A stretch of DNA of 64,000 bases from Pontibacter sp. E15-1. GTDB taxonomy: Bacteria; Bacteroidota; Bacteroidia; Cytophagales; Hymenobacteraceae. A model generated the notes under the pieces. It was not told where the DNA came from, ran no database searches, and was given only the letters and a program-made list of their open reading frames with translations. The stretch spans positions 1-64,000 of the forward strand of contig NZ_JAKVIR010000033.1 in NCBI RefSeq assembly GCF_022601975.1, read 5' to 3'. A program made the translations under genes and the position numbers. Shown piece after piece: positions 1 to 64,000 of the stretch (positions are counted from its first letter, which is position 1; every line of letters begins with the position of its first letter).

Positions 1-74
1 ACTCGCCTGCAAGGGACTTGCACCCTCTGGAATAATTTGATACCTTCAGTATCAGGTGCCCATACTGGGCGCAC
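1..74 (-). mobile_element. Group II intron, 5' end only (continues off the window)
   Basis: Read on the minus strand from position 74, the sequence starts GTGCGCCCAGTATGGGCAC and continues to CAGAGGGTGCAAGTCCC, then GGCGAGT at the window edge. The GTGCG start followed by a short hairpin and a GGGTGCAAGTCCC block is typical of the 5' part of domain I of bacterial group II introns. A homologous stretch occurs at 60518-60680 (shared CGCCCAG, CAGAGGGTGCAA.TCCCTT and GGCGAGT blocks), which makes chance resemblance unlikely. The boundary falls just after an attC-like hairpin. Only about 74 nt are inside the window, so domain V, the reverse transcriptase and intactness cannot be judged. Intron assignment is by recognition of the 5' motif, not by a covariance model. 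Confidence 0.7.
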
Positions 75-139
75 ACACTGTATAAACAGCATACTTCGGC
101 CGGCGGCCTCGCACGTTGTTTATACTAACCGGTTGAGCA
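75..139 (-). repeat. attC-like imperfect palindrome interrupted by the intron
   Basis: An 8-bp perfect inverted repeat (GTATAAAC at 80-87, GTTTATAC at 118-125) encloses a GC-rich centre with a GGCCGCCGGCC block. On the minus strand the element begins with GCTCAAC (138-132), which fits the integron R'' core RYYYAAC. The opposite R' core is missing, exactly where the intron begins. The same design (AAC-core, GTATAA arm, GCGAGGC, GCCGAAGTATG, TTATAC arm) is seen at 60454, 62147 and 63728. It lies upstream of the next gene on the plus strand, as the attC of a preceding cassette would. Confidence 0.65.
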
Positions 140-170
140 ATTTTAAAAAAACGTATCGTACTGAAATAGT

Positions 171-1217
171 ATGAGAAGCAAACAAACAAAACGAATACTC
201 AGAATAGTATTTATTATTGCAAGCATAAGCTCTTTGGCGTTTGTACCATGGATTTTAGTACGGGCTTGGATATTACCACTTCCTGATACGGTCCAAGAAC
301 AAGTAAATGAAGCAATTGGGGATGGACTTGATGGAATGATTGTATACGTGGACCAGGCTGGGAAGCCACCGGAGCTTTATGCCGCTGGCTGGCATGATCG
401 AAAAAATAAAATTCCTTCCGACCCGAAAGCCTTATTCAAGATCGGCAGTATCAGCAAGTTATATGTTGCTGTTGCTGTCGCAAAATTAGTAAATGACAAA
501 CATTTGTCATTGGATAAAACGCTCGCTGATTACTTTCCAGAACTTGTGGGGAGGATTGAAAATGCCGATAAAATTACTTTGAGAATGATGGTGCAGCATC
601 GAAGTGGCATTCCCAATTTTACCGACACCCCTGGCTATTGGGAAGCCCCACCGAAAGCCAATAGCGAAAACCTTGAATTGGTACTTGATAAGCCCGCTGA
701 TTTTGAACCTGATAAAAAATATAGTTATTCAAATACGAATTATTTATTGATTGGCGAAATCCTTGATAAAACTTTGGGATATAGTCATCACCAATATATC
801 AAAAGGGAAATTTTGATACCGCTTGAGCTGAACAATACTTACAGTTTACTAAGTGAAGTGGATTTAGACGATGTTATGAGTGGGTATTCCGTAGGTTATG
901 ATGGCGATTTAAAGTATAATGATTTTATAAACTCTAGCGGCTCAATGGTAGCTACAGCAAAGGATGTGGGAATATTCCTGAGGGCATTGAACGATGGCTC
1001 TTTGCTAAATGATAATGAGCAAGCTATTTATTCATCTATTTATAAATATGAACATACAGGGTTATTGCCAGGATACTCTAGTATTGCCAAGTATCACAAA
1101 GATATTGATACAGTCGTTGTTCAATTTGTAAATACAAGTGGTGGAACCACTTGGAATTTATCGGAAATCGTATATAACCGAATTGTAAAAATAGTGAGAA
1201 GTAAAAAAAGCTCATAA
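171..1217 (+). CDS. Serine beta-lactamase / penicillin-binding-like hydrolase, membrane-anchored
   Basis: The 348-residue product belongs to the class C beta-lactamase-like serine hydrolase superfamily (Pfam Beta-lactamase type). A hydrophobic segment at about residues 10-30 should anchor or export it, placing the catalytic domain in the periplasm. The active-site triad motifs are visible: SISK at 93-96 (SxxK nucleophile and base), YSN at 186-188 (YxN) and HTG at 295-297 (the K/H-T-G box). Members include peptidases, esterases and true beta-lactamases, so resistance should not be assumed. It is a lone gene in AT-rich DNA directly after an attC-like palindrome, so it may be a former integron-type cassette. 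No second gene follows within 490 nt. Confidence 0.85.
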   Translation: MRSKQTKRILRIVFIIASISSLAFVPWILVRAWILPLPDTVQEQVNEAIGDGLDGMIVYVDQAGKPPELYAAGWHDRKNKIPSDPKALFKIGSISKLYVAVAVAKLVNDKHLSLDKTLADYFPELVGRIENADKITLRMMVQHRSGIPNFTDTPGYWEAPPKANSENLELVLDKPADFEPDKKYSYSNTNYLLIGEILDKTLGYSHHQYIKREILIPLELNNTYSLLSEVDLDDVMSGYSVGYDGDLKYNDFINSSGSMVATAKDVGIFLRALNDGSLLNDNEQAIYSSIYKYEHTGLLPGYSSIAKYHKDIDTVVVQFVNTSGGTTWNLSEIVYNRIVKIVRSKKSS

Positions 1218-1667
1218 CCGAGTGGATAGCTGACAGCCAATTGACTGCCAATGCATCCCTCAAACCTTGTACATTAGAGATTAGCATTTAGCAATTCTTT
1301 AACCATTGTATTCACCGTTACCGCTTTAATCAGGATCGGGCTTTAAGCCCTGTCTAAAGATGCAAATGAAAGGTTAGTTTTTCTTTCGCTTGCGGGCCAA
1401 CCTCTAGCCTGACAACTCTGGAAGCATTGCTATTACCCTGCTGTTAACGGCATTGCTTAAGACTAAAGAGCCACCTAGAAAGGATTTTCTGAAAGGGATA
1501 AATCTTTCTAACCATTTGGGTAAATCTCCCTTATAAATCGCAAAATACCGGGATAAAAAAGCAAAAACAATCCTGGTCAACTACACCAATAAAACATTGA
1601 GTCAAGTAAGCTGAACGGTCTTATCGCCTCTTTTTTCCTGCAAGCTAAAAAAAATCTACCGCAAACT
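1218..1667. other. Gene-free AT-rich intergenic stretch
   Basis: About 450 nt without a credible coding region on either strand. It holds a 13-nt palindrome GGGCTTTAAGCCC at 1338-1350 and a loose hairpin (AGGTT...AACCT near 1370-1405), but neither matches the attC-like design found elsewhere. It ends at the operator region of the tetR-type gene. Confidence 0.5.
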
Positions 1668-1713
1668 TGTCTCACTTGTGTGACATTTATATATTTGTCT
1701 CACATTTGAGACA
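1668..1713 (+). promoter_or_regulatory. Paired 18-bp operators overlapping a -7 box, upstream of the TetR-type gene
   Basis: Two related palindromes sit immediately upstream of the regulator: TGTCTCACTTGTGTGACA (1668-1685, 6 of 7 arm positions paired) and TGTCTCACATTTGAGACA (1696-1713, perfect 7-bp arms, 4-nt spacer). Their centres are 28 bp apart. A Bacteroidota-type -7 box TATATTTG (1690-1697) lies between and overlaps the second. This arrangement suggests autorepression. The half-site ACATTTGAG recurs at 2337-2345, in front of the downstream oxidoreductase, so that gene may be a target. Confidence 0.65.
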
Positions 1714-1715
1714 TT

Positions 1716-2267
1716 ATGAGTAGTACCAAAGGAAAAATTATATCGGCTGCAATTAAAGCTTTTAGTAGAAACCCTTCTGCTCCTATGGAGGAAATTGCAG
1801 AATCAATAAATCTGAGCAGAAGAACACTCCACCGGTATTTTAGTACTAGATCTGAGCTTATAACTGATATTGTCAAACACGCAAGCAATATTTGTTTACT
1901 AAAAACTAAAGAATCAATACAATCTTCCGATTACCCAATTAATCAGCTCAAAGCTATGTTTTTGAGTGATATTGAAAGTGGCTATCAGTTTCGGTTTTTA
2001 TATAAATACAGAGACAATTATCAAGGCATGGAAGAAGAATCTAAAGAGTTTGAAGAAATGATGCAGATTTTTAGAGAGTTATTAAAAACGCTTCAAGTCA
2101 ATAAACTTGTCCATCCTCAACTAACATTAGATTGGATAGAAAGACTCTACTTTTCCACCATCGACGCTGCAATAAACCTTATTATTGAAGACTACTCCAA
2201 ACAACAAGAAGTATCTGAAATGGCTTGGATCTCCTATTTCAATGCTGTTATAGGTCAATCAAATTAA
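1716..2267 (+). CDS. TetR/AcrR family transcriptional regulator
   Basis: The 183-residue product begins with a TetR N-terminal domain: a first helix (KGKIISAAIKAFSRNP), then the helix-turn-helix core MEEIAESINLSRRTLHRYFS at about residues 24-43, with the usual R-RTLHRYF recognition helix. The remaining residues form a ligand-binding region whose effector cannot be read from sequence. The start codon lies 3 nt after a perfect operator palindrome, so the leader must be very short if the -7 box at 1690-1697 is used. It precedes a flavoprotein gene in the same direction by 119 nt, and is probably its regulator as well as its own. Confidence 0.88.
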   Translation: MSSTKGKIISAAIKAFSRNPSAPMEEIAESINLSRRTLHRYFSTRSELITDIVKHASNICLLKTKESIQSSDYPINQLKAMFLSDIESGYQFRFLYKYRDNYQGMEEESKEFEEMMQIFRELLKTLQVNKLVHPQLTLDWIERLYFSTIDAAINLIIEDYSKQQEVSEMAWISYFNAVIGQSN

Positions 2268-2386
2268 CATGAAGTGTAATAATTTATCATACAAGGGACA
2301 TTAGCAAGAACTGAATTATTGATAATCCCAAATTTGACATTTGAGGGCGCCTAAAAAGAAAAATTCATTTGACTAAATAGGAAAAT

Positions 2387-3304
2387 ATGGAGTATGAAAT
2401 TATAATTGTGGGTGGTGGTCCAGCTGGTATGAGTGCCGCGCTAGTTTTGGGGCGAAGCAGAATAAAAACATTGCTTTTGAATACGGAAAACCCAAGAAAC
2501 ATGGTAACAACGTATTCACATGGATTTCTAACACAAGATGGGAAACATCCGCGTGAGATATTTAGAATAGCTAAACAGCAACTAACTAAGTATCCAAGTG
2601 TAAACTACAAAAAGGAAAAAGCAATAGATGTAAAATCAGAAAATGGCAGTTTCTCAGTAAGCACTGAAAATAACACATACAGCGCAAAGAGGGTGATCAT
2701 TGCAACAGGGCATAAAGACAATATTAGCTCAATTGGAATTGAAGGACTAACGGAGGTATATGGTAAATCAGTTTATCCTTGCCCATTTTGTGATGGTTTT
2801 GAAATGGCAGATAAAAAATTAGCCGTGATTAGTGATGCCAATATGGCTCCGATGTTTTCCAAAACTATCTCTCATTGGTCGAAGGATGTGATCGTTTTTA
2901 CCAATGGAGAACACATTTCTGACAAAGGGATGGTATTAAATCTCCAAAAGAATGGTGTTTCTATCGTTGAGAAGAAAATTCACAAACTCATTTCAAAAGG
3001 AGGCATACTTACAGGAATTGAACTTGAAGATGGTTCTATCATTGATAGAGAAGGTGGCTTTTTACCAGATACAAATTCAACTGAAAGCACCGATTTTGCA
3101 AAGAGAATGAATGTACCTACTGAAATTGGTCTTTTTGGTATGACATACTACAAAGTAGATGAAAATAAAGAAACGGATATTAAGGGTATTTATATCGTAG
3201 GCGATGCAAGAACCAGATGGAGCGGGGTAGCATCATCTGTTGCCGAAGGAAGCGAAGTTGCAGAGGCAATTACGCATCAAATAATCGAAGAGAAATGGAA
3301 ATAA
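2387..3304 (+). CDS. Thioredoxin reductase-like NAD(P)/FAD-dependent oxidoreductase
   Basis: A 305-residue flavoprotein of the TrxB-like group. The FAD-binding GxGxxG motif is at residues 8-14 (VGGGPAG), the redox-active disulfide is CPFC at 132-135 within PCPFCDGFE, and the C-terminal FAD motif is near 266-278 (GIYIVGDA). Length is close to the usual 300-320 residues. These enzymes pass electrons from NADPH through FAD to the CxxC pair; without a thioredoxin neighbour the partner is unknown, and the CPFCDG variant is common in TrxR-like proteins from accessory regions. It follows the TetR gene, and a half-operator at 2337-2345 hints at TetR control. Confidence 0.82.
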   Translation: MEYEIIIVGGGPAGMSAALVLGRSRIKTLLLNTENPRNMVTTYSHGFLTQDGKHPREIFRIAKQQLTKYPSVNYKKEKAIDVKSENGSFSVSTENNTYSAKRVIIATGHKDNISSIGIEGLTEVYGKSVYPCPFCDGFEMADKKLAVISDANMAPMFSKTISHWSKDVIVFTNGEHISDKGMVLNLQKNGVSIVEKKIHKLISKGGILTGIELEDGSIIDREGGFLPDTNSTESTDFAKRMNVPTEIGLFGMTYYKVDENKETDIKGIYIVGDARTRWSGVASSVAEGSEVAEAITHQIIEEKWK

Positions 3305-3478
3305 TTATAGAGTAGGTAAATAAAATTTGCTTCATCTAAAGTAGCCAACTGGTAACAAGGTATAAGAATTAAATTTCGGCTGCGGCTTGCTCACCTCATG
3401 TACCAAACTTTACCCGTCATTATGATAGATGAAGAAAGGCTGCAGATAAAAATAATCAACCTCAAACCAGCCAAGCCT

Positions 3479-3530
3479 ATATATAAAGAGCCCGGCCGCA
3501 ATTAACTGCAGCCGGGCTCACTTTATATAT
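3479..3530 (-). terminator. Long stem-loop after the deoxyhypusine synthase-like gene
   Basis: Arms ATATATAAAG-AGCCCGGC and GCCGGGCT-CACTTTATATAT pair over about 18 bp around a 14-nt loop, 15 nt beyond the stop of the minus-strand gene. The AT-rich outer arm gives a U-rich tail in both directions. Confidence 0.75.
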
Positions 3531-3544
3531 CAAGGAATGTTGGA

Positions 3545-4516
3545 TTACATATCCAGTACAAGGGCAAAAATGAGCGGTGCCACAATCGTCGCGTCTGATT
3601 CGATTACGAACTTTGGCGTGTCTTTGCCCAGCTTGCCCCAGGTGATTTTCTCGTTCGGCACAGCCCCGGAGTAAGAGCCATAGCTCGTGGTGGAGTCTGA
3701 GATTTGCGCAAAGTAACCCCACAATGGAACACCCGTACGCTGCAGATCCTGATGTAGCATCGGCACCACGCAAATCGGGAAGTCGCCGGCTATACCGCCG
3801 CCAATCTGGAAAAACCCGATTTTAGACGCTTCTGTGGCTGTGTTGGTATAGAATTCCGCCAGTTCGATCATGTACTGTATACCGGTTTTAACCGTATGCA
3901 CATTTTTAACGTCGCCGCTGATAACGTGGCTGGCATAGATATTCCCGAGCGTGGAGTCTTCCCACCCAGGGCAAATGATGGGCAAGTTCTTTTTAGCGGC
4001 TTCCAACATCCAGCTGTCCTTTGGATCGATCTGGTAATACTGCTCCAGTTCTCCTGACAGCAGGATCTGGTAGAAAAACTCGTGTGGGAAGTAAGCCTCC
4101 CCCGCTTGGTCAGCCTTCTCCCAGAACTTCAATACCGTGTGCTCCAGGCGGCGCATGGCCTCCTCCTCAGGGATGCAGGTGTCTGTCACGCGGTTCATAT
4201 GACGCTCGAGCAGCGCCTCTTCATCGGCGGCAGACAACTCCCGGTAATGCGGCACGCGCTCGTAAAAATCGTGGGCCACCAGGTTAAAGATATCCTCCTC
4301 CAGGTTTGCGCCCGTGCAGGAAATAGCGTGCACTTTATCCTGACGGATCATCTCGGCGAGAATAATGCCCATCTCCGCGGTAGACATAGCGCCTGCCAGC
4401 GTGATCATCATTTTGCCACCGTCTGCCAAGTGCTTCTTGTATCCTTCGGCAGCGTCGATCAGTGCGGCTGCGTTAAAATGCCTGTAATGTTTTTTTAGAA
4501 AATCTGATACCTCCAT
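3545..4516 (-). CDS. Deoxyhypusine synthase-like protein
   Basis: A 323-residue member of the deoxyhypusine synthase (DHS) family. The C-terminal signature TWGK (292-295) carries the lysine that in eukaryotic DHS forms the imine intermediate with the 4-aminobutyl group of spermidine; the NAD-binding Rossmann core and GGG motif (FQIGGGIAGDFP) are also present. Bacteria lack the eIF5A target, and bacterial DHS relatives have been linked to homospermidine or other polyamine chemistry, so the substrate here is open. The start at MEVSDFLKK was chosen because the upstream 44-codon extension is low-complexity and not family-like. It lies 180 nt downstream of hslV on the same strand, behind a stem-loop at about 4638-4671, so co-transcription is uncertain. 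Confidence 0.85.
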   Translation of the reverse strand: MEVSDFLKKHYRHFNAAALIDAAEGYKKHLADGGKMMITLAGAMSTAEMGIILAEMIRQDKVHAISCTGANLEEDIFNLVAHDFYERVPHYRELSAADEEALLERHMNRVTDTCIPEEEAMRRLEHTVLKFWEKADQAGEAYFPHEFFYQILLSGELEQYYQIDPKDSWMLEAAKKNLPIICPGWEDSTLGNIYASHVISGDVKNVHTVKTGIQYMIELAEFYTNTATEASKIGFFQIGGGIAGDFPICVVPMLHQDLQRTGVPLWGYFAQISDSTTSYGSYSGAVPNEKITWGKLGKDTPKFVIESDATIVAPLIFALVLDM

Positions 4517-4696
4517 AGTTGTTCGTTTTGTTCTGGCTCCTACGCTGCAAAGCAGTTTTGGCGGCAAGTTAGTCAATTTCGTTTTGCGTTGCTTCTTATT
4601 CGTTTTTCGCGTGCTGATTGTTCCGAAAACACGCCATGGCCCCATCAATTGTTTTCTGCAACTGATGAGGCCATACTTAGTTGAAGAGCGGAAGCC

Positions 4697-5239
4697 TTAG
4701 CTCGCCGGTTTCTCAATAATAAGGTTGTGATTGGTATAAATACAGATGTCGGCCGCGATGTTCAGGGCCTCTCGCACCATCTCCTCGGCAGAAAGGTGCG
4801 GTGCGTGCTTTTTCAGGGCAAGTGCGGCGGCATGGGCATACATACTGCCAGAGCCGATAGCTGCAATCTGATTGTCCGGTTCCAGCACATCGCCTGTGCC
4901 CGAAATAATCAGCAGCTCGTCTTTGTTGGCCACCACCATCATGGCCTCCAGCTTGCGCAGGTATTGGTCTTTTCGCCAGTCTTTTGCCAGTTCGATGGCG
5001 GCGCGCTTCATGTTGCTTTGGTAAGCTCCCAGCTTTTCTTCGAATCGTTCCAGGAGCGTAAAGGCATCGGCTGTGGAACCGGCAAAGCCCGTCACTATCT
5101 TGCCGTCAAGCAGCTTCCGGATCTTTTTCACGTTGCTCTTGGCAATGTGCTTGTCCATGGTTGCCTGTCCGTCGGCACCCAGTGCCACTTCGCCGTTATG
5201 GTAAATCCCACATACCGTGGTTGATCTTATTTTCGTCAT
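4697..5239 (-). CDS. hslV: ATP-dependent protease subunit HslV
   Basis: A 180-residue proteasome-beta-type peptidase. After a short propeptide MTKIRS, the sequence STTVCGIYHNG places the N-terminal nucleophile at Thr7. Family blocks GADGQATM, GFAGSTADAFTL, AKDWRKDQYLRKLEA and AADICIYTNHN are all conserved. HslV forms two stacked hexamers that degrade proteins unfolded by the AAA+ partner HslU. No hslU lies nearby, so the partner must be encoded elsewhere. The downstream stem-loop at about 4638-4671 probably ends its transcript. Confidence 0.95.
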   Translation of the reverse strand: MTKIRSTTVCGIYHNGEVALGADGQATMDKHIAKSNVKKIRKLLDGKIVTGFAGSTADAFTLLERFEEKLGAYQSNMKRAAIELAKDWRKDQYLRKLEAMMVVANKDELLIISGTGDVLEPDNQIAAIGSGSMYAHAAALALKKHAPHLSAEEMVREALNIAADICIYTNHNLIIEKPAS

Positions 5240-5573
5240 CGGATTTAGAAATTGTACAGGTGATACAAATGCAAAGGCCCAAAAATAGGACCTGCGCTAC
5301 TTCGCTTTCTGGTGCTCAAAACAAACGCCAACCTCATGCTTTGTGCCAAATTGGCCGGAACAAGTGCCTGGTAACAGTGCATAGAATACAAAATGAGTTT
5401 CGGGCTAAAATCCTGGTTGCACTCGGTACGCTTAAAAGCTCCGCTGTTATAGAAAAATCTATTATATTATAATACTATATAACATTACTAAATTACTTTC
5501 GTTTATCGTAATTATTGTATATATTATAACAATAATTTAATCTTTAACTTGCTATTCTTCGAAACACGCACAC
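5240..5573. other. Intergenic region between divergent hslV and a membrane-protein gene
   Basis: The 334 nt hold both promoters. The right half (about 5450-5550) is extremely AT-rich with runs such as TATTATATTATAATACTATA, and contains near-consensus -7 boxes for the plus strand (TAATCTTTA at about 5539). No coding region or RNA gene is recognisable. Confidence 0.4.
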
Positions 5574-6317
5574 ATGGGGCCAGGGGTATACATCAACTTA
5601 ACTAAAAAGCACGCGGTTACATTATTGATTACGTTGCTCTTATTTGAAATTATTTTTGCTGTGGTATTTCTTGCTGGACCTGTTTTAGGCTTACCTGATT
5701 ACCTTATCCGCCTTTTCGACCTGGACGGGGAGGCAAACATTCCTGCCTGGTTCTCTTCTACACAGTTGTTTGTTGTTGGTGCCCTGTTTCTCCTCTCTCC
5801 CAACTGGCACAAAGCAAGTCAGCTTGCCAACCCATGGTTTTTACTATTGGTCGGGCTTGGTTTCGTGTTCTTGTCTTTAGACGAGTCCGCTGTTATACAT
5901 GAGCGCGTGACGAAGGCCTTGAAGGACAATGAGTGGGCTCCCAGATTCAAAGGAGGCCACGGCATCTGGATCTCGATCTATTTTTCTTTTGCCACACTCA
6001 TCGTCTTGGTAGGTGTGCGTACCATCCTTTCTTTCTTCAAGGTATACCCTATTCAGAGTGTCATACTGGCCGCTGGCCTGGCTTGCTTCCTGATTGGAGG
6101 AGTGGGTATGGAAGTGCTGAGTTATTGGTATTTACGAACTGCCGAAAACGCACAACTCTACAGCATTGAAGTTGTGATAGAGGAGTTTCTTGAAATGGCG
6201 GGCATTAGCACGATCCTTTATGGTAGCCTCTTATGCGCCATGAGAGAACCAACACCGTTATCTGACCATGCCATGAAAAAACAATATATTGAAAACACGG
6301 CATTAGTCACGAAGTGA
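5574..6317 (+). CDS. Polytopic membrane protein of unknown function
   Basis: The 247-residue product is not recognised. About six hydrophobic segments are visible (roughly residues 13-35, 60-78, 86-105, 127-148, 157-178 and 203-222). Two acidic patches embedded near membrane segments look functional rather than structural: FLSLDESAVIHERV (about 99-112) and SIEVVIEEFLEMAG (about 199-212). Paired acid/histidine groups inside a membrane bundle could bind metal or act in proton or ion movement, but this is inference. It is monocistronic, ended by a strong bidirectional terminator, and preceded by a very AT-rich promoter region. Confidence 0.7.
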   Translation: MGPGVYINLTKKHAVTLLITLLLFEIIFAVVFLAGPVLGLPDYLIRLFDLDGEANIPAWFSSTQLFVVGALFLLSPNWHKASQLANPWFLLLVGLGFVFLSLDESAVIHERVTKALKDNEWAPRFKGGHGIWISIYFSFATLIVLVGVRTILSFFKVYPIQSVILAAGLACFLIGGVGMEVLSYWYLRTAENAQLYSIEVVIEEFLEMAGISTILYGSLLCAMREPTPLSDHAMKKQYIENTALVTK

Positions 6318-6461
6318 TACCCTTATCTAACTGATTTTGCTTAGGTATAAACAAGCGTTCGTTTAGAAAGGGTATAAAATCACCTACTTATACCATTAAA
6401 TTGGTAAGAGAGGTTGTTGCTCAAATATCAGTTCATCGTACTATACAACTTCAATTCACCC

Positions 6462-6506
6462 CAAATTTAAAAAGGCTCCCATTTCTTGGGAGCCTTTTTA
6501 AATTTG
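6462..6506. terminator. Perfect bidirectional terminator hairpin
   Basis: Arms CAAATTTAAAAAGGCTCCC (6462-6480) and GGGAGCCTTTTTAAATTTG (6488-6506) pair without mismatch over 19 bp around a 7-nt loop, with A/T runs that give U-tails both ways. It separates the convergent membrane-protein gene and pyruvate dehydrogenase E2. Confidence 0.92.
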
Positions 6507-6528
6507 CATAGTTGCGAACTCAGGTGTT

Positions 6529-8232
6529 TTATACTAAAATTCTCACCGGGTTCTCCAGCAGATTCTTGAACGTTTGCAGGAATGCCGAACCTACTGCACC
6601 ATCCACTACGCGGTGGTCACAGGATAGCGTCACTTTCATCACGTTGCCTATTCTGATCTCCCCGTTCTTCACCACTGGCGTTTGCTTGATACCGCCCACG
6701 GCCATGATACAGGCATCAGGTGGGTTGATGATCGCAGTGAACTCTTCGATACCGAACATACCCAGGTTAGAGATGGTGAAGGTGCTTCCCTCCCAATCCG
6801 AAGGCTGCAGCTTTTTGCTCTTTGCCTTGCCGCCCAGGTCTTTCACTTCAGCAGAGATCGCAGAAAGCGATTTGAAGTCTGCGTTGCGTACCACTGGCAC
6901 CAGCAGGCCATCTTCTACGGCTACTGCCACACCAATGTTGATATGCTTGTTGTACCGGATTCTGTCGCCGAGCCAGGAGGTATTCACATCCGGGTGTAGC
7001 CGGAGTGCGGCAGCGGCGGCTTTGATGACCAGGTCGTTGAACGAAACCTTTACCGGAGATACCTCATTCATGCTGACACGCGCTTCGATGGCCTTGTCCA
7101 TGTCAATCTCCATGGTCAGGTAGAAGTGCGGGGCCGTGAACAGGCTCTCTGAAAGACGGCGGGCAATCACCTTGCGCATCTGCGACACGTTCACCTCTTC
7201 GTATGCCTCAGACGGAACGCCCGGGATGGCGGCAGCCTGCGGCGCAGCAGTTTTTGAAACCGCCTGCTGTGGAGCGGCTGCGGCTGGCGAGAAGCTTTCG
7301 ATGTCTCGCATCACGATGCGGCCACCCTCGCCTGTGCCTTTAATTTGCGAGATGTTATACCCCTTGTCCTGCGCCATTTTCTTGGCAAGCGGAGAGGCTT
7401 TCACGCGGCCATTGTCAGAAACGGCACTTGATTCGGCTTCATCCTTACCCGGAACCTGCGTTTCTTCCACTTCTGCGGAAGTCACTGCATCGGCACTGGT
7501 TTCTATGGCTTCGTCTGTCTTAGCGTTTTCCTGGCGCGACTGCTTGTTTGAGGAGGCGGCTTCCAGTAATGCTTTGTAGTTGGCACCTTCCTCGCCAATG
7601 ATGGCAATAATGGCATCCACAGCCACGGAGTCGCCTTCATTCACACCGAGGTATAACAGGGTGCCGTCTTCGTATGATTCCAACTCCATGGTCGCCTTGT
7701 CGGTTTCCACTTCCGCCAGTATATCACCGGACTTCACTTTGTCTCCCTGCTTTTTCTGCCAGCTTACCAGCACACCTTCTGTCATGGTGTCGCTCATCTT
7801 GGGCATGCGTATAATATTTGCCTTGATGCTGCTCACGTCCACGGATGGCTTTGCGGGGGCTTCTTCTTTCGCTGCGGCGGGCTTGGTTTCAGCCGGCTTC
7901 TCTTCCGTTGACTTCTCCTCTTCCTTGGCTTCGGGTTTTGCGGCAGGTTGGCCTCCGCCTTTCAGTTCCTCGAGCAGTTCGGTTATATCTTCGCCTTCCT
8001 TGCCAAGAATAGCGATTACCGCATCCACGGGCACGGCATCGCCCTTTTTGGGCCCGATGTACAGGAGTGTGCCATCCTCGTAAGATTCCAGCTCCATGGT
8101 AGCCTTATCGGTTTCTACCTCAGCCAAGGTATCGCCGGAGCTTACCTTATCGCCTTCTTTCTTCAGCCAAGATGCAATCACCCCCTCAGTCATCGTGTCG
8201 CTCATCTTGGGCATTCTTATAACTTCAGCCAT
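6529..8232 (-). CDS. Pyruvate dehydrogenase complex E2, dihydrolipoamide acetyltransferase
   Basis: A 567-residue E2 subunit with two N-terminal lipoyl domains (residues 1-77 and about 137-213), each carrying the lipoylated lysine in ETDKATMELESYEDG (Lys43 and Lys179). Alanine/proline/glutamate-rich linkers connect them to a peripheral-subunit-binding domain (about 277-313, VKASPLAKKMAQDKG) and a CoA-dependent acyltransferase core. The catalytic DHRVVDG motif is at 539-545. The protein transfers acetyl groups from E1 to CoA and is the scaffold of the cytoplasmic complex. Two lipoyl domains and the pyruvate-type core favour PDH over 2-oxoglutarate dehydrogenase. E1 and E3 genes are not adjacent. 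Confidence 0.92.
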   Translation of the reverse strand: MAEVIRMPKMSDTMTEGVIASWLKKEGDKVSSGDTLAEVETDKATMELESYEDGTLLYIGPKKGDAVPVDAVIAILGKEGEDITELLEELKGGGQPAAKPEAKEEEKSTEEKPAETKPAAAKEEAPAKPSVDVSSIKANIIRMPKMSDTMTEGVLVSWQKKQGDKVKSGDILAEVETDKATMELESYEDGTLLYLGVNEGDSVAVDAIIAIIGEEGANYKALLEAASSNKQSRQENAKTDEAIETSADAVTSAEVEETQVPGKDEAESSAVSDNGRVKASPLAKKMAQDKGYNISQIKGTGEGGRIVMRDIESFSPAAAAPQQAVSKTAAPQAAAIPGVPSEAYEEVNVSQMRKVIARRLSESLFTAPHFYLTMEIDMDKAIEARVSMNEVSPVKVSFNDLVIKAAAAALRLHPDVNTSWLGDRIRYNKHINIGVAVAVEDGLLVPVVRNADFKSLSAISAEVKDLGGKAKSKKLQPSDWEGSTFTISNLGMFGIEEFTAIINPPDACIMAVGGIKQTPVVKNGEIRIGNVMKVTLSCDHRVVDGAVGSAFLQTFKNLLENPVRILV

Positions 8233-8349
8233 AAATTTCGTCTTATTTTATTCGCCCAATTGGTCTTCGTATTATCAGCCCAAATTTAGATTTAAAAATA
8301 TTTTATTCAAACTATATGCTTCTAAATTGTTAAAAGCCTTAAAATGGGC

Positions 8350-8970
8350 CTAGGCATCCCGCAAATGGGATACGTCGCAATATTTCTTCACTGTGAACAT
8401 GGAGCCGGTGTGCTCCAGCTCGTAAAGACACAGGTTCAGGTGCTCAAAGTTATCCATGCAGCTGAGCGGATAATTGAGCAGGTTGCAAAGCATGATGCGC
8501 ATCGCGCGGCCATGCATGCAGATCAGGATGGTTTCCTCTTCTGGGCGGCTCAGCATCAGTTCTATGAATGGCTTCTGCCGGGCGGCCACCACCACCGGGC
8601 TTTCTCCCCCTTCGATGGAGGCATCGCAGTCTCCGTCTCGCCAGGTCTGCAGCATGTCGGCGTAGTACTGATCCTCCTCGGGTGTCATGTGGGTTCCCTC
8701 GCGCACGCCCCAGTGGATCTCGTTCAGCCCGGCGTGCTTCTCGTGCGGCAGGCCAAGGTCCAGAAACCCCTGCACCGACTGGATGCTCCGCTGCAGGGTG
8801 GAAGTATACACTTTGTCGAACGGGACATCTTTGTAGCGCTCAAAAAACTGAATGGCCTGGCGCTGTCCGGTCGCGTTTAAAGAGGAGTCGATGCCGCTGC
8901 CCTGCACAATGCTCTGCAGATTATAGTCGGTTTGTCCGTGCCGGATGAGGTATACTTTCTTACTACTCAA
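8350..8970 (-). CDS. Histidine phosphatase family protein (phosphoglycerate mutase-like)
   Basis: A 206-residue member of the histidine phosphatase superfamily. The phosphohistidine loop is LIRHGQTDYN (Arg9-His11 region), a second basic/acid site follows in GLNEIHWGVREGTH, and the distal catalytic histidine lies in ILICMHGRAMRIML. Members act on small phospho-metabolites; the exact substrate is not readable. The only in-frame start before the conserved block is TTG at 8970, since no upstream ATG is present; this start abuts the promoter of the divergent menI-like gene. Expression of the two genes may be coupled. Confidence 0.85.
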   Translation of the reverse strand: MSSKKVYLIRHGQTDYNLQSIVQGSGIDSSLNATGQRQAIQFFERYKDVPFDKVYTSTLQRSIQSVQGFLDLGLPHEKHAGLNEIHWGVREGTHMTPEEDQYYADMLQTWRDGDCDASIEGGESPVVVAARQKPFIELMLSRPEEETILICMHGRAMRIMLCNLLNYPLSCMDNFEHLNLCLYELEHTGSMFTVKKYCDVSHLRDA

Positions 8971-8978
8971 AATTCTTC

Positions 8979-8986
8979 TACTTTTG
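8979..8986 (+). promoter_or_regulatory. Bacteroidota -7 promoter box before the menI-menF pair
   Basis: TACTTTTG matches TAnnTTTG and lies 36 nt before the chosen ATG of the hotdog thioesterase gene, the usual leader length for this phylum. Confidence 0.5.
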
Positions 8987-9022
8987 CTTTTTTACTTCTA
9001 CAATTCCCTAAAGTACGCATCT

Positions 9023-9448
9023 ATGTCGGCACTCAAAAACTTTACCCCGTCAGAACAGATAAAAGAGTGGTGCAAAAACACCATGATAGACTATCTGGGC
9101 ATCGAAGTGACAGAAATCGGCGACAAATACATTTGCGGCAGAATGCCCGTAGATCACCGGACGCACCAGCCGATGGGCCTGTTGCACGGAGGCGCATCGG
9201 TGGTGCTGGCGGAGTCTTTGGCCAGCATGGGTGCGGCCCTTCAGGTGGATTTAACAAAAAAGGCCTGCGTTGGTTTAGAAATTAACGCAAATCACATGCG
9301 TGCCGTGCGCGAGGGCTGGGTATATGCCAGGGCCACCGCGACACATGTGGGGCGCACTACCCAGGTATGGGAAACCCGGATCACGAATGAGGCTGGCGAC
9401 CTGGTTTGCATCAGCCGCATGACCGTGGCCATCATAGACAAAAACTAA
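9023..9448 (+). CDS. menI: Hotdog-fold thioesterase, probable 1,4-dihydroxy-2-naphthoyl-CoA hydrolase
   Basis: A 141-residue single hotdog domain. The helix and turn blocks QPMGLLHGGASVVLAES (49-65) and VGLEINANHM closely resemble the E. coli MenI/YdiI enzyme, including the catalytic Glu64 and the His55-Gly-Gly loop. That enzyme releases 1,4-dihydroxy-2-naphthoate from its CoA ester in menaquinone synthesis. The menF gene begins 1 nt after its stop, which strongly supports this role over a generic PaaI-type thioesterase. The start at MSALKNFTPS was chosen over an upstream extension (from 8945) that encodes only a poly-leucine stretch and overlaps the divergent gene. Confidence 0.85.
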   Translation: MSALKNFTPSEQIKEWCKNTMIDYLGIEVTEIGDKYICGRMPVDHRTHQPMGLLHGGASVVLAESLASMGAALQVDLTKKACVGLEINANHMRAVREGWVYARATATHVGRTTQVWETRITNEAGDLVCISRMTVAIIDKN

Positions 9449-9449
9449 C

Positions 9450-10673
9450 ATGCAGACACAAGAGGCGCTTTATACCTCAGGCAACGCCCTATCTGGTGAT
9501 ACCCCGGGCGGGTTCTCCCTACAGCAGATTTTCAGGGCAGCGATGGCGCAGCACCACGCTGTAGCGGTATGGCGCTTGCCCAATGCCGAGGTAACGCATG
9601 CCTGTGTTTCGTTGCTGCCAGGCATGGTGGTGCCCCAGCCAAACCTGGAGCACAGCCCATTCGGGTTCCTGCTCTGCCCCTTTGTGGCGGATGCGCAGCA
9701 CGATAACCTGTTCATCAAAGGAGACCTTTCCTACAACACCGGTTTGTGCCAGCTAACGGCCGCGCCGGGCACACCGGAAACGGTGGCAAGCGCTTTCCGG
9801 AAAGTGGCATCTGAAACAACGGACAACAACTGGCACCCAGCGCCACCCGCCTCCCAACATTCGTATCAGCAAGAGGCCTCTTTCAAGGCGGCGGTAGCGA
9901 GGGCGGTGGAAGCTATCCGGGCAGGTGAAATGGAGAAGGTGGTGATGTCGCGCAATTACCTGGAGCCGCTCCCCCCCGCCTTCGACCCGATCGTGGCACT
10001 GGAGGCCATGCTGCAGGTATACCCCAGAGCGTTTGTCTCGCTGGTATCCATACCTGGAGTTGGCACCTGGATGGGCGCCTCGCCGGAGATACTGGTCAGC
10101 GTAGACGAGGAAAAGGTGTTTCGCACGGTGGCGCTGGCTGGCACGCAGCCAGCTGCAGGCACCACCTCGGTGGCAAACGCCAGCTGGCGACAGAAAGAGA
10201 TTGAGGAACAGGCCATGGTGGAGCGTTATATCCTGAAATGCTTTAAGGCCCTGCGCCTCCGCGACTATACAGAAGTAGGCCCCCGCACAGTGGTGGCAGG
10301 CAACCTGATGCACCTCCGCACCGACTTTAAGGTGAACCTAAAGGAGGTGGACTTCCCTACCCTGGGGTCTGACATGCTGCAGCTGTTGCATCCCACCTCC
10401 GCTGTCTGTGGCCTGCCCAAAGAACCCTCTTTGCAGTTTATACAAGACAACGAGGGGTATGATCGCAGCTTTTACAGTGGCTATTTGGGGCCCGTAAACA
10501 GCACCAACGGGACGCATCTGTATGTGAATCTCCGCTGCATGGAGATTCTGGCTCGGCATGCCATACTGTATGCTGGAGCCGGTATCACGGCAGAATCAGA
10601 CCCAGCACATGAGTGGCAGGAAACGCAGCACAAGATGCAGACCATGCGCCGCATCCTAACCAATGTCCATTGA
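9450..10673 (+). CDS. menF: Isochorismate synthase
   Basis: A 407-residue chorismate-utilising enzyme that isomerises chorismate to isochorismate, the first committed step of menaquinone synthesis. The C-terminal chorismate-binding half has the signature blocks EKVVMSRNYLEPL, TPEILVSV-type substrate loop (WMGASPEILVSV), HPTSAVCGLPKEP and YAGAGITAESDPAHEW with the Mg-binding glutamates. Genomic context separates it from anthranilate, aminodeoxychorismate or siderophore-type enzymes: it is translationally adjacent to the MenI-like thioesterase and followed by menD 134 nt later. Cytoplasmic. Confidence 0.9.
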   Translation: MQTQEALYTSGNALSGDTPGGFSLQQIFRAAMAQHHAVAVWRLPNAEVTHACVSLLPGMVVPQPNLEHSPFGFLLCPFVADAQHDNLFIKGDLSYNTGLCQLTAAPGTPETVASAFRKVASETTDNNWHPAPPASQHSYQQEASFKAAVARAVEAIRAGEMEKVVMSRNYLEPLPPAFDPIVALEAMLQVYPRAFVSLVSIPGVGTWMGASPEILVSVDEEKVFRTVALAGTQPAAGTTSVANASWRQKEIEEQAMVERYILKCFKALRLRDYTEVGPRTVVAGNLMHLRTDFKVNLKEVDFPTLGSDMLQLLHPTSAVCGLPKEPSLQFIQDNEGYDRSFYSGYLGPVNSTNGTHLYVNLRCMEILARHAILYAGAGITAESDPAHEWQETQHKMQTMRRILTNVH

Positions 10674-10807
10674 TCGCTTTTTTGCAGGCACGTTGTTGTG
10701 CTATTATCTTGCCTGAAGGTATATAACTTTCGCCCCGTACGGGGTATAAAATGTGTAGTGAAAGCACTTTCAGTTAAACTCAAAGATCAAACCGAACACC
10801 ATACCAT

Positions 10808-12514
10808 ATGATTTTACAGCCAGTTGTGAATATTGCTGAGATTTGCGCGCGCAAAGGCGTGCAGCAGGTAGTACTTTCGCCTGGCTCGCGGTGTGCCCCC
10901 CTGACATTGGCCTTTGCGCGCCATCCAAAGCTTTCGGTCCGCACTGTCAGCGACGAGCGCGCCGCGGCTTTCATTGGCCTGGGTATGGCTCAGAAAACGG
11001 GCAGCCCGACCGTACTGGTCTGCACGTCCGGCACAGCTGCGCTTAACTACGCACCTGCGGTTGCCGAGGCTTATTTTCAGCAGGTGCCGCTGCTCATTCT
11101 AACTGCCGACCGGCCCCCGGAGTGGATTGACCAGTTGGATGGACAAACCATTCGGCAGGAACAGGTATATGGGCGTCACATCAAAGAGAGCTACACATTC
11201 CCGGTAGATTTCGATCACCCCGACGCCGTGTGGCATAGCGAGCGCCTTGTGTCTGAAGCCCTGAACAAGGCCATTGCTTTCCCGCCCGGACCTGTGCATA
11301 TCAACATTCCTTTGCGCGAGCCCTTTTACCCAGCCCCGGGTGAAGCTCTGGTTTACAGCGAAGGCGTTAAAATAATTGAGGAAGAGGCGAGTATCCAAAC
11401 ACTCGGTCCGGATATACTAGCCAAACTCCGACGGGAATTTCACCAGTATGAGCGCATCCTGGTTGTGGCGGGTCAGGGCGACTACGATGCCTTGCTGCTC
11501 CCCGTGCTGGAAACCTTTGCACAGACAACAGGCGCGGTGATTGTCGGCGACATCATCAGCAACACGCAGCAATCCGCTCTGGTTATCAGGCATCAGGACA
11601 CTCTCCTCTCCTGCCAGGATGACCAGCAGCTCGCCTTGCTTCGGCCAGACTTACTCGTGACGTTTGGCAAGTCTATCATGTCCAAAAGCCTGAAGGTATA
11701 CCTCCGAAAGCACCCGCCCAAGGCACATTGGCACCTCCAGCCAGCCGGGCAAGTGGCCGACACCTTTCAGTCGCTGACTAAAATCGTCCGCTGCAGTCCA
11801 CGCTATTTCTTTACAACTGTTCCGGAACGTCAGGCATTCTCGCTGACCTATTTACATGCCTGGCAGGGTATGGAGAGACGCGCAGAAAACTTCCTTGAGG
11901 AGTATGTTCCCGCGTCAGGGTATAACGAGCTTCACCTTGTGCGCCAGATTTTGCGGCACTTGCCAGCGCATAGTAACCTGCATTTGGCCAATAGTATGGC
12001 GGTGCGGTATGCCAACATCCTGGCCCTAAAGCCAGCGCAGCAGGTACAGGTATACGCTAACCGGGGCACTAGCGGCATTGATGGCAGTACGAGCACGGCA
12101 GTCGGTTGCGCCCTGGTGAGTACGCAACCAACGGTTCTGATTACCGGCGACCTCGCTTTCTTCTATGACCGGAATGCGCTTTGGCACAACTACTTACCTC
12201 AGAACCTGCGCATCGTGCTGCTGAACAACCACGCCGGCGGGATTTTCAGGTTGATTGACGGCCCCAGACAGCAACCTGAACTGGCCCCCTACTTCGAAAC
12301 ACATCAGGCCCTGGATGCCCGAAACACAGCCCGCGATTTCAAGATGCGCTATACCGCCGTCACGACACTTGCCGAACTCTCCGAGGCCCTCCCTGCTTTC
12401 TTCTCCCCAACAGCCGGGGCCGCGATCCTCGAAGTGTTTACTGACAGTGCGCTGAATGCCAAGGCTTTCAGCGAGTATAAACAAGCGGCAGGCAAGCTGT
12501 TTTCGGGGATATAA
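10808..12514 (+). CDS. menD: 2-succinyl-5-enolpyruvyl-6-hydroxy-3-cyclohexene-1-carboxylate synthase
   Basis: A 568-residue thiamine-diphosphate enzyme that condenses isochorismate with 2-oxoglutarate. N-terminal blocks VVLSPGSRCAPLTLAF and FIGLGMAQKTG, the substrate loop LTADRPPEW, and the C-terminal ThDP/Mg motif GDLAFFYDRNALWHN followed by LNNHAGGIF are all diagnostic of MenD. Length matches the family. The 134-nt gap from menF contains a possible own promoter (TAACTTTC at about 10724), so it may be transcribed both with menF and separately. Confidence 0.95.
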   Translation: MILQPVVNIAEICARKGVQQVVLSPGSRCAPLTLAFARHPKLSVRTVSDERAAAFIGLGMAQKTGSPTVLVCTSGTAALNYAPAVAEAYFQQVPLLILTADRPPEWIDQLDGQTIRQEQVYGRHIKESYTFPVDFDHPDAVWHSERLVSEALNKAIAFPPGPVHINIPLREPFYPAPGEALVYSEGVKIIEEEASIQTLGPDILAKLRREFHQYERILVVAGQGDYDALLLPVLETFAQTTGAVIVGDIISNTQQSALVIRHQDTLLSCQDDQQLALLRPDLLVTFGKSIMSKSLKVYLRKHPPKAHWHLQPAGQVADTFQSLTKIVRCSPRYFFTTVPERQAFSLTYLHAWQGMERRAENFLEEYVPASGYNELHLVRQILRHLPAHSNLHLANSMAVRYANILALKPAQQVQVYANRGTSGIDGSTSTAVGCALVSTQPTVLITGDLAFFYDRNALWHNYLPQNLRIVLLNNHAGGIFRLIDGPRQQPELAPYFETHQALDARNTARDFKMRYTAVTTLAELSEALPAFFSPTAGAAILEVFTDSALNAKAFSEYKQAAGKLFSGI

Positions 12515-12714
12515 ATGTTGCCTATACGCTGCTTTGTGTTATACCTCTTTTAGGGCAGCTCTTCTTGCCCCCACGCCACGTTTCAAAAGAATGGAGAACG
12601 TGAGCGGCCATCCCAAGGATGCCAGGGAGTAAACCTATGCTTTAAGTTGACCATCCTATCCTGGTTAATCGTATATTTATATATAGAAGCTTGGTTTCAC
12701 TTTATACTTTCCAC

Positions 12715-13161
12715 ATGGACGCAGCACACCAAATCGTTTCCGAAGAGCGCGTTAACAGCGCCAACAACCCTGTCTGGATGGATGGCCTACGCATTTTGCT
12801 GGGCCTTTTTCTGTTTATAAAGGGGATAATGTTTCTGGAGCATACCAGCGATGTGTTTCAGATTTTCAGCGCAAGCCAGGATATTTTGACTTTGAAGAAA
12901 GCCACAATTCTAACTAGCAGCGTGCACATTGTGGGCGGGCTGATGATTGCCTGTGGATGCCTGACGCGCCTTGCCCTGTTGTGCCAGATCCCGATCCTGA
13001 TCGGTGCCATGCTCATTGTAAACCCGCAGCGCGGTATAAATGCGTCCAACACCGAACTCTGGCTCTCTATTGCTGTAACCGGATTGCTGCTTTTTTTCAT
13101 GGTGGTGGGCCCAGGCCGATACTCGGTAGACAACCTGGTGCTGCGTCAAAAGAAGCACTAG
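12715..13161 (+). CDS. DoxX family membrane protein (first of a tandem pair)
   Basis: A 148-residue protein with four hydrophobic segments (about residues 20-38, 62-85, 90-106 and 113-134), typical of the DoxX/DoxD-like family. It is clearly paralogous to the next gene: both share a WxDxxRIxLGLFLFxKGxxF start, an H.xGGLMIA.G...R core and an NPxRG....NTELW segment. DoxX proteins have been linked to quinone-associated redox or sulfur-compound oxidation; location inside the menaquinone genes fits a quinone connection but does not prove it. The start at MDAAHQ is preferred to one eight codons upstream. Confidence 0.78.
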   Translation: MDAAHQIVSEERVNSANNPVWMDGLRILLGLFLFIKGIMFLEHTSDVFQIFSASQDILTLKKATILTSSVHIVGGLMIACGCLTRLALLCQIPILIGAMLIVNPQRGINASNTELWLSIAVTGLLLFFMVVGPGRYSVDNLVLRQKKH

Positions 13162-13345
13162 CATTTCCTGACGCGTTGATAAAGATGCCGCAGCAGGTTT
13201 CAGTTCTCACGCGCTTCCCGATGCCTTGTCTACAACGGAATAGCAAGTTTGTCATTTCTCAGAAAACAACCTCAAATTCGTCCTAAATATATATATTCTC
13301 GTTTAAAAAGGTATAAAACAAGTAGTTAACTTAACCCCTACAGTT

Positions 13346-13801
13346 ATGAACCTGACTCAAAACATGAATCACATGGAGCATTGGGCCGATAAGCATCATC
13401 CGCTCTGGATCGACATTGTGCGTATTGGGCTTGGGCTGTTTCTATTCGTGAAAGGGGTCCTGTTTATCCAGGACACAAGTGCCCTGATGGCCATCATGCA
13501 GAATAGTGAATTTCCGTGGGTGTCTGCCGGGCTTGCCCATTATGTCGCGCTGGTCCATCTGGCGGGCGGCTTGATGATCGCAATGGGGCTCAAAACCCGA
13601 ATCGCTGTGTTGTTTCAGTTGCCTATCCTGCTCGGCGCTGTTTTCTTCATTAATCCCGACAGGGGTTTCTACTCCCAAAACACAGAGCTGTGGTCGTCCA
13701 TCATTGTGCTGCTGTTGCTGATATTTTTCCTGATATTCGGTTCAGGCCGCTTCTCCGCCGATTATAAGATGCGGGAATACAAAAACGACCCCTTATTTTA
13801 A
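13346..13801 (+). CDS. DoxX family membrane protein (second of a tandem pair)
   Basis: A 151-residue paralogue of the preceding protein with the same four-helix plan and the same WIDIVRIGLGLFLFVKG start, HLAGGLMIAMG core and INPDRGFYSQNTELW loop. The copies have diverged clearly, so the duplication is not recent. A GGTATAAA-containing stretch precedes it and a strong terminator follows, suggesting an independent transcript. Cytoplasmic-membrane location; function unproven. Confidence 0.8.
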   Translation: MNLTQNMNHMEHWADKHHPLWIDIVRIGLGLFLFVKGVLFIQDTSALMAIMQNSEFPWVSAGLAHYVALVHLAGGLMIAMGLKTRIAVLFQLPILLGAVFFINPDRGFYSQNTELWSSIIVLLLLIFFLIFGSGRFSADYKMREYKNDPLF

Positions 13802-13974
13802 AGAGTCACTTATCTCCTTTTGAAAGTAAATCGCATTTCATACATGCGGCTAACCATTAGGCACAAATAAAAAATAGTATAACGTTATACGTTTAATTAT
13901 AACGTAGACAAGCGCTCTTGATTGACCAAAGATGTTGCGTTCCGGATATAATGGTAGGCAGCATATAAATTTAA

Positions 13975-14008
13975 AAACAGGCAAGCAGTCAACACTGCTT
14001 GCCTGTTT
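13975..14008 (+). terminator. Terminator after the DoxX pair; rest of the 13.8-14.1 kb gap is empty
   Basis: Arms AAACAGGCAAGCAGT and ACTGCTTGCCTGTTT pair perfectly over 15 bp around a 4-nt loop, followed by GCTTTTTGG. The remainder of the 315-nt gap between the DoxX gene and menE is AT-rich and shows only a weak promoter-like region near 14080. Confidence 0.88.
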
Positions 14009-14116
14009 GCTTTTTGGACAGATTGAGAGAGAAAATTTCTTCAAATCGTATCCTAAAATGTTAAAATAGCGATGAATCACTTATATTTCAGGTACGAACA
14101 TTAACAATCTAGAACC

Positions 14117-15229
14117 ATGGCGGAAAAGTATCTTCTCCTGAACGGCAATAAATTTTATTACGATGAGATTGCAGCCTATTCGTTTCGGAACAGCATCCCG
14201 CTAAACGGGTATGAGACAAAAACGCTGGAATTCTGCAACCAATGGCTGAACGGGGTGCAGGAATTCCCGATGCATACGTCCGGGTCTACAGGTTTGCCGA
14301 AGCCAATTTCCCTCACACGAAGTCAGCTAGAGGCAAGCGCCCGACGCACCATTAAACTGCTTCAGCTAAAAGCCGGCAATTGTGCGTTCATCTGCCTGAA
14401 TACCGATTTTATCGCGGGTATGATGATGCTAGTACGTGGTTTTATGGCTGATTTGCAAATGACTATCGTCGCGCCGATAAGCAACCCGCTGACATTGGTA
14501 AGCCGGGAGGAAAGGATTGATTTTGCCTCGTTCGTTCCTTTGCAGCTGCATACCATACTGCACGACACGCCGGAAGCATTGCCGCAGTTAAACCGTATGA
14601 AAGGAATATTGGTGGGCGGTGCACCTGTCAATCCTGCTCAGCAACGGGAACTTCAGCGTGTCGAGGCTCCGATATACCTGACCTACGGTATGACGGAAAC
14701 AGCGTCTCATATTGCCGTGCGCCGCATCAACGGGCCCAAGGCAACGGATTATTACGAGGTGCTCGACAACATCAAAATCGGCATCGACAAGCGCGGCTGC
14801 CTGACCATACAGGGGGACATTACCAATCAGGAATTGCTGTTTACCAACGATATCGTGGAGCTGCTTACCCCTACCCACTTTCGCTGGATAGGCCGGGCAG
14901 ACAACACCATTAACACCGGAGGCGTGAAAGTGCAGGTGGAGAAAGTTGAGGTGGCCGTAGCGGAAGCCCTGAGCGAAAACGAGCAGCCTCCCCGTTTTTT
15001 TGTTGCTGCGCAACCCGACGAAGTGCTCGGCGAGAAAATTGTGCTGATTATGGAGGGGAAACAACACACAGAGGCCGCCGAAGAGGCGCTTTTTGCCAAG
15101 CTCCAGCATGCACTCAAAAAGTTTGAGTTGCCTAAACAAATTTTCTACAGCGCCTCTTTCTCTGAGACGGCTACAGGAAAACTGTCGCGACCGAATACCC
15201 TGCGCAAGCTGGGACTGCAAGCAGACTAG
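14117..15229 (+). CDS. menE: o-Succinylbenzoate-CoA ligase-type AMP-binding enzyme
   Basis: A 370-residue adenylate-forming enzyme, short for the superfamily but normal for Bacteroidota MenE. The P-loop HTSGSTGLPKPISL (about 54-67), the acyl-adenylate motif YLTYGMTETASH, the hinge GRADNTINTGGVKV and the C-terminal catalytic lysine in ETATGKLSR are all present. MenE activates o-succinylbenzoate as its CoA ester before ring closure by MenB. Neither menB nor menC lies in this window, so the pathway is split. Assignment depends on context as well as sequence, because many AMP-binding enzymes look alike. Confidence 0.85.
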   Translation: MAEKYLLLNGNKFYYDEIAAYSFRNSIPLNGYETKTLEFCNQWLNGVQEFPMHTSGSTGLPKPISLTRSQLEASARRTIKLLQLKAGNCAFICLNTDFIAGMMMLVRGFMADLQMTIVAPISNPLTLVSREERIDFASFVPLQLHTILHDTPEALPQLNRMKGILVGGAPVNPAQQRELQRVEAPIYLTYGMTETASHIAVRRINGPKATDYYEVLDNIKIGIDKRGCLTIQGDITNQELLFTNDIVELLTPTHFRWIGRADNTINTGGVKVQVEKVEVAVAEALSENEQPPRFFVAAQPDEVLGEKIVLIMEGKQHTEAAEEALFAKLQHALKKFELPKQIFYSASFSETATGKLSRPNTLRKLGLQAD

Positions 15230-15285
15230 CCACTACGCTACAGCAACCTGTAGACGTAAAATACACACCAGACATTCTATACCAT

Positions 15286-16161
15286 ATGCGCCTTCTTCGC
15301 GACAGTGCTTTTTTGCTGCTCTTCCTGCTTGGGTTTAACAGTTGTACGGGCAGAGTATTTTCATCTAAGGCCCCAATTGTGCTGCAGAAGGCCTGGGCCT
15401 CAGACAACACCCTCCGTACCCCCGAGTCTGCGTTGTATGCCCCAGCGGAACGGGCCATCTATGTCAGCAACATCAACGCGCATTCTGGGAAGGCAAAAGA
15501 CGGCGACGGATTTATTTCCAGGCTGAATGCCGACGGCAAGATGGAGCAGTTGCACTGGGCCGCTGGACTGAACGATCCGCACGGCATCGCATTGTATAAT
15601 CGTGTGCTGTATGTAGCGGACATTGATGAAATTGTGGCCATATCCACTCAAACGGGGGCAATTTTGGGCAAGTACAAGGCCGATGGCGCAGAATATCTGA
15701 ATGATGTGGCCGTAGACAGCAAGGGAACCGTTTATGTGTCTGACATGAAGCAAAAACGCATTTATCAGCTCCAAAACGGTCGGGTAAGCACCTGGGTAAA
15801 CAATACCCGGCGGGAACAACCGAATGGACTGTTTGTGAAGGATGACCGACTCGTTGTTGCCTTCAACAGTAGCGGCAATGTCCGCTTCATCAATCTGGAC
15901 ACACGGAATTTCACGAATTGGACGGAAGGGATTCCTTCAGCGGATGGCATCGCAGAGCTGAGCAACGGGAATTTCCTGATCTCGAGTTGGGAAGGGGAAA
16001 TTTTTTATGTGAACAAGAAAGGAAGAAAATGGCAGGTGCTCGATACCCGAAGCGAGAAGATAAACTCCGCCGACATCAGCTTCGACTATGACTCAGGGAT
16101 TTTGCTTATACCTACCTTCAAAGACAATAGAGTGCTTGCTTACAGAGTTTTAGCCCGGTAG
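15286..16161 (+). CDS. SMP-30/NHL-type beta-propeller lipoprotein
   Basis: A 291-residue protein with a lipoprotein signal peptide ending in GFNSC (lipid cysteine at residue 20), so it should be anchored in an envelope membrane. The mature part consists of repeated beta-propeller blades with NDPHGIALYNRVLYVADIDE- and NDVAVDSKGTVYVSD-type motifs, as in gluconolactonase/SMP-30 and NHL proteins. It could be a lactonase or only a binding scaffold; the metal ligands of true SMP-30 are not clearly identifiable. It follows menE by 56 nt but has no known role in menaquinone synthesis. Confidence 0.75.
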   Translation: MRLLRDSAFLLLFLLGFNSCTGRVFSSKAPIVLQKAWASDNTLRTPESALYAPAERAIYVSNINAHSGKAKDGDGFISRLNADGKMEQLHWAAGLNDPHGIALYNRVLYVADIDEIVAISTQTGAILGKYKADGAEYLNDVAVDSKGTVYVSDMKQKRIYQLQNGRVSTWVNNTRREQPNGLFVKDDRLVVAFNSSGNVRFINLDTRNFTNWTEGIPSADGIAELSNGNFLISSWEGEIFYVNKKGRKWQVLDTRSEKINSADISFDYDSGILLIPTFKDNRVLAYRVLAR

Positions 16162-16349
16162 CTCTATATGAAATCTGTCATTAGAAGTCATACAGAAATT
16201 GGCAGGGATGAAATTTCACTACAGCAAATCATACCCCTCTTGTAGCGCTTGTACACACATTCAAGAATTCATGTATCCATATGTATAGTAAATTTCTGGC
16301 CCCAAAACTGCATATACGCTGCCGTACCCATACTTTCACAGAAAAGCTG

Positions 16350-16769
16350 ATGATGACAAAACAAATGCATACCCTGATTTTAGCAGTAGCCCTGCCCCTC
16401 GCCGCTGGATTTTATACCTCGTCCTTTGCACAAAATAAACCTTCCAGACTCGCGCCACAACAGAAGCAGCAGGTTTTGGTTAGCGCAAATTCATCTCTTG
16501 ATCAACAATTGGAAACGCTTTCGGGCATTCAATTATACCCCGCCCAAAAAGGCACCTATGAGCTCCGGTTCGAGCAGGACCTGAAAGAAAACGCTGTGCT
16601 GGAGGTGAAAAACAAATCCGGGAAATTAGTGTTCCGAAAGCCAGTGAGTATCGCGAAGAATGAGTCTGTTTGGCGGTATAATATGGGCAAACTCAAACCA
16701 GACACCTATCTAATTGAAGTCGTTACAAGCGACACGACCTACTGGACAAAATTCAAAGTTGGCAAATAA
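16350..16769 (+). CDS. Small secreted protein with a C-terminal sorting-tail-like beta domain
   Basis: About 139 residues starting from MMTKQMHTLILAVALPLAAG, a clear signal peptide ending near SSFAQ. The upstream in-frame extension from 16281 adds a charged, non-signal segment and is rejected. The C-terminal half (VKNKSGKLVFRKP... LKPDTYLIEVVTSD...KFKVGK) resembles the Ig-like fold of type IX secretion sorting domains, where a PGTY-like turn precedes a final KxxK strand. No enzyme domain is present. Role unknown; it may be a short cell-surface or matrix protein. Confidence 0.65.
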   Translation: MMTKQMHTLILAVALPLAAGFYTSSFAQNKPSRLAPQQKQQVLVSANSSLDQQLETLSGIQLYPAQKGTYELRFEQDLKENAVLEVKNKSGKLVFRKPVSIAKNESVWRYNMGKLKPDTYLIEVVTSDTTYWTKFKVGK

Positions 16770-16852
16770 CAGCTTATACCCCAATGCAAACTCTATTCAG
16801 TAAGCCTACTGCTACATCCCAACGTATAAAATTCTTTTACTAAACCACAAAA

Positions 16853-16901
16853 AAGCGCCCTTATCCTGACAGTTTATGATAACTCCAGGATAAGGGCGCT
16901 T
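16853..16901. terminator. Bidirectional terminator between convergent genes
   Basis: Arms AAGCGCCCTTATCCTG and CAGGATAAGGGCGCTT pair perfectly over 16 bp around a 17-nt loop. It ends both the small secreted-protein gene and the long minus-strand sugar cluster. Confidence 0.88.
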
Positions 16902-16927
16902 CTGTTTACAGACTGAAAGCGAGTCGG

Positions 16928-17872
16928 TTAGGCGGTCATCAGCGTGTTCACGATATAATCGTGGCTTTGGCGAATGCTCTTGTACGGATCCATACCCTCG
17001 GCGAAGTTTTCCTGCTCTACATAAATGTGCTCTACCTGAGCCATTTCTTTCGAGAAGATGGATTTATAGTCAATGCTGCCACTTCCAATCTCAGTGTTCA
17101 GTGTCCGGTCGTTTTTGTCCATGTCCTTCACATGCCACATCACAAACCGGCCCGGGTGCTCCTGCATCATGGCCACGGGGTCCTTCTCCCCTCTATCTAC
17201 CCAATAAAGGTCCAGTTCCATCTTCACCAGCTCGGGGTCTGTCTCTTTCAGCAAAATATCATACCCGGTCATGTCGCCGAATTGCTGAAACTCAAAGTCA
17301 TGGTTATGATACGCCAGTTTCATACCGGCCTTCTGGCACTCTGTTGCGGCCTCGTTCATGCGCTTCGCCAGTTTTTTGTAATCATCTGCACTTGTACGAA
17401 GCTTGTCGCCCAGGTATGGAATCACGATATAGGATTGGCCAATCGCTTTGCCTGCCTCAATATAAGACTGCAGCAGCTCGGGGTTTTCGCCAGACAGGTA
17501 GGGGTCCATACCGTAATGCCCGCTCGGAGACACCAGGTCATGCGACTTCAGCAGCTCTCCGAACGCGTTGGCATCCAGGCCAAAGTAACCGTTTTCTTTG
17601 GAGTAGCCGTATGTTTCCACCTTTTTATACCCGGCTTCCGCCACTTTCGCGATAACGCCTTTCACATCCTTCTGGATCATGTCCCGCAGAGAGTACAACT
17701 GAATACCGATGGCAGCACCGGAAGCGGCCATCGCCTGGTTTTCGGCATTCTCTGTTCCCGTTGCGTCCTCGGCTTTTTCGGAATTAGAACTGCACGAGAC
17801 AATGGCAGGAGCCATAAAAACACCTGCTGATAGTAAACCAGCTTGTCGGAGGAAAGATCGTCTTTTATTCAT
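16928..17872 (-). CDS. Sugar phosphate isomerase/epimerase-like TIM-barrel lipoprotein
   Basis: A 314-residue AP-endonuclease-2-type TIM barrel. The N-terminus MNKRRSFLRQAGLLSAG carries a twin-arginine-like motif and a lipobox AIVSC, so it should be exported and lipidated. Metal-binding positions characteristic of xylose-isomerase-like barrels are visible in KLAYHNHDFEF, MELDLYWVDRG, MWHVKDMD and IYVEQE. Such enzymes isomerise or epimerise keto-sugars; in 3-keto-glycoside loci related barrels act on the oxidised sugar. It is the last gene of the cluster, 44 nt after the next TIM-barrel gene, and ends at a strong terminator. Confidence 0.82.
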   Translation of the reverse strand: MNKRRSFLRQAGLLSAGVFMAPAIVSCSSNSEKAEDATGTENAENQAMAASGAAIGIQLYSLRDMIQKDVKGVIAKVAEAGYKKVETYGYSKENGYFGLDANAFGELLKSHDLVSPSGHYGMDPYLSGENPELLQSYIEAGKAIGQSYIVIPYLGDKLRTSADDYKKLAKRMNEAATECQKAGMKLAYHNHDFEFQQFGDMTGYDILLKETDPELVKMELDLYWVDRGEKDPVAMMQEHPGRFVMWHVKDMDKNDRTLNTEIGSGSIDYKSIFSKEMAQVEHIYVEQENFAEGMDPYKSIRQSHDYIVNTLMTA

Positions 17873-17916
17873 TCGTTTGTATATAAGTTTTGGTTTAGGT
17901 TTAGGTTCGCAATGGG

Positions 17917-18804
17917 TTATACATCACATACTTTAACGGCCTGCCGCAAGGAGGCCATCTTGTCATTCTGCACTGGTATAAACTCTTGGGCCACAAAGCC
18001 TTTAAATCCTGTTTCTTTGATGGCACGCATGATGGCGGGGTAGAATAACTCCTGCGTCTCATCAATTTCGTGGCGGCCGGGCACACCCGCGGTATGATAA
18101 TGCGCAATGTACGGGTGACTGTCTTTAATCGTGCGGATCACGTCTCCCTCATCAATCTGCATGTGGTAAATATCGTACAGTAGCTTGAAGTTTTCGGAGC
18201 CTGTCCGCTTTGCCAGCTCTACGCCCCACGCGGTATGGTCGCACATATAATCCTTATGGTCGATTTTGCTGTTGAGCAGTTCCATCACCAACACCACATT
18301 GTGCTTTTCGGCCAGAGGCAAGACTTTTTTCAACCCTTCCGCACAATTCTGCAGCCCGGTTTCATCGTCCATGCCATTGCGGTTCCCGCTGAAACAAATC
18401 AGGTTCTTATACCCTGCCTTGCTCACCAAAGGGATCATCTCAGAATAGTTCTTGATCAATTGGTCGTGATACTGCGGGTGGTTCCAGCCTTCTGTCAGGC
18501 TGATCTCCGCGCCATTGCACATCGTCGACTGCAGTCCGTATTTCTTCAGGGTCGGCCAGTCTTTTGGCCCTACCAGGTCAATCCCCTTGATCCCCATTTC
18601 TTTGGCGGCGGCGCACAAGGCATCTACTGTCATGTCGTTAAAGCACCAGCGGCACACCGCATGGTTGATGTTGCCAGCCAGCTTGGCGGTGGCTTTGCTT
18701 TCGGCATATGCTGTAAGCGGTGATAACATACCTGAAGTTGTGATGGCTGCAGTGCCTGCTAAAACGTTTTTCAAAACTTTTCTTCGGTTTGGATGCTGAG
18801 GCAT
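17917..18804 (-). CDS. Hydroxypyruvate isomerase-like TIM-barrel protein, exported
   Basis: A 295-residue sugar-isomerase-fold protein. The N-terminus NRRKVLKNVLAGTAAITTSG looks like a Tat or Sec signal ending near AYA. Core motifs CRWCFNDM, LVGPKDW, MELLNSKIDHKDYM, LLYDIYHMQIDEGD and YHTAGVPGRHEIDE match the hydroxypyruvate isomerase (Hyi) family, including the metal-binding Glu, Asp, His and Glu positions. The Hyi label is family-level only; in this cluster a keto-sugar isomerase or epimerase is more plausible. It lies 28 nt downstream of the transporter gene. Confidence 0.8.
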   Translation of the reverse strand: MPQHPNRRKVLKNVLAGTAAITTSGMLSPLTAYAESKATAKLAGNINHAVCRWCFNDMTVDALCAAAKEMGIKGIDLVGPKDWPTLKKYGLQSTMCNGAEISLTEGWNHPQYHDQLIKNYSEMIPLVSKAGYKNLICFSGNRNGMDDETGLQNCAEGLKKVLPLAEKHNVVLVMELLNSKIDHKDYMCDHTAWGVELAKRTGSENFKLLYDIYHMQIDEGDVIRTIKDSHPYIAHYHTAGVPGRHEIDETQELFYPAIMRAIKETGFKGFVAQEFIPVQNDKMASLRQAVKVCDV

Positions 18805-18832
18805 GACGGTATAAGGGTTTAAACTGATTTAC

Positions 18833-20098
18833 TTAGGAAAGTTGGTTTACTTGTCGTTGCCCTGCAGGCCCGGTGGTTAAGGGTTGGGCCACCTCCTGTG
18901 GTTGGGTCACTTTATCCCGAAACAACAGCAGGAAGAGCAGCAGCACGCCAGCGGCGATTGCCGCAGGGATAAGCCAGATCGACTGCCAATCGTGGCCGCC
19001 ACCCGTCGTCTGGAAAGCATCCACGATGACACCGGATAGCAGGGAGCCGAGCAGCATGCCCACGCCATACGTTGCCAGCGTGATCATACCCTGCGCGGCA
19101 CTCTTAAAGCGCTCCCCCGCCAGTTTATCGGTATAAATCTGCCCGGTCACAAAAAAGAAATCATAACAGATGCCGTGCAGGACGATGCCCCCGATCAGCA
19201 TCCAGTAATTCGAATCTGCGTTGCCATAGGCGAAAAACACGTAGCGCAGCACCCAGGCAAACATACCGATGGCCAGCATCTTCTTCACGCCCAGCCGGAC
19301 AAAGAAAAGCGGCATCAGCAGCATGAACAGTAATTCTGACATCTGCCCCATCGACTGCTTCCCGGCGGCGGCGTCCACACCCAGCTCATTCAGAAATGGG
19401 TTGGTAAAGTTGTAATAAAACGCCAGCGGGATACAGATGGCCACAGAAGCCAGAAAGAAGGTAAGGTAAGAGCGGTTCTTTAACAGGCCAAAGGCTTCCA
19501 GTCCGAGCATCTCCCCAAGGGTGGCTTTCTCTGCGCCTTTGATGGGCGGCGTGTCCGGCAGGGTGAAACTGAAAACACCCAGAATGCCAGCGGCAATGGA
19601 AGCCATCCTGAAGGTTAACACCAGGCTTCCGGATTGTTCCCAATTAAGCCAGCCGATGATCAGTCCCGCCACAATCCAGCCCAATGTGCCCAACACCCTG
19701 ATCTGCGGAAACTCCTTGCTTGGGTTTTGCATCTGCCGGAAAGAGACAGAGTTTACCAGCGCGAGCGTCGGCATGTACAGGATCATGTATACCAGGATGG
19801 TCGGATAGAAACTGTCAAAATCCGCCACCGACGAAGCATACCAAAGCAGGGCGGCCCCGATCAGGTGCAGTATGCCCAGAATGCGTTGGGCCGGAAAAAA
19901 ACGGTCTGCAATCAGGCCAATGATAAACGGTGCTACAATCGCACCGATAGACTGGGTAAGAAAGGCAACCCCCACCTGTGTGGCGGAGGTTTCCAGTTCA
20001 GACAGCAGATAGGTGCCGAGCGTCACAAACCAAGCTCCCCAGATAAAAAACTGCAGGAACATCATAAATGACAACTTGACTCGGGTAATCAGCTGCAT
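18833..20098 (-). CDS. Nucleoside:H+ symporter-type MFS permease
   Basis: A 421-residue major facilitator protein with about twelve hydrophobic segments, starting MQLITRVKLSFMMFLQFFIWGAW in the way of NupG/XapB-like nucleoside:proton symporters. Signature stretches are GAWFVTLGTYL and IGLIADRFFPAQR. Bacteroidota members of this family sit often beside sugar oxidoreductases and are likely to move sugars or derivatives rather than nucleosides, which fits this cluster. A perfect hairpin at 20124-20160 lies just upstream, so its level may be set separately from the genes before it. Inner membrane. Confidence 0.82.
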   Translation of the reverse strand: MQLITRVKLSFMMFLQFFIWGAWFVTLGTYLLSELETSATQVGVAFLTQSIGAIVAPFIIGLIADRFFPAQRILGILHLIGAALLWYASSVADFDSFYPTILVYMILYMPTLALVNSVSFRQMQNPSKEFPQIRVLGTLGWIVAGLIIGWLNWEQSGSLVLTFRMASIAAGILGVFSFTLPDTPPIKGAEKATLGEMLGLEAFGLLKNRSYLTFFLASVAICIPLAFYYNFTNPFLNELGVDAAAGKQSMGQMSELLFMLLMPLFFVRLGVKKMLAIGMFAWVLRYVFFAYGNADSNYWMLIGGIVLHGICYDFFFVTGQIYTDKLAGERFKSAAQGMITLATYGVGMLLGSLLSGVIVDAFQTTGGGHDWQSIWLIPAAIAAGVLLLFLLLFRDKVTQPQEVAQPLTTGPAGQRQVNQLS

Positions 20099-20123
20099 AG
20101 AATAAGTTTAATGAGACATTAAT

Positions 20124-20160
20124 CAAAGGGAAGGCAGCTTGTCATGCTGCCTTCCCTTTG
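20124..20160 (-). terminator. Intra-cluster hairpin upstream of the permease gene
   Basis: Arms CAAAGGGAAGGCAGC and GCTGCCTTCCCTTTG pair perfectly over 15 bp around a 7-nt loop. It lacks a long U-tract, so partial termination or mRNA processing and 3'-end protection inside the cluster are as likely as full termination. Confidence 0.6.
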
Positions 20161-20252
20161 TCGTTCAGCGCTTTCCCCCAACTCCGCCCATAGGGGAACA
20201 ATCCACCAAATGAGAAGCGCTGCACAATCGGAATGATCAGCGTGTCGGCTGC

Positions 20253-20993
20253 TTAAAGTTCCTGGATCATGATATTCTTATACCATACCGCGTTTCCGTG
20301 ATCCTGAAGGGCGATTTTACCGGATTTAAATGTGCCCCAGTCAGGCATTTCGGCAAACTTGCTTCCGGTAACCATGGTTTTCCAGTTGTCGTCCCAGAGC
20401 GTCGTCGTCACCACCTTGGTGCCGTTCTGGAAAAGCTCCAGCGTGCCGTCTTTGCTGATGATCTCAACATGGTTCCACTCTCCGGCGGGTTTCACTGTTT
20501 CCGGGCTGCTCGCCACCAGGTCGTACAGGTCTCCGGCGCGGTGCTTGTTTATTTTCGCGTCCGGGTGGCCATCATTGTCCAGTACCTGCATCTCCAGGCC
20601 TGTGTTATAGGTGTTCTGATATTTGGCTGGTTCCTCCTGCACATAGAAAATGATCCCGCTGTTGCCGTTCTTGGCTATTTTCCAGTCCAATTTCAGGTGG
20701 AAATCATCGTAAGCATTGTCCGTAACCAAATCACCTCCCCCTTGTCCGTCAGATTTCGCGGAGGGGTCCAGGTAAAGGGCACCTTCGTCAATTTTCCAGG
20801 CCTTCCCTACTGCGTCCTGGCCGTATGTATGCCAGCCTTGTATGGATTGCCCGTCAAACAGAGTGGTCCACTCCGCTTCGGCAGGCGTAGCTTCGGTGTT
20901 TTCCTCGCTCATGGTTGTTTCAGTATCTGTGGTGGACGATTGGCACGAAAACAGCGCGGCCAACGCGCAAAAGGCAAAAGCATTTCGGATCAT
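20253..20993 (-). CDS. DUF1080 (3-keto-disaccharide hydrolase) lipoprotein
   Basis: A 246-residue lipoprotein: signal peptide with lipobox ALFSC (cysteine near residue 17), a short Thr/Glu-rich linker, then a concanavalin-like jelly roll with the DUF1080 blocks WTTLFDGQSIQGWHTYG, NGNSGIIFYVQEE, NTGLEMQVLDNDGH, HRAGDLYDL and WNHVEIISKDG. The Pfam family PF06439 is described as 3-keto-disaccharide hydrolase: it acts on glycosides whose C3 hydroxyl has been oxidised. It follows the cytochrome c gene with only 4 nt between them, which ties it to the dehydrogenase genes. Expected location is periplasm or outer surface. Confidence 0.88.
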   Translation of the reverse strand: MIRNAFAFCALAALFSCQSSTTDTETTMSEENTEATPAEAEWTTLFDGQSIQGWHTYGQDAVGKAWKIDEGALYLDPSAKSDGQGGGDLVTDNAYDDFHLKLDWKIAKNGNSGIIFYVQEEPAKYQNTYNTGLEMQVLDNDGHPDAKINKHRAGDLYDLVASSPETVKPAGEWNHVEIISKDGTLELFQNGTKVVTTTLWDDNWKTMVTGSKFAEMPDWGTFKSGKIALQDHGNAVWYKNIMIQEL

Positions 20994-20997
20994 AGTT

Positions 20998-21468
20998 CTA
21001 TTTTCTTAGTGAAAGTACATATTTAGCCATTTCTTTGGCATCCTCCTCCGACACGTTCGGGTGCGGTGTCATCGGGATCTGGCCCCATACCCCGGAACCG
21101 CCCTTGATGATCTTGCCAGCCAGGTAGTCAACATTCTTGTCGTTGTACTCATACTTGGCAGCTACTTCCTCATACCCTGGCCCAACCAGTTTCTTGTCCA
21201 CTTGATGGCAGGAAAGGCAGTCGGACATGGCGATCAGATTTTTGCCTTTCTCGGTGTCAGTAGCAGCGGTGGCGGCAGGCACGCTGGCGGTTCTGTCGGT
21301 TCCGATGTCGTTGATGCTGGTGTCTACCTCCGACTGGCGCGTGGCTGCGCTTATCTCTGCGTCGGAAGTCGAGTTATCGTAGTATGCTTCGCCTTCGGAC
21401 TTGTTTTCAGAATTGTTGCAAGCGGCGAAGAGCGCACAGCAGCCAAAAACTAATAAAATCTTTTTCAT
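20998..21468 (-). CDS. Monoheme c-type cytochrome lipoprotein
   Basis: A 156-residue protein with a lipobox LFAAC (cysteine at residue 17), an acidic/serine linker, and a C-terminal class I cytochrome c domain. The heme site is CLSCH in SDCLSCHQVDKKLVGPGYEEVA, and the distal methionine is probably in GQIPMTPHP. It resembles cytochrome c-551-type domains. In the cluster it is the natural electron acceptor for the GMC dehydrogenase and its subunit, passing electrons to the respiratory chain. Gene spacing is 24 nt on one side and 4 nt on the other. Confidence 0.88.
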   Translation of the reverse strand: MKKILLVFGCCALFAACNNSENKSEGEAYYDNSTSDAEISAATRQSEVDTSINDIGTDRTASVPAATAATDTEKGKNLIAMSDCLSCHQVDKKLVGPGYEEVAAKYEYNDKNVDYLAGKIIKGGSGVWGQIPMTPHPNVSEEDAKEMAKYVLSLRK

Positions 21469-21492
21469 AATAGAGCGTGTAAAGAGTGTGGT

Positions 21493-22548
21493 TTAATTTA
21501 AACCCAATATAGTGCGATTTTTGGCTTCATCTATGCCTGTGGCCGCAAAATCGTCAAAAGCCTTTTCGGTAACCCTGATGATATGGTCTTTGATGAAGAC
21601 TGCCCCCTCGCGCGCGCCGTCTTCCGGGTGCTTCAAAGCACACTCCCATTCCAGCACGGCCCAACCTTTAAAGTCATGGGCGGTCAGCTTACTGAAGATT
21701 GACCTGAAATCTACCTGCCCATCGCCCAGCGAGCGGAAGCGACCCGCCCTGTTTACCCAGTTTTGGTAGCCGCCATACACGCCCTGCCGCCCGGTCGGGT
21801 TAAACTCCGCGTCCTTGACATGGAACATCTTGATGCGCTCGTGGTAGATATCGATGTACTCGAGATAATCCAGGCACTGCAGCACGAAGTGAGACGGGTC
21901 GTAAAGAAGACAGGCCCGCGGATGATTTTTCACTTCCTCCAGGAACATCTCGTACGTGACACCGTCATGCAGGTCCTCGCCCGGATGTATTTCATAGCAC
22001 AGGTCCACGCCTGCTTCGTCAAAGGCATTCAGTATCGGGGTCCAGCGTTTTCCGAGCTCTTTGAAACCGGCTTCCACCAGTCCCGCAGGGCGCTGAGGCC
22101 AAGGGTATACGGTATGCCAGAGTAAAGCTCCGCTAAAAGTGGCATGCGCCTGCAGGCCCAGATTTTGAGAAGCCTTGGCGGCGTACTTCAGCTGCTGTAC
22201 CGCCCAATCGGTGCGGGCTTTCGGGTTGTTGTGGTATGCCTCGGGCGCAAAGCCATCGAAAAGGGTGTCGTAGGCCGGGTTCACGGCAACCAGCTGCCCA
22301 TGCAGGTGGCTGGAAAGCTCGGTGATCTTCAGCCCCTGGCCCTCTACCACGCCCTTGATCTCGTCGGCATACGTCTTGCTTTCGGCGGCTTTCTGCACAT
22401 CAAAGTACTTGCTGTCCCAGGTCGGGATCTGCACGCCTTCGTAGCCGAGGCTCTTTGCCCAGCGGCATATGTTCTCCAGTGTGTCAAAGGGCGGCTGATC
22501 GCCCAGGAATTGCGCCAGAAAAAGCGCTGGTCCTTGTATCGTTGTCAT
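21493..22548 (-). CDS. Cytoplasmic sugar phosphate isomerase/epimerase-like TIM barrel
   Basis: A 351-residue TIM-barrel protein starting MTTIQGPALFLAQFLGDQPP without a signal peptide. Metal-site motifs are VDLCYEIHPGEDLHDG, CLLYDPSHFVLQ, MFHVKDAEF and AVLEWECAL. The start was chosen because an ATG 17 codons upstream would overlap the preceding gene by 47 nt, whereas this one leaves 4 nt. It is one of three isomerase-fold proteins in the cluster and the only one likely to be cytoplasmic, suggesting that keto-sugar conversion occurs on both sides of the membrane. Confidence 0.83.
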   Translation of the reverse strand: MTTIQGPALFLAQFLGDQPPFDTLENICRWAKSLGYEGVQIPTWDSKYFDVQKAAESKTYADEIKGVVEGQGLKITELSSHLHGQLVAVNPAYDTLFDGFAPEAYHNNPKARTDWAVQQLKYAAKASQNLGLQAHATFSGALLWHTVYPWPQRPAGLVEAGFKELGKRWTPILNAFDEAGVDLCYEIHPGEDLHDGVTYEMFLEEVKNHPRACLLYDPSHFVLQCLDYLEYIDIYHERIKMFHVKDAEFNPTGRQGVYGGYQNWVNRAGRFRSLGDGQVDFRSIFSKLTAHDFKGWAVLEWECALKHPEDGAREGAVFIKDHIIRVTEKAFDDFAATGIDEAKNRTILGLN

Positions 22549-22552
22549 AGTC

Positions 22553-23713
22553 TTAGATTGTAAAGTCAGTCCATTTTTGGTTGGATTGGCCGGAGGCAAT
22601 CACATTTTCAATAAAAGCCATACCGCGCACGCCATCTTCTATACCCGGGTAGTCCTGCCACTCAGGCTGCGGCTCCTCACCTTTCAGGCGTGCCTGCACG
22701 CACAAGGCGAAGTTGCGGTATAGGTTGGCGAACGCTTCCAGATAGCCCTCCGGATGTCCGCCGGGAGTGCGCGTGTTGTGCTGCGCGTAAGAGCTGAGGT
22801 AGTTGCCACCGCCTGTGCGGTAAATCTCATTCGGACGGTCAAGCCATTTCACCTGTAGGGTGTTGGCATCTTCCTGCTGCCATTCAAGGCCGCCTTTTTC
22901 GCCGTATACCCGGATACGCACGTTATTCTCCTCTCCTGCGGCCACCTGCGTGGCCACCAATACGCCGCTGGCGCCGTTGTCGAACTTGAGCAGCGCGGCA
23001 CCGTCGTCGTCCAGCTGGCGGCCATCAACCACTACATTAATGTCGGCGTTTATTTTGGTTACAGCCAGGCCACTTACGTACTCGGCAAGGTTAAAGGCAT
23101 GCGTCCCGATATCGCCCATGGCACCGGCGATGCCGCTTTGCTTAGGATCGGTGCGCCAGGAAGCCTGCTTGTTTTCGCCCCCCTCCTCGAAGGTGCTCAG
23201 CCAGCCCTGCGGGTACTCCACATACACTTTCCGGATCTGGCCCAGTTTGCCGGACGCCACCAGTTGGCGCGCCTCTTTCACCATCGGGTACCCGGTATAG
23301 GTATGGGTCAGGCAGAAAAGCATTCCGCTGCGCTCCTGCACGTCGCGCAATTGGAGGGCCTCTTCCAGCGAGAAGGTCATGGGTTTGTCCAGAATCACAT
23401 GAAAGCCGCTTTCCAGCGCCATCTTGGCTGGCTCGAAATGCACGTGGTTTGGCGTGACGATGCTGATGACCTGCACGCGCTGCGCTTCTGGCAACTGCTG
23501 CTCTTTCTCGAACAGCTCTTTATAAGAGGCATACACCCGCTCCGGGGCTATACCCAACATCTCGCCACTGGCTTTCGATTTTTCCGCGTTGCTGCTAAAG
23601 GCACCGCATACCAACTCATAGGCATTGTCTAGCTGGGCCGCTATCCGGTGTACTCCGCCAATAAAGGCACCCTGACCACCGCCAATCATGCCCAATCTTA
23701 ATTTCTGATGCAT
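22553..23713 (-). CDS. Gfo/Idh/MocA family oxidoreductase (cytoplasmic)
   Basis: A 386-residue NAD(P)-dependent sugar oxidoreductase. The Rossmann motif is LGMIGGGQGAFIGGVHR near the N-terminus, the catalytic/substrate motif HVILDKPMTFSLEEA contains the conserved E/D-KP signature, and IGTHAFNLAEYV carries the usual histidine. No signal peptide. The start at MHQKLRLGMIGGG is preferred because the upstream 20 codons are not family-like. In 3-keto-sugar loci such enzymes interconvert C3 hydroxyl and keto groups or reduce released keto-sugars. It is tightly linked (4 nt) to the following isomerase gene. Confidence 0.87.
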   Translation of the reverse strand: MHQKLRLGMIGGGQGAFIGGVHRIAAQLDNAYELVCGAFSSNAEKSKASGEMLGIAPERVYASYKELFEKEQQLPEAQRVQVISIVTPNHVHFEPAKMALESGFHVILDKPMTFSLEEALQLRDVQERSGMLFCLTHTYTGYPMVKEARQLVASGKLGQIRKVYVEYPQGWLSTFEEGGENKQASWRTDPKQSGIAGAMGDIGTHAFNLAEYVSGLAVTKINADINVVVDGRQLDDDGAALLKFDNGASGVLVATQVAAGEENNVRIRVYGEKGGLEWQQEDANTLQVKWLDRPNEIYRTGGGNYLSSYAQHNTRTPGGHPEGYLEAFANLYRNFALCVQARLKGEEPQPEWQDYPGIEDGVRGMAFIENVIASGQSNQKWTDFTI

Positions 23714-23831
23714 CAAAAAAATATTGAATGAGAAATCTAGTCTTATTTTGTGTTTGCTAAATGGTTTTTGCAACCTGAACCCAAATCTGAAGCAACCATA
23801 ACTGTCGCATGGCAGACCTGCGGGTTATACC

Positions 23832-24395
23832 TCAGGTCGCCCAAGCTCTGTCGCCTTTTTTGTAGGGCATGCAGCCGTCGTAGCGGCCTGGCACTGGCTC
23901 GTAGCGCAAGGCCTGGGTGGCCCCGATCTCCGAGGAGAAATAACCCAACAGCGTCAGTTCCTTCATCATCCGGAAATAATGGTTCGGGTCCGCGGGCTTC
24001 TTGGTGCGCATGTGCTCGTTCTGCTCTTTGTCTAGGGCAGTGAGGAGTTCGGTGCGCTGCTTGGCATCCAGTTTCATAAAGTCCTTGTTAAACTTGTCGT
24101 CACTGGCTTTGTCCAGCTTCGACAAACCCTCCAGGAAGATCTTCTGGTCTTCGGGTGCATAGCAATCGCGCACCATCACCGCCATGAACTCTCCCACGTT
24201 GGCCGCTTTGGCCCCCGGGGTATTGGTCGTAGGCAGGATCGTGTCAGCCACCTCGTTGAGGAATGCCAGCTGCTCCGGTTTAAAAAGGTCGCTTACGTCT
24301 TTCGACTTGGTGGTGCAGGCTACCAGGAGATCGGCGCTGATAAGCGTCCCTCCCATCAGCCAGGCAACGGCCGTTACTGCTTCGCGTCTGTTCAT
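23832..24395 (-). CDS. Gluconate 2-dehydrogenase subunit 3-like protein
   Basis: A 187-residue protein of the gluconate 2-dehydrogenase subunit 3 family. The N-terminus MNRREAVTAVAWLMGG has an RR-type export motif and a hydrophobic segment ending LLVAC, a possible lipobox. Conserved features are LNEVADTILPTTNTPGAKAANV and the C-terminal LRYEPVPGRYDGCMPY. In known three-subunit sugar dehydrogenases this small subunit carries the Tat signal that exports its signal-less GMC partner in folded form. The GMC gene of this cluster lacks a signal peptide, which fits that model well. Confidence 0.87.
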   Translation of the reverse strand: MNRREAVTAVAWLMGGTLISADLLVACTTKSKDVSDLFKPEQLAFLNEVADTILPTTNTPGAKAANVGEFMAVMVRDCYAPEDQKIFLEGLSKLDKASDDKFNKDFMKLDAKQRTELLTALDKEQNEHMRTKKPADPNHYFRMMKELTLLGYFSSEIGATQALRYEPVPGRYDGCMPYKKGDRAWAT

Positions 24396-24473
24396 ATATC
24401 TTTAAAATGACAGCTTAAAAAATTCAGGTTATACTTGGTATGCAACTGGTATGGCTGCAGTAATTTAAAACTG

Positions 24474-25940
24474 TTAAGCGCCAAGACTCCAGCCATTTCG
24501 GTAGTCTCGCTTCACGAACTGGTTTACCTCATCAAAATTCGTGATGCGCATGTTGGTGTTATCCCAGAGCAGCTTTACCGATCTGCCCGGATAATCATAC
24601 CCCTCACCGGAGGCCTTCGGTTTGCGGATATCATACCCCCGGATGGCCAGGTTCGCCATGAGCAAGGCCTCGGTTAAAGGGCCAGAGATTTCAAATGGTG
24701 CGCTAAGTTGCTTTTTGCCGTAACCGGCCAGGCAGCCTTCCACCCACTGGGCGTAATGCCCTTTGGCGCCTTCGGGTACGCGTGCATACTTTTGCGGCAC
24801 CGTCACTTCGGTGGTACGGGAGGTAGGCAACAGCCTGGGGTTCTCGGCATAAGTGCTGGCCATCATTTTGCCTTTGGTGCCGACAAACAGGATGCCATTG
24901 CCCCCATCGCCGAAGATCTCGTTCGGGCCAAGCTCCTCAGGGCGCTCCGGCTGTATGCCGCCGTCCATCCAATGGATTTTCACCGGCCCTTTCGTGCGGG
25001 CTGATTTCGGGAAGTTGAGCACCACATGGCTGGAGGGCGGGCAACTGTCCGGGAAGTAGCCGCGCTTAAACTCATCCACGTACACACTGCCCACACTTGC
25101 CTGAACGTCAGCGGCATATTGAAGCCCCAACACACTGAATGGCGCCTCGATCAGATGGCATCCCATATCCCCCAGGGCTCCGGTACCGTAGTCCCACCAG
25201 CCGCGCCAGTTAAACGGCACCAGCTTCTCCACATAGTCTTTGTACGGCGCGGTGCCGAGCCACAGGTCCCAGTTCAGCTCCTTCGGAACTTCTGCCGGTG
25301 TTGCCGGCCACGGAATTCCCTGCGGCCAAACCGGTCGGTCTGTCCAGCAGTATACAGTGTCCACTTCGCCGATAATACCGGCGTCATACCATTCGCGCAG
25401 TTGCCGCACACCGTCGCCGGAGGCACCCTGGTTTCCCATCTGCGTCACGACTTTGTAGCGCTTGGCTGCGTTGGTCAGGGCGCGGGCCTCGTAAAGGTCA
25501 TGCGTCAGCGGCTTTTGCACGTACACGTGCTTGCCCAGTTGCATGGCGGCCATAGCCTGTACGGCGTGGTTATGGTCTGGGGTGGACACGGAGACAGCAT
25601 CGATGTGCTTCGCCTCCTTATCCAGCATTTCGCGGTAATCTTTGTAGTACTTGGCTTTTGGGAAATTTTTGATGGACGTGGCGGCCCTGCGGTCATCCAC
25701 GTCGCAGAGATAGGCAATTTCTGCCTTCCCGCTCTGGTGGAAACTGGCCAGGTCGCTTTGCCCCTTGCCGCCCACGCCAATGCCCGCAATCACCAGTTTA
25801 TCACTGGGAGCCACAAAGCCCACCCCTCCCAGCACGTGGCGGGGTACGATGAGGAAACTGGCCGCTGTAACGGCGCCCGCTTTGAGAAAATTTCTGCGCG
25901 AGCTACTTGCTGCTGAATTATCTGCTTTTTTCTCTGACAT
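24474..25940 (-). CDS. Tat-exported Gfo/Idh/MocA family oxidoreductase
   Basis: A 488-residue oxidoreductase. The N-terminus includes a twin-arginine signal SSSRRNFLKAGAVTAASFLI, followed by a Rossmann fold (VIAGIGVGGKGQ), the motif HVYVQKPLTHDLYEA with the conserved KP pair, and the C-terminal domain with WLGTAPYKDY and GALGDMGCHLIEAPF. Exported members of this family are frequent in Bacteroidota and Planctomycetes sugar loci and often hold NAD(H) as a tightly bound cofactor, as in glycosidase-like members. It may therefore act on keto-glycosides in the periplasm. It follows the GMC gene after a short hairpin. Confidence 0.88.
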   Translation of the reverse strand: MSEKKADNSAASSSRRNFLKAGAVTAASFLIVPRHVLGGVGFVAPSDKLVIAGIGVGGKGQSDLASFHQSGKAEIAYLCDVDDRRAATSIKNFPKAKYYKDYREMLDKEAKHIDAVSVSTPDHNHAVQAMAAMQLGKHVYVQKPLTHDLYEARALTNAAKRYKVVTQMGNQGASGDGVRQLREWYDAGIIGEVDTVYCWTDRPVWPQGIPWPATPAEVPKELNWDLWLGTAPYKDYVEKLVPFNWRGWWDYGTGALGDMGCHLIEAPFSVLGLQYAADVQASVGSVYVDEFKRGYFPDSCPPSSHVVLNFPKSARTKGPVKIHWMDGGIQPERPEELGPNEIFGDGGNGILFVGTKGKMMASTYAENPRLLPTSRTTEVTVPQKYARVPEGAKGHYAQWVEGCLAGYGKKQLSAPFEISGPLTEALLMANLAIRGYDIRKPKASGEGYDYPGRSVKLLWDNTNMRITNFDEVNQFVKRDYRNGWSLGA

Positions 25941-26005
25941 AGCTTACATTAGGTTAGGTACGCCTCACTGATATTTATTTCACCTTCATTGCCCTGTAAA
26001 AGCAA

Positions 26006-26036
26006 CGCCTTGCCCGACCTGATGCCGGGCAAGGCG
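26006..26036 (-). terminator. Hairpin between the GMC and Gfo/Idh genes
   Basis: Arms CGCCTTGCCCG and CGGGCAAGGCG pair perfectly over 11 bp, 5 nt after the GMC stop codon. It has no U-tract, so it more likely stabilises the upstream mRNA or gives partial termination than ends the operon. Confidence 0.5.
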
Positions 26037-26041
26037 CATGG

Positions 26042-27721
26042 CTATAAGTTTTGGCGCTTGAGTTCTCCCACGGCGTGGTCCACGGCGCGTGCCGTAAGGG
26101 CCATGTACGTGAGCGACGGGTTTTGGCAGCCGGCGGAAGTCATGCAGGCGCCGTCTGTCACGTACACGTTCTGCGCATCCCATACCTGGTTGTTGCCGTT
26201 CAGCACCGATGTTTTCGGGTCGCGGCCCATGCGGGCGGTTCCCATTTCATGGATTCCCTGGCCGAGGCCGTAATCCGCATCGTAAGTGTTCACGTTCTTC
26301 AACCCGGCGATCTCCAGCATCTCCTTGGCGTCGTTCTTCATGTCCTGGCGCATCTTGCGCTCATTTTCCTTTATCTCGGCATCGATGGCAAGCACGGGCA
26401 GGCCCCACTTGTCTTTCACGCTCTTGTCCAGGCTTATTTTGTTCTCATGGTATGGCAGCGTCTCGCCAAAGCCGTTTATACCCATCGTCCAGGCACCCGG
26501 CTCCGTCAGGGCATCCTTAAAGTCGCCGCCGATGTTCATCTCGGCAATCTCGCGGCTCCAGCCCTCACGGCCAGCACTGCCCTGGTAACCAAACCCACGG
26601 ATGTAATCCCGCTTGTCGTCGCCGATGTTGCGGAAACGCGGGATGTAGATGCCGTTCGGGCGGCGACCATAGTAATATTTGTCTTCATACCCCTCTACCG
26701 TTCCGGAGGCACCTACCTTAAAGTGGTGGTCCATCAGGTTATGGCCCAGTTCCCCGCTGCTGCTTCCCAGTCCGCCTTCCCATACATCGGTGGCAGAGTT
26801 CATCAGCATCCAGGTCGAGTTCAGAGAGGAGGCGTTCAGGAAGATCACCTTGGCGAAGTACTCATACGTCTGGTTGGTTTCGGCATCCAGCACCTCCACG
26901 CCTTTTGCCTTTTTGGTGTCTTTGTCATAAATCACCTTGGTCACGATAGAAAAAGGACGAAGGGTGAGGTTGCCAGTGGCCATGGCGGCGGGCATGGTGG
27001 CCGATTGTGTGCTGAAATAGGCCCCAAAAGGGCAGCCGAGCCAGCATTTGTTGCGGTACTGGCAGTTGGTGCGGTCGTGGTGTGGCTGCGTGATGTTGGC
27101 CACGCGGCCGATAATCATGTGGCGATTGTTGTTATAATGTTTCTTGAGGCGGGCCGCCACGTCTTTTTCCACGCAGTTCAGCTCCATGGGAGGCATGAAA
27201 TCGCCGTCGGGTAAGTGCGGGATATTCTCTTTGGAGCCGCTTATACCGGCAAATTTCTCCACGTAGCTGTACCACGGCGCAATTTCGTTGTAGCGGATGG
27301 GCCAGTCCACGGCCACGCCATCCTTCATGTTGGCCTCAAAGTCGAGGTCGCTCAGGCGGTAGCTCTGGCGGCCCCACATCAGCGAGCGCCCGCCCACCTG
27401 GTACCCACGGTACCAGTCGAAGCGCTTCACCTCAACATATGGATTGTCTTTGTCGTTGGCCCAAAAATCGAGGTTGCGCTCGTTCAGCACATAATCCCGC
27501 TTTAGAACAGGGTTGTTTTTGATCATTTCCTGGGTACGACCACCCGCATGCGGAAACTCCCAGGGATCTTTATTGGCGTTGGTATAGTCCTTCACATGCT
27601 CGACGTTCCGGCCACGCTCCAGTAGTATAGTTTTAAGTCCTTTTTGGGTGAGTTCTTTTGCAGCCCAGCCGCCAGAAATTCCGGAGCCTACAACAATCGC
27701 ATCATATACATTTTCAGCCAT
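26042..27721 (-). CDS. GMC family FAD-dependent sugar dehydrogenase (catalytic subunit)
   Basis: A 559-residue glucose-methanol-choline oxidoreductase. The FAD-binding motif VVGSGISGGWAAKEL spans about residues 11-25, followed by LLERG. Other family blocks are GRSLMWGRQSYR, CQYRNKCWLGCPFGAYFS and the C-terminal EMGTARMG and CQNPSLTYMALTARAV. The protein has no signal peptide; export by hitch-hiking on the subunit 3 protein is expected. Homologous enzymes with a subunit 3 and a cytochrome c oxidise the C3 hydroxyl of glucosides. It is the first gene of the cluster, with the main promoter probably in the 27.7-28.2 kb gap. Confidence 0.9.
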   Translation of the reverse strand: MAENVYDAIVVGSGISGGWAAKELTQKGLKTILLERGRNVEHVKDYTNANKDPWEFPHAGGRTQEMIKNNPVLKRDYVLNERNLDFWANDKDNPYVEVKRFDWYRGYQVGGRSLMWGRQSYRLSDLDFEANMKDGVAVDWPIRYNEIAPWYSYVEKFAGISGSKENIPHLPDGDFMPPMELNCVEKDVAARLKKHYNNNRHMIIGRVANITQPHHDRTNCQYRNKCWLGCPFGAYFSTQSATMPAAMATGNLTLRPFSIVTKVIYDKDTKKAKGVEVLDAETNQTYEYFAKVIFLNASSLNSTWMLMNSATDVWEGGLGSSSGELGHNLMDHHFKVGASGTVEGYEDKYYYGRRPNGIYIPRFRNIGDDKRDYIRGFGYQGSAGREGWSREIAEMNIGGDFKDALTEPGAWTMGINGFGETLPYHENKISLDKSVKDKWGLPVLAIDAEIKENERKMRQDMKNDAKEMLEIAGLKNVNTYDADYGLGQGIHEMGTARMGRDPKTSVLNGNNQVWDAQNVYVTDGACMTSAGCQNPSLTYMALTARAVDHAVGELKRQNL

Positions 27722-28275
27722 GATTCAGGATGATTAGCTATTATAAGGTTCAGCACATTTTTGCCCCAATCTTTTGGAGCTTATTGTCAATTATTCATTC
27801 CTCCACCAATATGTTTAGAAATGATCGAATAAGTATAAAGTTTAATTCTAATATAAGCAAGTTATAACTGTAAATACTGAAAATTATAGTTGAGTACTCA
27901 CTCCTTGTAAAAAAGCACTTTGCTGCATTTTTCCGATATGGTCTAAAACATGAGAAACCGGGCCAATGCTGATGTATTGCGAAGTATGTACAGGGGTATA
28001 AATCTGCCCAATCAGGCAAATACCAGCTAACGATGAACCACTTATACCTTCCCTGGGCCGCAAGAGTGAGCCGATACTTATCTAAAACAGCGCTGCACTC
28101 CGCTGCTGAAGCACGGCCCATGTTATCCTCGCTGTTTAGACATAACACATATAGCCTGCTCAAGACCCGGATTTTGCCCTGTTTTTGTGGCGCTGGCTGA
28201 ATGGTAAAGTAGCAATAAAAAAAGCCTCGCAGGTATACACTACCCACAAGGCTTTCAAAATGCTGTTTCAAAATA
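27722..28275. other. Intergenic region upstream of the sugar cluster
   Basis: The 554 nt between the GMC start and the pirin stop include AT-rich promoter DNA (27780-27900) and, at about 28218-28256, a weak hairpin (AAAAAGCCT...AGGCTTT) likely to end the pirin transcript. An open frame of 158 codons on the minus strand (27795-28271) has no family resemblance and atypical composition, and is not accepted as a gene. Confidence 0.45.
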
Positions 28276-29136
28276 TCAGTCGTTCCAGTCTCCCATTTTC
28301 CCGAGCTGGTAATCCCGGAAGGCTTCGCGAATCTCCTGCTCCGTGTTCATCACAAACGGGCCATGCGACACGACGGGCTCGTTGAACGGCAGGGCATGGC
28401 CGAAAAGCAGTACAGCGGCTTCTGTCGCCTCCACGTTGATGTCCTCCCCCTCGTTTTCAAACTCAACCAGATGCAGCTTGTCTACTGACCGCCCGTTTAC
28501 GGTGACCTTGCCCCGTACCACATAGAAAAAGACGTTGTGTGCCGCTGGCACCTGCACGGTAAAGCTGCTGGCGGCCTGCATGTCTACACTGCTCATCATG
28601 ATCCCGCCGAGCGACTTGATGGGACCTTCTGTATCGCCCCAGCGCCCAGAAATCACATTTATTTGCACACGGCCCTCGTCTTCGGTAGCCGATGGAATTT
28701 CGTGCTGCTGGAGGCCCACGTAGCTTGGGGGCACCATTTTATACCTGGCGGGCAGGTTGAGCCATAGCTGCAGAATTTCCAGCGGACCGCCTTCGCGCTT
28801 AAACGTATCCGAGGAAACCTCCGCATGGATCAGTCCGGAGCCAGCCGTCATCCACTGCACCCCGCCTTTATTGATCACGCTTTTGCCTCCCCCCGTGTCC
28901 TGGTGCAGGATATCGCCTTCCAGGATGAAGGTGAGCGTTTCAAACCCCCGGTGTGGGTGCGGGCCAAATGGCAGGCCTTTGTTATTCGGGTCATAGGTTT
29001 GCGGCCCGTGGTGGTTCAGGAAGAGGAAAGGGTCAATATACTCTACCGCGGAGGTGGGCAGGGCACGGTACGTCACCAGATCATCGATGGGCGCGCTCAC
29101 GGCCTCATGTACTTGTTTGATTTTCTTTGTTTTCAT
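28276..29136 (-). CDS. Pirin family protein
   Basis: A 286-residue bicupin of the pirin family. The N-terminal cupin has the metal-binding motif FGPHPHRGFETLTFILEG followed by DTGGG and LIHAEVSS, giving the three-His/one-Glu type site; the C-terminal pirin domain contains INVISGRWGDTEGPI. Bacterial pirins include quercetin dioxygenases and redox-linked regulators, so function is only family-level. The start at MKTKKIKQVHEAV was chosen, as the 43-codon upstream extension is arginine/serine-rich and not family-like. Likely monocistronic. Confidence 0.88.
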   Translation of the reverse strand: MKTKKIKQVHEAVSAPIDDLVTYRALPTSAVEYIDPFLFLNHHGPQTYDPNNKGLPFGPHPHRGFETLTFILEGDILHQDTGGGKSVINKGGVQWMTAGSGLIHAEVSSDTFKREGGPLEILQLWLNLPARYKMVPPSYVGLQQHEIPSATEDEGRVQINVISGRWGDTEGPIKSLGGIMMSSVDMQAASSFTVQVPAAHNVFFYVVRGKVTVNGRSVDKLHLVEFENEGEDINVEATEAAVLLFGHALPFNEPVVSHGPFVMNTEQEIREAFRDYQLGKMGDWND

Positions 29137-29210
29137 GGTAGTGGTGTATGGGATCTTATATTCGTTGTTATAACGTAACTTTTTATAACAAGATGGGGAC
29201 GGGACGCTGC

Positions 29211-30092
29211 TTACGCAAACAAATCGGAGGAAAGATACCGGTCGCCGCGGTCGCAGATGATGCATACCACCACGCCTTCCTCCAGTTCCTCTATGAGGCG
29301 GGTGGCGGCAAACACAGCCCCGCCGCTGCTCATACCGGCAAACACGCCTTCTTCCTTGGCCAGCCTGCGCGTCATGGCCGTGGCATCGGCCGCCGACACG
29401 TCCAGAGTGCGGTCCACGCGCTCCTTTTCAAAAATTTTGGGCAGGTACTCTTGCGGCCAGCGCCTGATACCCGGTATCTGGGATCCCTCCACTGGTTGCG
29501 TGCCCACAATCTGCACTTCCGGGCGCTGCTCCTTCAGATACCGTGACACGCCCATGATGGTGCCCGTGGTGCCCATGGAAGACACAAAGTGCGTCACTTT
29601 CCCGTCGGTGTCGCGCCAGATTTCGGGGCCGGTGGTATGGTAGTGGGCCAAATAGTTGTCGGGGTTGGCAAACTGGTTAAGCAGCAGGTACCCTCCCTGC
29701 GCCACTTTCTCGTTCACGTAGTCTATGGCCCCCTCCATCGAGTGCTCTGCCGGCGTAAGCGTGACTTTGGCGCCATAGGCCTCCATGGTCAGCACCCGCT
29801 CCCGGGTGGCATTGTCGGGCATCACCAGCTCAATCTCCGCGTTAAACAGGCGCGCGATCATGGCCAGTGCGATACCGGTGTTGCCGCTTGTCGCCTCAAT
29901 CAGCCTGGTGCCCGGCTGTAGCTCGCCCCGATCCAGGGCACCCTTTATCATGCCGTAGGCGGCACGGTCTTTCACGCTGCCGCCGGGGTTGTTCCCCTCC
30001 AGCTTGGCGTATAACTTCACGCCGGGTTTGGTATTTATATGTGTCAGCTCCACCAGCGGGGTGTTGCCGATAAAATCAAGTAACGTTGCCAT
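29211..30092 (-). CDS. cysM: Cysteine synthase B-type O-acetylserine sulfhydrylase
   Basis: A 293-residue pyridoxal-phosphate enzyme. The PLP lysine is Lys41 in NNPGGSVKDRAAYGM, the substrate loop is EATSGNTGIALAM, and the phosphate-binding GTTGTI loop is in SSMGTTGTIMGVSRYLKE. Length and the short C-terminus match CysM rather than CysK. It forms cysteine (or S-sulfocysteine when thiosulfate is used) from O-acetylserine in the cytoplasm. It is separated from the upstream DJ-1-like gene by a terminator hairpin, so it probably has its own promoter. Confidence 0.9.
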   Translation of the reverse strand: MATLLDFIGNTPLVELTHINTKPGVKLYAKLEGNNPGGSVKDRAAYGMIKGALDRGELQPGTRLIEATSGNTGIALAMIARLFNAEIELVMPDNATRERVLTMEAYGAKVTLTPAEHSMEGAIDYVNEKVAQGGYLLLNQFANPDNYLAHYHTTGPEIWRDTDGKVTHFVSSMGTTGTIMGVSRYLKEQRPEVQIVGTQPVEGSQIPGIRRWPQEYLPKIFEKERVDRTLDVSAADATAMTRRLAKEEGVFAGMSSGGAVFAATRLIEELEEGVVVCIICDRGDRYLSSDLFA

Positions 30093-30155
30093 ATAGCTGC
30101 GAATTGATAAGTCTGTTACGAAGGTATGAGTTGCTTAACATGGAAGCAAAAATAA

Positions 30156-30188
30156 AATCCCGCCAGGCATTTCAGCTTTGGCGGGATT
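30156..30188 (-). terminator. Terminator after the DJ-1/PfpI-like gene
   Basis: Arms AATCCCGCCA and TGGCGGGATT pair perfectly over 10 bp with a 13-nt loop; on the minus strand the stem is followed by TTATTTTTG. Confidence 0.78.
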
Positions 30189-30210
30189 CGTTCAGGTATA
30201 GGCCAGGTGC

Positions 30211-30891
30211 CTAGGATTTTAAAGCGTCCAGCAGCTTCTCTGCGGCAGCCTCAGACGAGGCAGGGTTTTGTCCAGTGATCAGCAGGCCGTCCTGCAGCAC
30301 ATAGCTCCCCCAGTCGCTTCCATTGCTGTATACACCACCCAGCTCCTTCAGTTTGTCTTCCAGCAGAAAGGGCACCACGTCTGTCAGTTGCACGGCCTCT
30401 TCCTCTGTGTTTGTGAATCCGGTTACTTTCTTGCCCTTCACGAGCGGATCGCCGTTGGCGGCTTTCACGTGCTTCAGGGCTGCAGGAGCGTGGCACACCA
30501 GAGCCAGCGGCTTGTGCTGCGCATGGAAAGTCTCCAGCAGGTTGATAGAGTCTTTATCCTCGGCGAGGTCCCACATCGGGCCATGGCCGCCCGGATAGAA
30601 CACCGCGTCAAAATCGGCGGCCTTCACCTCGCTCAACTTATGCGTTTTGCTGAGCTTGCTTTGCAGTTCCTTGTCTTGGTCAAACCGCTTGGTCGCCTCC
30701 GTCTGAAAATCAGGCTGGGTGCTTTTCGGGTCGATCGGGGGCTGTCCGCCTTTAGGGGAAGCCAACGTGACCGCTACGCCTGCATCCGCTAGTTTATAGT
30801 ATGGCGCGGCAAATTCTTCAACCCAAAAACCTGTCTTCTCCCCAGTGTCGCCCAGTTTGTCGTGTGATGTTAATACAATTAATACTTTCAT
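30211..30891 (-). CDS. DJ-1/PfpI (class I glutamine amidotransferase-like) protein
   Basis: A 226-residue DJ-1/PfpI superfamily protein, closest in layout to the Hsp31-like branch. The nucleophile elbow is LVCHAPAAL with Cys133 and His134, an acidic partner lies in FWVEEFAAPYY (about residues 23-32), and the GGHGPMWDLA motif is typical of the Hsp31/glyoxalase III-like group. Such proteins act as glutathione-independent glyoxalases or protein/nucleotide repair enzymes. Cytoplasmic; no functional neighbour suggests a more exact role. Confidence 0.87.
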   Translation of the reverse strand: MKVLIVLTSHDKLGDTGEKTGFWVEEFAAPYYKLADAGVAVTLASPKGGQPPIDPKSTQPDFQTEATKRFDQDKELQSKLSKTHKLSEVKAADFDAVFYPGGHGPMWDLAEDKDSINLLETFHAQHKPLALVCHAPAALKHVKAANGDPLVKGKKVTGFTNTEEEAVQLTDVVPFLLEDKLKELGGVYSNGSDWGSYVLQDGLLITGQNPASSEAAAEKLLDALKS

Positions 30892-31203
30892 ATACTTTCG
30901 TTATTTACTTCTGTTAGTGGCCTTCGCCACCTGTTCGTTACACGCGCTTGCCCCGGTCAGGGTTTTGCATGGATGCTGCTTTAACAGCGCATACCGGAAA
31001 ATGTTATTCCTACTTATCGCGATACCCTGGTAGCAGCATGCTGTATCTCCGCAAGTTTTCTCCGCCATACTCACATCCCAAGCCCGCTGCGTGCCGTGTG
31101 CCTTCTATACCCTCAGGTATAAAGGGTATACCTTTGAAGAACAAAAAATGCCCCTGCCAACAGCATATGTTGACAGGGGCATTTCTTAAAATTCCGCGTT
31201 ACC
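30892..31203. other. Intergenic region with a convergent-side terminator at 31146-31184
   Basis: Of the 312 nt, the last part holds a clear hairpin: AAATGCCCCTG...CAGGGGCATTT at 31146-31184 with additional CAACA/TGTTG pairing, which terminates the minus-strand sorbosone-dehydrogenase-like gene's neighbours or its own 3' end at 31204. A GGTATAAAGGGTATACC cluster lies at about 31114-31131. No gene is evident. Confidence 0.6.
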
Positions 31204-32514
31204 CTAGTTAGCAGTTACGCGCCAGATAATGCCTCCTTCGTCATCAGCCACCAGCATCGATCCATCGGGCATGACTTCAATGCCTACGGGTCGGCCGTAT
31301 ACCTCATTCTTGCTGGCATCGGCAATAAAGCCCGTCAGAAAATCCTCTGGCTTGCCGCTGGGCTGACCGTTCTGAAAGGGCACGAAGACCACTTTATACC
31401 CGGCAAAATTCGAGCGGTTCCAGGAGCCGTGCTGCCCAATAAAAGCGCCATTTTTGTATTTAGCCGGAAAGGCACTACCCTGATAGAATGCCAGTCCTAA
31501 AGACGCCGTGTGCGCCCCAAGCGGCACGTCCGGCACGATCGCTTTTTGCACCAACTCAGGACGCTCGCCCTGGCGGCGCGGGTCTACGTGCTGGCCGTAG
31601 TATGAATAAGGCCAGCCATAAAAGGCCCCCTCTTTCACACCTGTCATATAGTCGGGCACCAGTTCGTCGCCTATCTCATCGCGCTCGTTCACCGCTGTCC
31701 AGAGCACGTTAGAGCCGGGCGCCCAGTCCATACCCACCGGGTTGCGCAGCCCGCTGGCATATACGCGCTCCCCTGTTCCGTCCGGGTTGATCTCCAGGAT
31801 GTTTGCCCTGCGCACTTCCTTGTCCATGCCATACTCACCCACGTTGCTGGCTGACCCCACCGATACGTAGATTTTGGTACCCGCGGGGTTGGCGATGATG
31901 TTGCGCGTCCAGTGGTGGTTGTAGCCGCCTGCGGGCAGGCTGATTAGTTGCTCGGCTTTCGCATCCATCTTCGTCTGTCCGGCCTTGTAGGGGTAGCGCA
32001 CCAGCTTGTCTACCTCCGCCACATAAAAGTAATCGCCCAGCACCAGGATGCCATACGGTTGGTTCAGGCCCGATAAAAACACCTCGCGGGTGTCTGGCTT
32101 TCCGTCGTTGTCCGAGTCGCGGAGGAGCGTGATCTGGTTGGCGCTTTTCTCCTTGTCGTCCGTTTCCGCGACGAAAACATCCTTGTTCGGGGCGATGTAT
32201 ATCCGGCGCGGGTGCTTCAGGTCGGTGGCGAAGCGCTCCACTTTAAACCCTGTTGGGGCCACGGGGGCTTTGTCTGCCGGCCACCCGATGGTTTGGCTGC
32301 GTTTGGCAGCCCGATGGGTAGTGTCCGGGGCTGGCAGGACCAGGCTTGGGTCGGTGGCCGTGCGTACGGTGTCGGCGTCAGGGCTAAAGGTGGTGGACGC
32401 GGTTTGTCCCTCCTGCTGTGCAGACTCCTGCGCACTGTTGCAGCCCCATAAGGCCGAGGCGGCCAAAAATGCCAGTAGCGGAGCGCTGCGTCGTGTTTGT
32501 TTCAATTGTATCAT
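31204..32514 (-). CDS. Glucose/sorbosone dehydrogenase-like beta-propeller lipoprotein
   Basis: A 436-residue lipoprotein: signal peptide with lipobox ALWGC (cysteine at residue 25), a Ser/Thr-rich linker to about residue 85, then a six-bladed propeller of the soluble PQQ glucose dehydrogenase/L-sorbosone dehydrogenase type. Recognisable blocks are NQPYGILVLGDYFYVAEVD, GGYNHHWTRNIIANPAG, SGLRNPVGMDWAPGSNVLW, NERDEIGDELVPDY and GQHGSWNRSNFAGYKVVF. Such proteins use PQQ in some bacteria, but the cofactor is not proven here and no PQQ synthesis genes are visible. Envelope location. Confidence 0.85.
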   Translation of the reverse strand: MIQLKQTRRSAPLLAFLAASALWGCNSAQESAQQEGQTASTTFSPDADTVRTATDPSLVLPAPDTTHRAAKRSQTIGWPADKAPVAPTGFKVERFATDLKHPRRIYIAPNKDVFVAETDDKEKSANQITLLRDSDNDGKPDTREVFLSGLNQPYGILVLGDYFYVAEVDKLVRYPYKAGQTKMDAKAEQLISLPAGGYNHHWTRNIIANPAGTKIYVSVGSASNVGEYGMDKEVRRANILEINPDGTGERVYASGLRNPVGMDWAPGSNVLWTAVNERDEIGDELVPDYMTGVKEGAFYGWPYSYYGQHVDPRRQGERPELVQKAIVPDVPLGAHTASLGLAFYQGSAFPAKYKNGAFIGQHGSWNRSNFAGYKVVFVPFQNGQPSGKPEDFLTGFIADASKNEVYGRPVGIEVMPDGSMLVADDEGGIIWRVTAN

Positions 32515-32680
32515 AGTGTTATTGCTTGTTTGAGTTGCTAGTATACGGGAGGTTTGCGCAAAATGTCCTGTTGCATGTGCGAACTCCGCTGGCCATACCC
32601 CCTACAAATGCATCTTTTGCAATAGACCACCAAAACCGGCTCCGCTGGCAGGGCATCACTGAGTTTCAGGCGCTGTTTTG

Positions 32681-32688
32681 TACCTTTG
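32681..32688 (+). promoter_or_regulatory. Bacteroidota -7 box very close to the dinB start
   Basis: TACCTTTG fits TAnnTTTG and ends only 7 nt before the ATG of dinB. Transcription from it would give an essentially leaderless mRNA. Confidence 0.55.
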
Positions 32689-32695
32689 CCCAGTA

Positions 32696-33790
32696 ATGCA
32701 CCTTTCCGTGAGCCAGCCCATCCGAAAAATCATTCACGTCGACATGGACGCCTTCTTCGCGTCGGTGGAGCAGCGCGACAACCCGGAGCTGCGCGGCAAA
32801 CCCGTGGCGGTGGGCGGCTCCAGGCAGCGCGGCGTGGTGGCGGCGGCAAGCTACGAGGCCCGCAGGTATGGCGTGCACTCAGCTCTTTCCTCCAAAATCG
32901 CCGCACAGCGCTGCCCACACCTGATCTTTGTGAAAGCCCGCTTCGAGGTATACAGCGCTGTTTCCCGCCAGATCCGTGAGATTTTCCAATCCTATACCGA
33001 CCTGGTGGAGCCGCTCTCGCTGGATGAGGCCTACCTGGATGTGACCGAAAACAAGATCGGGATGCCCTCAGCCACAATTATCGCGCAGGAGATCCGGAAG
33101 CGCATTTTCGAGGAGACTGGCCTGACGGCCTCGGCGGGCGTTTCCTATAACAAGTTCCTGGCAAAAATAGCCTCTGACTACAACAAGCCGGACGGCTTCA
33201 CGCTCATCACTCCCGACAAAGCTGAGGTTTTGGTGGCGGGCCTGGCCATCGAGAAGTTTCATGGCATCGGCAAAGTGACGGCCGCCAAAATGCAGCAAAT
33301 GGGCATCCTGACCGGGGCCGACCTGCGCGCGCGCTCCGAGCAGGAGCTGGTCCGCAACTTCGGGAAAGTGGGTCTGTATTACTACCGGATCTCCCGCGCC
33401 CAGGACTTCAGGGAGGTGCAGCCACACCGCATCCGGAAGTCCATTGGCTCAGAGCGCACCTTCGACGTGGACCTGATCGAGGAGCACGACATGCTGCTGC
33501 AACTGGACAGGCTGTGCCTGGAGGTGGCCCAGGACATGGAGCGGCTAAAGGCCACTGCTAAAACCCTCACGCTCAAGATCAAGTACTTCGACTTTGCCCA
33601 AAACACCCGCAGCAAGACTTTTCTGAGCGAGTTCAGCAGCGCCGATGCCCTCTACGTAATTGCCCGTGATCTGCTGCGCGCGCCCCAGCTTCCCCCCTAC
33701 CCGGTGCGGTTGCTCGGGGTCACGGTCAGTAGCCTGCTTTACCAGCACGACCGGCTGCAGGAGGGCTATCAGTTCACCCTTGAGTTCTGA
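32696..33790 (+). CDS. dinB: DNA polymerase IV (Y-family translesion polymerase)
   Basis: A 364-residue Y-family polymerase. The palm motifs are IIHVDMDAFFASVEQRD near residues 12-28 (first catalytic Asp), SYEARRYGVHSALS, and SLDEAYLDVTE with the second Asp/Glu pair; KFLAKIASDYNKPDG and GIGKVTAAKM form the thumb/HhH part, and the little-finger domain follows. The enzyme copies past DNA lesions with low fidelity. The C-terminal part lacks an obvious clamp-binding extension beyond QFTLEF. ATG at 32696 is preferred to a TTG six codons upstream because of the -7 box position. No LexA-type operator was recognised. Confidence 0.93.
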   Translation: MHLSVSQPIRKIIHVDMDAFFASVEQRDNPELRGKPVAVGGSRQRGVVAAASYEARRYGVHSALSSKIAAQRCPHLIFVKARFEVYSAVSRQIREIFQSYTDLVEPLSLDEAYLDVTENKIGMPSATIIAQEIRKRIFEETGLTASAGVSYNKFLAKIASDYNKPDGFTLITPDKAEVLVAGLAIEKFHGIGKVTAAKMQQMGILTGADLRARSEQELVRNFGKVGLYYYRISRAQDFREVQPHRIRKSIGSERTFDVDLIEEHDMLLQLDRLCLEVAQDMERLKATAKTLTLKIKYFDFAQNTRSKTFLSEFSSADALYVIARDLLRAPQLPPYPVRLLGVTVSSLLYQHDRLQEGYQFTLEF

Positions 33791-34006
33791 GTGCAGCCCA
33801 GCGTACACAATTTCTGCTACCCATATCGGGTAACTTTGCGCGGAAGCTATACCCAGGAGCCTGGCGCCATAAGTTGCAGCAAAACGGATGCGCCCGGCTG
33901 GCCAAAAAGGACTGAATGGGGTGCGTTTATACCCCGCTTTAGCAGACACCTGAAGAAAGATGCTGCAGTATGTTGCGGTATTGTCAGGAAAATCAAATAT
34001 TTAAAG

Positions 34007-34014
34007 TACCTTTG
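34007..34014 (+). promoter_or_regulatory. Bacteroidota -7 promoter box before pyrG
   Basis: TACCTTTG fits TAnnTTTG and lies 26 nt before the pyrG ATG. A second box, TAACTTTG at 33831-33838, lies further upstream in the 250-nt gap and could give a longer leader or a small transcript; no RNA family is recognised there. Confidence 0.6.
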
Positions 34015-34040
34015 TGGCCCATAAGGCTTAACCCAAACTT

Positions 34041-35654
34041 ATGGCTACTAAATACATTTTCGTTACAGGCGGCGTAACTTCCTCCCTTGGTAAAGGCATC
34101 ATTTCCGCCTCTCTTGCTAAACTGCTACAGGCAAGAGGCTTCTCTGTAACTATTCAGAAATTCGACCCTTACATCAATATCGACCCGGGTACCCTGAACC
34201 CCTACGAGCACGGAGAGTGCTTCGTGACGGAGGACGGCGCAGAGACTGACCTTGACCTGGGCCATTACGAGCGTTTCCTCAACACACCCACATCACAGGC
34301 AAACAACGTCACCACGGGCCGCATCTACAACCACGTCATCACTCAGGAGCGTGCCGGTGCCTATTTGGGCAAGACGGTGCAGGTGATTCCGCATATCACG
34401 GATGAGATCAAGCGCCGCATGCTGCTGCTGGGCGATACGGGCGAGTTTGACATCGTGATCACGGAGCTGGGTGGCTGCGTGGGCGATATCGAGTCGTTGC
34501 CGTTTATTGAGGCCCTGCGCCAGCTGCGCTGGGAACTCGGCGTGCACGAGACCTGCGTGATCCACCTGACCCTGGTACCCTACCTGCGTGCCGCCGGTGA
34601 GCTGAAAACCAAGCCAACCCAGCACTCGGTGCGTGCCCTGTCTGAGGCAGGCGTGCAGCCCGACATCCTGGTATGCCGCTCTGAGCACTCTATTCCGGCG
34701 GAGATGCGCCGAAAGATCGCCCTGTTCTGTAACGTGAAGACCAACTCGGTGATCGAGTCGCTAGACGCGGAGACCATCTATGACGTGCCGCTGCTGATGC
34801 GCAAGGAGAAGCTGGACGAGCGCGTGATCAGCAAGCTGAAGCTGCCGCACAAGATGGAGCCAAACCTGGACAGCTGGAAAGAGTTTCTGGGCCGCCTGAA
34901 GAACCCGACCGCCGAGGTGAATATCGCCCTGGTGGGAAAATACGTGGAGCTGCCGGATGCCTACAAATCCATCATTGAGTCTTTTGTGCACGCGGGCTCC
35001 GCCAACGAGTGCAAGGTGAATATCAAAACTTTCCAGTCGGAGAACATCGCCACAGAGAACGTGGCCTCGCTGCTGCAGCAGATGGACGGCGTGCTGGTGG
35101 CCCCCGGCTTTGGCGAGCGCGGCTTTAAAGGAAAGCTGGAAGCGATCAAGTTCGTGCGCGAAAACAATATCCCGTTCCTGGGCATCTGCCTGGGCATGCA
35201 GTGCGCCGCCGTGGAGTTTGCGCGCAATGTACTGCAACTGGAGGGAGCCGCCTCCACCGAAATGGACCCGAACACGCCATACCCCATCATCGACATGATG
35301 GAAGATCAGAAACAAGTGACCCAAATGGGTGGAACTATGCGATTAGGTTCCTATACTTGTGAACTAAAAAAGGGCTCCAAGGCTTATTCTGTATATGGCA
35401 AGCCCAAGATTTCGGAGCGCCATCGCCATCGTTACGAGTTCAATAACAAGTTCTTAGCTGACTTTGAGCAGGCCGGAATGCTTGCCTCTGGCATCAACCC
35501 CGACACGGGCCTGGTGGAGGTGATCGAGCTGCAAAACCACCCGTGGTTTGTGGCGGCACAGTACCATCCGGAGCTAAAAAGCACGGCCCTGGCCCCCCAC
35601 CCGCTTTTTGTTAAGTTTGTGAAAGCGGCCATTAACTACGCTAAATCTAATTAA
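34041..35654 (+). CDS. pyrG: CTP synthase
   Basis: A 537-residue enzyme that makes CTP from UTP, ATP and glutamine. The N-terminal synthase domain begins [17 protein letters not shown] and includes [20 protein letters not shown]-like residues and [10 protein letters not shown]; the C-terminal glutaminase domain has the nucleophile Cys383 in FLGICLGMQ and the catalytic His/Glu in QYHPELKS. Length is typical. yidC starts 36 nt downstream in the same direction, so the two are probably co-transcribed. Cytoplasmic, essential in most bacteria. Confidence 0.97.
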   Translation: [537 protein letters not shown]

Positions 35655-35690
35655 GCACAATACACACAATCACAATTCAACTACGAGTAA

Positions 35691-37523
35691 ATGGATAGAA
35701 ATCAAGCAATTGGCTTTGGATTGATTGCCATACTGCTGCTGGCTTACTCCTTCTTCTTTTCGGCGAAGGATGAGCCCGTGAAGCAAACGGCACTGCAGGA
35801 AACGGCCAAGGTAGCACCGCTGCAAGCAACAGACACAGTGGTGGCCGACGACTCGCTGGCTCAGGCCAACAGAGCCAACGCTCTGGGCGCTTTTGGCGCT
35901 GCCGCAAACGGAGAGGCAACCACCACCATACTGGAAAACGAGAACATCCGGGTGACCTTCAGCTCCAAAGGCGGTCAGGTGGAGGAAGTGCTCCTCAAGA
36001 ACTACAAAACCTACCTGGACGAGCCGCTGGTGCTCTTCGACAGCGAAAGCAGCAAGACGGATGTGGCGTTCCGCACCAACGACGGGAAAACGGTAAACCT
36101 CTCTGATCTGTACTTCACGCCCTCTGACGCGAAAAGCGTAAAGGGCAAAGATGATGTGACCGGCAAGACGATCACCTTCAGGGCCCAGTTGGGCAACGGC
36201 CAATACATCGAGCAGGCCTATACCCTCTTCGACGAGAGCTTTATGTTGGGGTATAACCTGGACTTTAAGGGACTGGACAGCCAGATCAGCGGCAACACCA
36301 TGACCTTTACCTGGAGCGACCAACTCAAGCAGCTCGAGCGCGACATCAATCAGAACCGCCAGAAGTCAACCATCAACTATTATACGTCAGACGAGTCTTT
36401 CGAAAAGCTTTCTATCTCGGAGGGGACGGAGACCGAAACCATCGAGCAGCCCATCAAATGGGTGGCTAACAAGCAGAACTTCTTTACGGCCGGAATCATT
36501 GCCACCAATCAGTTCGCCGGCGCGAAATTGGAGTCGACTGTTGACCCGGCTGACTCGTCGGTGGTGAAGACGCTGGCTTCTCAGATTCTGATCCCGACGC
36601 AGGACGTGCTGTCGGGCAAGGGCGAGTTCATGTTCTACTTCGGCCCCAACGACTACAAGATACTCAAGCACATCGGGTATGATTTTGACCACAACCTGGA
36701 CCTGGGCTGGGGCATTTTCTCCTACGTAAACAAGTGGCTCATCATCCCGGCCTTCGACTTTTTGGAGAATTACTTCAGCAGCTACGGCATCATCATCATC
36801 CTGCTGGTGCTCTACATCAAAACCATCCTCTTCCCGCTGACTTACAAGTCGTATGTGTCGATGGCAAAGATGAAGGTGCTGAAGCCGGAGATCGACGCGA
36901 TTAAAGAGCGCAACGAGGGCGACATGCAGAAATCGCAGATGGAGACGATGAAGCTTTACTCGGAGATGGGCGTGAACCCCGTCAGCGGCTGTATCCCGAT
37001 GCTGCTGCAGATCCCGATCCTGTTTGCGATGTTCAACTTCTTTCCGAACTCCATCGAGCTGCGCCAGGAAGCTTTCCTGTGGGCTACAGACCTCTCCACT
37101 TACGATATCTTCGCGAAGCTGCCGTTTACCATACCGTTTTATGGTGACCACGTGAGTATGTTCACGCTCCTGATGACGGGCTCCACGATCCTGTATACCT
37201 GGTCGAACAACCAGGTGAACACCATGCAGGGCCCGATGAAGTTCTACAGCTACCTGATGCCGCTTATCTTCATGTTCGTGCTGAACTCATACCCTGCAGG
37301 TCTTTCGTTCTACTACTTCATGTCGAACATCGTGACCTTTGGCCAGCAGGCCGCCATCCGCAAGTTTGTGGATGAGGGCAAGATCCGGGCGAGACTGGAA
37401 GAGAACAAGCACAAGATCAAGGAGAAAAAGAAATCAGGCGGCCCCTCTTTCACAGAGCGGATGCAGGAGGCCATGCGTCAGGCATCTGACAAAGAGCAGC
37501 AGAAGCGCAAGGCTAAAAAATAA
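35691..37523 (+). CDS. yidC: Membrane protein insertase YidC
   Basis: A 610-residue insertase of the Gram-negative type: an N-terminal membrane segment (about residues 8-24), a large periplasmic beta-sandwich (about 50-340), and a C-terminal five-helix core beginning near WGIFSYVNKWLIIPAFDFLE, with KSYVSMAKMKVLKPEID, NPVSGCIPMLLQIPILFAMF and YSYLMPLIFMFVLNSYPAGL. The lysine-rich tail (KEQQKRKAKK) fits ribosome contact. YidC inserts and folds inner-membrane proteins alone or with Sec. It shares a transcript with pyrG and ends at a textbook terminator. Confidence 0.97.
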   Translation: MDRNQAIGFGLIAILLLAYSFFFSAKDEPVKQTALQETAKVAPLQATDTVVADDSLAQANRANALGAFGAAANGEATTTILENENIRVTFSSKGGQVEEVLLKNYKTYLDEPLVLFDSESSKTDVAFRTNDGKTVNLSDLYFTPSDAKSVKGKDDVTGKTITFRAQLGNGQYIEQAYTLFDESFMLGYNLDFKGLDSQISGNTMTFTWSDQLKQLERDINQNRQKSTINYYTSDESFEKLSISEGTETETIEQPIKWVANKQNFFTAGIIATNQFAGAKLESTVDPADSSVVKTLASQILIPTQDVLSGKGEFMFYFGPNDYKILKHIGYDFDHNLDLGWGIFSYVNKWLIIPAFDFLENYFSSYGIIIILLVLYIKTILFPLTYKSYVSMAKMKVLKPEIDAIKERNEGDMQKSQMETMKLYSEMGVNPVSGCIPMLLQIPILFAMFNFFPNSIELRQEAFLWATDLSTYDIFAKLPFTIPFYGDHVSMFTLLMTGSTILYTWSNNQVNTMQGPMKFYSYLMPLIFMFVLNSYPAGLSFYYFMSNIVTFGQQAAIRKFVDEGKIRARLEENKHKIKEKKKSGGPSFTERMQEAMRQASDKEQQKRKAKK

Positions 37524-37542
37524 CACAGTGCTTCTCATACCC

Positions 37543-37577
37543 AAAGGCCTCTCCCTACCCGGAGAGGCCTTTTTTTT
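37543..37577 (+). terminator. Rho-independent terminator after yidC
   Basis: AAAGGCCTCTCC-ctaccc-GGAGAGGCCTTT followed by a run of T; 12-bp perfect stem with a 6-nt loop, 20 nt after the yidC stop. Confidence 0.95.
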
Positions 37578-37610
37578 GGCTGCAGCCGCCGCCCATGCGT
37601 ATGTAAGGCT

Positions 37611-38213
37611 ATGTCATACCCACGAACACTGCAAAACTTTATGGCGCTTGCAGCGCTCAGCGCTGCCATGCTCAGCTGCCAGCCGCGCTCCGAAGAAGAG
37701 GAGAACAAAGCCAGCACCCACCCAAAACTGGAAAAGCAACTGGCCCGGAAAGATGTGAAAATGCCCGTAACGGGCGAGGGAAATGCGGACCTATACCAAC
37801 GTTACCGCATCACGATGGAGCAATACCATACCAGCGGAGAGCACGACGTGCACGATATGTACAGCGGCCGCATGGCTCCTCTGGACGTGAAGAGTCACCC
37901 GGATGCGCGCACGCACCGCATTGTCCTGACAGAAGCCTTGCAGGAGGGCGTGAACTTTGCCGGAAAGTATACCATTGTTTCGGTAGAGTGCGGAGCGAAT
38001 TGCCAGACGCATTATGTGATCGACCGCCAGAGCGGAAAAGTGCTGGACAAGCTGCAAGGGCACGGCAGTGCCAGTTACAGCCCCAATAGCCGTCTTTTTG
38101 TGCTGGATGCCCCCGACTCTACCGTGAATTTCTCGACCTGTCCCGATTGCCAGCCGAAGGCATACACGTTCCGTGAAGGCCACTTTATACCCTTACAAAC
38201 CGAAACGCCATGA
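37611..38213 (+). CDS. Lipoprotein of unknown function
   Basis: A 200-residue product, not recognised. The N-terminus has a hydrophobic segment ending AAMLSC, giving a lipid cysteine at residue 23; an internal ATG (residue 11) is an alternative start that would give a shorter signal peptide. The mature domain has two cysteine pairs, VECGANCQTHYVID and FSTCPDCQPKAY, and a SASYSPNSRLFVLDAP stretch that could be a single propeller-like or beta domain. The cysteine pairs might form disulfides in the periplasm. Its stop overlaps the start of the next lipoprotein gene (ATGA), so the two are translationally coupled. Confidence 0.75.
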   Translation: MSYPRTLQNFMALAALSAAMLSCQPRSEEEENKASTHPKLEKQLARKDVKMPVTGEGNADLYQRYRITMEQYHTSGEHDVHDMYSGRMAPLDVKSHPDARTHRIVLTEALQEGVNFAGKYTIVSVECGANCQTHYVIDRQSGKVLDKLQGHGSASYSPNSRLFVLDAPDSTVNFSTCPDCQPKAYTFREGHFIPLQTETP

Positions 38214-38728
38214 GCAAGACCCGACACAGTATAAACCGAGGGCGCAGCCACAGCTGGCTTTTATTGCTGCTGCTCGCCCTGATGGCGGCGGGATGCTCCA
38301 AAAGCGCCGCCCGGCAACAGGCCACAACCGGGCAAAAGCCTGCCGAGCCAGTGCTGCTCTTCCAGAAAACACCTTGCCTGGGTCTCTGCCCGGCTTATAA
38401 CGCTACCATCTATCAGAACGGACAGGTGGCGTACGTGCCTTTCCGGAACGCGCTGGCTCAGGATACCCTGCAGCTGCAGCTTACGCCGCAGGAGGTGCAA
38501 CAGTTCACGCAGAAACTGAATGACCTGGCGTATACAACCCTCCAAAAAAGCTATTTATCCGACTGGTCCGACATCTCTTCCACATACCTCACTTTCTATG
38601 CGCAAGGCAAGCAGACGAAACGGGTGAAGCATGAGGAAGGCGGGCCCGAGCGCCTTATTCAGTTCATCGCGTGGCTCGACGAACTGCTGCAGCGGCACGC
38701 AAAAGACAAAAGCAACCCGACCTATTAA
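38210..38728 (+). CDS. DUF6438-type lipoprotein
   Basis: A 172-residue lipoprotein. The signal peptide ends LMAAGC, followed by a Gln/Ala-rich linker and a domain opening with QKTPCLGLCPAYNATIYQNG, the PCxGxCPxY signature of DUF6438-like proteins. No enzymatic role is established for this family. The 4-nt overlap with the upstream lipoprotein gene and similar envelope targeting suggest that both products act together, perhaps in one complex; this is inference. Confidence 0.78.
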   Translation: MSKTRHSINRGRSHSWLLLLLLALMAAGCSKSAARQQATTGQKPAEPVLLFQKTPCLGLCPAYNATIYQNGQVAYVPFRNALAQDTLQLQLTPQEVQQFTQKLNDLAYTTLQKSYLSDWSDISSTYLTFYAQGKQTKRVKHEEGGPERLIQFIAWLDELLQRHAKDKSNPTY

Positions 38729-38756
38729 ATGACAGAAAGCCTGATGTATAACCGGG

Positions 38757-40412
38757 CTACAGTTTGCGGACCCGCTCCAGGTTCAGGGTGTTCATAGGGT
38801 TTGGCTCCAGACCCACGATGTTCGGTTGCGTGAGCCGGACCACTTCATCATAAAACAACACGATAACCGGGCACTCCTCCACCACGATCTGATCCATCTG
38901 CTGGTACAGGCTCCAGCGTTTTTTCACATCCCGCTCTAGCTTGGCCTGCTCATACAGCTGGTCGAAGGCCGCATTGCTGAAATGCGTCTTGTTAGGCCCG
39001 GCAGGAGAGAAATTCTTGCTGTAAAAGAGCGCAAGGTAGTTCTCCGCATCCGGGTAGTCGCCCAGCCACGATTTCATGAAGAAAGGTGCGCGGCCGTTGT
39101 CCACGGTCTCCTGGTGCGCCGGGGCCTGGTTGATGTCGATTTGCACCTGCGCCCCTACCTCCGCCCATTTCTTCTGCATGTACTCCGCCAGTTCCTTGTG
39201 CTCCTGAACTGTGCTCAGCCGCATCTGCAAGGGATGTTGCGCACTGTACCCAGCCGCTTGCAACAGAGCGATGGCCTTGCCGGGGTTATAGGCATACCCT
39301 CGCACGAGGCTGTCGTTGTAAGAAGGCAGCGAGGGAGGCACCATCCCTGAATGGCCGGCAATCCCGATGTTGTTGCGGAAATAGGCGATCATCTCTTTCT
39401 TGTTGATGGCATAGTTCAGGGCTTGCCGCACACGTTTGTCGCGCAGAGCGGGGTTTGCCTCCTTCAGCTTCGCGGAATCCAGCTGAAACCCAATGTACTC
39501 GGTGTTCAGGTAGGGTACCTTTTGCACCGTGAACTTGTCTTTGAAATCCTCCTGCACGGTACCGTCGTTGTTGAGAATCAGGTCGCGGGAGCCTTCTTTT
39601 ATACCCGACAGAAAGTCCAGCTTCCCTTGCATAAAGGTCAGGAACTCAGACTTCTTATCGGTGATGAATGAAACCTGCACTGCATCCAGGTATGGGAGCC
39701 GCTTGCCCGCCGCGTCCACTTTCCAGTAGCTAGGGTTTCGGAGCATCACGATGGCGTTTCCCTCGTCCCAGAGATTGAACCGGAAAGGGCCGGTGCCCAC
39801 CGGGTTCGCCCTGAAGTCCTTGCCATACCGCATGACAGCCTCGCGGGGCACCACGTAGGCATAGGGCATGGTCAGGATCTCAAGGAAGGCGATAAACGGG
39901 GCTTGCAGGTATACCCGGAAGGTACTGTCGTTCAAAGCCAGAAAGGCCGTGTCGGAGATGGCGCCCGTGGCATCCGCCAGCACTTTGTCGTTGAACACCC
40001 AGGCGCCGGTGCTGGCCGTGGCGGGGTCCACGATGCGGTGGAAGCTGTAGGCAAAATCCTGCGCCCTGACCCTCCGGCCCTTGCCCCCCGGAAAGGCCTC
40101 ACTGTCATGGAAATACACATCGTCGCGCAGATGAAAGGTATAGGCCATACCGTCGGGCGACACTTCCCAGCTTTTGGCGATGGCAGGGCCTGTTTTCAGC
40201 TCCTGATCCAGCTCCACCAGGCCGTTGTAAAGCTGGGTAGTGGCCCAGATGTTGGCCTGGTTGCGGGCAAAGGCCGGATCCAGCGACGTGAGCGCCTCCG
40301 CCTGATTATACCGAAACACTTTTTTATCCGTTTTACTTTCGCCAGCCTCAGTGCAGGAGGCAAAAAGGCCCACGAGTATGTATAAAAATATGCTGTGTGT
40401 ACTAACTTGCAT
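38757..40412 (-). CDS. ABC transporter substrate-binding lipoprotein, oligopeptide/nickel type (SBP family 5)
   Basis: About 551 residues from MQVSTHSIFLYILVGLFASC, a signal peptide with lipid cysteine at residue 20. The mature part is a cluster C solute-binding protein: LTSLDPAFARNQANIW, LVELDQELKTGPAIAKSWEV, YTFHLRDDVYFHD, NPVGTGPFRFNLW and LRDKRVRQALNYAINKKEM are classic OppA/DppA-type blocks. It should bind peptides or a similar ligand in the periplasm. No permease or ATPase gene is adjacent, so its transporter is encoded elsewhere or it works alone. The start at 40412 is preferred because the upstream 23 codons are not signal-like. Confidence 0.9.
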   Translation of the reverse strand: MQVSTHSIFLYILVGLFASCTEAGESKTDKKVFRYNQAEALTSLDPAFARNQANIWATTQLYNGLVELDQELKTGPAIAKSWEVSPDGMAYTFHLRDDVYFHDSEAFPGGKGRRVRAQDFAYSFHRIVDPATASTGAWVFNDKVLADATGAISDTAFLALNDSTFRVYLQAPFIAFLEILTMPYAYVVPREAVMRYGKDFRANPVGTGPFRFNLWDEGNAIVMLRNPSYWKVDAAGKRLPYLDAVQVSFITDKKSEFLTFMQGKLDFLSGIKEGSRDLILNNDGTVQEDFKDKFTVQKVPYLNTEYIGFQLDSAKLKEANPALRDKRVRQALNYAINKKEMIAYFRNNIGIAGHSGMVPPSLPSYNDSLVRGYAYNPGKAIALLQAAGYSAQHPLQMRLSTVQEHKELAEYMQKKWAEVGAQVQIDINQAPAHQETVDNGRAPFFMKSWLGDYPDAENYLALFYSKNFSPAGPNKTHFSNAAFDQLYEQAKLERDVKKRWSLYQQMDQIVVEECPVIVLFYDEVVRLTQPNIVGLEPNPMNTLNLERVRKL

Positions 40413-40435
40413 CCGTCTTTGTGGGCAAAAAAATG

Positions 40436-40443
40436 TATCTTTG
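40436..40443 (+). promoter_or_regulatory. Bacteroidota -7 box for the MBL-parAB-dapB-lepB operon
   Basis: TATCTTTG fits TAnnTTTG and ends 53 nt before the first ATG of the operon; a TTTG at about 40418-40421 lies at a suitable distance for the -33 element. Confidence 0.6.
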
Positions 40444-40496
40444 TGCAAGGACCGGGCATCTTGCGCGGGCCGCCAAAACACTAAAATAGCAACATT

Positions 40497-41177
40497 ATGA
40501 ATATAACGTACTACGGACAGTCTTGCTTCTTATTTGAAATTGACGGGCATCGCGTGTTGTTCGATCCCTTCATTTCGGGAAATGAGCTTGCCTCCCAGAT
40601 AGACGTTTCGGCCATAAAGGCAGACTTCATCCTGCTCTCGCACGGCCACCAGGACCACGTGCTTGATGCCGAGCAGATAGCGCGCGCCAACAACGCCACG
40701 ATAGTGGCCATCCATGAAATTGCCAGCTGGTATGGCAGCAAGGGAATCGAGAAGACGCACCCGATGAACATCGGCGGCAAAGTAACCCTACCCTTCGGCA
40801 CCGTGAAGATGGTGACCGCCATCCACTCCAGCACCCTGCCCGACGGAACGAGCGGCGGGGTGGCGGCGGGCTTTGTAGTGGAAACCGAGCACAAAACGTT
40901 TTACTTTGCCGGCGACACGGCCCTCACCTACGACATGAAGCTGATTCCGGAGCAGTATGACCTGGATTTTGCGTTGCTGCCGATTGGTGATAACTTTACC
41001 ATGGACATACACGATGCCGTGCTGGCTGCCGATTTTGTGCAGACAGACACGTTCATCGGGATGCACTATGACACCTTCCCCTACATCGAGATAGACCTGG
41101 AGGAGGCGAAGGAAGTGGCCAAACTGGCCGATAAAGAACTTATACTAATGGAGATAGGTCAGACGATTGACCTATAA
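40497..41177 (+). CDS. Metallo-beta-lactamase-fold metal-dependent hydrolase (UPF0173 type)
   Basis: A 226-residue MBL-fold protein of the UPF0173 group. The dinuclear metal site is LLSHGHQDHVLD (His49, His51, Asp53, His54), with further ligands in VTAIHSS, FAGDTALTYD and IGMHYDTFP. These small hydrolases are widespread and their substrate is generally unknown; the fold suggests a phosphodiester or ester/lactone. It is the first gene of a six-gene operon, ending 7 nt before parA. Cytoplasmic. Confidence 0.88.
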   Translation: MNITYYGQSCFLFEIDGHRVLFDPFISGNELASQIDVSAIKADFILLSHGHQDHVLDAEQIARANNATIVAIHEIASWYGSKGIEKTHPMNIGGKVTLPFGTVKMVTAIHSSTLPDGTSGGVAAGFVVETEHKTFYFAGDTALTYDMKLIPEQYDLDFALLPIGDNFTMDIHDAVLAADFVQTDTFIGMHYDTFPYIEIDLEEAKEVAKLADKELILMEIGQTIDL

Positions 41178-41184
41178 GGCTTGA

Positions 41185-41967
41185 ATGGGAAAAATAATTG
41201 CGGTTGCAAACCAAAAGGGTGGCGTTGGCAAAACCACCACGGCCATTAACCTGGCAGCGAGTTTGGCAGCATTTGAATATAAAACGTTACTTGTTGACGC
41301 GGACCCGCAGGCAAACGCCACCTCGGGCCTTGGGTTTGACCCCGACACCATCACCAGCAGCATATATGAGTGCATGGTGGATGACGTGAAGGTGGAGGAC
41401 ATTATCCTGCAGTCGCCCAACATCGCGTACCTGGATCTCATCCCCTCCCACATCGACCTGGTCGGGGCTGAGGTGGAGATGATCACCGTGCCGAACAGGG
41501 AGGAAAAGATGCGTGAGGCGCTTCGCCCCCTCAAGGAGCGCTATGACTTCATCATCATAGACTGCTCACCCTCACTGGGTTTGATCACGGTGAACTCCCT
41601 GACCGCCGCCGACTCGGTGGTGATCCCGGTGCAGTGCGAGTACTTTGCGCTGGAGGGGCTTGGCAAGTTGCTGAACACGATCAAGATCATACAGTCGCGC
41701 CTGAACATGGACCTGGCGATTGAGGGCATACTCCTGACGATGTATGACGTGCGCCTGCGCCTGAGCAACCAGGTGGTGGAAGAGGTGAAAACGCACTTTC
41801 AGCAGATGGTGTTCGAAACGATCATCCCGCGCAACGTCAAGCTGAGCGAATCGCCGAGCTTTGGCATACCTGCCCTCCTGCACGACGCAGAGAGCAAGGG
41901 AGCCCTGAGTTACCTGAACTTGGCCCGTGAAATTGCAGAGAAAAACAGCGTCGCGCTGGAAAAATAA
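41185..41967 (+). CDS. parA: Chromosome partitioning ATPase ParA/Soj
   Basis: A 260-residue Walker-type ATPase. The deviant Walker A motif is [16 protein letters not shown] (about residues 9-24) with the signature lysine [14 protein letters not shown] and the Walker B region [18 protein letters not shown] follow. With ParB it moves or positions replication origins. It is directly followed by parB (14 nt) in the usual chromosomal order. No parS-like inverted repeat was recognised within the pair. Confidence 0.95.
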
Positions 41968-41981
41968 CACCTTACGAGTAC

Positions 41982-42896
41982 ATGTCTGACAACAAGAATT
42001 CAGCAGCCAAACGCAAAGGAGGCCTCGGCAGGGGCCTCGGCTCCCTATTGGAGGGAAATAAGTATACCGGCAAAACCGAATCTTCCACGCTAAACGAAGT
42101 TAATACCATCGCAGACATCGCCATAGACCAGATCCAGACCAACCCATACCAGCCCCGGACACATTTTGACCAGGGGGCACTGGAGGAACTGGCCGAGTCC
42201 ATCAAAGTACAGGGTATCATCCAACCGATCACGGTGCGGCAGCTCGACCAGAACACTTACCAGCTGATTTCGGGAGAGCGACGGTACCAGGCCTCTAAAA
42301 TCGCGGGGCTCAAAGAAATACCGGCCTACATCCGCAAGGCCGACGACCAGCAGATGCTGGAGATGGCCCTGATCGAGAACATCCAGCGGGAAAACCTGAA
42401 TGCCATCGAGATCGCCCTCTCCTACCAGCGCCTCCTCTCGGAGTGCAGCCTGAAGCAGGAAGAACTCGGCGAGCGCGTCGGCAAGAAGCGCACCACGGTT
42501 ACCAACTACCTGCGCCTACTCAAGCTGCCACCGGATATTCAGATCGGCCTCCGCGACAACCTCATCAGCATGGGCCATGCCCGCGCCCTCATCAACATCA
42601 ACACAGTAGAGCAGCAGCTGGACGTATACAAAGAGGTGGTGGCCAAAGAGTTATCCGTGCGCAAAGTGGAGGAACTGGTCCGCAACCTCCAAAATGCTAA
42701 CAAGAAACCGGATGCCCAGCAGAAGCTGAGCTTCAACAAATACGACGAAGAGCTGAAAGGCGTGGAAACGAAGCTTTCCTCCCAGTTCGGCACTAAAATA
42801 CTGGTTAAGGCCAATAACGAGGGAAAAGGGGAAATCAAGATCCCGTTCCTGACAGTGGAAGAGCTTAACCGGATTCTGGAGATTTTAAATTACTAA
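41982..42896 (+). CDS. parB: Chromosome partitioning protein ParB/Spo0J
   Basis: A 304-residue ParB. After a basic N-terminus (KRKGGLGRGLGSLL) comes the nuclease-like CTPase domain with IQTNPYQPRTHFDQGALEEL and the arginine patch ISGERRYQASKIAG, then the helix-turn-helix LKQEELGERVGKKRTTVTNY that recognises parS, and a C-terminal dimerisation region. ParB spreads as a CTP-driven clamp around the origin. The pair's presence suggests chromosomal location, though the origin itself is not identifiable here. Confidence 0.95.
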   Translation: MSDNKNSAAKRKGGLGRGLGSLLEGNKYTGKTESSTLNEVNTIADIAIDQIQTNPYQPRTHFDQGALEELAESIKVQGIIQPITVRQLDQNTYQLISGERRYQASKIAGLKEIPAYIRKADDQQMLEMALIENIQRENLNAIEIALSYQRLLSECSLKQEELGERVGKKRTTVTNYLRLLKLPPDIQIGLRDNLISMGHARALININTVEQQLDVYKEVVAKELSVRKVEELVRNLQNANKKPDAQQKLSFNKYDEELKGVETKLSSQFGTKILVKANNEGKGEIKIPFLTVEELNRILEILNY

Positions 42897-42905
42897 CACT
42901 GCACG

Positions 42906-43592
42906 ATGAGGCTACAGGCTGGCTTTTTGTTTTTGCTGCTGGGTATACTGTTGTACCTCGCACCTGCCACCGGATATGGGCAGGTGATTACCGAAGGGCC
43001 CGACTCTGTGCTTGTAGAAGTGCCTGACACGCTGACAAAAAAAGAGGGCTTCTTCCTGGCCAACTTTAAGGTGAGCAGCTTAAAAGACCTGGACCGCCCC
43101 ACCAAAGCCGCGCTTTGGGCCGCAGCCATACCTGGTGCCGGCCAGTTTTACAACAAATCCTATTGGAAGATGCCACTTGTCTACGCCATGGGTGCGGTGC
43201 TGGGATATTATCTTATCTACAACAACAACCAATACCAGAGTTACCGTGTGGCCCTTATTAAGCGCATAGACGGTGACTCGACCACCGTGGATGAATATGC
43301 CAATCACTCCACCCTGGGTGTACAGAACGGCACGGAGCCGGGCTCTTTTGCTGTCCGCAATCTTGAATACCGCCGAGATGGTTACCGCCGCAACCGCGAC
43401 TTGACCATCCTGCTTTCGATTGGGGCATATGGCCTGCAGATTGCAGAAGCCTACGTGCACGCGCACCTGAAGGAGTTTGACGTGAGCGACGACCTGGCCT
43501 TGCGGATGCAGCCGAACCTTATACCGGTTGCAGGCACTCCCACTGGCATCACGCCAGCCCTGACCTTAACACTTTATACCCGATCTAAATGA
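42906..43592 (+). CDS. DUF5683 domain protein
   Basis: A 228-residue exported or membrane protein with a signal-like segment at residues 5-25 ending YGQ. The DUF5683 core includes RPTKAALWAAAIPGAGQFYNKSYWKMPLVY and a following membrane stretch (AVLGYYLIYNNN). The PGAGQFYN-type motif is shared with small membrane proteins of unknown function. In Bacteroidota this gene is habitually found next to parB and dapB, a useful phylum marker. Its stop overlaps the dapB start by 4 nt. Function unknown. Confidence 0.85.
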   Translation: MRLQAGFLFLLLGILLYLAPATGYGQVITEGPDSVLVEVPDTLTKKEGFFLANFKVSSLKDLDRPTKAALWAAAIPGAGQFYNKSYWKMPLVYAMGAVLGYYLIYNNNQYQSYRVALIKRIDGDSTTVDEYANHSTLGVQNGTEPGSFAVRNLEYRRDGYRRNRDLTILLSIGAYGLQIAEAYVHAHLKEFDVSDDLALRMQPNLIPVAGTPTGITPALTLTLYTRSK

Positions 43593-44305
43593 GAATTTTA
43601 TTGATTGGCTACGGTAAAATGGGTAAAACCATTGAGCAGACCGCCCTGGCGAAAGGCCACGAAATTGTTGGCCGAGTAGACCACGAAAACGCCGAGGAGT
43701 TGCGCAACTTCACTGCCGAAAACACGGATGTGGCGATTGAATTTACGCACCCTGAGTCGGCTTTTGGCAACGTGAGCTATTGCCTGGTGCATGGCATACC
43801 CGTTGTATCGGGGTCCACGGGCTGGCTGGACCGGTTTGAGGAGGCGGTTTCGCTGTGCCTGAAGCAGAACGGCGCGTTTTTCTACGCATCCAACTACAGC
43901 GTGGGCGTCAACCTGTTCTTCCATTTCAACGAGTATATCGCCACCAAAATGCAAGCCTACCCGGAATATTCCGTTCATGTAAAGGAAGTGCATCACCTGC
44001 AGAAAGTGGACAAGCCCAGCGGAACCGGTATTACGGCGGCAGAGGGGATATTGGCCAGCTACCCGAATTTGGAGGGCTGGGTGTCTGACAATCCGGAAGA
44101 AAAAACTAAATTAAACATCGTCTCGGAGCGTGCGCCGGATGTGGTGGGCACCCATATCGTGACGTACAGCTCTGAGATCGACCAGATTGAACTTGGCCAC
44201 GTGGCCCACAGCCGTGCTGGTTTTGCCGAAGGTGCCGTGATGGCCGCCGCCTGGCTCGTAGACCGCAAAGGCGTGTATGGCATGAAAGACATGCTGAACC
44301 TGTAA
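43589..44305 (+). CDS. dapB: 4-hydroxy-tetrahydrodipicolinate reductase
   Basis: A 238-residue enzyme of lysine and diaminopimelate synthesis. The NAD(P)-binding motif is LLIGYGKMGKTIE at the N-terminus; the catalytic/substrate motif VHHLQKVDKPSGTGI matches the family E(L)HHxxKxDxPSGTA signature, with the acid shifted to valine-histidine context typical of Bacteroidota. GSTGW replaces the usual GTTG loop. It reduces the dipicolinate intermediate formed by DapA. Translationally coupled to the upstream DUF5683 gene. Confidence 0.93.
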   Translation: MRILLIGYGKMGKTIEQTALAKGHEIVGRVDHENAEELRNFTAENTDVAIEFTHPESAFGNVSYCLVHGIPVVSGSTGWLDRFEEAVSLCLKQNGAFFYASNYSVGVNLFFHFNEYIATKMQAYPEYSVHVKEVHHLQKVDKPSGTGITAAEGILASYPNLEGWVSDNPEEKTKLNIVSERAPDVVGTHIVTYSSEIDQIELGHVAHSRAGFAEGAVMAAAWLVDRKGVYGMKDMLNL

Positions 44306-44322
44306 ACCCATAGCTCTTGCTG

Positions 44323-45429
44323 ATGAACGTAAAATTTTGGGAGAAAGCCCCTCAGGAAAAATCCCCAAAGAAAAAGAAAAGCTTTGCCCGGGAGTGGGGT
44401 GATGCCATCCTGTTTGCCGTGGTGGCGGCCAGCCTGATCCGTTGGGCTACCTTTGAGGCCTACACCATCCCCACCCCGTCCATGGAAAAATCACTGCTGG
44501 TGGGCGACTTCCTGTTTGTGAGCAAGCTGCACTACGGCCCCCGCACCCCCATGACGCCCTTGCAGGTTCCGCTCACGCACCAAACCATCTGGGGTACCAA
44601 CATCCCCTCCTACTCAGACGCCATACAGTTGATGCCGCACCGCCTGCCGGGCTTCTCTGAGGTGAAGCGCTTCGACGTGGTCGTGTTTAACTACCCGCCT
44701 GAGTCGCAGCACCCCGCTGACCTGCGCACCAACTACATCAAGCGGGCCATCGGCCTGCCCGGTGACTCGCTTGCGGTGAAAGACATGCAGGTATACATCA
44801 ACGGGAAGGCCATCGAAAACCCTGCGGGCATGCAGTATAAGTACCTGCTAGTGCCTAAAACGCAACTGTCTCAGAAATTTTTCCAGGACCGCAACATCAA
44901 CCTGAACGATCTTTATACCTATGACAACGGGTATGCCGTGGATGCCTCCCCGGAACTGGCGGCTGAGATGGCTAAGCTGGACTTTATGAAGGATGTGATC
45001 CTGATGAAAGATCTCCCCGGCAAAGGCGACCCACAGGTTTTCCCGCATGTGCCCAGCATGTATGACTGGAACAAGGACAACTTCGGCGCGCTATACATCC
45101 CGAAAGAAGGCGCCACGGTGGCCATCACGCCCAAAACGCTGCCTCTTTACGAAAAGGTGATTCTGGGATATGAGCACAACGACGATGCAGCCGTGCGCGA
45201 CGGAAAACTCTTTATTGATGGCAAGGAGGTGAACCAGTATACCTTCAAGCAGAACTACTACTTTATGATGGGCGACAACCGCCATAACTCGCTGGATTCC
45301 CGGTTTTGGGGCTTTGTGCCGGAAGACCATATCGTGGGCAAGGCCGTGATGATCTGGATGTCTACGAACCCGGAAGGCACCTTCCTCGACAGAATACGCT
45401 GGAGCCGAATCTTCAAGTCAATCGAATAG
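44323..45429 (+). CDS. lepB: Signal peptidase I
   Basis: A 368-residue type I leader peptidase, longer than typical enzymes because of an insertion between the catalytic boxes, as usual in Bacteroidota. One membrane segment (about residues 26-42) precedes the nucleophile Ser53 in IPTPSMEKSLLVGDFLFV. The general-base lysine is Lys140 in TNYIKRAIGLPGDSL, and box E is YFMMGDNRHNSLDSRFWG. It removes signal peptides on the periplasmic side. ATG at 44323 is preferred to a TTG two codons upstream. It is the last gene of its operon, followed by a strong terminator. Confidence 0.95.
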   Translation: MNVKFWEKAPQEKSPKKKKSFAREWGDAILFAVVAASLIRWATFEAYTIPTPSMEKSLLVGDFLFVSKLHYGPRTPMTPLQVPLTHQTIWGTNIPSYSDAIQLMPHRLPGFSEVKRFDVVVFNYPPESQHPADLRTNYIKRAIGLPGDSLAVKDMQVYINGKAIENPAGMQYKYLLVPKTQLSQKFFQDRNINLNDLYTYDNGYAVDASPELAAEMAKLDFMKDVILMKDLPGKGDPQVFPHVPSMYDWNKDNFGALYIPKEGATVAITPKTLPLYEKVILGYEHNDDAAVRDGKLFIDGKEVNQYTFKQNYYFMMGDNRHNSLDSRFWGFVPEDHIVGKAVMIWMSTNPEGTFLDRIRWSRIFKSIE

Positions 45430-45449
45430 ATCGGACCTCCATCTAGCAC

Positions 45450-45483
45450 AAGCAGCCAGCCTCCACGACTGGCTGCTTTTTTT
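45450..45483 (+). terminator. Rho-independent terminator after lepB
   Basis: Arms AAGCAGCCAG and CTGGCTGCTT with a 9-nt loop, then TTTTT; 20 nt after the lepB stop. Confidence 0.93.
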
Positions 45484-45602
45484 ATGCCCCTTCCCAGGTG
45501 CACTTGCATCCCAAAACAACCACTTTAGCACAAGTGCGTTAGGCTAAGGTAACTTCGCGGCTTCCACGCCGCCTCTAAAGCATACCCCTACCCGAAAGTC
45601 TT

Positions 45603-45953
45603 ATGGAGCACATCAGGTTATACATAGAATACACTGCCCGGGGTATAGAGGCAGTCGGGGTGCTCATCATCTCTATCGGGGCCGCCATAGCGCTTTTCAA
45701 GTTCGTTTTCCCTGGAATTCAATCAAAGGAAAGGTCATACAAACAGTTGCGGCTGGATCTAGGGAAGGCCATTTTGCTGGGGCTGGAGATTTTGGTGGCA
45801 GCCGATATCATCGCCACCGTCGTGACAGAGCCCACGCTTGATCGGGTACTGACACTGGCCCTGATCGTGCTGATCAGAACATTCCTGAGCATCTCGCTGC
45901 AGGTTGAGTTGGAAGGCAAGTTCCCGTGGCAACCCGCCAAAGACACTGAGTAG
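45603..45953 (+). CDS. DUF1622 family membrane protein
   Basis: A 116-residue protein with three hydrophobic segments (about residues 16-37, 53-70 and 78-98), matching the DUF1622 layout with YKQLRLDLGKAILLGLEILVAADIIATV as its best-conserved part. The family has no established function. It stands 182 nt upstream of the fused channel gene in the same direction, after a terminator, so the two could form a transcription unit. Inner membrane; the acidic C-terminal tail should be cytoplasmic or periplasmic depending on topology. Confidence 0.82.
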   Translation: MEHIRLYIEYTARGIEAVGVLIISIGAAIALFKFVFPGIQSKERSYKQLRLDLGKAILLGLEILVAADIIATVVTEPTLDRVLTLALIVLIRTFLSISLQVELEGKFPWQPAKDTE

Positions 45954-46134
45954 TCTGCCTCAATGCCATACCCCACAGCATATCCCTTTGACAACCAGTG
46001 TTTAAAGTAAACAATCTATATATCGATTAGCATTTTGATTGCGTAATAGTACATTAACAGCGTGTGTACTGCTGGCCAATGCATGTTCACCTGCATTCCA
46101 GAACGATTGACACGAAAGTACTAAGCCTACCCTA

Positions 46135-48255
46135 ATGCTTCGAAAGACGGTATATAAACAGGTTTTTGTAGTGCTGATAGGGCTCCTGATAGTGGGTGCC
46201 ATCCTTTACAGGCATCTATACCAAAGGGGCTTTCTGGAAGGCTACTATACTGTGGGCGTGCTCATCAATTACAACGAGCTCAAGGGGAATGACCTGGAGG
46301 TGATGCAAAACATCATTCAGAAAAGAGTTACCATTCTAAACCAACAGGGTGGAATTCTGGGGAAGGAAGTGCGTGTGAAGTACCTCGACGACGGAGGCGA
46401 CCCTGAAATTGCGAAGAAGGTAGTGGCCGAAACCATCGAGGACCCTACCCTGATCGGCTATGTGGGGAGTTGGAGCTCAACCAGGTCGAAAGCGGTGGCA
46501 GAGTTGGTGGGGCCAGCCCGCATTCCGTTTATCGGGGGGTATGCCCTGACACCCCTTTTCGAGGAGTACCCGAACATGTTCACGGCCGAAAAGGGGATTA
46601 ACGACGTTGCAGCGCGCTTTGAGAAATTCCTGGAAGACAGGTTCAGACGCACCGCCTTTATAGGTATGACAGGCGATTTATACTCCGCGGCGCTTTTGCA
46701 GAAGCTTTGTGACCAGCAACTCAAAGACACTACGGCACATGTGGTGATGGAAAAATGGCTCCCGGAAGGGCACCTCTTTGACCAAGGGGGAGTTGACTCG
46801 CTGGCGGCAACACTCATAGCCACCAAGGCAGACTTTTTGCTGCTGTCGTTCCGGAGCGGAATTACCTCGACCTTTATCCCGTTGCTCAGACAAGCCGGCG
46901 TTCAGATTCCCATTTTCACCGCGCTCGGCGACCTCGGCCAGGTGATCGGACAATCAGAGGGGAACAATCTCGGGGAGCTTTACGACCTGAACGTGATCGG
47001 TATACCTGGCACGTATAACCTGCGGCTGCAGGAGCAAATCCCATCTTTTATACAGGACGTGACCCCCGGAGAAACCCTGGAGTTCCAGTTGAGCTTCAGT
47101 GCCCGCATCGCAGACAGCATTGGGTTGCTGGCCGCCGCCGCGGCTATCGGCGAAACTGCTGACACTTCGGAGAACGCTACCAAAGAATTAATCATCAGCG
47201 GCCTGCAGAAATACGTGGGGGGAGGCCTGATTTACCGGGGCTGGTTCGACGACTGGTTTTTTAACGCAGACAGGGCCATTGCCGGAGACGTACTCCTGGC
47301 CTGGAAGCCCGCTTTGCTCACCCGGCATATACTGGCACCCGATCAGTTCATCTGGATAAACGATACGCTGCGACAGGTGCCCGTTTTTTTCACGCATATG
47401 GATATGGTGCAGTTAAACCAGGTAAATGACCCTGAAGGCAGCTTCTACGCTACGTTTTATCTGGAAATCACCTCCATAATTCCTGTTGACATTGCGCGGA
47501 TAGACTTTACGAACGCTGCCAGAAGCGAGACAAGCCACGAATACCTGCTGGATATCAAACCGATTAGCTTTAGAAAAATACCGGGCAAAAAACCGCTCTA
47601 CAACTATATGTTTCGGGTATCGGGTAAGTTCCTGTTTGAGCCGGACCTGAAAAACTATCCGTTCGACAAGCAAAAGTTCCCCATCCAGCTTCAGCCGGCC
47701 AATGCCACAAATCCTTTTTTTATCCAGCCGTCCACCACCGCCCTAAACGACTCCTTATTTGAGACAGATGGCTGGCACTACCGCAATCAGTATGTGGGGT
47801 ATGCCCACGACATCATCAGTTACTATAACTCTTTTAATGACCAGCAACGAAACCAGCCCTTTTACAAGTTCAGTTATACCTATGTCATGTCCAGGGCCAG
47901 GGTCGACTTTTTCCTGAAAGTGCTTACCCCGCTTCTGGTTATTCTGGTGGTAACCTATTTTTCGGTGTTCATCCCCTTAAGCAGGGTCGAAACGCTGGAG
48001 GCCATACAGGTCACTTCGCTACTCGCATCAATCGCCCTGTACTTTTCCGCCTACAAACCAGAGATGGAGCACGCCACAATCTCCGATAAAATCTTCATCT
48101 TCACCTACATCATGATTACCTCACTGATCGGGACTTCCATCCTACAGTTTGTTAAACGGAAAAAATACGATACCGAGAGCAAGATTGCCAAAATCTACCA
48201 GCGCTATATATACCCAGCCATAATTTTGATCATCACGCTGTTTCTTGTTCTATAA
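46135..48255 (+). CDS. Periplasmic-binding-protein domain fused to a pentameric ligand-gated ion channel
   Basis: A 706-residue protein with an unusual plan. Residues 10-27 form a membrane anchor or signal. Residues about 37-405 resemble a type 1 (Leu/Ile/Val-BP-like) periplasmic binding domain: VGVLINYNELKGNDLEVMQN, LNQQGGILGKEVRVKYLDDG, YVGSWSSTRSKAV, PFIGGYALTP. Residues about 415-585 look like the beta-rich extracellular domain of Cys-loop/Pro-loop receptors, with the signature DLKNYPFDKQKFPIQL (504-519). Four membrane helices follow: M1 592-614, M2 618-640, M3 650-673 and M4 689-706, and the short M3-M4 loop and M2 position match prokaryotic channels such as GLIC. It should open in response to a ligand of either domain. 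Channel identity is by motif and topology, not structure. Confidence 0.82.
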   Translation: MLRKTVYKQVFVVLIGLLIVGAILYRHLYQRGFLEGYYTVGVLINYNELKGNDLEVMQNIIQKRVTILNQQGGILGKEVRVKYLDDGGDPEIAKKVVAETIEDPTLIGYVGSWSSTRSKAVAELVGPARIPFIGGYALTPLFEEYPNMFTAEKGINDVAARFEKFLEDRFRRTAFIGMTGDLYSAALLQKLCDQQLKDTTAHVVMEKWLPEGHLFDQGGVDSLAATLIATKADFLLLSFRSGITSTFIPLLRQAGVQIPIFTALGDLGQVIGQSEGNNLGELYDLNVIGIPGTYNLRLQEQIPSFIQDVTPGETLEFQLSFSARIADSIGLLAAAAAIGETADTSENATKELIISGLQKYVGGGLIYRGWFDDWFFNADRAIAGDVLLAWKPALLTRHILAPDQFIWINDTLRQVPVFFTHMDMVQLNQVNDPEGSFYATFYLEITSIIPVDIARIDFTNAARSETSHEYLLDIKPISFRKIPGKKPLYNYMFRVSGKFLFEPDLKNYPFDKQKFPIQLQPANATNPFFIQPSTTALNDSLFETDGWHYRNQYVGYAHDIISYYNSFNDQQRNQPFYKFSYTYVMSRARVDFFLKVLTPLLVILVVTYFSVFIPLSRVETLEAIQVTSLLASIALYFSAYKPEMEHATISDKIFIFTYIMITSLIGTSILQFVKRKKYDTESKIAKIYQRYIYPAIILIITLFLVL

Positions 48256-48270
48256 AGTGAATAGTCGGAG

Positions 48271-48624
48271 TTAGGTCCGTGGCTTGAGAAGGCTCATGAC
48301 ATTTTCTGGTGGACGGCCCAGTATGGCTTTCGTTTCCGTCATGACGATGGGCCGCTCGATAAGCACTGGATTTTCGACCATAATCTGAACCCACTCGTCA
48401 TCGGAGCGGCTTTTGCCCTTGTGGTTATCCTTGTACAGTGGCTCGCCTTTCCGGAGCAGTTGCTCAGCCGGTATACCCAGCTTATTCAAAACATCCTTCA
48501 GATCGGCAGCGGTGGGCGGGTTTTTCAGATACTCGATCACCTCCACCTCTTGCGCGGCCTCTTTGATCAGGTCCAGTGTCTGGCGGCTTTTGCTGCAGCG
48601 CGGATTATGGTATATTTTTAACAT
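48271..48624 (-). CDS. ArsC/Spx-family arsenate reductase-like protein
   Basis: A 117-residue thioredoxin-fold protein of the ArsC/Spx/YffB family. The single active-site cysteine is Cys10 in YHNPRCSKSRQTLDLI, the conserved LRKGEPLYKD and LIERPIVMTETKAILGRPPENV segments match glutaredoxin-coupled ArsC enzymes, including the RP motif. No other arsenic genes are nearby, so general thiol chemistry is as likely as arsenate reduction. It is convergent with the channel gene (15 nt apart) and lies downstream of ung. Confidence 0.88.
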   Translation of the reverse strand: MLKIYHNPRCSKSRQTLDLIKEAAQEVEVIEYLKNPPTAADLKDVLNKLGIPAEQLLRKGEPLYKDNHKGKSRSDDEWVQIMVENPVLIERPIVMTETKAILGRPPENVMSLLKPRT

Positions 48625-48710
48625 GGTCAGTTGGGTAATTTATGAACTACCGGAAAGTATACATCCAATTGTCCTTGAATTCACGTCGGACTTACATTTT
48701 AGAAAAAAGG

Positions 48711-49373
48711 CTACCAGTCTATGGGCTGCATGCCGTGCTCCTGCAGGTATTTATTCGCCTTGCTAAAATGGTGGTTGCCGAAGAAGCCTCGGTCTGCGGC
48801 GAAAGGTGATGGATGAGCCGCACGCAGCACCAGGTGCTTGCTTTCGTCTATAAATGCGCCTTTCTTCTGGGCATATGCTCCCCACAGCATAAACACCACA
48901 TGCTCTTTCAGGTCGTTTACTTTCTGCACCACCACATCGGTAAACTCCTCCCAGCCCTTCTTTTGGTGCGAGCCAGCCGTCGCGGCCCGTACGGTGAGCG
49001 TGGCGTTCAGGAGCAGCACCCCTTGCTCTGCCCAGCGCTCCAGGTTGCCGGTGGCAGGCATGTCTTTGTCAAGGTCGTTTTTGATCTCCTTGAAGATATT
49101 GAGCAGCGAGGGAGGGATACGCACTTTTTCGCTCACCGAGAAAGCCAGGCCGTTCGCCTGGTTTGGCCCATGGTATGGGTCCTGGCCAAGAATCACCACT
49201 TTCACCTCCTCGAAAGGGCATTTCTCGAAAGCGCTGAAGATTTGGCTCCCCGGGGGATAAACTTTTTGAGAGGTGTATTCGTCTTTAACAAAAGACACAA
49301 GATTTTTGAAATAAGGTTTTTCAAATTCATCTTGCAGTACATTTTGCCAGCTTTCTTCTATCTTTACATTCAT
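48711..49373 (-). CDS. ung: Uracil-DNA glycosylase
   Basis: A 220-residue family 1 uracil-DNA glycosylase. The catalytic water-activating motif is GQDPYHGP with Asp65, the uracil-binding/leucine-insertion motif is HPSPF at 187-191, and LLNATLTV and FMLWGAYAQKKG complete the family set. It removes uracil formed by cytosine deamination or dUTP misincorporation. The start at MNVKIEESW is preferred because 14 upstream codons are not conserved in the family. Divergent from apaG across 97 nt. Confidence 0.96.
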   Translation of the reverse strand: MNVKIEESWQNVLQDEFEKPYFKNLVSFVKDEYTSQKVYPPGSQIFSAFEKCPFEEVKVVILGQDPYHGPNQANGLAFSVSEKVRIPPSLLNIFKEIKNDLDKDMPATGNLERWAEQGVLLLNATLTVRAATAGSHQKKGWEEFTDVVVQKVNDLKEHVVFMLWGAYAQKKGAFIDESKHLVLRAAHPSPFAADRGFFGNHHFSKANKYLQEHGMQPIDW

Positions 49374-49470
49374 GCTGATTTGAGCTTGCGGGTTTAGATA
49401 AGCATACAGTGCCATTGAAGGAACAAGCAGCCGCTTCTTTGGTTGCTAAGTATACAAAAAACTCTGGAAC

Positions 49471-49857
49471 ATGGATACAAAAACAACTGAAGGTGTAAAA
49501 GTAACAGTTACGGCCAATTACCTTCCCGACTATTCCAGCCCAGTGCAGCAGCATTTCGTTTTTGCTTATAAGATCAGGATCGACAACCACAGCGAGTTTA
49601 CCGTGAAGCTGCTGCGCCGCCACTGGCATATACACGATGCGACAGGCGTTGTGCGCGAAGTGGAGGGCGAAGGCGTGGTGGGCCAGCAACCCGTGCTGGA
49701 GCCCGGCGAAATGCACGAGTATGTGTCGGGGTGCAACCTCAAAACAGGCATCGGCAAGATGCGTGGCACCTACCTGATGGAGCGCATTATCGATGGCCGC
49801 CAATTTTACGTGACGATCCCTGAGTTTACCCTGGTGGTGCCTTACAAACTCAACTAA
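49471..49857 (+). CDS. apaG: ApaG domain protein
   Basis: A 128-residue protein consisting of one ApaG (DUF525) Ig-like domain: YLPDYSSPVQQHFVFAYKIRIDN, LRRHWHIHDATG, VVGQQPVLEPGEMHEYVSGCNL and GTYLME. ApaG has been linked in enterobacteria to cobalt/magnesium homeostasis and the fold also occurs in eukaryotic F-box proteins; its biochemical role is unsettled. Full family length. Cytoplasmic, followed closely by a methyltransferase gene. Confidence 0.92.
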   Translation: MDTKTTEGVKVTVTANYLPDYSSPVQQHFVFAYKIRIDNHSEFTVKLLRRHWHIHDATGVVREVEGEGVVGQQPVLEPGEMHEYVSGCNLKTGIGKMRGTYLMERIIDGRQFYVTIPEFTLVVPYKLN

Positions 49858-49926
49858 ACCCTGCAGGACTTGCCCCAACCGGGGACTTATGCCTCGTCCT
49901 GCGCTCATAAGCCTAACCGCATACCT

Positions 49927-50712
49927 GTGTCCCCTTTCCGACTAGCCGCTGACTACCTGCTTTACCGGGCGCGGGCGTTTAAACTGCACGGCGTTCATTC
50001 TCCTTTTATCTTTAGCCTATACCACCATGTGCTGCGGCACACCGGCTATTTTCCTGCGTACAGCCGGGTAGAGACGCTGCGAAACAGACTCCTGAAAGAG
50101 AAGCGCACGTTGCAGGTGACCGATTTAGGGGCTGGCTCTAAAAACATTAACTTTCGGAAGCGCCGAATTAAGGACATTGCCCGGACCTCGGCCAAACCCA
50201 TGAAATACGGACAGTTGCTCTTCCGGCTGGTTAACCACTTTCAGCCGGAAACGATCTTTGAACTGGGCACTTCGCTGGGCATTACAACTGCATACCTGGG
50301 AGAGGCGCGGCGGCAGGCCGCAACGTATACCTTCGAGGGCTGCCCCAACATTGCGGGAGTGGCCCGGCAAAACTTTAAGGCCCTTGGCCTGAAGCACATC
50401 ACCTTAATAGAAGGCAACCTGGACGATACCCTGGAAAAGCAACTGCAGCAAACAGCCAGATTGGATTTTGTTTTCTTCGATGGCAATCATCGCTACGCGC
50501 CTACCATGCGTTACTTCAAAAGCTGCCTGACCAGGCACCACGAGCACAGTGTGTTCGTATTGGACGATATTTACTGGTCGGCAGAGATGAAGCGGGCCTG
50601 GAAAGAGATTAAACAGCACCCGCAGGTGATGCAGACAGTAGACCTGTTTTTTGTCGGGCTGGTTTTCTTCCGATCCTCGCAGCCCAAGGAACATTTTACA
50701 CTGAGTTTTTAA
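49927..50712 (+). CDS. Class I SAM-dependent methyltransferase
   Basis: About 261 residues. The SAM-binding motif is TIFELGTSLGITTAYLGEA, followed by AATYTFEGCPNIAGVARQNF (post-motif acid region) and LDFVFFDGNHRYAPTMRYF, the latter resembling O-methyltransferase family 3/24. The N-terminus RAFKLHGVHSPFIFSLY is typical for Bacteroidota members. The start is uncertain: the frame opens with TTG at 49870, but the GTG at 49927 begins the conserved part and is used here. Substrate unknown. It follows apaG by about 70 nt and ends at a strong terminator. Confidence 0.82.
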   Translation: MSPFRLAADYLLYRARAFKLHGVHSPFIFSLYHHVLRHTGYFPAYSRVETLRNRLLKEKRTLQVTDLGAGSKNINFRKRRIKDIARTSAKPMKYGQLLFRLVNHFQPETIFELGTSLGITTAYLGEARRQAATYTFEGCPNIAGVARQNFKALGLKHITLIEGNLDDTLEKQLQQTARLDFVFFDGNHRYAPTMRYFKSCLTRHHEHSVFVLDDIYWSAEMKRAWKEIKQHPQVMQTVDLFFVGLVFFRSSQPKEHFTLSF

Positions 50713-50716
50713 TCAG

Positions 50717-50761
50717 AACAGCTCGGGTGAGGCATGAAAATCATACCTCGCCCGAGCTGTT
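50717..50761. terminator. Bidirectional terminator between methyltransferase and kdsA genes
   Basis: Arms AACAGCTCGGG and CCCGAGCTGTT (50717-50727, 50751-50761) pair perfectly, with extra GAGG/CCTC-type pairing inside, then AGTTTTTT. Confidence 0.9.
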
Positions 50762-50779
50762 AGTTTTTTAACGATCCGT

Positions 50780-51589
50780 TTAGCGAATGGCCTGCCGGAT
50801 GCGGATCAGTTTGGTGAGCAGTTCCTCCAGCTGATCTAAGGGCAGCATGTTGGCGCCGTCTGACTTGGCAACACTGGGCTTCGGGTGCGTTTCGATGAAC
50901 AGGCCGTCTGCGCCCACAGCGATGGCTGCTTTGGCGATCGTTTCGATCAGCGCCGGTTTGCCTCCTGTTACGCCAGAGCTTTGGTTGGGCTGCTGCAACG
51001 AGTGCGTCACGTCCATTACCACCGGAGCGCCGATGCTTTGCATTTCCGGCAGGTTCCGGAAGTCAACCACCAGATCGGAATAGCCGAAGGAATTGCCCCG
51101 GTCGGTGAGGATCACTTTCTGATTTCCGGAATCGTGGATCTTCTCCACGGCAAAGCGCATGGCCGCCCCCGACAGAAACTGCCCTTTCTTGATGTTCACT
51201 ACCTTGCCTGTCTCCGCCGCCGCAATCAGAAGGTCGGTTTGGCGGCACAGAAAGGCTGGTATCTGCAGCACGTCCACATACGCGGCCGCCATGGCAGCCT
51301 CAGCCGTCTCGTGGATATCCGTGACGGTGGGCACGTCAAATTCCTGGCCTACCTTCTGCAGGATTTTTAGCGCCTTTTCGTCGCCGATGCCGGTGAAGGA
51401 GTCGAGGCGCGAGCGGTTCGCCTTGCGGTATGATCCCTTGAAAATCAAAGGCACCTGCAGTTTGTCAGTCAGTTCTTTCAGGCGGGCCGCAATTTGCATG
51501 GCCATCTCCTCCCCCTCTATGGCGCACGGACCGGCCATCAGAAAGAAATTGCCGCTATCGGTATGTTTCAGTTTCGGAATATCAAACAT
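50780..51589 (-). CDS. kdsA: 3-deoxy-8-phosphooctulonate synthase
   Basis: A 269-residue KDO-8-phosphate synthase, which condenses phosphoenolpyruvate with arabinose 5-phosphate for lipopolysaccharide inner core. Family blocks are MAGPCAIEGEEMA, FKGSYRKANRSRLDSFTGIG, TDIHETAEAA, CRQTDLLIAAAETGKVVNIKKGQFL and DVTHSLQQPNQSSGVTGG. The CAIEGE-type cysteine/metal positions suggest the metal-dependent class, but this is not settled from sequence alone. Its presence fits a Gram-negative envelope. Single-gene unit. Confidence 0.95.
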   Translation of the reverse strand: MFDIPKLKHTDSGNFFLMAGPCAIEGEEMAMQIAARLKELTDKLQVPLIFKGSYRKANRSRLDSFTGIGDEKALKILQKVGQEFDVPTVTDIHETAEAAMAAAYVDVLQIPAFLCRQTDLLIAAAETGKVVNIKKGQFLSGAAMRFAVEKIHDSGNQKVILTDRGNSFGYSDLVVDFRNLPEMQSIGAPVVMDVTHSLQQPNQSSGVTGGKPALIETIAKAAIAVGADGLFIETHPKPSVAKSDGANMLPLDQLEELLTKLIRIRQAIR

Positions 51590-51727
51590 GAGCTTTTTTG
51601 TTATCAGTTTCTATAAGGTAGCGTAAAGGTACGACTTCAATCACGAATTAAGAATTCAGAAAGAAAGGGTATAACGTTTCAAAAAGAACGCGCTCCCGAT
51701 GCCGGTTCATTAGGTATAAACGCAGCA

Positions 51728-52315
51728 CTACTTTTTCTGGAGAAGCATGAAGAGCTCCCTTCCCTGCCGGGCGGGCAATGAATTGGTAGCAGTTTCGAAA
51801 TGGATAAAATCAAAAAAAGGTTCGAAATAGCCTATATACTCCTCGCGAGTGCCGCCAAAGGGCGGACCGGCCTGGGCAAACGTCGTGTTGAACAGCAGAC
51901 CAACTAACTTACCGCCCGGCTGCAGCAGGTTGGCGCACTGCCGGGCATATCGTGGCCGCAACGTCGGGTCGAGGGCGCAGAAGAAAGTTTGCTCCACGAG
52001 CAGGTCATACCCTCCCTCCAGCGAAAAAAAATCCTGTTGCAGCAACTGCTCCTTCGGGAAATCAGGTACGCGCGCGGAAAATTGCCGCAGCGGGGCCTCT
52101 GCTACATCGGCCACGTATACCTGCCCAAAGCCTTGTCTGTAAAGGTATTCGGCCTCATAAGCGTTGCCGCACCCCGGGATGAGGATGCGCAGCTGCTTTT
52201 CCCGGAGCTGGTCAAAATAGTGTTTGAGAGGCGGTGTAACGTCTCCGGCATCCCATCCCGTCTGGCCGCTCAGGTAGCGCGCCTCCCAGTAAGCGGCATC
52301 AAATTGTTCTCCCAT
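51728..52315 (-). CDS. Thiopurine S-methyltransferase-like SAM methyltransferase
   Basis: About 195 residues, beginning MGEQFDAAYWEARYLSGQTGWDAGDVTPPL, the characteristic opening of TPMT-family methyltransferases. The SAM motif is RILIPGCGNAYEAEYL, followed by VYVADVAEAPL and LVEQTFFCALDP. Bacterial members methylate selenium, tellurium or thiol compounds, or remain uncharacterised. The start was set at this ATG because the upstream 34 codons read through the promoter of the divergent gene. Cytoplasmic. Confidence 0.87.
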   Translation of the reverse strand: MGEQFDAAYWEARYLSGQTGWDAGDVTPPLKHYFDQLREKQLRILIPGCGNAYEAEYLYRQGFGQVYVADVAEAPLRQFSARVPDFPKEQLLQQDFFSLEGGYDLLVEQTFFCALDPTLRPRYARQCANLLQPGGKLVGLLFNTTFAQAGPPFGGTREEYIGYFEPFFDFIHFETATNSLPARQGRELFMLLQKK

Positions 52316-52430
52316 CCTTTTAGTTTCCTTCTGCAAAAGCTTTATATTTGATACTTGCGCGCACGGCCGTATTGCCGGATTGGTGCGGCTATACCCTAAA
52401 ATTAACGGATTAAACAACTAAACCATACCT

Positions 52431-53372
52431 ATGTCAGCTAACACGCCTGAAAACCGAAGCAACAAAAAGCTTTTAATTGGTGGCCTGCTAATCGTTTTGA
52501 TCAGCATAAACGGCATTCTGATTTACATGAACTATCAGAAAAAGGAGAAAACGGAAGAGCAAGCCGCGATTATCCTCGAAAAGAACACCGAACTTGAAAA
52601 TCAAATCAAGGTATACGAAGCGCTGAAGTCGGACTTCGAGCGGCAAAGCCAGGAACTGCAGGCCATGGGCCTGGAGAATGATTCGCTGGAAAGCAAGATA
52701 GCCGCCATTGCCTCTGACCTGAATGAGTTGCGCGGTTTCCGGAAAAGCAGCTACAGCCTGACAGACCAGCGCCGCTTCCGCGACAGGGCCTCTGTGTTTG
52801 AGCAGCAACTGAAGCAAAAGGATGAGGAAATCGTGAAGCTGAAAGCCGACAACGAAGTGCTTTTTACGGAGAACACCACTCTCAAAAACACCCAGACGCA
52901 ACTGGCCGATAGCCTGACCACCGTTAAATCCAGCAATCAGAACCTGACCGAGAAGGTGAAGCTTGCCTCCCGACTTGAGGCGCAAGGCCTGAACGTGAAC
53001 ATCATCAACCAGCGCGGCAAGGAGAAAGAGGACTCTGACAATGAGTTCCGTGCCAAGCGCGTGGAGAAAATTCGCGTAGAGTTTAAGCTGGCGAAAAACG
53101 ACGTGGCTGCAAAAGAGCCGAAAACGGTGTACATGCGCCTGATCGAGCCTGACGGTGCTGCGCTGTATAACCTGGCCACTGGCTCCGGTTCCTTTAAGAT
53201 AGACGGCGATGACATGTACTATACCGCCAAGCGCGACTTTGTTTTCGACAACTCGCAGCAGCAACTAAGCTTTACATACAACAAAAACGCGGAGTATAAA
53301 AAAGGCCAGCATGTTGTAGAATTGTACACAGATGGGTTTATGATTGGTAAAACCACTTTTGTACTGAAGTAA
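52431..53372 (+). CDS. Single-pass membrane protein with a long coiled coil
   Basis: A 313-residue protein of unknown function. A membrane segment (about residues 13-33, KLLIGGLLIVLISINGILIY) is followed by coiled-coil heptads interrupted near residue 100 (about 38-185), then a C-terminal beta-rich domain (about 205-313) with VYMRLIEPDGAALYNLATGSG and HVVELYTDGFMIGKTTFVLK, resembling an Ig-like or lipoprotein-like sandwich. Topology should place the coiled coil and domain in the periplasm. It might link envelope layers or gliding/secretion machinery; that is speculation. Ends at a clear terminator. Confidence 0.75.
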   Translation: MSANTPENRSNKKLLIGGLLIVLISINGILIYMNYQKKEKTEEQAAIILEKNTELENQIKVYEALKSDFERQSQELQAMGLENDSLESKIAAIASDLNELRGFRKSSYSLTDQRRFRDRASVFEQQLKQKDEEIVKLKADNEVLFTENTTLKNTQTQLADSLTTVKSSNQNLTEKVKLASRLEAQGLNVNIINQRGKEKEDSDNEFRAKRVEKIRVEFKLAKNDVAAKEPKTVYMRLIEPDGAALYNLATGSGSFKIDGDDMYYTAKRDFVFDNSQQQLSFTYNKNAEYKKGQHVVELYTDGFMIGKTTFVLK

Positions 53373-53393
53373 TTCATACCCCCATACCTTAAC

Positions 53394-53425
53394 AAAAAGG
53401 CCCTGCGCGTACGTAGGGCCTTTTT
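53394..53425 (+). terminator. Rho-independent terminator after the coiled-coil protein gene
   Basis: AAAAAGGCCCT and AGGGCCTTTTT pair over 11 bp around a 10-nt loop, then GCTTTT. Confidence 0.93.
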
Positions 53426-53573
53426 GCTTTTATAAGCTGTGTGTTGAGTGCTTATACCATTAACGAATGGATTTAGCGTATTAATGTATTTTCGTACAGA
53501 ATAACCCACCCCTACCCCTCCCAAGCTAATCTTGTGGGGAAAAACAGGACGCATTTAAAGCATCAAAATCCAT

Positions 53574-53669
53574 TGTCATTCTGTAAAGAATCTTGTTGGA
53601 AATAGAGGGCCCCTACCCCCGGGTGGTTAAGCAATTGCGGCTTGCCCACAAGATCCTTTCAGGATGACA
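53574..53669. repeat. Intergenic inverted repeat (REP/MITE-like)
   Basis: Within a 397-nt gene-free stretch (53426-53822), an arm beginning TGTCATTCTGTAAAGAATC (53574-53596) pairs with ACAAGATCCTTTCAGGATGAC (53648-53669), about 19 of 22 positions matching. The 50-nt centre holds GC-rich blocks (GGGCCCCTACCCCCGGG). Another CCCCTACCCCTCCC block and a CTTGTGGGG occur just outside at about 53511-53540. Such TGTCATCCTGAAAGGATCTTGT-type sequences look like a dispersed intergenic repeat of Bacteroidota. The rest of the gap shows no gene. Confidence 0.6.
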
Positions 53670-53822
53670 AAAAAGGAAGTAGCATGGATGATTTTAGGTG
53701 TTCGAAAGCTTCTAAATTTTTCCCTACAAGATTAGCTCCCAAGAGGGCTTCTACCCCCACGAGGGGAATTCTGATATTTGAAAGGCAAGGCTGTATGCGC
53801 GCATCAATTGCTGCCGAGAGAT

Positions 53823-56468
53823 TTATATACCTGCCGCCGCTTCGTCCAGCAGCATCCGCCGATCCTGGATCACCTTGAAACTTTCTACCATTTTTACAGA
53901 TTCCTGCACATCTTCCGTGAAGATAGCCACGATGGTTCCGGGTCCGGCGTTTTCGAGGGCATAGGCAATGGCGCGCATCTCCTCAGGGATCAGTTTGACC
54001 GGTTTGCCCGGGGCAGCCTCTTCTATACCCTTTATAAGCGGACCCGTGATCTCTGCTGCGGTTTTGCCCCGCAGGTCAGCATCGAGGCGCACGATCACTT
54101 CGTCAAACACCTGCCCCGCCACCTGGCCAAGCTCGTAAAAATCCTGCTCGCGCCGGTCTCCCACTCCCGCTACAATACCAACTTTTCTGGTCGCATCAAG
54201 GCTATTAATGTAGTCGCCAACGGCCTTCAGGCCACCCACATTATGGGCGTAGTCTACCAGCACCTCAAAATCAGGGAACTTGAACAGGTTCATGCGACCC
54301 GGTGTTTTCACCGGCGACGGGATAAAGGTACGCAGTGCGGTTTTGATGGCATCGATATCGAAATGTGAGATATAGCCCGCAAGCGCCGCCGCCAGAATAT
54401 TCTCGATGTTGAATTTTGCCTTCCCGCCAAACGTGAGCGGCACGTCGGCCACGCGGTCGATCCTGATCTTGTAACTGTTCTTGAAAATGGAAATATAGCC
54501 GTTCTCGAACACGGCGGCCAGCCCTCCCGCCGCAATGTGCTTCACGATGCGGGCGTTGTTCTCATCCATACTGAAAAACGCAACCTTGCAGGTCAGGTCT
54601 TCGGCCATGGCATACACCAGGTCATCGTCAGCGTTGAGCACGGCATACCCTTCTTTGCTCACGCTTTTCGGAATCACCGCCTTCACCTTCGCCAACTCCT
54701 CCAGGGTATGGATGTCGCGCAGTCCCAGGTGATCCGAGCTGACATTGGTCACGATACCGATATCGCATTGCTGAAAGCCCAGGCCAGACCGCAATAAGCC
54801 GCCGCGTGCGCACTCCAGCACCGCGAAATTCACGGTAGGGTCTTTCAGCACGAACTCTGCGCTATAGGAGCCAGTGGTATCTCCCTTCTCCAGCATCTTG
54901 TCTTGTATGTAAATGCCATCGGTGGTGGTATAGCCTACCTGATAGCCCTGGGCTTTCACCATATGGGCCAGCAGGCGCGTGGTGGTGGTTTTTCCGTTGG
55001 TGCCAGTCACGGCAATAATAGGGATACGGGCAGGCAGGTTGCGCGGAAACAGCATGTCCAGCACAGGCTCGGCCACGTTGCGCGGCAGGCCAAATGTGGG
55101 CGAGATGTGCATCCTGAAGCCCGGTGCCGCGTTTACCTCCAGCACAGCGCCTCGGGTTTCGTTCAGGGGGATGGCAATGTCGGTGGTCATCACGTCGATG
55201 CCGCAGATATCCAGACCGATCAAACCCGCGATGCGCTCCGCCATCAGGATGTTGTAGGGGTCCACGAGATCCGTCACATCTGTGGCTGTGCCCCCGGTGC
55301 TGATGTTAGCCGTGCTTTTCAGGTATAGCTCCCTCCCTTCTTCCAGCACAGAACTGGTGGTCAGGTCCAGACTTTTGAGGATACGGGCCGTGTGTTTGTC
55401 TATCTTGATCCTGGTGAGGGCCTTCTCGTGCCCGATACCGCGTCTTGGGTCACTGTTTTCGCGCTCTATCAGCTGGCCAATAGTGGATATGCCGTCTCCT
55501 GTTACCATGGCGGGCGTGCGCTTGGCGGCAGCCACAAACTTGCCGTGGATCACCAGTATCCGGAAGTCAAATCCCTCAATAAACTGCTCCACAATAACGC
55601 CGGAAGAGTATTTCTGCGCGTCGGCCATACCCTTTTGCGCGTCTTTCAGGGATTTGATGTTGATGGTCGCCCCTTTGCCGTGGTTCCCGTCCAGTGGCTT
55701 GGTCACCAGCGGGAAACCCAGCCAGTCTGCCGCTTTCCGGAGCTCCTCAGTGGTATACACGGTGGTGCCTTTGGGTACCGGTATACCGGCATCCTGCAGC
55801 ATGTCCTTCGTGGCGTTTTTGTCGCAGGCAATCTCCACGGCGAAGCATGCGGTGCGGCACGTCATGGTGGCCTGTATGCGTTTCTGGTATTTGCCATACC
55901 CCAGCTGAATAAGCGAGTGGCGGTTAAGGCGGATATAGGGTATGCCACGACTGACAGCCTCCGAGATGATGGCATAGGTGCTTGGGCCAAAGTACTCGTC
56001 CTCCCGGATATCGTGTAGGCGACTGATGTCGTCGCTAAGCTTATAGGACTCCCCGCGGGCCAGCGCCTCTGTGATTCGGACGGCGGCGTATGCGGCGTAT
56101 TCCCCGGCCCGCTCCTCCTGGTATGAGAAAACCACGATCATGTGCCCTTCCTCGTGCGCAGGGTAACAGCGTCCGTAGCCGCTTTCCATACCCGCCATCG
56201 TTTGCAGCTCGAGGGCCACATGCTGCACCACATGCGCGAAAGTGGTGCCCTGCTCTATGGTGTTGAAGAAGCCGCCCTCTATACCCTCTGTGGAGCGATG
56301 TAGCACAAGGCCGGGCATTTTTTTCTTTAGCCTGGGCAGGAACTGCGGGAAATCAGAGGTGAGTTTTGAATTGAGGTCTTCCAGCGCCAGCTTGATGACG
56401 ATAATCTTGGGATGCTTCACAGACCAGTAATTGGGTCCGCGCATCACACGCAAATCTATAATCTTCAT
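53823..56468 (-). CDS. cphA: Cyanophycin synthetase
   Basis: An 881-residue CphA-type enzyme: an N-terminal domain, an ATP-grasp domain with LDGNHGKGATINI and a conserved NAAPGFRMHISPTFG, and a C-terminal Mur-ligase-like domain with the P-loop VTGTNGKTTTTRLLAH (near residues 487-502), ECARGGLLRSGLGF and VDYAHNVGGL. The ATP-grasp part adds aspartate and the Mur-like part adds arginine (or lysine) to make cyanophycin, a nitrogen storage polymer. No cyanophycinase (cphB) or second CphA copy is present in the window, so degradation must be encoded elsewhere. Length is typical. Cytoplasmic. Confidence 0.94.
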   Translation of the reverse strand: MKIIDLRVMRGPNYWSVKHPKIIVIKLALEDLNSKLTSDFPQFLPRLKKKMPGLVLHRSTEGIEGGFFNTIEQGTTFAHVVQHVALELQTMAGMESGYGRCYPAHEEGHMIVVFSYQEERAGEYAAYAAVRITEALARGESYKLSDDISRLHDIREDEYFGPSTYAIISEAVSRGIPYIRLNRHSLIQLGYGKYQKRIQATMTCRTACFAVEIACDKNATKDMLQDAGIPVPKGTTVYTTEELRKAADWLGFPLVTKPLDGNHGKGATINIKSLKDAQKGMADAQKYSSGVIVEQFIEGFDFRILVIHGKFVAAAKRTPAMVTGDGISTIGQLIERENSDPRRGIGHEKALTRIKIDKHTARILKSLDLTTSSVLEEGRELYLKSTANISTGGTATDVTDLVDPYNILMAERIAGLIGLDICGIDVMTTDIAIPLNETRGAVLEVNAAPGFRMHISPTFGLPRNVAEPVLDMLFPRNLPARIPIIAVTGTNGKTTTTRLLAHMVKAQGYQVGYTTTDGIYIQDKMLEKGDTTGSYSAEFVLKDPTVNFAVLECARGGLLRSGLGFQQCDIGIVTNVSSDHLGLRDIHTLEELAKVKAVIPKSVSKEGYAVLNADDDLVYAMAEDLTCKVAFFSMDENNARIVKHIAAGGLAAVFENGYISIFKNSYKIRIDRVADVPLTFGGKAKFNIENILAAALAGYISHFDIDAIKTALRTFIPSPVKTPGRMNLFKFPDFEVLVDYAHNVGGLKAVGDYINSLDATRKVGIVAGVGDRREQDFYELGQVAGQVFDEVIVRLDADLRGKTAAEITGPLIKGIEEAAPGKPVKLIPEEMRAIAYALENAGPGTIVAIFTEDVQESVKMVESFKVIQDRRMLLDEAAAGI

Positions 56469-56701
56469 GAGTTTTCAGCTCGGTAAGCTTTCTTTAATCT
56501 GTTTAAGCAACATATGGCGGCTATTCGAAGTCTCACAGTGTAAGAGTTGGGCAAGCGGTTTCCATACCCTGATTGTAGATTTGAGTACGGATTCAGGTGC
56601 TAAAGGATTACAGGCAAATTCGAAAATGCAACGGCTGAGCGAAGATTCCGTTGGCTGCCTTGTGCAAGAGATCCGGCTGAGAGGTATGATTTTTAAAACA
56701 A

Positions 56702-56733
56702 AAATCCCCGCCAAGCGAACTTAGCGGGGATTT
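56702..56733 (-). terminator. Terminator downstream of tRNA-Cys
   Basis: Arms AAATCCCCGC and GCGGGGATTT pair perfectly over 10 bp around a 12-nt loop; on the minus strand the stem is followed by TTTTGTTTTA. It begins 2 nt past the tRNA 3' end. Confidence 0.9.
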
Positions 56734-56734
56734 G

Positions 56735-56805
56735 AGGTAACGAGCGGATTCGAACCGCTGTAGCAGCTTTTGCAGAGCTGAGCCTAGCCACTCGGCCACG
56801 TTACC
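56735..56805 (-). tRNA. tRNA-Cys (anticodon GCA)
   Basis: Read on the minus strand: acceptor stem GGTAACG/CGTTACC with a discriminator T typical of tRNA-Cys, D-arm with GGCCGAGTGGCTAGGC-type sequence, anticodon loop CTGCAAA giving GCA, and T-arm AGCGG-TTCGAAT-CCGCT. The CCA end is not encoded. A terminator follows directly, so it is a single-gene unit. Confidence 0.95.
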
Positions 56806-56879
56806 GTGTGATTGGGAGTGCAAACATACGCAGAAAAGTAGCTTTGTCAAACTCCACGGGATATTTTTTTGGTCTGACT

Positions 56880-57089
56880 ATGATCCGCTTTGCCTTAAGC
56901 GCTGGTATTGTTGGGGTTAGCCTAGTTGTTGCGCTATCTGTTTTTTTCAGCTCGGGCGAGCTACTTCCTGATGGATGGCAAGACCTGGCTAAGCATACCC
57001 CTCTCCGTTCAGCCGGTTACGCCCCGAAACGCAGGATTTCCGCTGTCGGGTTGCCGCAGCATGTTGGCTGGAGGCTGGCCAGTATATAA
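56880..57089 (+). CDS. Small hydrophobic protein (doubtful)
   Basis: A possible 69-residue product starting MIRFALSAGIVGVSLVVALS, with one membrane or signal segment and a short basic tail. It is followed by a terminator hairpin at 57097-57125, which supports transcription in this direction. No family resemblance and no neighbouring gene support its function; it may be spurious. Confidence 0.35.
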   Translation: MIRFALSAGIVGVSLVVALSVFFSSGELLPDGWQDLAKHTPLRSAGYAPKRRISAVGLPQHVGWRLASI

Positions 57090-57096
57090 CCAGTCT

Positions 57097-57125
57097 AAAA
57101 AAGGGGCTTTTCAGGCCCCTTTTTT
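57097..57125. terminator. Bidirectional terminator before the peroxiredoxin gene end
   Basis: AAAAAAGGGG and CCCCTTTTTT pair perfectly over 10 bp with a 9-nt loop. It serves the minus-strand peroxiredoxin gene and anything transcribed from the left. Confidence 0.9.
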
Positions 57126-57146
57126 AATAAAATGGAAAGTGTTTTC

Positions 57147-57782
57147 TTAATTTGGCTGAGGCGTCATCCGGAGGTATGGCTTTATCTCGGTATGCCCTTT
57201 CGGGAACAAAGCGGGTATTTCCTCATTGGTAACGGACGGCGAAATCACGCAGTCATCACCGTTTTTCCAGTTGGCTGGCGTCGCCACTTTATGGTACGCC
57301 GTCAACTGAAGCGAGTCAATAACGCGCAGCAGCTCGTCAAAATTGCGACCCGTAGAAGCAGGGTATACTATGATCAATTTGACCTTCTTATCTGGCCCTA
57401 TCACAAACACCGACCGCACGGTCAGTTGGTCGTTTGCATTCGGGTGGATCATGTCATAGAGCATGGAAACCTTTCGGTCTTCATCTGCAATAATCGGGAA
57501 GTTGACGGTTGTGTTTTGCGTCTCGTTGATGTCTTTTACCCAATCTTTGTGTGACGCGATGCCATCGACACTCAGGGCAATCACCTTCACGTTGCGCTTA
57601 TCGAACTCAGCCTTGTACTTGGCCACGGTTCCTAGCTCTGTGGTACAAACCGGGGTATAATCGGCAGGGTGCGAAAACAGGATGCCCCAGCTGTCGCCGA
57701 GCCACTCATGAAAGTTAATCTCCCCTTCCGTGGATTGTGCTGTAAAGTTTGGAGCTTCATCTCCTAATCTGATTGTAGACAT
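57147..57782 (-). CDS. 1-Cys peroxiredoxin (Prx6 type)
   Basis: A 211-residue peroxiredoxin. The peroxidatic motif is HPADYTPVCTTELG with Thr43 and Cys46, and the arginine of the active site lies in NANDQLTVRSVFVIGPD. The C-terminal extension (PANWKNGDDCVI) is typical of the Prx6/AhpC-TSA 1-Cys group, which lacks a resolving cysteine in the usual place. It reduces hydrogen peroxide and organic peroxides in the cytoplasm. It is the last clearly core gene before composition falls towards the AT-rich right end. Confidence 0.93.
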   Translation of the reverse strand: MSTIRLGDEAPNFTAQSTEGEINFHEWLGDSWGILFSHPADYTPVCTTELGTVAKYKAEFDKRNVKVIALSVDGIASHKDWVKDINETQNTTVNFPIIADEDRKVSMLYDMIHPNANDQLTVRSVFVIGPDKKVKLIIVYPASTGRNFDELLRVIDSLQLTAYHKVATPANWKNGDDCVISPSVTNEEIPALFPKGHTEIKPYLRMTPQPN

Positions 57783-57944
57783 AGTTTTATCTGGTTTAGT
57801 AGAAACGTAATGCTTTCAATAATTTAACGTCGGTTTAGCGCTTTATGTATGTGATAGAAAGCTTATACTCAGAAAAGAGCACTCAGCGCATTCTCAAAAC
57901 GCATGTTTCGCCTCCAGAAATGAAATTTAAACGTGCGCTTAAAT

Positions 57945-58850
57945 TCAATGGCTATTCCTCTGATGATTTGTGAGCACTTCCTTCACCGATGTCCAGTGTA
58001 TGGCAGGATAGCGGTTATTGTCTAGCGAAGACATTCTTGATCGTTCATCTACCATGTTCTGCATATATTGCATTCCTTGCCAGGCAGGGTATAGATTCTC
58101 TTTTCCAGGCGCGGCCAGGCGTGCCATGCTGATAATTATGCCGAGTAGACCCTTTCCTCCAGCACGGAGAAGCCGAAACTTTTCACCGGTTATCTCGCGC
58201 ATAATCGCTTGTATATGCCTGGGGCTGACCTGATCGCCCGCAATTCGTAAAAAACGAGGAGTCGACGGGTCCAGAGCGGCATTAGCTGTATATTCAGCTG
58301 TGTTATCCATTGTCGTGAAGTTCCAGCGATAATCAGCATTTCTCCAATAAACAACCAGTTTCTGCTTAAAATGAATTACAGGCATCTGATCTGTCAGCAA
58401 CTCTGCAAAAGCGCCATTAAAAATTGTAGTTGCTGAAATAGCAGTCTTATCAAGGTACTCATGAAACTCACGTCGCCAATCTAAGTTACGGTTTTCGCCA
58501 TCGGTAAATTTCGTGAAGTCTAATGAATAATCTGAGGGTATAAAGCGGGGAACGCCTGCCGCAATGGCTGCGTCCAGCAAAACCTTTTGGGCAACTACAA
58601 TTACCTCACGCAGCCCGGATAGCGCCGACACGACACACGACGCACCCAGGCAAGCAGTTGTCAGCTCTCCCACATTCCAATGAGTTACCCTGAACACTTT
58701 TGCGCCAAGATTCTCCAGTCGGTTAATGGTTTCACTGTCGCTGCTTGAGCGAACAAGCGCATGCACCTGAGCATTTTTATCAAGCAGAGCCTTTACAATT
58801 CTTTCCCCAAGATTCCCTGTCGCTCCAGCAATCACTATTATTTTGCTCAT
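57945..58850 (-). CDS. NmrA-like NAD(P)-binding protein
   Basis: A 301-residue atypical short-chain dehydrogenase of the NmrA/isoflavone-reductase type. The nucleotide motif is IVIAGATGNLGERIVKALL (about residues 4-22), HALVRSSSDSE carries the NADP-type arginine, and VPRFIPSDYSLDF contains the usual NmrA segment. Such proteins may be reductases or redox sensors; substrate unknown. It lies in a transition zone of falling GC content and stands alone between two gaps, so it may belong to the accessory right end. Confidence 0.83.
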   Translation of the reverse strand: MSKIIVIAGATGNLGERIVKALLDKNAQVHALVRSSSDSETINRLENLGAKVFRVTHWNVGELTTACLGASCVVSALSGLREVIVVAQKVLLDAAIAAGVPRFIPSDYSLDFTKFTDGENRNLDWRREFHEYLDKTAISATTIFNGAFAELLTDQMPVIHFKQKLVVYWRNADYRWNFTTMDNTAEYTANAALDPSTPRFLRIAGDQVSPRHIQAIMREITGEKFRLLRAGGKGLLGIIISMARLAAPGKENLYPAWQGMQYMQNMVDERSRMSSLDNNRYPAIHWTSVKEVLTNHQRNSH

Positions 58851-58973
58851 ATATCTTTTTCCCTGTCTATATATAATTGATTTCCAAGTATTTGATTAGA
58901 TGAAAAAGCTAAAGACGTTAAGTTTTAAGTGCTCCTGATACACATTAAAGCAAACTTTAAGCGGAGACATTGT

Positions 58974-59525
58974 TCAAAGTATTCTCTTATCAGTCTCTAT
59001 TATAGCATATTCAAAATTGTCTGACCAACCAGATTTCAGTGGTAGCACCTGTCTTTTTCGTCCCTCTCTACGCATTCCTACTTTCTCTAGAACCTTAATA
59101 GACCCAATATTGTCAACGGCACAACCTGCTTCTATTTTATGCAGTTTTAGCTCCTTAAACCCAAAGTCAAGTATTCTGTTTAAAGCTTCTGTTCCAAAAC
59201 CATTACCCCAATAGTTGGAATGCAATTTATACCATACTTCACCCCTACTGTATTTAGGGTTGCCCAATTTTAAAGCAATCAAGCCCAAGAAATTATTATT
59301 GGTTTTTAGTACGATGGCAAAGATGTAATTCTCTGTCTCTTGCTTTTGATTGTCAATCACCCAGGCATTAATCACTGACTTAGTCTCGTTTAGATTTTCA
59401 GGTATTCCCAAGGTGTTAAACTCGTCAGTTTCAGGTAATAAATGAAGATTATGAACGGCTGTCAAATCAGAATCCTTAACTAACCTAAGTTTAAGCCTTG
59501 CAGTTTGTAATTCTATTTTATTCAT
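58974..59525 (-). CDS. GNAT family N-acetyltransferase (RimJ/RimL-like)
   Basis: A 183-residue GNAT enzyme. The N-terminus LQTARLKLRLVKDSDL is typical of RimJ/RimL ribosomal-protein-type acetyltransferases, and the acetyl-CoA motif is VWYKLHSNYWGNGFGTEALN with the Q/RxxGxG/A-like loop; KIEAGCAVDNIGSIKVLEKVGMRREG follows. These enzymes acetylate protein N-termini or small amines; substrate unknown. AT-rich, single gene, minus strand, followed on its upstream side by two gene remnants, suggesting membership in the cassette-like array. Confidence 0.87.
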   Translation of the reverse strand: MNKIELQTARLKLRLVKDSDLTAVHNLHLLPETDEFNTLGIPENLNETKSVINAWVIDNQKQETENYIFAIVLKTNNNFLGLIALKLGNPKYSRGEVWYKLHSNYWGNGFGTEALNRILDFGFKELKLHKIEAGCAVDNIGSIKVLEKVGMRREGRKRQVLPLKSGWSDNFEYAIIETDKRIL

Positions 59526-59602
59526 GAATTGATGTTTAGCACACCGGCTGGGCGAAGCTGTGCTTTATTGCTTTATAGCTTTTGTCATGCTCTCGTACGC
59601 TA

Positions 59603-59659
59603 TCAAAAGCTAATTAGAACGTTTCCTGTTTTCTGACCCTTCATTACATATTCGTAAGC
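59603..59659 (-). pseudogene. C-terminal remnant of a zinc-type alcohol dehydrogenase/quinone oxidoreductase
   Basis: Translating this 57-nt piece gives AYEYVMKGQKTGNVLISF followed by a stop, which matches the usual ending of MDR-family zinc-binding dehydrogenases (A-x-x-Y-x-x-x-G-x-x-x-G-K-V-x-I pattern). Nothing of the rest of the gene remains. It overlaps, in another frame, the end of the preceding remnant, so two broken genes have been joined by deletion. The last bases fall inside a perfect hairpin (TAGCTTTTG 59576-59584 and CAAAAGCTA 59604-59612). Confidence 0.6.
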
Positions 59660-59792
59660 CCTGGATCACTTTCCAGCCGGTTTTCAAATCACTTCCATGC
59701 TGCCACTGCTTTACCAGTTCAGGCTTTGTAATTGCGGCCCAAACCGTTTAAGGTGCAGCTTTTATTTTCAATTTCGAAATATTCGTTGCCAT
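59610..59792 (-). pseudogene. N-terminal remnant of an AHSA1/SRPBCC-family protein
   Basis: From ATG at 59792 the frame reads MATNISKLKIKAAP, then an in-frame TAA at codon 15, then TVWAAITKPELVKQWQHG and SDLKTGWKV before similarity is lost. The WxAIT.PELVKQW pattern is characteristic of the AHSA1 (activator of Hsp90 ATPase-like) SRPBCC family, whose usual length is 140-160 residues. Only about 42 codons are left. The stop plus truncation show that it is dead. It indicates that this spot once carried at least one more cassette-like gene. Confidence 0.65.
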
Positions 59793-59897
59793 ATTTTTCA
59801 GAATTTGTTTTCAGTTCTCAGCTGATGTTTTGTGAATGAAAAGCAGCAGGTATCTAAGCACTAACTACTCGGCTTCTTACTGGCTTATATTTTAAGA

Positions 59898-60434
59898 TTA
59901 TTCTTTCGTTTTAATAATTAATCCGCTATTTTTCATATTCACTCTGTTGTCCGTTGGCTTCTTTAATTCAAAAACAAAGCAACTAGTGCCATTGAATTGC
60001 CTTTCTTCCACAAACTCGAATCCCATTCTCTCATAAAATCTATGCGCTTTACTATTGCTCTTGAGCGGGTCAATCAAAACTCCGTTTACAGTAGGCACTT
60101 CGAAACATGTTTCAATTGCTAGCTGCATCATTACTGTCCCATATCCTTTGTTCAAATCAGTTTCTTCACCAATCCAAATATCGATTGCCCTTTTATTCTG
60201 TTCTACTTTTTCCCAATAATGAGTTTCTTCTTCGTAAGGGTCAATAATTTGGATAAAACCAATTGGCCTATCATCCAATTCAGCAATTAATTGCTCCCGC
60301 CATTCCGGATTGCGATTAAGTTCTAACTCCCAATTCCAATCGTCATCTGGGTCACAGTCAATTACGTGTTTTTTGGTGTCCCAATACTTAAGTAATTCTA
60401 AGTCGTGTATTGTAACTTTTCTTAGCTTAATCAT
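59898..60434 (-). CDS. GNAT acetyltransferase resembling aminoglycoside 6'-N-acetyltransferases
   Basis: A 178-residue GNAT protein of the Acetyltransf_8/AAC(6')-like layout: VTIHDLELLKYWDTKKHV at the N-terminus, RPIGFIQIIDPYEEETHYW, the acidic RAIDIWIGEE, the acetyl-CoA loop LNKGYGTVMMQLAIE and the closing DPLKSNSKAHRFYERMGFE. Integron-borne AAC(6') enzymes share this sequence of motifs, but sequence alone cannot show drug acetylation, and many environmental relatives act elsewhere. It is a single gene, minus strand, preceded by an attC-like palindrome carrying an intron remnant. Confidence 0.82.
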   Translation of the reverse strand: MIKLRKVTIHDLELLKYWDTKKHVIDCDPDDDWNWELELNRNPEWREQLIAELDDRPIGFIQIIDPYEEETHYWEKVEQNKRAIDIWIGEETDLNKGYGTVMMQLAIETCFEVPTVNGVLIDPLKSNSKAHRFYERMGFEFVEERQFNGTSCFVFELKKPTDNRVNMKNSGLIIKTKE

Positions 60435-60453
60435 TTGGCATTAGTTCTATTCA

Positions 60454-60517
60454 GCCTGCGTTAAACGGATTTGTATAAGCGATTGCGAGGCTTAGGCTGT
60501 AGTATGGCTTATACACA
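60454..60517 (-). repeat. attC-like imperfect palindrome, interrupted by intron remnant
   Basis: Arms GTATAAGC (60473-60480) and GCTTATAC (60507-60514) pair perfectly around a centre containing GCGAGGCTTAGGC. A TTAAACGG core-like stretch lies on the outer left; the matching GTT-type core on the right is displaced to about 60681 (GTTATTGGC) by the inserted intron remnant. It shares the design of the copies at 75, 62147 and 63728 and lies between the stop of the next gene and the start of the AAC(6')-like gene. Confidence 0.68.
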
Positions 60518-60680
60518 ATGCGAGCGCCCAGCATGGCACGAGTACTATTTCGAAAGAAATATAATCAGATTATCCAGAGGGTGCAAATCCCTTATCGGCG
60601 AGTGGGTGAAGCCAATAAGCCCCGAAATAATTGGGATCTTCGACAAGTTGGAAGGGCGTGAGCGGTGAGGTATGTACTGG
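60518..60680 (+). mobile_element. Group II intron remnant (about 160 nt, 5' part)
   Basis: The plus strand reads ATGCGAGCGCCCAGCATGG, then TCCAGAGGGTGCAAATCCC and GGCGAGTGGGTGAAGCC, matching the intron 5' end at 1-74 block by block. No reverse transcriptase frame and no recognisable domain V hairpin follow; after about 160 nt the sequence returns to an attC-like GTTATTGGC core that overlaps the next gene's stop codon. The remnant is therefore internally deleted and cannot self-splice or move. Its orientation is opposite to the surrounding genes. Confidence 0.65.
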
Positions 60681-60681
60681 G

Positions 60682-61251
60682 TTATTGGCTTTTGTTCTTT
60701 ATTGTATTTTTCTTTATATCAAAATAAGAAGCAAAGCCAATCTCTGGTTCTCCATTTTCTCTATGCTTCAAAATGATTTTATCATTCCATATGAAAACAG
60801 TATCAGGAATAAAACTATTGTCATACACTTTGTCTAGAAAGATGAGTTTATCACCAATCAATTTATACTTGCCTATATATTCTTTATCGCCAAACATGTG
60901 AGAAGACACCATTTCAAATTTCTGATTTTCTCTTAGCGTTAAATGCATGTAGGACAAATCATCCTTTAAAGTAGCCTGCAAGACAATTTTGCTTTTAAGC
61001 AACTCTGACTTTAGTAGCTCACCTAATCCTATTGCAGAAAGTGCAATCAATCCACAGGTCAAGCCAACCCTGCTATGGTAAACTATTGCCCAGGCAAAAA
61101 TCAAGAAAGTTAAAAGCCCAGAAATAACAAGAGGAACTAAGGCTATTATCCAAAGTTGCTTAAATAACTGTTCTTGAAATGTATAGCTAATTAGAAATAT
61201 TAAGGTGGATATGACCACAGCTATTTCAAATACCTTCAGTTTTACTTTCAT
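60682..61251 (-). CDS. Membrane protein of unknown function
   Basis: About 189 residues from the ATG at 61251; a TTG three codons upstream is less likely. Three or four hydrophobic segments occupy the N-terminal half (about residues 8-26, 34-58 and 65-85). The C-terminal half is soluble and rich in beta-type sequence: LTLRENQKFEMVSSHMFGDK, YIGKYKLIGDKLIFLD and DTVFIWNDKIILKHRENG, a pattern seen in small lipocalin-like or DUF-type domains. No family is recognised. It is a single gene flanked on both sides by attC-like repeats. Confidence 0.75.
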   Translation of the reverse strand: MKVKLKVFEIAVVISTLIFLISYTFQEQLFKQLWIIALVPLVISGLLTFLIFAWAIVYHSRVGLTCGLIALSAIGLGELLKSELLKSKIVLQATLKDDLSYMHLTLRENQKFEMVSSHMFGDKEYIGKYKLIGDKLIFLDKVYDNSFIPDTVFIWNDKIILKHRENGEPEIGFASYFDIKKNTIKNKSQ

Positions 61252-61264
61252 AATTATCAATACC

Positions 61265-61401
61265 GCATAACGTATTTGTTTAACGAAAGTGGCGTGGAGT
61301 AGGGTCGTGAACTTGTCGGCTTTGATGTTGTTAACTTAGAGTCTAAAATAGCACTTTTCGCCACATTACCCGCTATTTTCCGTTAAACGATGTTGTGTGC
61401 C
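61265..61401 (-). repeat. Long attC-like imperfect palindrome (about 137 bp)
   Basis: The ends pair as GCATAACG...TTTAACG (61265-61282) with CGTTAAACGATGTTGTGTGC (61381-61400), interior arms GTGGCG and CGCCAC pair next, and a 60-nt loop follows. Outer cores GCATAAC and GTTGTGT each differ by one base from RYYYAAC and GTTRRRY. It is much longer than its neighbours, as attC sites vary widely in length. It separates the SIMPL gene from the next membrane-protein gene. Confidence 0.65.
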
Positions 61402-61406
61402 GTAAC

Positions 61407-62126
61407 TTATTTAATTTGATACTCCACGTATAAAGTTGAATTTATGCTAACGGTTCCTTTGCTAATGTTAATTGATTGATTTTGCGCCGAGGTTTCTACT
61501 GCTTCTTCGTAAGAAGCATCTTTCGATTCAAAAGTTTGAGGTAAAGAAGAAGAAATTTCGACGTTTCCAATTTTTAGAATCTCTTTTTTAGATTCTGGCA
61601 ATTCTATCAATAACTTATCAGCTAAAACACTTGCCTTTTTCAACGCGTCTACATATGCCTCATTCTTTAAACTATCTATTTTAGAATGCGAATAAGAAAG
61701 TCCGCCCAAATCAAGGTTTCTATTTTCAAGAAGTTCAGAATAAATTTCATCAAGTTTGTCAATGTCACGAATAGTTATAAACATCATTGTAGAACTATTA
61801 TAACCTTGAAATACTCTGGTGTTTTTAGCCCAAGTGTAACTTTTGTTCATGTTTACTGAAGTCGTTAGGATATCATCTTTGTTGATTCCAAAAGAAATGA
61901 GTTTACTATTCAATTCATTAGTTTTATCGACAAGGCATTTTTTTGAAAGCTTTACAGAATTTTCAAGACAATTCAAATTAATATAAAAAGTAGCTAGGTC
62001 AGGTAAAGTTTCTATTTGACCGTAAGACTTAATCATTATTGTTTTAAATTTTGATCTCTCATCATGCGAATTGCTCTGACAACCGAATAATAGAATGAAG
62101 CTTAAAATTCCGAATATTGTTTTCAT
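61407..62126 (-). CDS. SIMPL (DUF541) domain lipoprotein
   Basis: A 239-residue protein with a lipoprotein signal ending LLFGC (cysteine at residue 16). The mature part is a SIMPL/DUF541 domain: IMIKSYGQIETLPDLATFYINL, then DKTNELNSKLISFGINKDDIL and YNSSTMMFITIRDIDKLDEI, LENRNLDLGGLSYSHSKID and the C-terminal beta strands VEYQIK. DUF541 proteins occur in the periplasm of many bacteria and in signalling scaffolds of animals; the bacterial function is unproven. Single gene between two attC-like repeats. AT-rich. Confidence 0.82.
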   Translation of the reverse strand: MKTIFGILSFILLFGCQSNSHDERSKFKTIMIKSYGQIETLPDLATFYINLNCLENSVKLSKKCLVDKTNELNSKLISFGINKDDILTTSVNMNKSYTWAKNTRVFQGYNSSTMMFITIRDIDKLDEIYSELLENRNLDLGGLSYSHSKIDSLKNEAYVDALKKASVLADKLLIELPESKKEILKIGNVEISSSLPQTFESKDASYEEAVETSAQNQSINISKGTVSINSTLYVEYQIK

Positions 62127-62146
62127 TTTCTGTCGTTTTTATGGTA

Positions 62147-62213
62147 CCCAACGGCTTGTATAAAAGGCGAACGAGGCTTAGCCGAAGTGTGGCTTATATA
62201 CCTTGTTGGCAGC
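62147..62213 (-). repeat. attC-like imperfect palindrome (best conserved copy)
   Basis: Outer cores ACCCAAC (62146-62152, a perfect RYYYAAC) and GTTGGCA (one mismatch to GTTRRRY) enclose arms CTTGTATAA and TTATATACCTTG, with a centre GCGAACGAGGCTTAGCCGAAGTG. It lies between the 145-residue membrane-protein gene and the SIMPL gene, both on the minus strand. Confidence 0.72.
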
Positions 62214-62241
62214 TGCCATTCTTTTATTTTTCAATTGAGTA

Positions 62242-62679
62242 CTATTGCTTTAGCACTTGAAACTTCAGCCTTAGTTCTTTTAGTACTCTTTCAGGGTCTG
62301 TACTTATTATGTGCCGAAAAGTCTTTGAGCTGGTTAAGGTGAAACATACTTTGCTTCCATCCTGAAATTTAATGCAGTATTTCAGGGGCATAATTGCTTG
62401 CTCTATAGTCTTATATTCAGCTATTGGCTTAACCTTAACACTAAACAACTTCTTTACTATAATAATTTTTCCTTCTAAGTATAAGTCAGCATAAGTATAG
62501 GCATATCTTACCACAAGTATACTTGAAACTAAAAAAGCCAACAGAAAAATTACTCCTTCAAAACTGAAGTTTTTGGTGATGATAATGTAGAGTAAAAATA
62601 AGCATAGAGGAACAAAGAAGATTAGCGCCAATGCATGCCCAATCACAGCAAAGCCACCACTAATTTTTTCTCTTTTCAT
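62242..62679 (-). CDS. Small membrane protein with a PH-like C-terminal domain
   Basis: A 145-residue protein. Two hydrophobic segments (about residues 12-34 and 39-60) form a hairpin, followed by a soluble part with VKKLFSVKVKPIAEYKTIEQ, KYCIKFQDGSKVCF and SSKTFRHIISTDPERVLKEL, a pattern like bacterial PH (bPH) or DUF304-type domains attached to membrane hairpins. Function unknown. Single gene; an imperfect hairpin (AATAGTAGC/GCTATTATT, about 62727-62770) rather than a full attC-like copy precedes it. Confidence 0.7.
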   Translation of the reverse strand: MKREKISGGFAVIGHALALIFFVPLCLFLLYIIITKNFSFEGVIFLLAFLVSSILVVRYAYTYADLYLEGKIIIVKKLFSVKVKPIAEYKTIEQAIMPLKYCIKFQDGSKVCFTLTSSKTFRHIISTDPERVLKELRLKFQVLKQ

Positions 62680-62807
62680 TTCTATTTCTATTCTTTCTAT
62701 GCTTACTAATTACGATTACTGTAAAAATAGTAGCTTTGGTTTGTGATTAGCTTTCAGAGGCTATTATTTTTTACAACTTGTTACCGGCTGAGCTTTCAGC
62801 ATTTATA

Positions 62808-63704
62808 TTAATTCGATCTAAAATGCTCATCCAGAAAATTGAATACTTTATCAAAATACTTTTTTGTATCATGATGCTTTCCGTCGAATAAATAGTTTTC
62901 ATAATAATATTTTAAATTGTTCTCTCTCAATCTATTTTCAATTTGATTTGACATATACCCTGACGGCCAAAGTTCATCATTCTTTGCCGATAGCAATAAA
63001 ATTGGACCATTAATTTTTTCCACCTTTATAACACCATTTAATGTTTTTTCCTGTTCTTCAATAATAATTTCACTTATTCTTTGTGAGTCACCTTGTAAAG
63101 AAGCCCAGAAGGCTTTAAAAGGTATTTTCATATAGGGTATTTCTTTGTCATTATATGTCCATGCTGATGTGTTTGCTGTCAGGGTTTGAGCTGGAAAACT
63201 CACATTGGATGGCACCAATGCTACCACTGCATTAATATCCTTATACCTACTTGCTATATTAAGTACAAGTTCTCCGCCTCTTGAACTTCCAAGAAGCGCA
63301 ATTCTGTTCTCATTGATTTCTGGCCTCCTGCTTACCTTTTTTATGGTATCATATATTGCATTAATTGAAATCCTGTCAAGCTTTTCAGGTGTGTTCTTTG
63401 TATTAAAATATCCAATTGATAGAACAGCATAGCCTTTTTCAACAAACTTGTTTCTCATTTCCAACCAATAATCCTCAGTCCATGTATTACCACCTTGACT
63501 GCCTCCAAAAGCCACAATTAATGGTTGATTAACTGAATCTCCAACAAATAGTTGAGCGTCAATTTTACCATGGTTTTCAGATAAGGGAGGATTATAGAGA
63601 TTGAAGAAAAGGACTACTCCAATTATAAGAATAATGATTACAGTAATTACGGTAACAAGTAATCGTTTTATCAAAGCCCTCCGGTTTTTATTTTTGATCT
63701 TCAT
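62808..63704 (-). CDS. Alpha/beta hydrolase of the acyl-CoA thioester hydrolase/BAAT C-terminal type
   Basis: A 298-residue alpha/beta-hydrolase with an N-terminal membrane anchor (about residues 13-34). The nucleophile elbow is IALLGSSRGGELVLNI (GxSxGG, Ser142-region), the acid probably lies in LLLSAKNDELWPS, and the histidine in LFDGKHHDTKKYF. The GSSRGGEL form is typical of BAAT C-terminal-like hydrolases. The oxyanion region is FGGSQGG. Expected location is membrane-anchored with the catalytic domain outside the cytoplasm. Substrate unknown. Single gene preceded by an attC-like repeat. Confidence 0.84.
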   Translation of the reverse strand: MKIKNKNRRALIKRLLVTVITVIIILIIGVVLFFNLYNPPLSENHGKIDAQLFVGDSVNQPLIVAFGGSQGGNTWTEDYWLEMRNKFVEKGYAVLSIGYFNTKNTPEKLDRISINAIYDTIKKVSRRPEINENRIALLGSSRGGELVLNIASRYKDINAVVALVPSNVSFPAQTLTANTSAWTYNDKEIPYMKIPFKAFWASLQGDSQRISEIIIEEQEKTLNGVIKVEKINGPILLLSAKNDELWPSGYMSNQIENRLRENNLKYYYENYLFDGKHHDTKKYFDKVFNFLDEHFRSN

Positions 63705-63727
63705 TTATCAAGTACATATATGGTTTG

Positions 63728-63796
63728 CCGGTACGTGTTGGTATAGCAGATGGTAAGGCGTCAGCCGAAGTATGACTGCTATACTTTGTTGGCAAG
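63728..63796 (-). repeat. attC-like imperfect palindrome
   Basis: Arms GTATAGCAG (63741-63749) and CTGCTATAC (63776-63784) pair perfectly over 9 bp around AAGGCGTCAGCCGAAG; the outer core GTTGGCA on the right is identical to the 62147 copy, while the left core is degenerate. It sits between the partial gene at the window edge and the alpha/beta hydrolase gene. Confidence 0.7.
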
Positions 63797-63801
63797 TGTT
63801 T

Positions 63802-64000
63802 TTATTCTTCTGACCCTGATGATTCTGGCAGGCTAAATCCATACATAAACTTCATCAAGTGACCGCCAGAGCTTTCTAGTCCCACTATGTCTATGAGTTC
63901 TTCGAAGTAGGTGCATATCCTTTCTCTATCTTCAGTATCCAAGTTCATGTATACATCAGAAAACCTTACAAGGCCTACTTCTATCTTGTTTTGGTACTCT
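63802..64000 (-). CDS. Hypothetical protein, C-terminal part only
   Basis: An open frame on the minus strand enters from the right edge and ends at TAA (63804-63802), encoding at least 65 residues: blocks IEVGLVRFSDVYMNLDTED, ERICTYFEELIDIVGLESS and GHLMKFMYGFSLPESSGSEE. It is short, acidic and helical in character; no family is recognised. It ends 5 nt before the attC-like repeat at 63796, the spacing expected for a cassette gene. Its start and length cannot be known here. Confidence 0.65.
   Translation of the reverse strand, partial: EYQNKIEVGLVRFSDVYMNLDTEDRERICTYFEELIDIVGLESSGGHLMKFMYGFSLPESSGSEE

Follow-up and report, generated by a model that had tools for sequence, protein, structure and literature searches.

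Prokaryotic pentameric ligand-gated ion channels (pLGICs) serve as structural models for human receptors, and, to our knowledge, the natural stimuli of most of them have yet to be identified. A natural fusion of such a channel to a solute-binding domain provides a ready hypothesis for the ligand class of a prokaryotic pLGIC, as well as a direct route to the question of how a Cys-loop-type pore might be gated by a Venus-flytrap domain. The closest described systems match the protein analyzed here in one part or another. ELIC and GLIC resemble its channel core, but both lack an N-terminal sensor domain. LivJ, LivK and the ligand domains of metabotropic glutamate receptors have the bilobal fold of its periplasmic binding protein (PBP) domain, which is here fused to a Cys-loop-type channel, whereas those proteins operate in the context of an ABC importer or a GPCR. 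In ionotropic glutamate receptors, the pore lies within a type-II PBP domain, unlike the pore considered here, which is that of a pLGIC with four transmembrane helices (4-TM) following a beta-sandwich.

DeCLIC resembles the present protein in that an N-terminal domain (NTD) has been added to a prokaryotic pLGIC, and a 2025 paper calls DeCLIC the only pLGIC with an NTD that is even partly characterized (PMC12664993). Its NTD is described there and in the available text of a 2022 paper (PMC9897478) as consisting of two jelly-roll lobes with Ca2+ sites and as affecting the gating kinetics, whereas the N-terminal half of the present protein is a type-I PBP (PBP-I) domain. Fusions of the latter kind, termed ART-LGIC, are reported in the accessible portion of Tasneem et al. 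2004 (PMC549065) from Magnetospirillum magnetotacticum and Bradyrhizobium japonicum, with the PBP-I domain placed N-terminal to the ligand-binding domain (LBD) and the 4-TM core; the same text draws a parallel to NMDA and metabotropic receptors, proposes a chemotactic role for the PBP-fused channels, and suggests that the fused PBP domains may aid preliminary concentration or sensing. Our search of the open-access literature retrieved no experimental work on pLGICs of the PBP-fused kind, which does not prove that none exists.

The protein analyzed here is encoded by Pontibacter sp. E15-1 (Bacteroidota) within a stretch of 64,000 nucleotides (contig NZ_JAKVIR010000033.1, positions 1 to 64,000), hereafter the window. 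It has the same layout, an N-terminal PBP-I domain followed by a complete LBD and a 4-TM core, although it comes from a phylum other than that of the alphaproteobacterial fusions of Tasneem et al. An earlier note on this DNA had cautioned that multi-domain prokaryotic pLGICs might already be known, and rightly so: Tasneem et al. (PMC549065) described the PBP-I::pLGIC architecture, together with the likeness to PBP-I-bearing receptors of animals, as early as 2004. Hence the note's bacterial parallel to metazoan receptors is a recognized one, but it is not new. What is new here is a distinct, well-conserved branch of fused channels, the co-inheritance of its two halves, a linker deletion and an anchor helix, none of which we found in the accessible portions of PMC549065, of Jaiteh et al. 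2016 (PMC4795631; cited beside Tasneem et al. as earlier literature) or of the two DeCLIC papers (PMC12664993 and PMC9897478). On the strength of sequence comparison and structure modeling, the window protein is probably a PBP-I-fused pLGIC subunit that would form a homopentameric, cation-selective channel of the inner membrane, gated by a solute at the PBP domain.

Domain layout and homology of the fused protein

The gene and its parts are arranged as follows.

46135..48255, + strand: PBP-I::pLGIC fusion gene, complete, ATG start, 706 aa
46138..46221, + strand: N-terminal hydrophobic helix, residues 2-29, predicted uncleaved membrane anchor (AF2 helix; hydropathy of alignment A1)
46243..47319, + strand: type-I periplasmic binding protein domain, residues 37-395 (Pfam PF13458, profile versus PDB, Foldseek)
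47341..47895, + strand: pLGIC extracellular beta-sandwich domain (ECD), residues 403-587 (AF2, profile, Foldseek)
47644..47691, + strand: Pro-loop DLKNYPFDKQKFPIQL, residues 504-519 (alignment of 40 sequences)
47893..47895, + strand: pre-M1 arginine R587 (alignment of 40 sequences)
47899..47964, + strand: M1, residues 589-610, with kink proline P599 (AF2 and alignment)
47992..48048, + strand: M2 pore helix, residues 620-638 (AF2 and alignment)
48049..48078, + strand: M2-M3 linker region (alignment)
48079..48168, + strand: M3, residues 649-678 (AF2)
48181..48249, + strand: M4, residues 683-705 (AF2)

The single frame of 706 residues that the earlier note described is intact, with an ATG start and no internal stop or interruption along the open reading frame. 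In it, a type-I binding domain and a pLGIC core, both of them complete, are joined, as supported by Pfam, by comparison of hidden Markov models with the PDB and by the AF2 model. In this model, the Leu/Ile/Val-binding-protein-like domain ends at residue 395 rather than at about 405, as first estimated, and four helices follow the M1-M4 spacing of pLGICs, as proposed; the Pro-loop signature occupies exactly the residues originally assigned to it.

At the sequence level, Peripla_BP_6 (PF13458) matches residues 62-270 of the window protein with an E value of 6.1e-18. No other Pfam family scored above the cut-off in this protein, and the Neur_chan_LBD and Neur_chan_memb models gave no match, apparently because the family is too divergent for them; as a survey model, Neur_chan_LBD proved too insensitive, matching 2 of 296 genomes. 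The channel half is nevertheless recognizable. A phmmer search of the PDB with the window protein alone retrieved 6cdu ("chimeric alpha1GABAA receptor", which we take to be an ELIC chimera) over residues 483-701 (E 5.3e-9) and ELIC entries at about 1e-7. With a profile of 11 related cores, the 6cdu chain was matched at 2.4e-26 over nearly the whole core, ahead of ELIC entries (about 1e-23) and those of GLIC (about 1e-21). The corresponding profile for the PBP half, made from 14 binding domains of the clade delineated below, matched proteins of the Leu/Ile/Val-binding type, with 4mpt as the best (5.5e-13) and 4gnr at 1.2e-10.

Structural comparison led to the same assignment. The AF2 monomer model built from 40 sequences has a mean pLDDT of 88.9 and a pTM of 0.86, M2 and its ends being the weakest part (pLDDT blocks of 65-73); it supersedes a mediocre first model from 13 sequences (pLDDT 70.5), with which a PDB search yielded only PBP-type structures among the matches listed. 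In Foldseek searches of the PDB with the monomer model, the PBP half matched 4n0q_B (TMt 0.82), LivJ 4gnr (0.79) and mGluR1 1ewk_A (0.63), and the channel half matched the GLIC-GABAA chimera 5osb_C (0.73), ELIC 6ssp_D (0.68) and DeCLIC 9ftg_A (0.35). Thus, the N-terminal half has the bilobal PBP-I fold and is LivJ-like, and the C-terminal half, with a beta-sandwich ECD and four transmembrane helices in one chain, is ELIC/GLIC-like; the absence of a pLGIC match to the latter, which would have told against the fusion, was not what the profile and Foldseek searches found.

The N-terminal membrane anchor also finds support, as a prediction, in the AF2 helix and in a hydropathy peak, with a hydrophobic helix opening all 13 sequences of alignment A1. 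By eye, no signal-peptidase-like cleavage site is evident after this helix in the A1 sequences. In contrast, the alphaproteobacterial fused proteins compared here have N-termini that resemble cleavable signal peptides, and three proteins from other Bacteroidia (L074, L081 and L087) show a Cys after the hydrophobic stretch, as in lipoproteins (both by eye). Because the anchor is apparently uncleaved and only about eight residues separate it from the first strand, the PBP domain would be expected next to the channel, near the membrane, and not above it.

Recurrence, distribution and joint history of the two halves

The fusion recurs well beyond the window. The host genome encodes a second copy that is 52% identical to the window protein over residues 5-704; frames of 705-747 aa that align nearly along their full length occur in nine other Pontibacter genomes; and another genome of the same family, G050, carries a tandem pair of 720 and 722 aa. 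For the sequence L042, which lacks an ATG around the position where the start was expected, the frame taken was trimmed or ran from stop to stop. A search for the core in 99 related genomes gave matches in 21. Within the genus, host included, 13 of 50 genomes retain any trace of the channel: 10 encode one or more frames of no less than 705 aa, and in the other 3 the gene is damaged (split into pieces in G017, remnants in G012 and G003). G050 is the only one of 11 other genomes of the family with the channel, and 7 of 38 other genomes of the order have more distant core matches. The distribution across the genus is therefore patchy, and the gene is dispensable.

Across the class, a pLGIC-type core was detected in 34 of 395 genomes, and, apart from the two in the host, most of the corresponding frames span 323-409 aa, too short for an additional domain of PBP size; four frames of 699-795 aa all have weak Peripla_BP_6 matches below the Pfam cut-off. 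Among alphaproteobacteria, four PBP-I::pLGIC proteins, hereafter alpha1 (L062, L063, L066 and L071), were identified in four genomes that belong to the same order as Rhizobiales bacterium IMCC20636; they are 29-36% identical to the window protein and differ from it in their signal-peptide-like N-termini (by eye). A search of 385 alphaproteobacterial genomes with the core profile of the clade yielded no further strong member of this type and four weak matches, one of which is in the genome on which the search was centered. A second alphaproteobacterial group, alpha2 (L005 of IMCC20636 and its kin L059 and L060), is also PBP-fused, with the same domain order as the window protein.

In a core tree of 70 rows (minimum length 200 aa, repeats and L043 dropped), the Pontibacter-type proteins and alpha1 group together with support of 100/99, whereas alpha2 is placed separately, as is a second Bacteroidia group; the 44 unfused cores fall on one side of a branch supported at 88/85. 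The program warned of long branches in this tree, including the point where the Bacteroidia PBP group meets Pontibacter plus alpha1. The tree of binding domains, which includes eight stand-alone PBPs (matched by the fused-domain profile over at least 180 aa, drawn from 30 loci, several of which proved to be channel genes or other frames), recovered the Pontibacter-alpha1 grouping again at 100/99. Forcing the Pontibacter, alpha1 and alpha2 binding domains into one clade was not rejected (p-AU 0.0815), nor was forcing together all fused binding domains (p-AU 0.0782), so that, beyond the Pontibacter-alpha1 group, these tests favor neither a single origin of the fusion nor several.

A structural character marks the same clade. 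In alignment A3, which has 40 rows (16 from the clade, comprising 12 Pontibacter-type and 4 alpha1 sequences, and 24 others, holding only part of the unfused cores), and from which L043 (a near-copy of L041), L059 (its core matching that of L005 at 97% identity) and L075 (a relative of L074) were left out, the distance from E619 at -2' to D651 is 32 positions in 16/16 clade members, compared with 34 in 23 of the 24 others and 38 in the remaining one. Judging from this alignment, the Pontibacter-alpha1 clade has lost two residues of length in M2 or in the M2-M3 linker relative to the others, and alpha2 does not have this shortening. The M2-M3 linker is a coupling element in the pLGIC superfamily. 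Within A3, the shortening is evidence for the clade independent of the trees. Because the two halves fall into the same clade in both trees and the M2-M3 shortening is common to its members, the PBP and channel halves probably moved between phyla as one unit, in either direction.

Conserved residues, selection and possible ligand sites

The residues associated with gating are conserved almost without exception. The PFDxQ Pro-loop with its acidic residue and the basic residue ahead of M1, both characteristic of pLGICs, are present: P509, D511 and Q513 of the Pro-loop occur in 40/40 aligned sequences and F510 in 39/40, and the pre-M1 R587 and D651 are likewise found in all 40. In the window protein, E619 at -2' immediately precedes the M2 helix, which presents A2', T6', L9', A13' and F16'. 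The pLGIC pore pattern of M2 and the M1 proline are maintained across the clade, with the pore-facing E-2', T6', L9' and A13' in 16/16 members, A2' in 15/16 and P599 in 16/16. The pore-facing pattern of M2 is canonical, and residue rules link it to ion selectivity; by these rules, the pore residues of the clade would fit cation selectivity. The alpha2 rows have Pro at -2' instead of the Glu of the clade, as part of a Pro-Pro-Arg at -2' to 0', which suggests anion selectivity.

Both halves also appear to be under purifying selection in close relatives, according to our computation of dN/dS. Six pairs were run, three of which (L041/L043, L041/L044 and L040/L041) gave finite dS in every domain, with dS of 0.13-2.1, the upper end being near saturation; in these pairs, dN/dS was 0.07-0.09 for the PBP domain, 0.03-0.09 for the ECD, 0.035-0.09 for the transmembrane domain (TMD) and 0.09-0.38 for the anchor. 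In the other three pairs, including the window protein versus L037, its closest ortholog, saturation of dS affected at least two of the three domains PBP, ECD and TMD. These data bear on the notion that the protein is a relic, a once-useful channel now being lost from the genus, as the traces in 13 of 50 Pontibacter genomes, three of the 13 broken or reduced to remnants, might suggest. Yet 10 of those 13 genomes retain long open frames, dN/dS is well below 0.1 in PBP, ECD and TMD of the three measurable pairs, and the host itself keeps two divergent intact copies, which makes this a very improbable account. An artefactual frame uniting two adjacent genes has next to no probability: no frameshift or assembly join near residue 410, the event that would have undone the earlier interpretation, is in evidence, and such a join is ruled out by the paralog and by the 11 intact copies from other, independent genomes, all with the same fusion in the same order.

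A more serious alternative concerns where the stimulus acts. LivJ S79 anchors the ligand carboxylate, T102 binds both carboxylate and amine, and E226 binds the amine. S115, the equivalent of LivJ S79 by alignment to 4gnr, is present in 16/16 clade members, as is R117, two residues further on, which occurs in 0/7 rows of other fused groups. The position of LivJ T102 does not hold the canonical Thr in the Pontibacter-type rows, where it is Leu in 11/12 and Val in 1/12; the four alpha1 rows have R, T, R and L, and both aligned alpha2 rows have T. The replacement of this Thr by Leu or Val makes an amino-acid ligand uncertain. An acidic residue, D266, is found in 12/12 Pontibacter-type rows, but in the register of the alignment the 4gnr acid falls two positions before it. 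At the canonical interface, position 522, aligned to the loop-B aromatic of ELIC, is non-aromatic in the clade, but since it is aromatic in just 1/24 others, this loss does not distinguish the clade. An F or Y stands at position 524 in 0/16 clade rows versus 17/24 others, and at position 564 in 2/16 versus 18/24; position 577, which aligns with a loop-C aromatic of ELIC, has Tyr in 12/12 Pontibacter-type and 3/4 alpha1 rows, compared with 0/24 others. Although alignments across such distances are weak evidence for the roles of ligand-site residues, this pattern leans toward the binding domain as the solute sensor, with an altered interface site being possible. Two working ligand sites, as envisaged earlier, are thus no more than putative: by alignment, the interface-region aromatics have mostly been lost in the clade, and the PBP domain keeps the Ser without the Thr.

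Gating could instead occur at the canonical ECD interface, or by pH or Ca2+ in the manner of GLIC and DeCLIC, with the PBP domain only concentrating solute or tuning kinetics. Such an arrangement would resemble the preliminary concentration or sensing raised in the accessible text of Tasneem et al. (PMC549065), and it has a counterpart in the reported influence of the DeCLIC NTD on gating kinetics (PMC12664993 and PMC9897478); the Tyr at position 577 speaks for it as well. Against it stand the loss of aromatics at 524 and 564 and the strength of purifying selection on the PBP domain, which about equals that on the ECD in the measurable pairs. On balance, we consider gating at the interface or by pH or Ca2+ unlikely, though by no means negligible, and favor gating by solute at the PBP domain. 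In the host genome, PF13458 occurs in no more than three frames, those of the two channel genes and another of 582 aa, which points to use of this domain as a sensor and not for transport. Counting the channel genes, the family has 2 to 8 matches in the four alpha1 hosts and 19 in each of the two alpha2 hosts, and it is present in 10 of 14 control genomes.

Under the preferred reading, five identical subunits would assemble in the inner membrane around a cation-selective pore, each contributing a periplasmic Leu/Ile/Val-binding-protein-like domain that is tethered N-terminally by the anchor helix and joined C-terminally to the beta domain. A small solute, probably with a carboxylate, would shut the cleft of the binding domain, and cleft closure would pull on or release the beta domain; this movement may then be transmitted through the Pro-loop, the pre-M1 Arg and the shortened M2-M3 linker to alter pore opening. 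More speculatively, control of a Cys-loop-type channel might have shifted from the interface site to a tethered Venus-flytrap domain, with the linker retuning the coupling, the unit spreading between phyla and DUF1622 perhaps acting as a small membrane partner, a scenario that, taken as a whole, we regard as unlikely. The ortholog clade, its common linker deletion and the tandem pair are resources on offer for the study of such gating.

Genomic neighbourhood

The gene next to the channel in the window encodes a small protein.

45603..45953, + strand: DUF1622 small protein, possible partner (Pfam PF07784, 1.4e-24), 181 bp upstream of the channel gene

A DUF1622 gene lies directly upstream on the same strand at 8 of 15 Pontibacter-type loci, namely 7 of the 12 with an intact channel and that of the broken G017 copy. 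This arrangement, seen in two distinct genomic contexts, suggests that DUF1622 and the channel are linked functionally or at least physically. DUF1622 is more widespread than the channel, occurring in 35 of the 99 relatives. Among 30 DUF1622 loci, which represent 35 places, the DUF1622 protein of the window matched 25, of which 8 have an adjoining channel and 17 do not, which weakens the case for an obligate partner. The four alpha1 loci yielded no DUF1622-like gene, but two of them (L111 and L112) have little flanking sequence on one side or both, and a divergent copy could have escaped detection. CheW-type frames and one MCP-type frame of the host are located on a different contig, C18, distant from the window gene, and neither support nor exclude a chemotaxis output of the channel. 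The other neighbours in the window, identified through Pfam as LepB, DapB, an ArsC-like protein, UDG and ApaG, look like housekeeping genes.

DUF1622 neighbour and broken or remnant channel genes

Adjoining the gene for the PBP-I::pLGIC fusion channel is one encoding a small protein:

window 45603-45953, + strand: DUF1622 protein gene, directly upstream of the channel gene

When the neighborhoods of Pontibacter-type loci were compared, DUF1622 was found directly upstream of the channel at 8 of the 15 loci, in two genomic contexts; a survey of relatives showed that it is also common in places without an adjoining channel. In three genomes of the same genus, the channel gene is broken or persists as a remnant (L045 in G017, L048 in G012, and L049 in G003).

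Further sensor-fused channels and a possible host chemosensory locus

Additional loci were identified in the host (G000), a genome of the same family (G050), and a related genome (G074):

G000:C33:253803-255908 (L002, L053): diverged second PBP-I::pLGIC copy, on a contig other than that of the window gene
L047:7014-11349 (G050): tandem PBP-I::pLGIC gene pair, spacing ~65 bp
L052:6294-8426 (G074): highly divergent pLGIC-like core carrying a fused dCache domain
G000:C18:56279-60894: 1430-aa frame that includes an MCP signalling domain, lying close to two CheW-type matches

The second host copy has no DUF1622 gene directly upstream. The tandem pair possibly encodes a heteromeric channel, and the CheW/MCP cluster perhaps represents one chemosensory locus of the host. 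The dCache fusion shares its genome, G074, with L050, which is a weakly PBP-like fusion, and with the unfused channel L030.

Pore residues and viral fold matches

In the alignment, the alphaproteobacterial PBP-I::pLGIC rows of the alpha2 group, L005:4678-6924 (Rhizobiales bacterium IMCC20636) and L060, carry Pro at pore position -2', followed by Pro-Arg, a likeness to anion-selective receptors. Viral proteins in BFVD with fold matches to the AlphaFold2 monomer model of the window protein include A0A7S9SUV3, from Virus NIOZ-UU159, and A0A5J6VL22, from a Megaviridae environmental sample; one of these bears the name of a neurotransmitter-gated ion-channel ligand binding domain protein.
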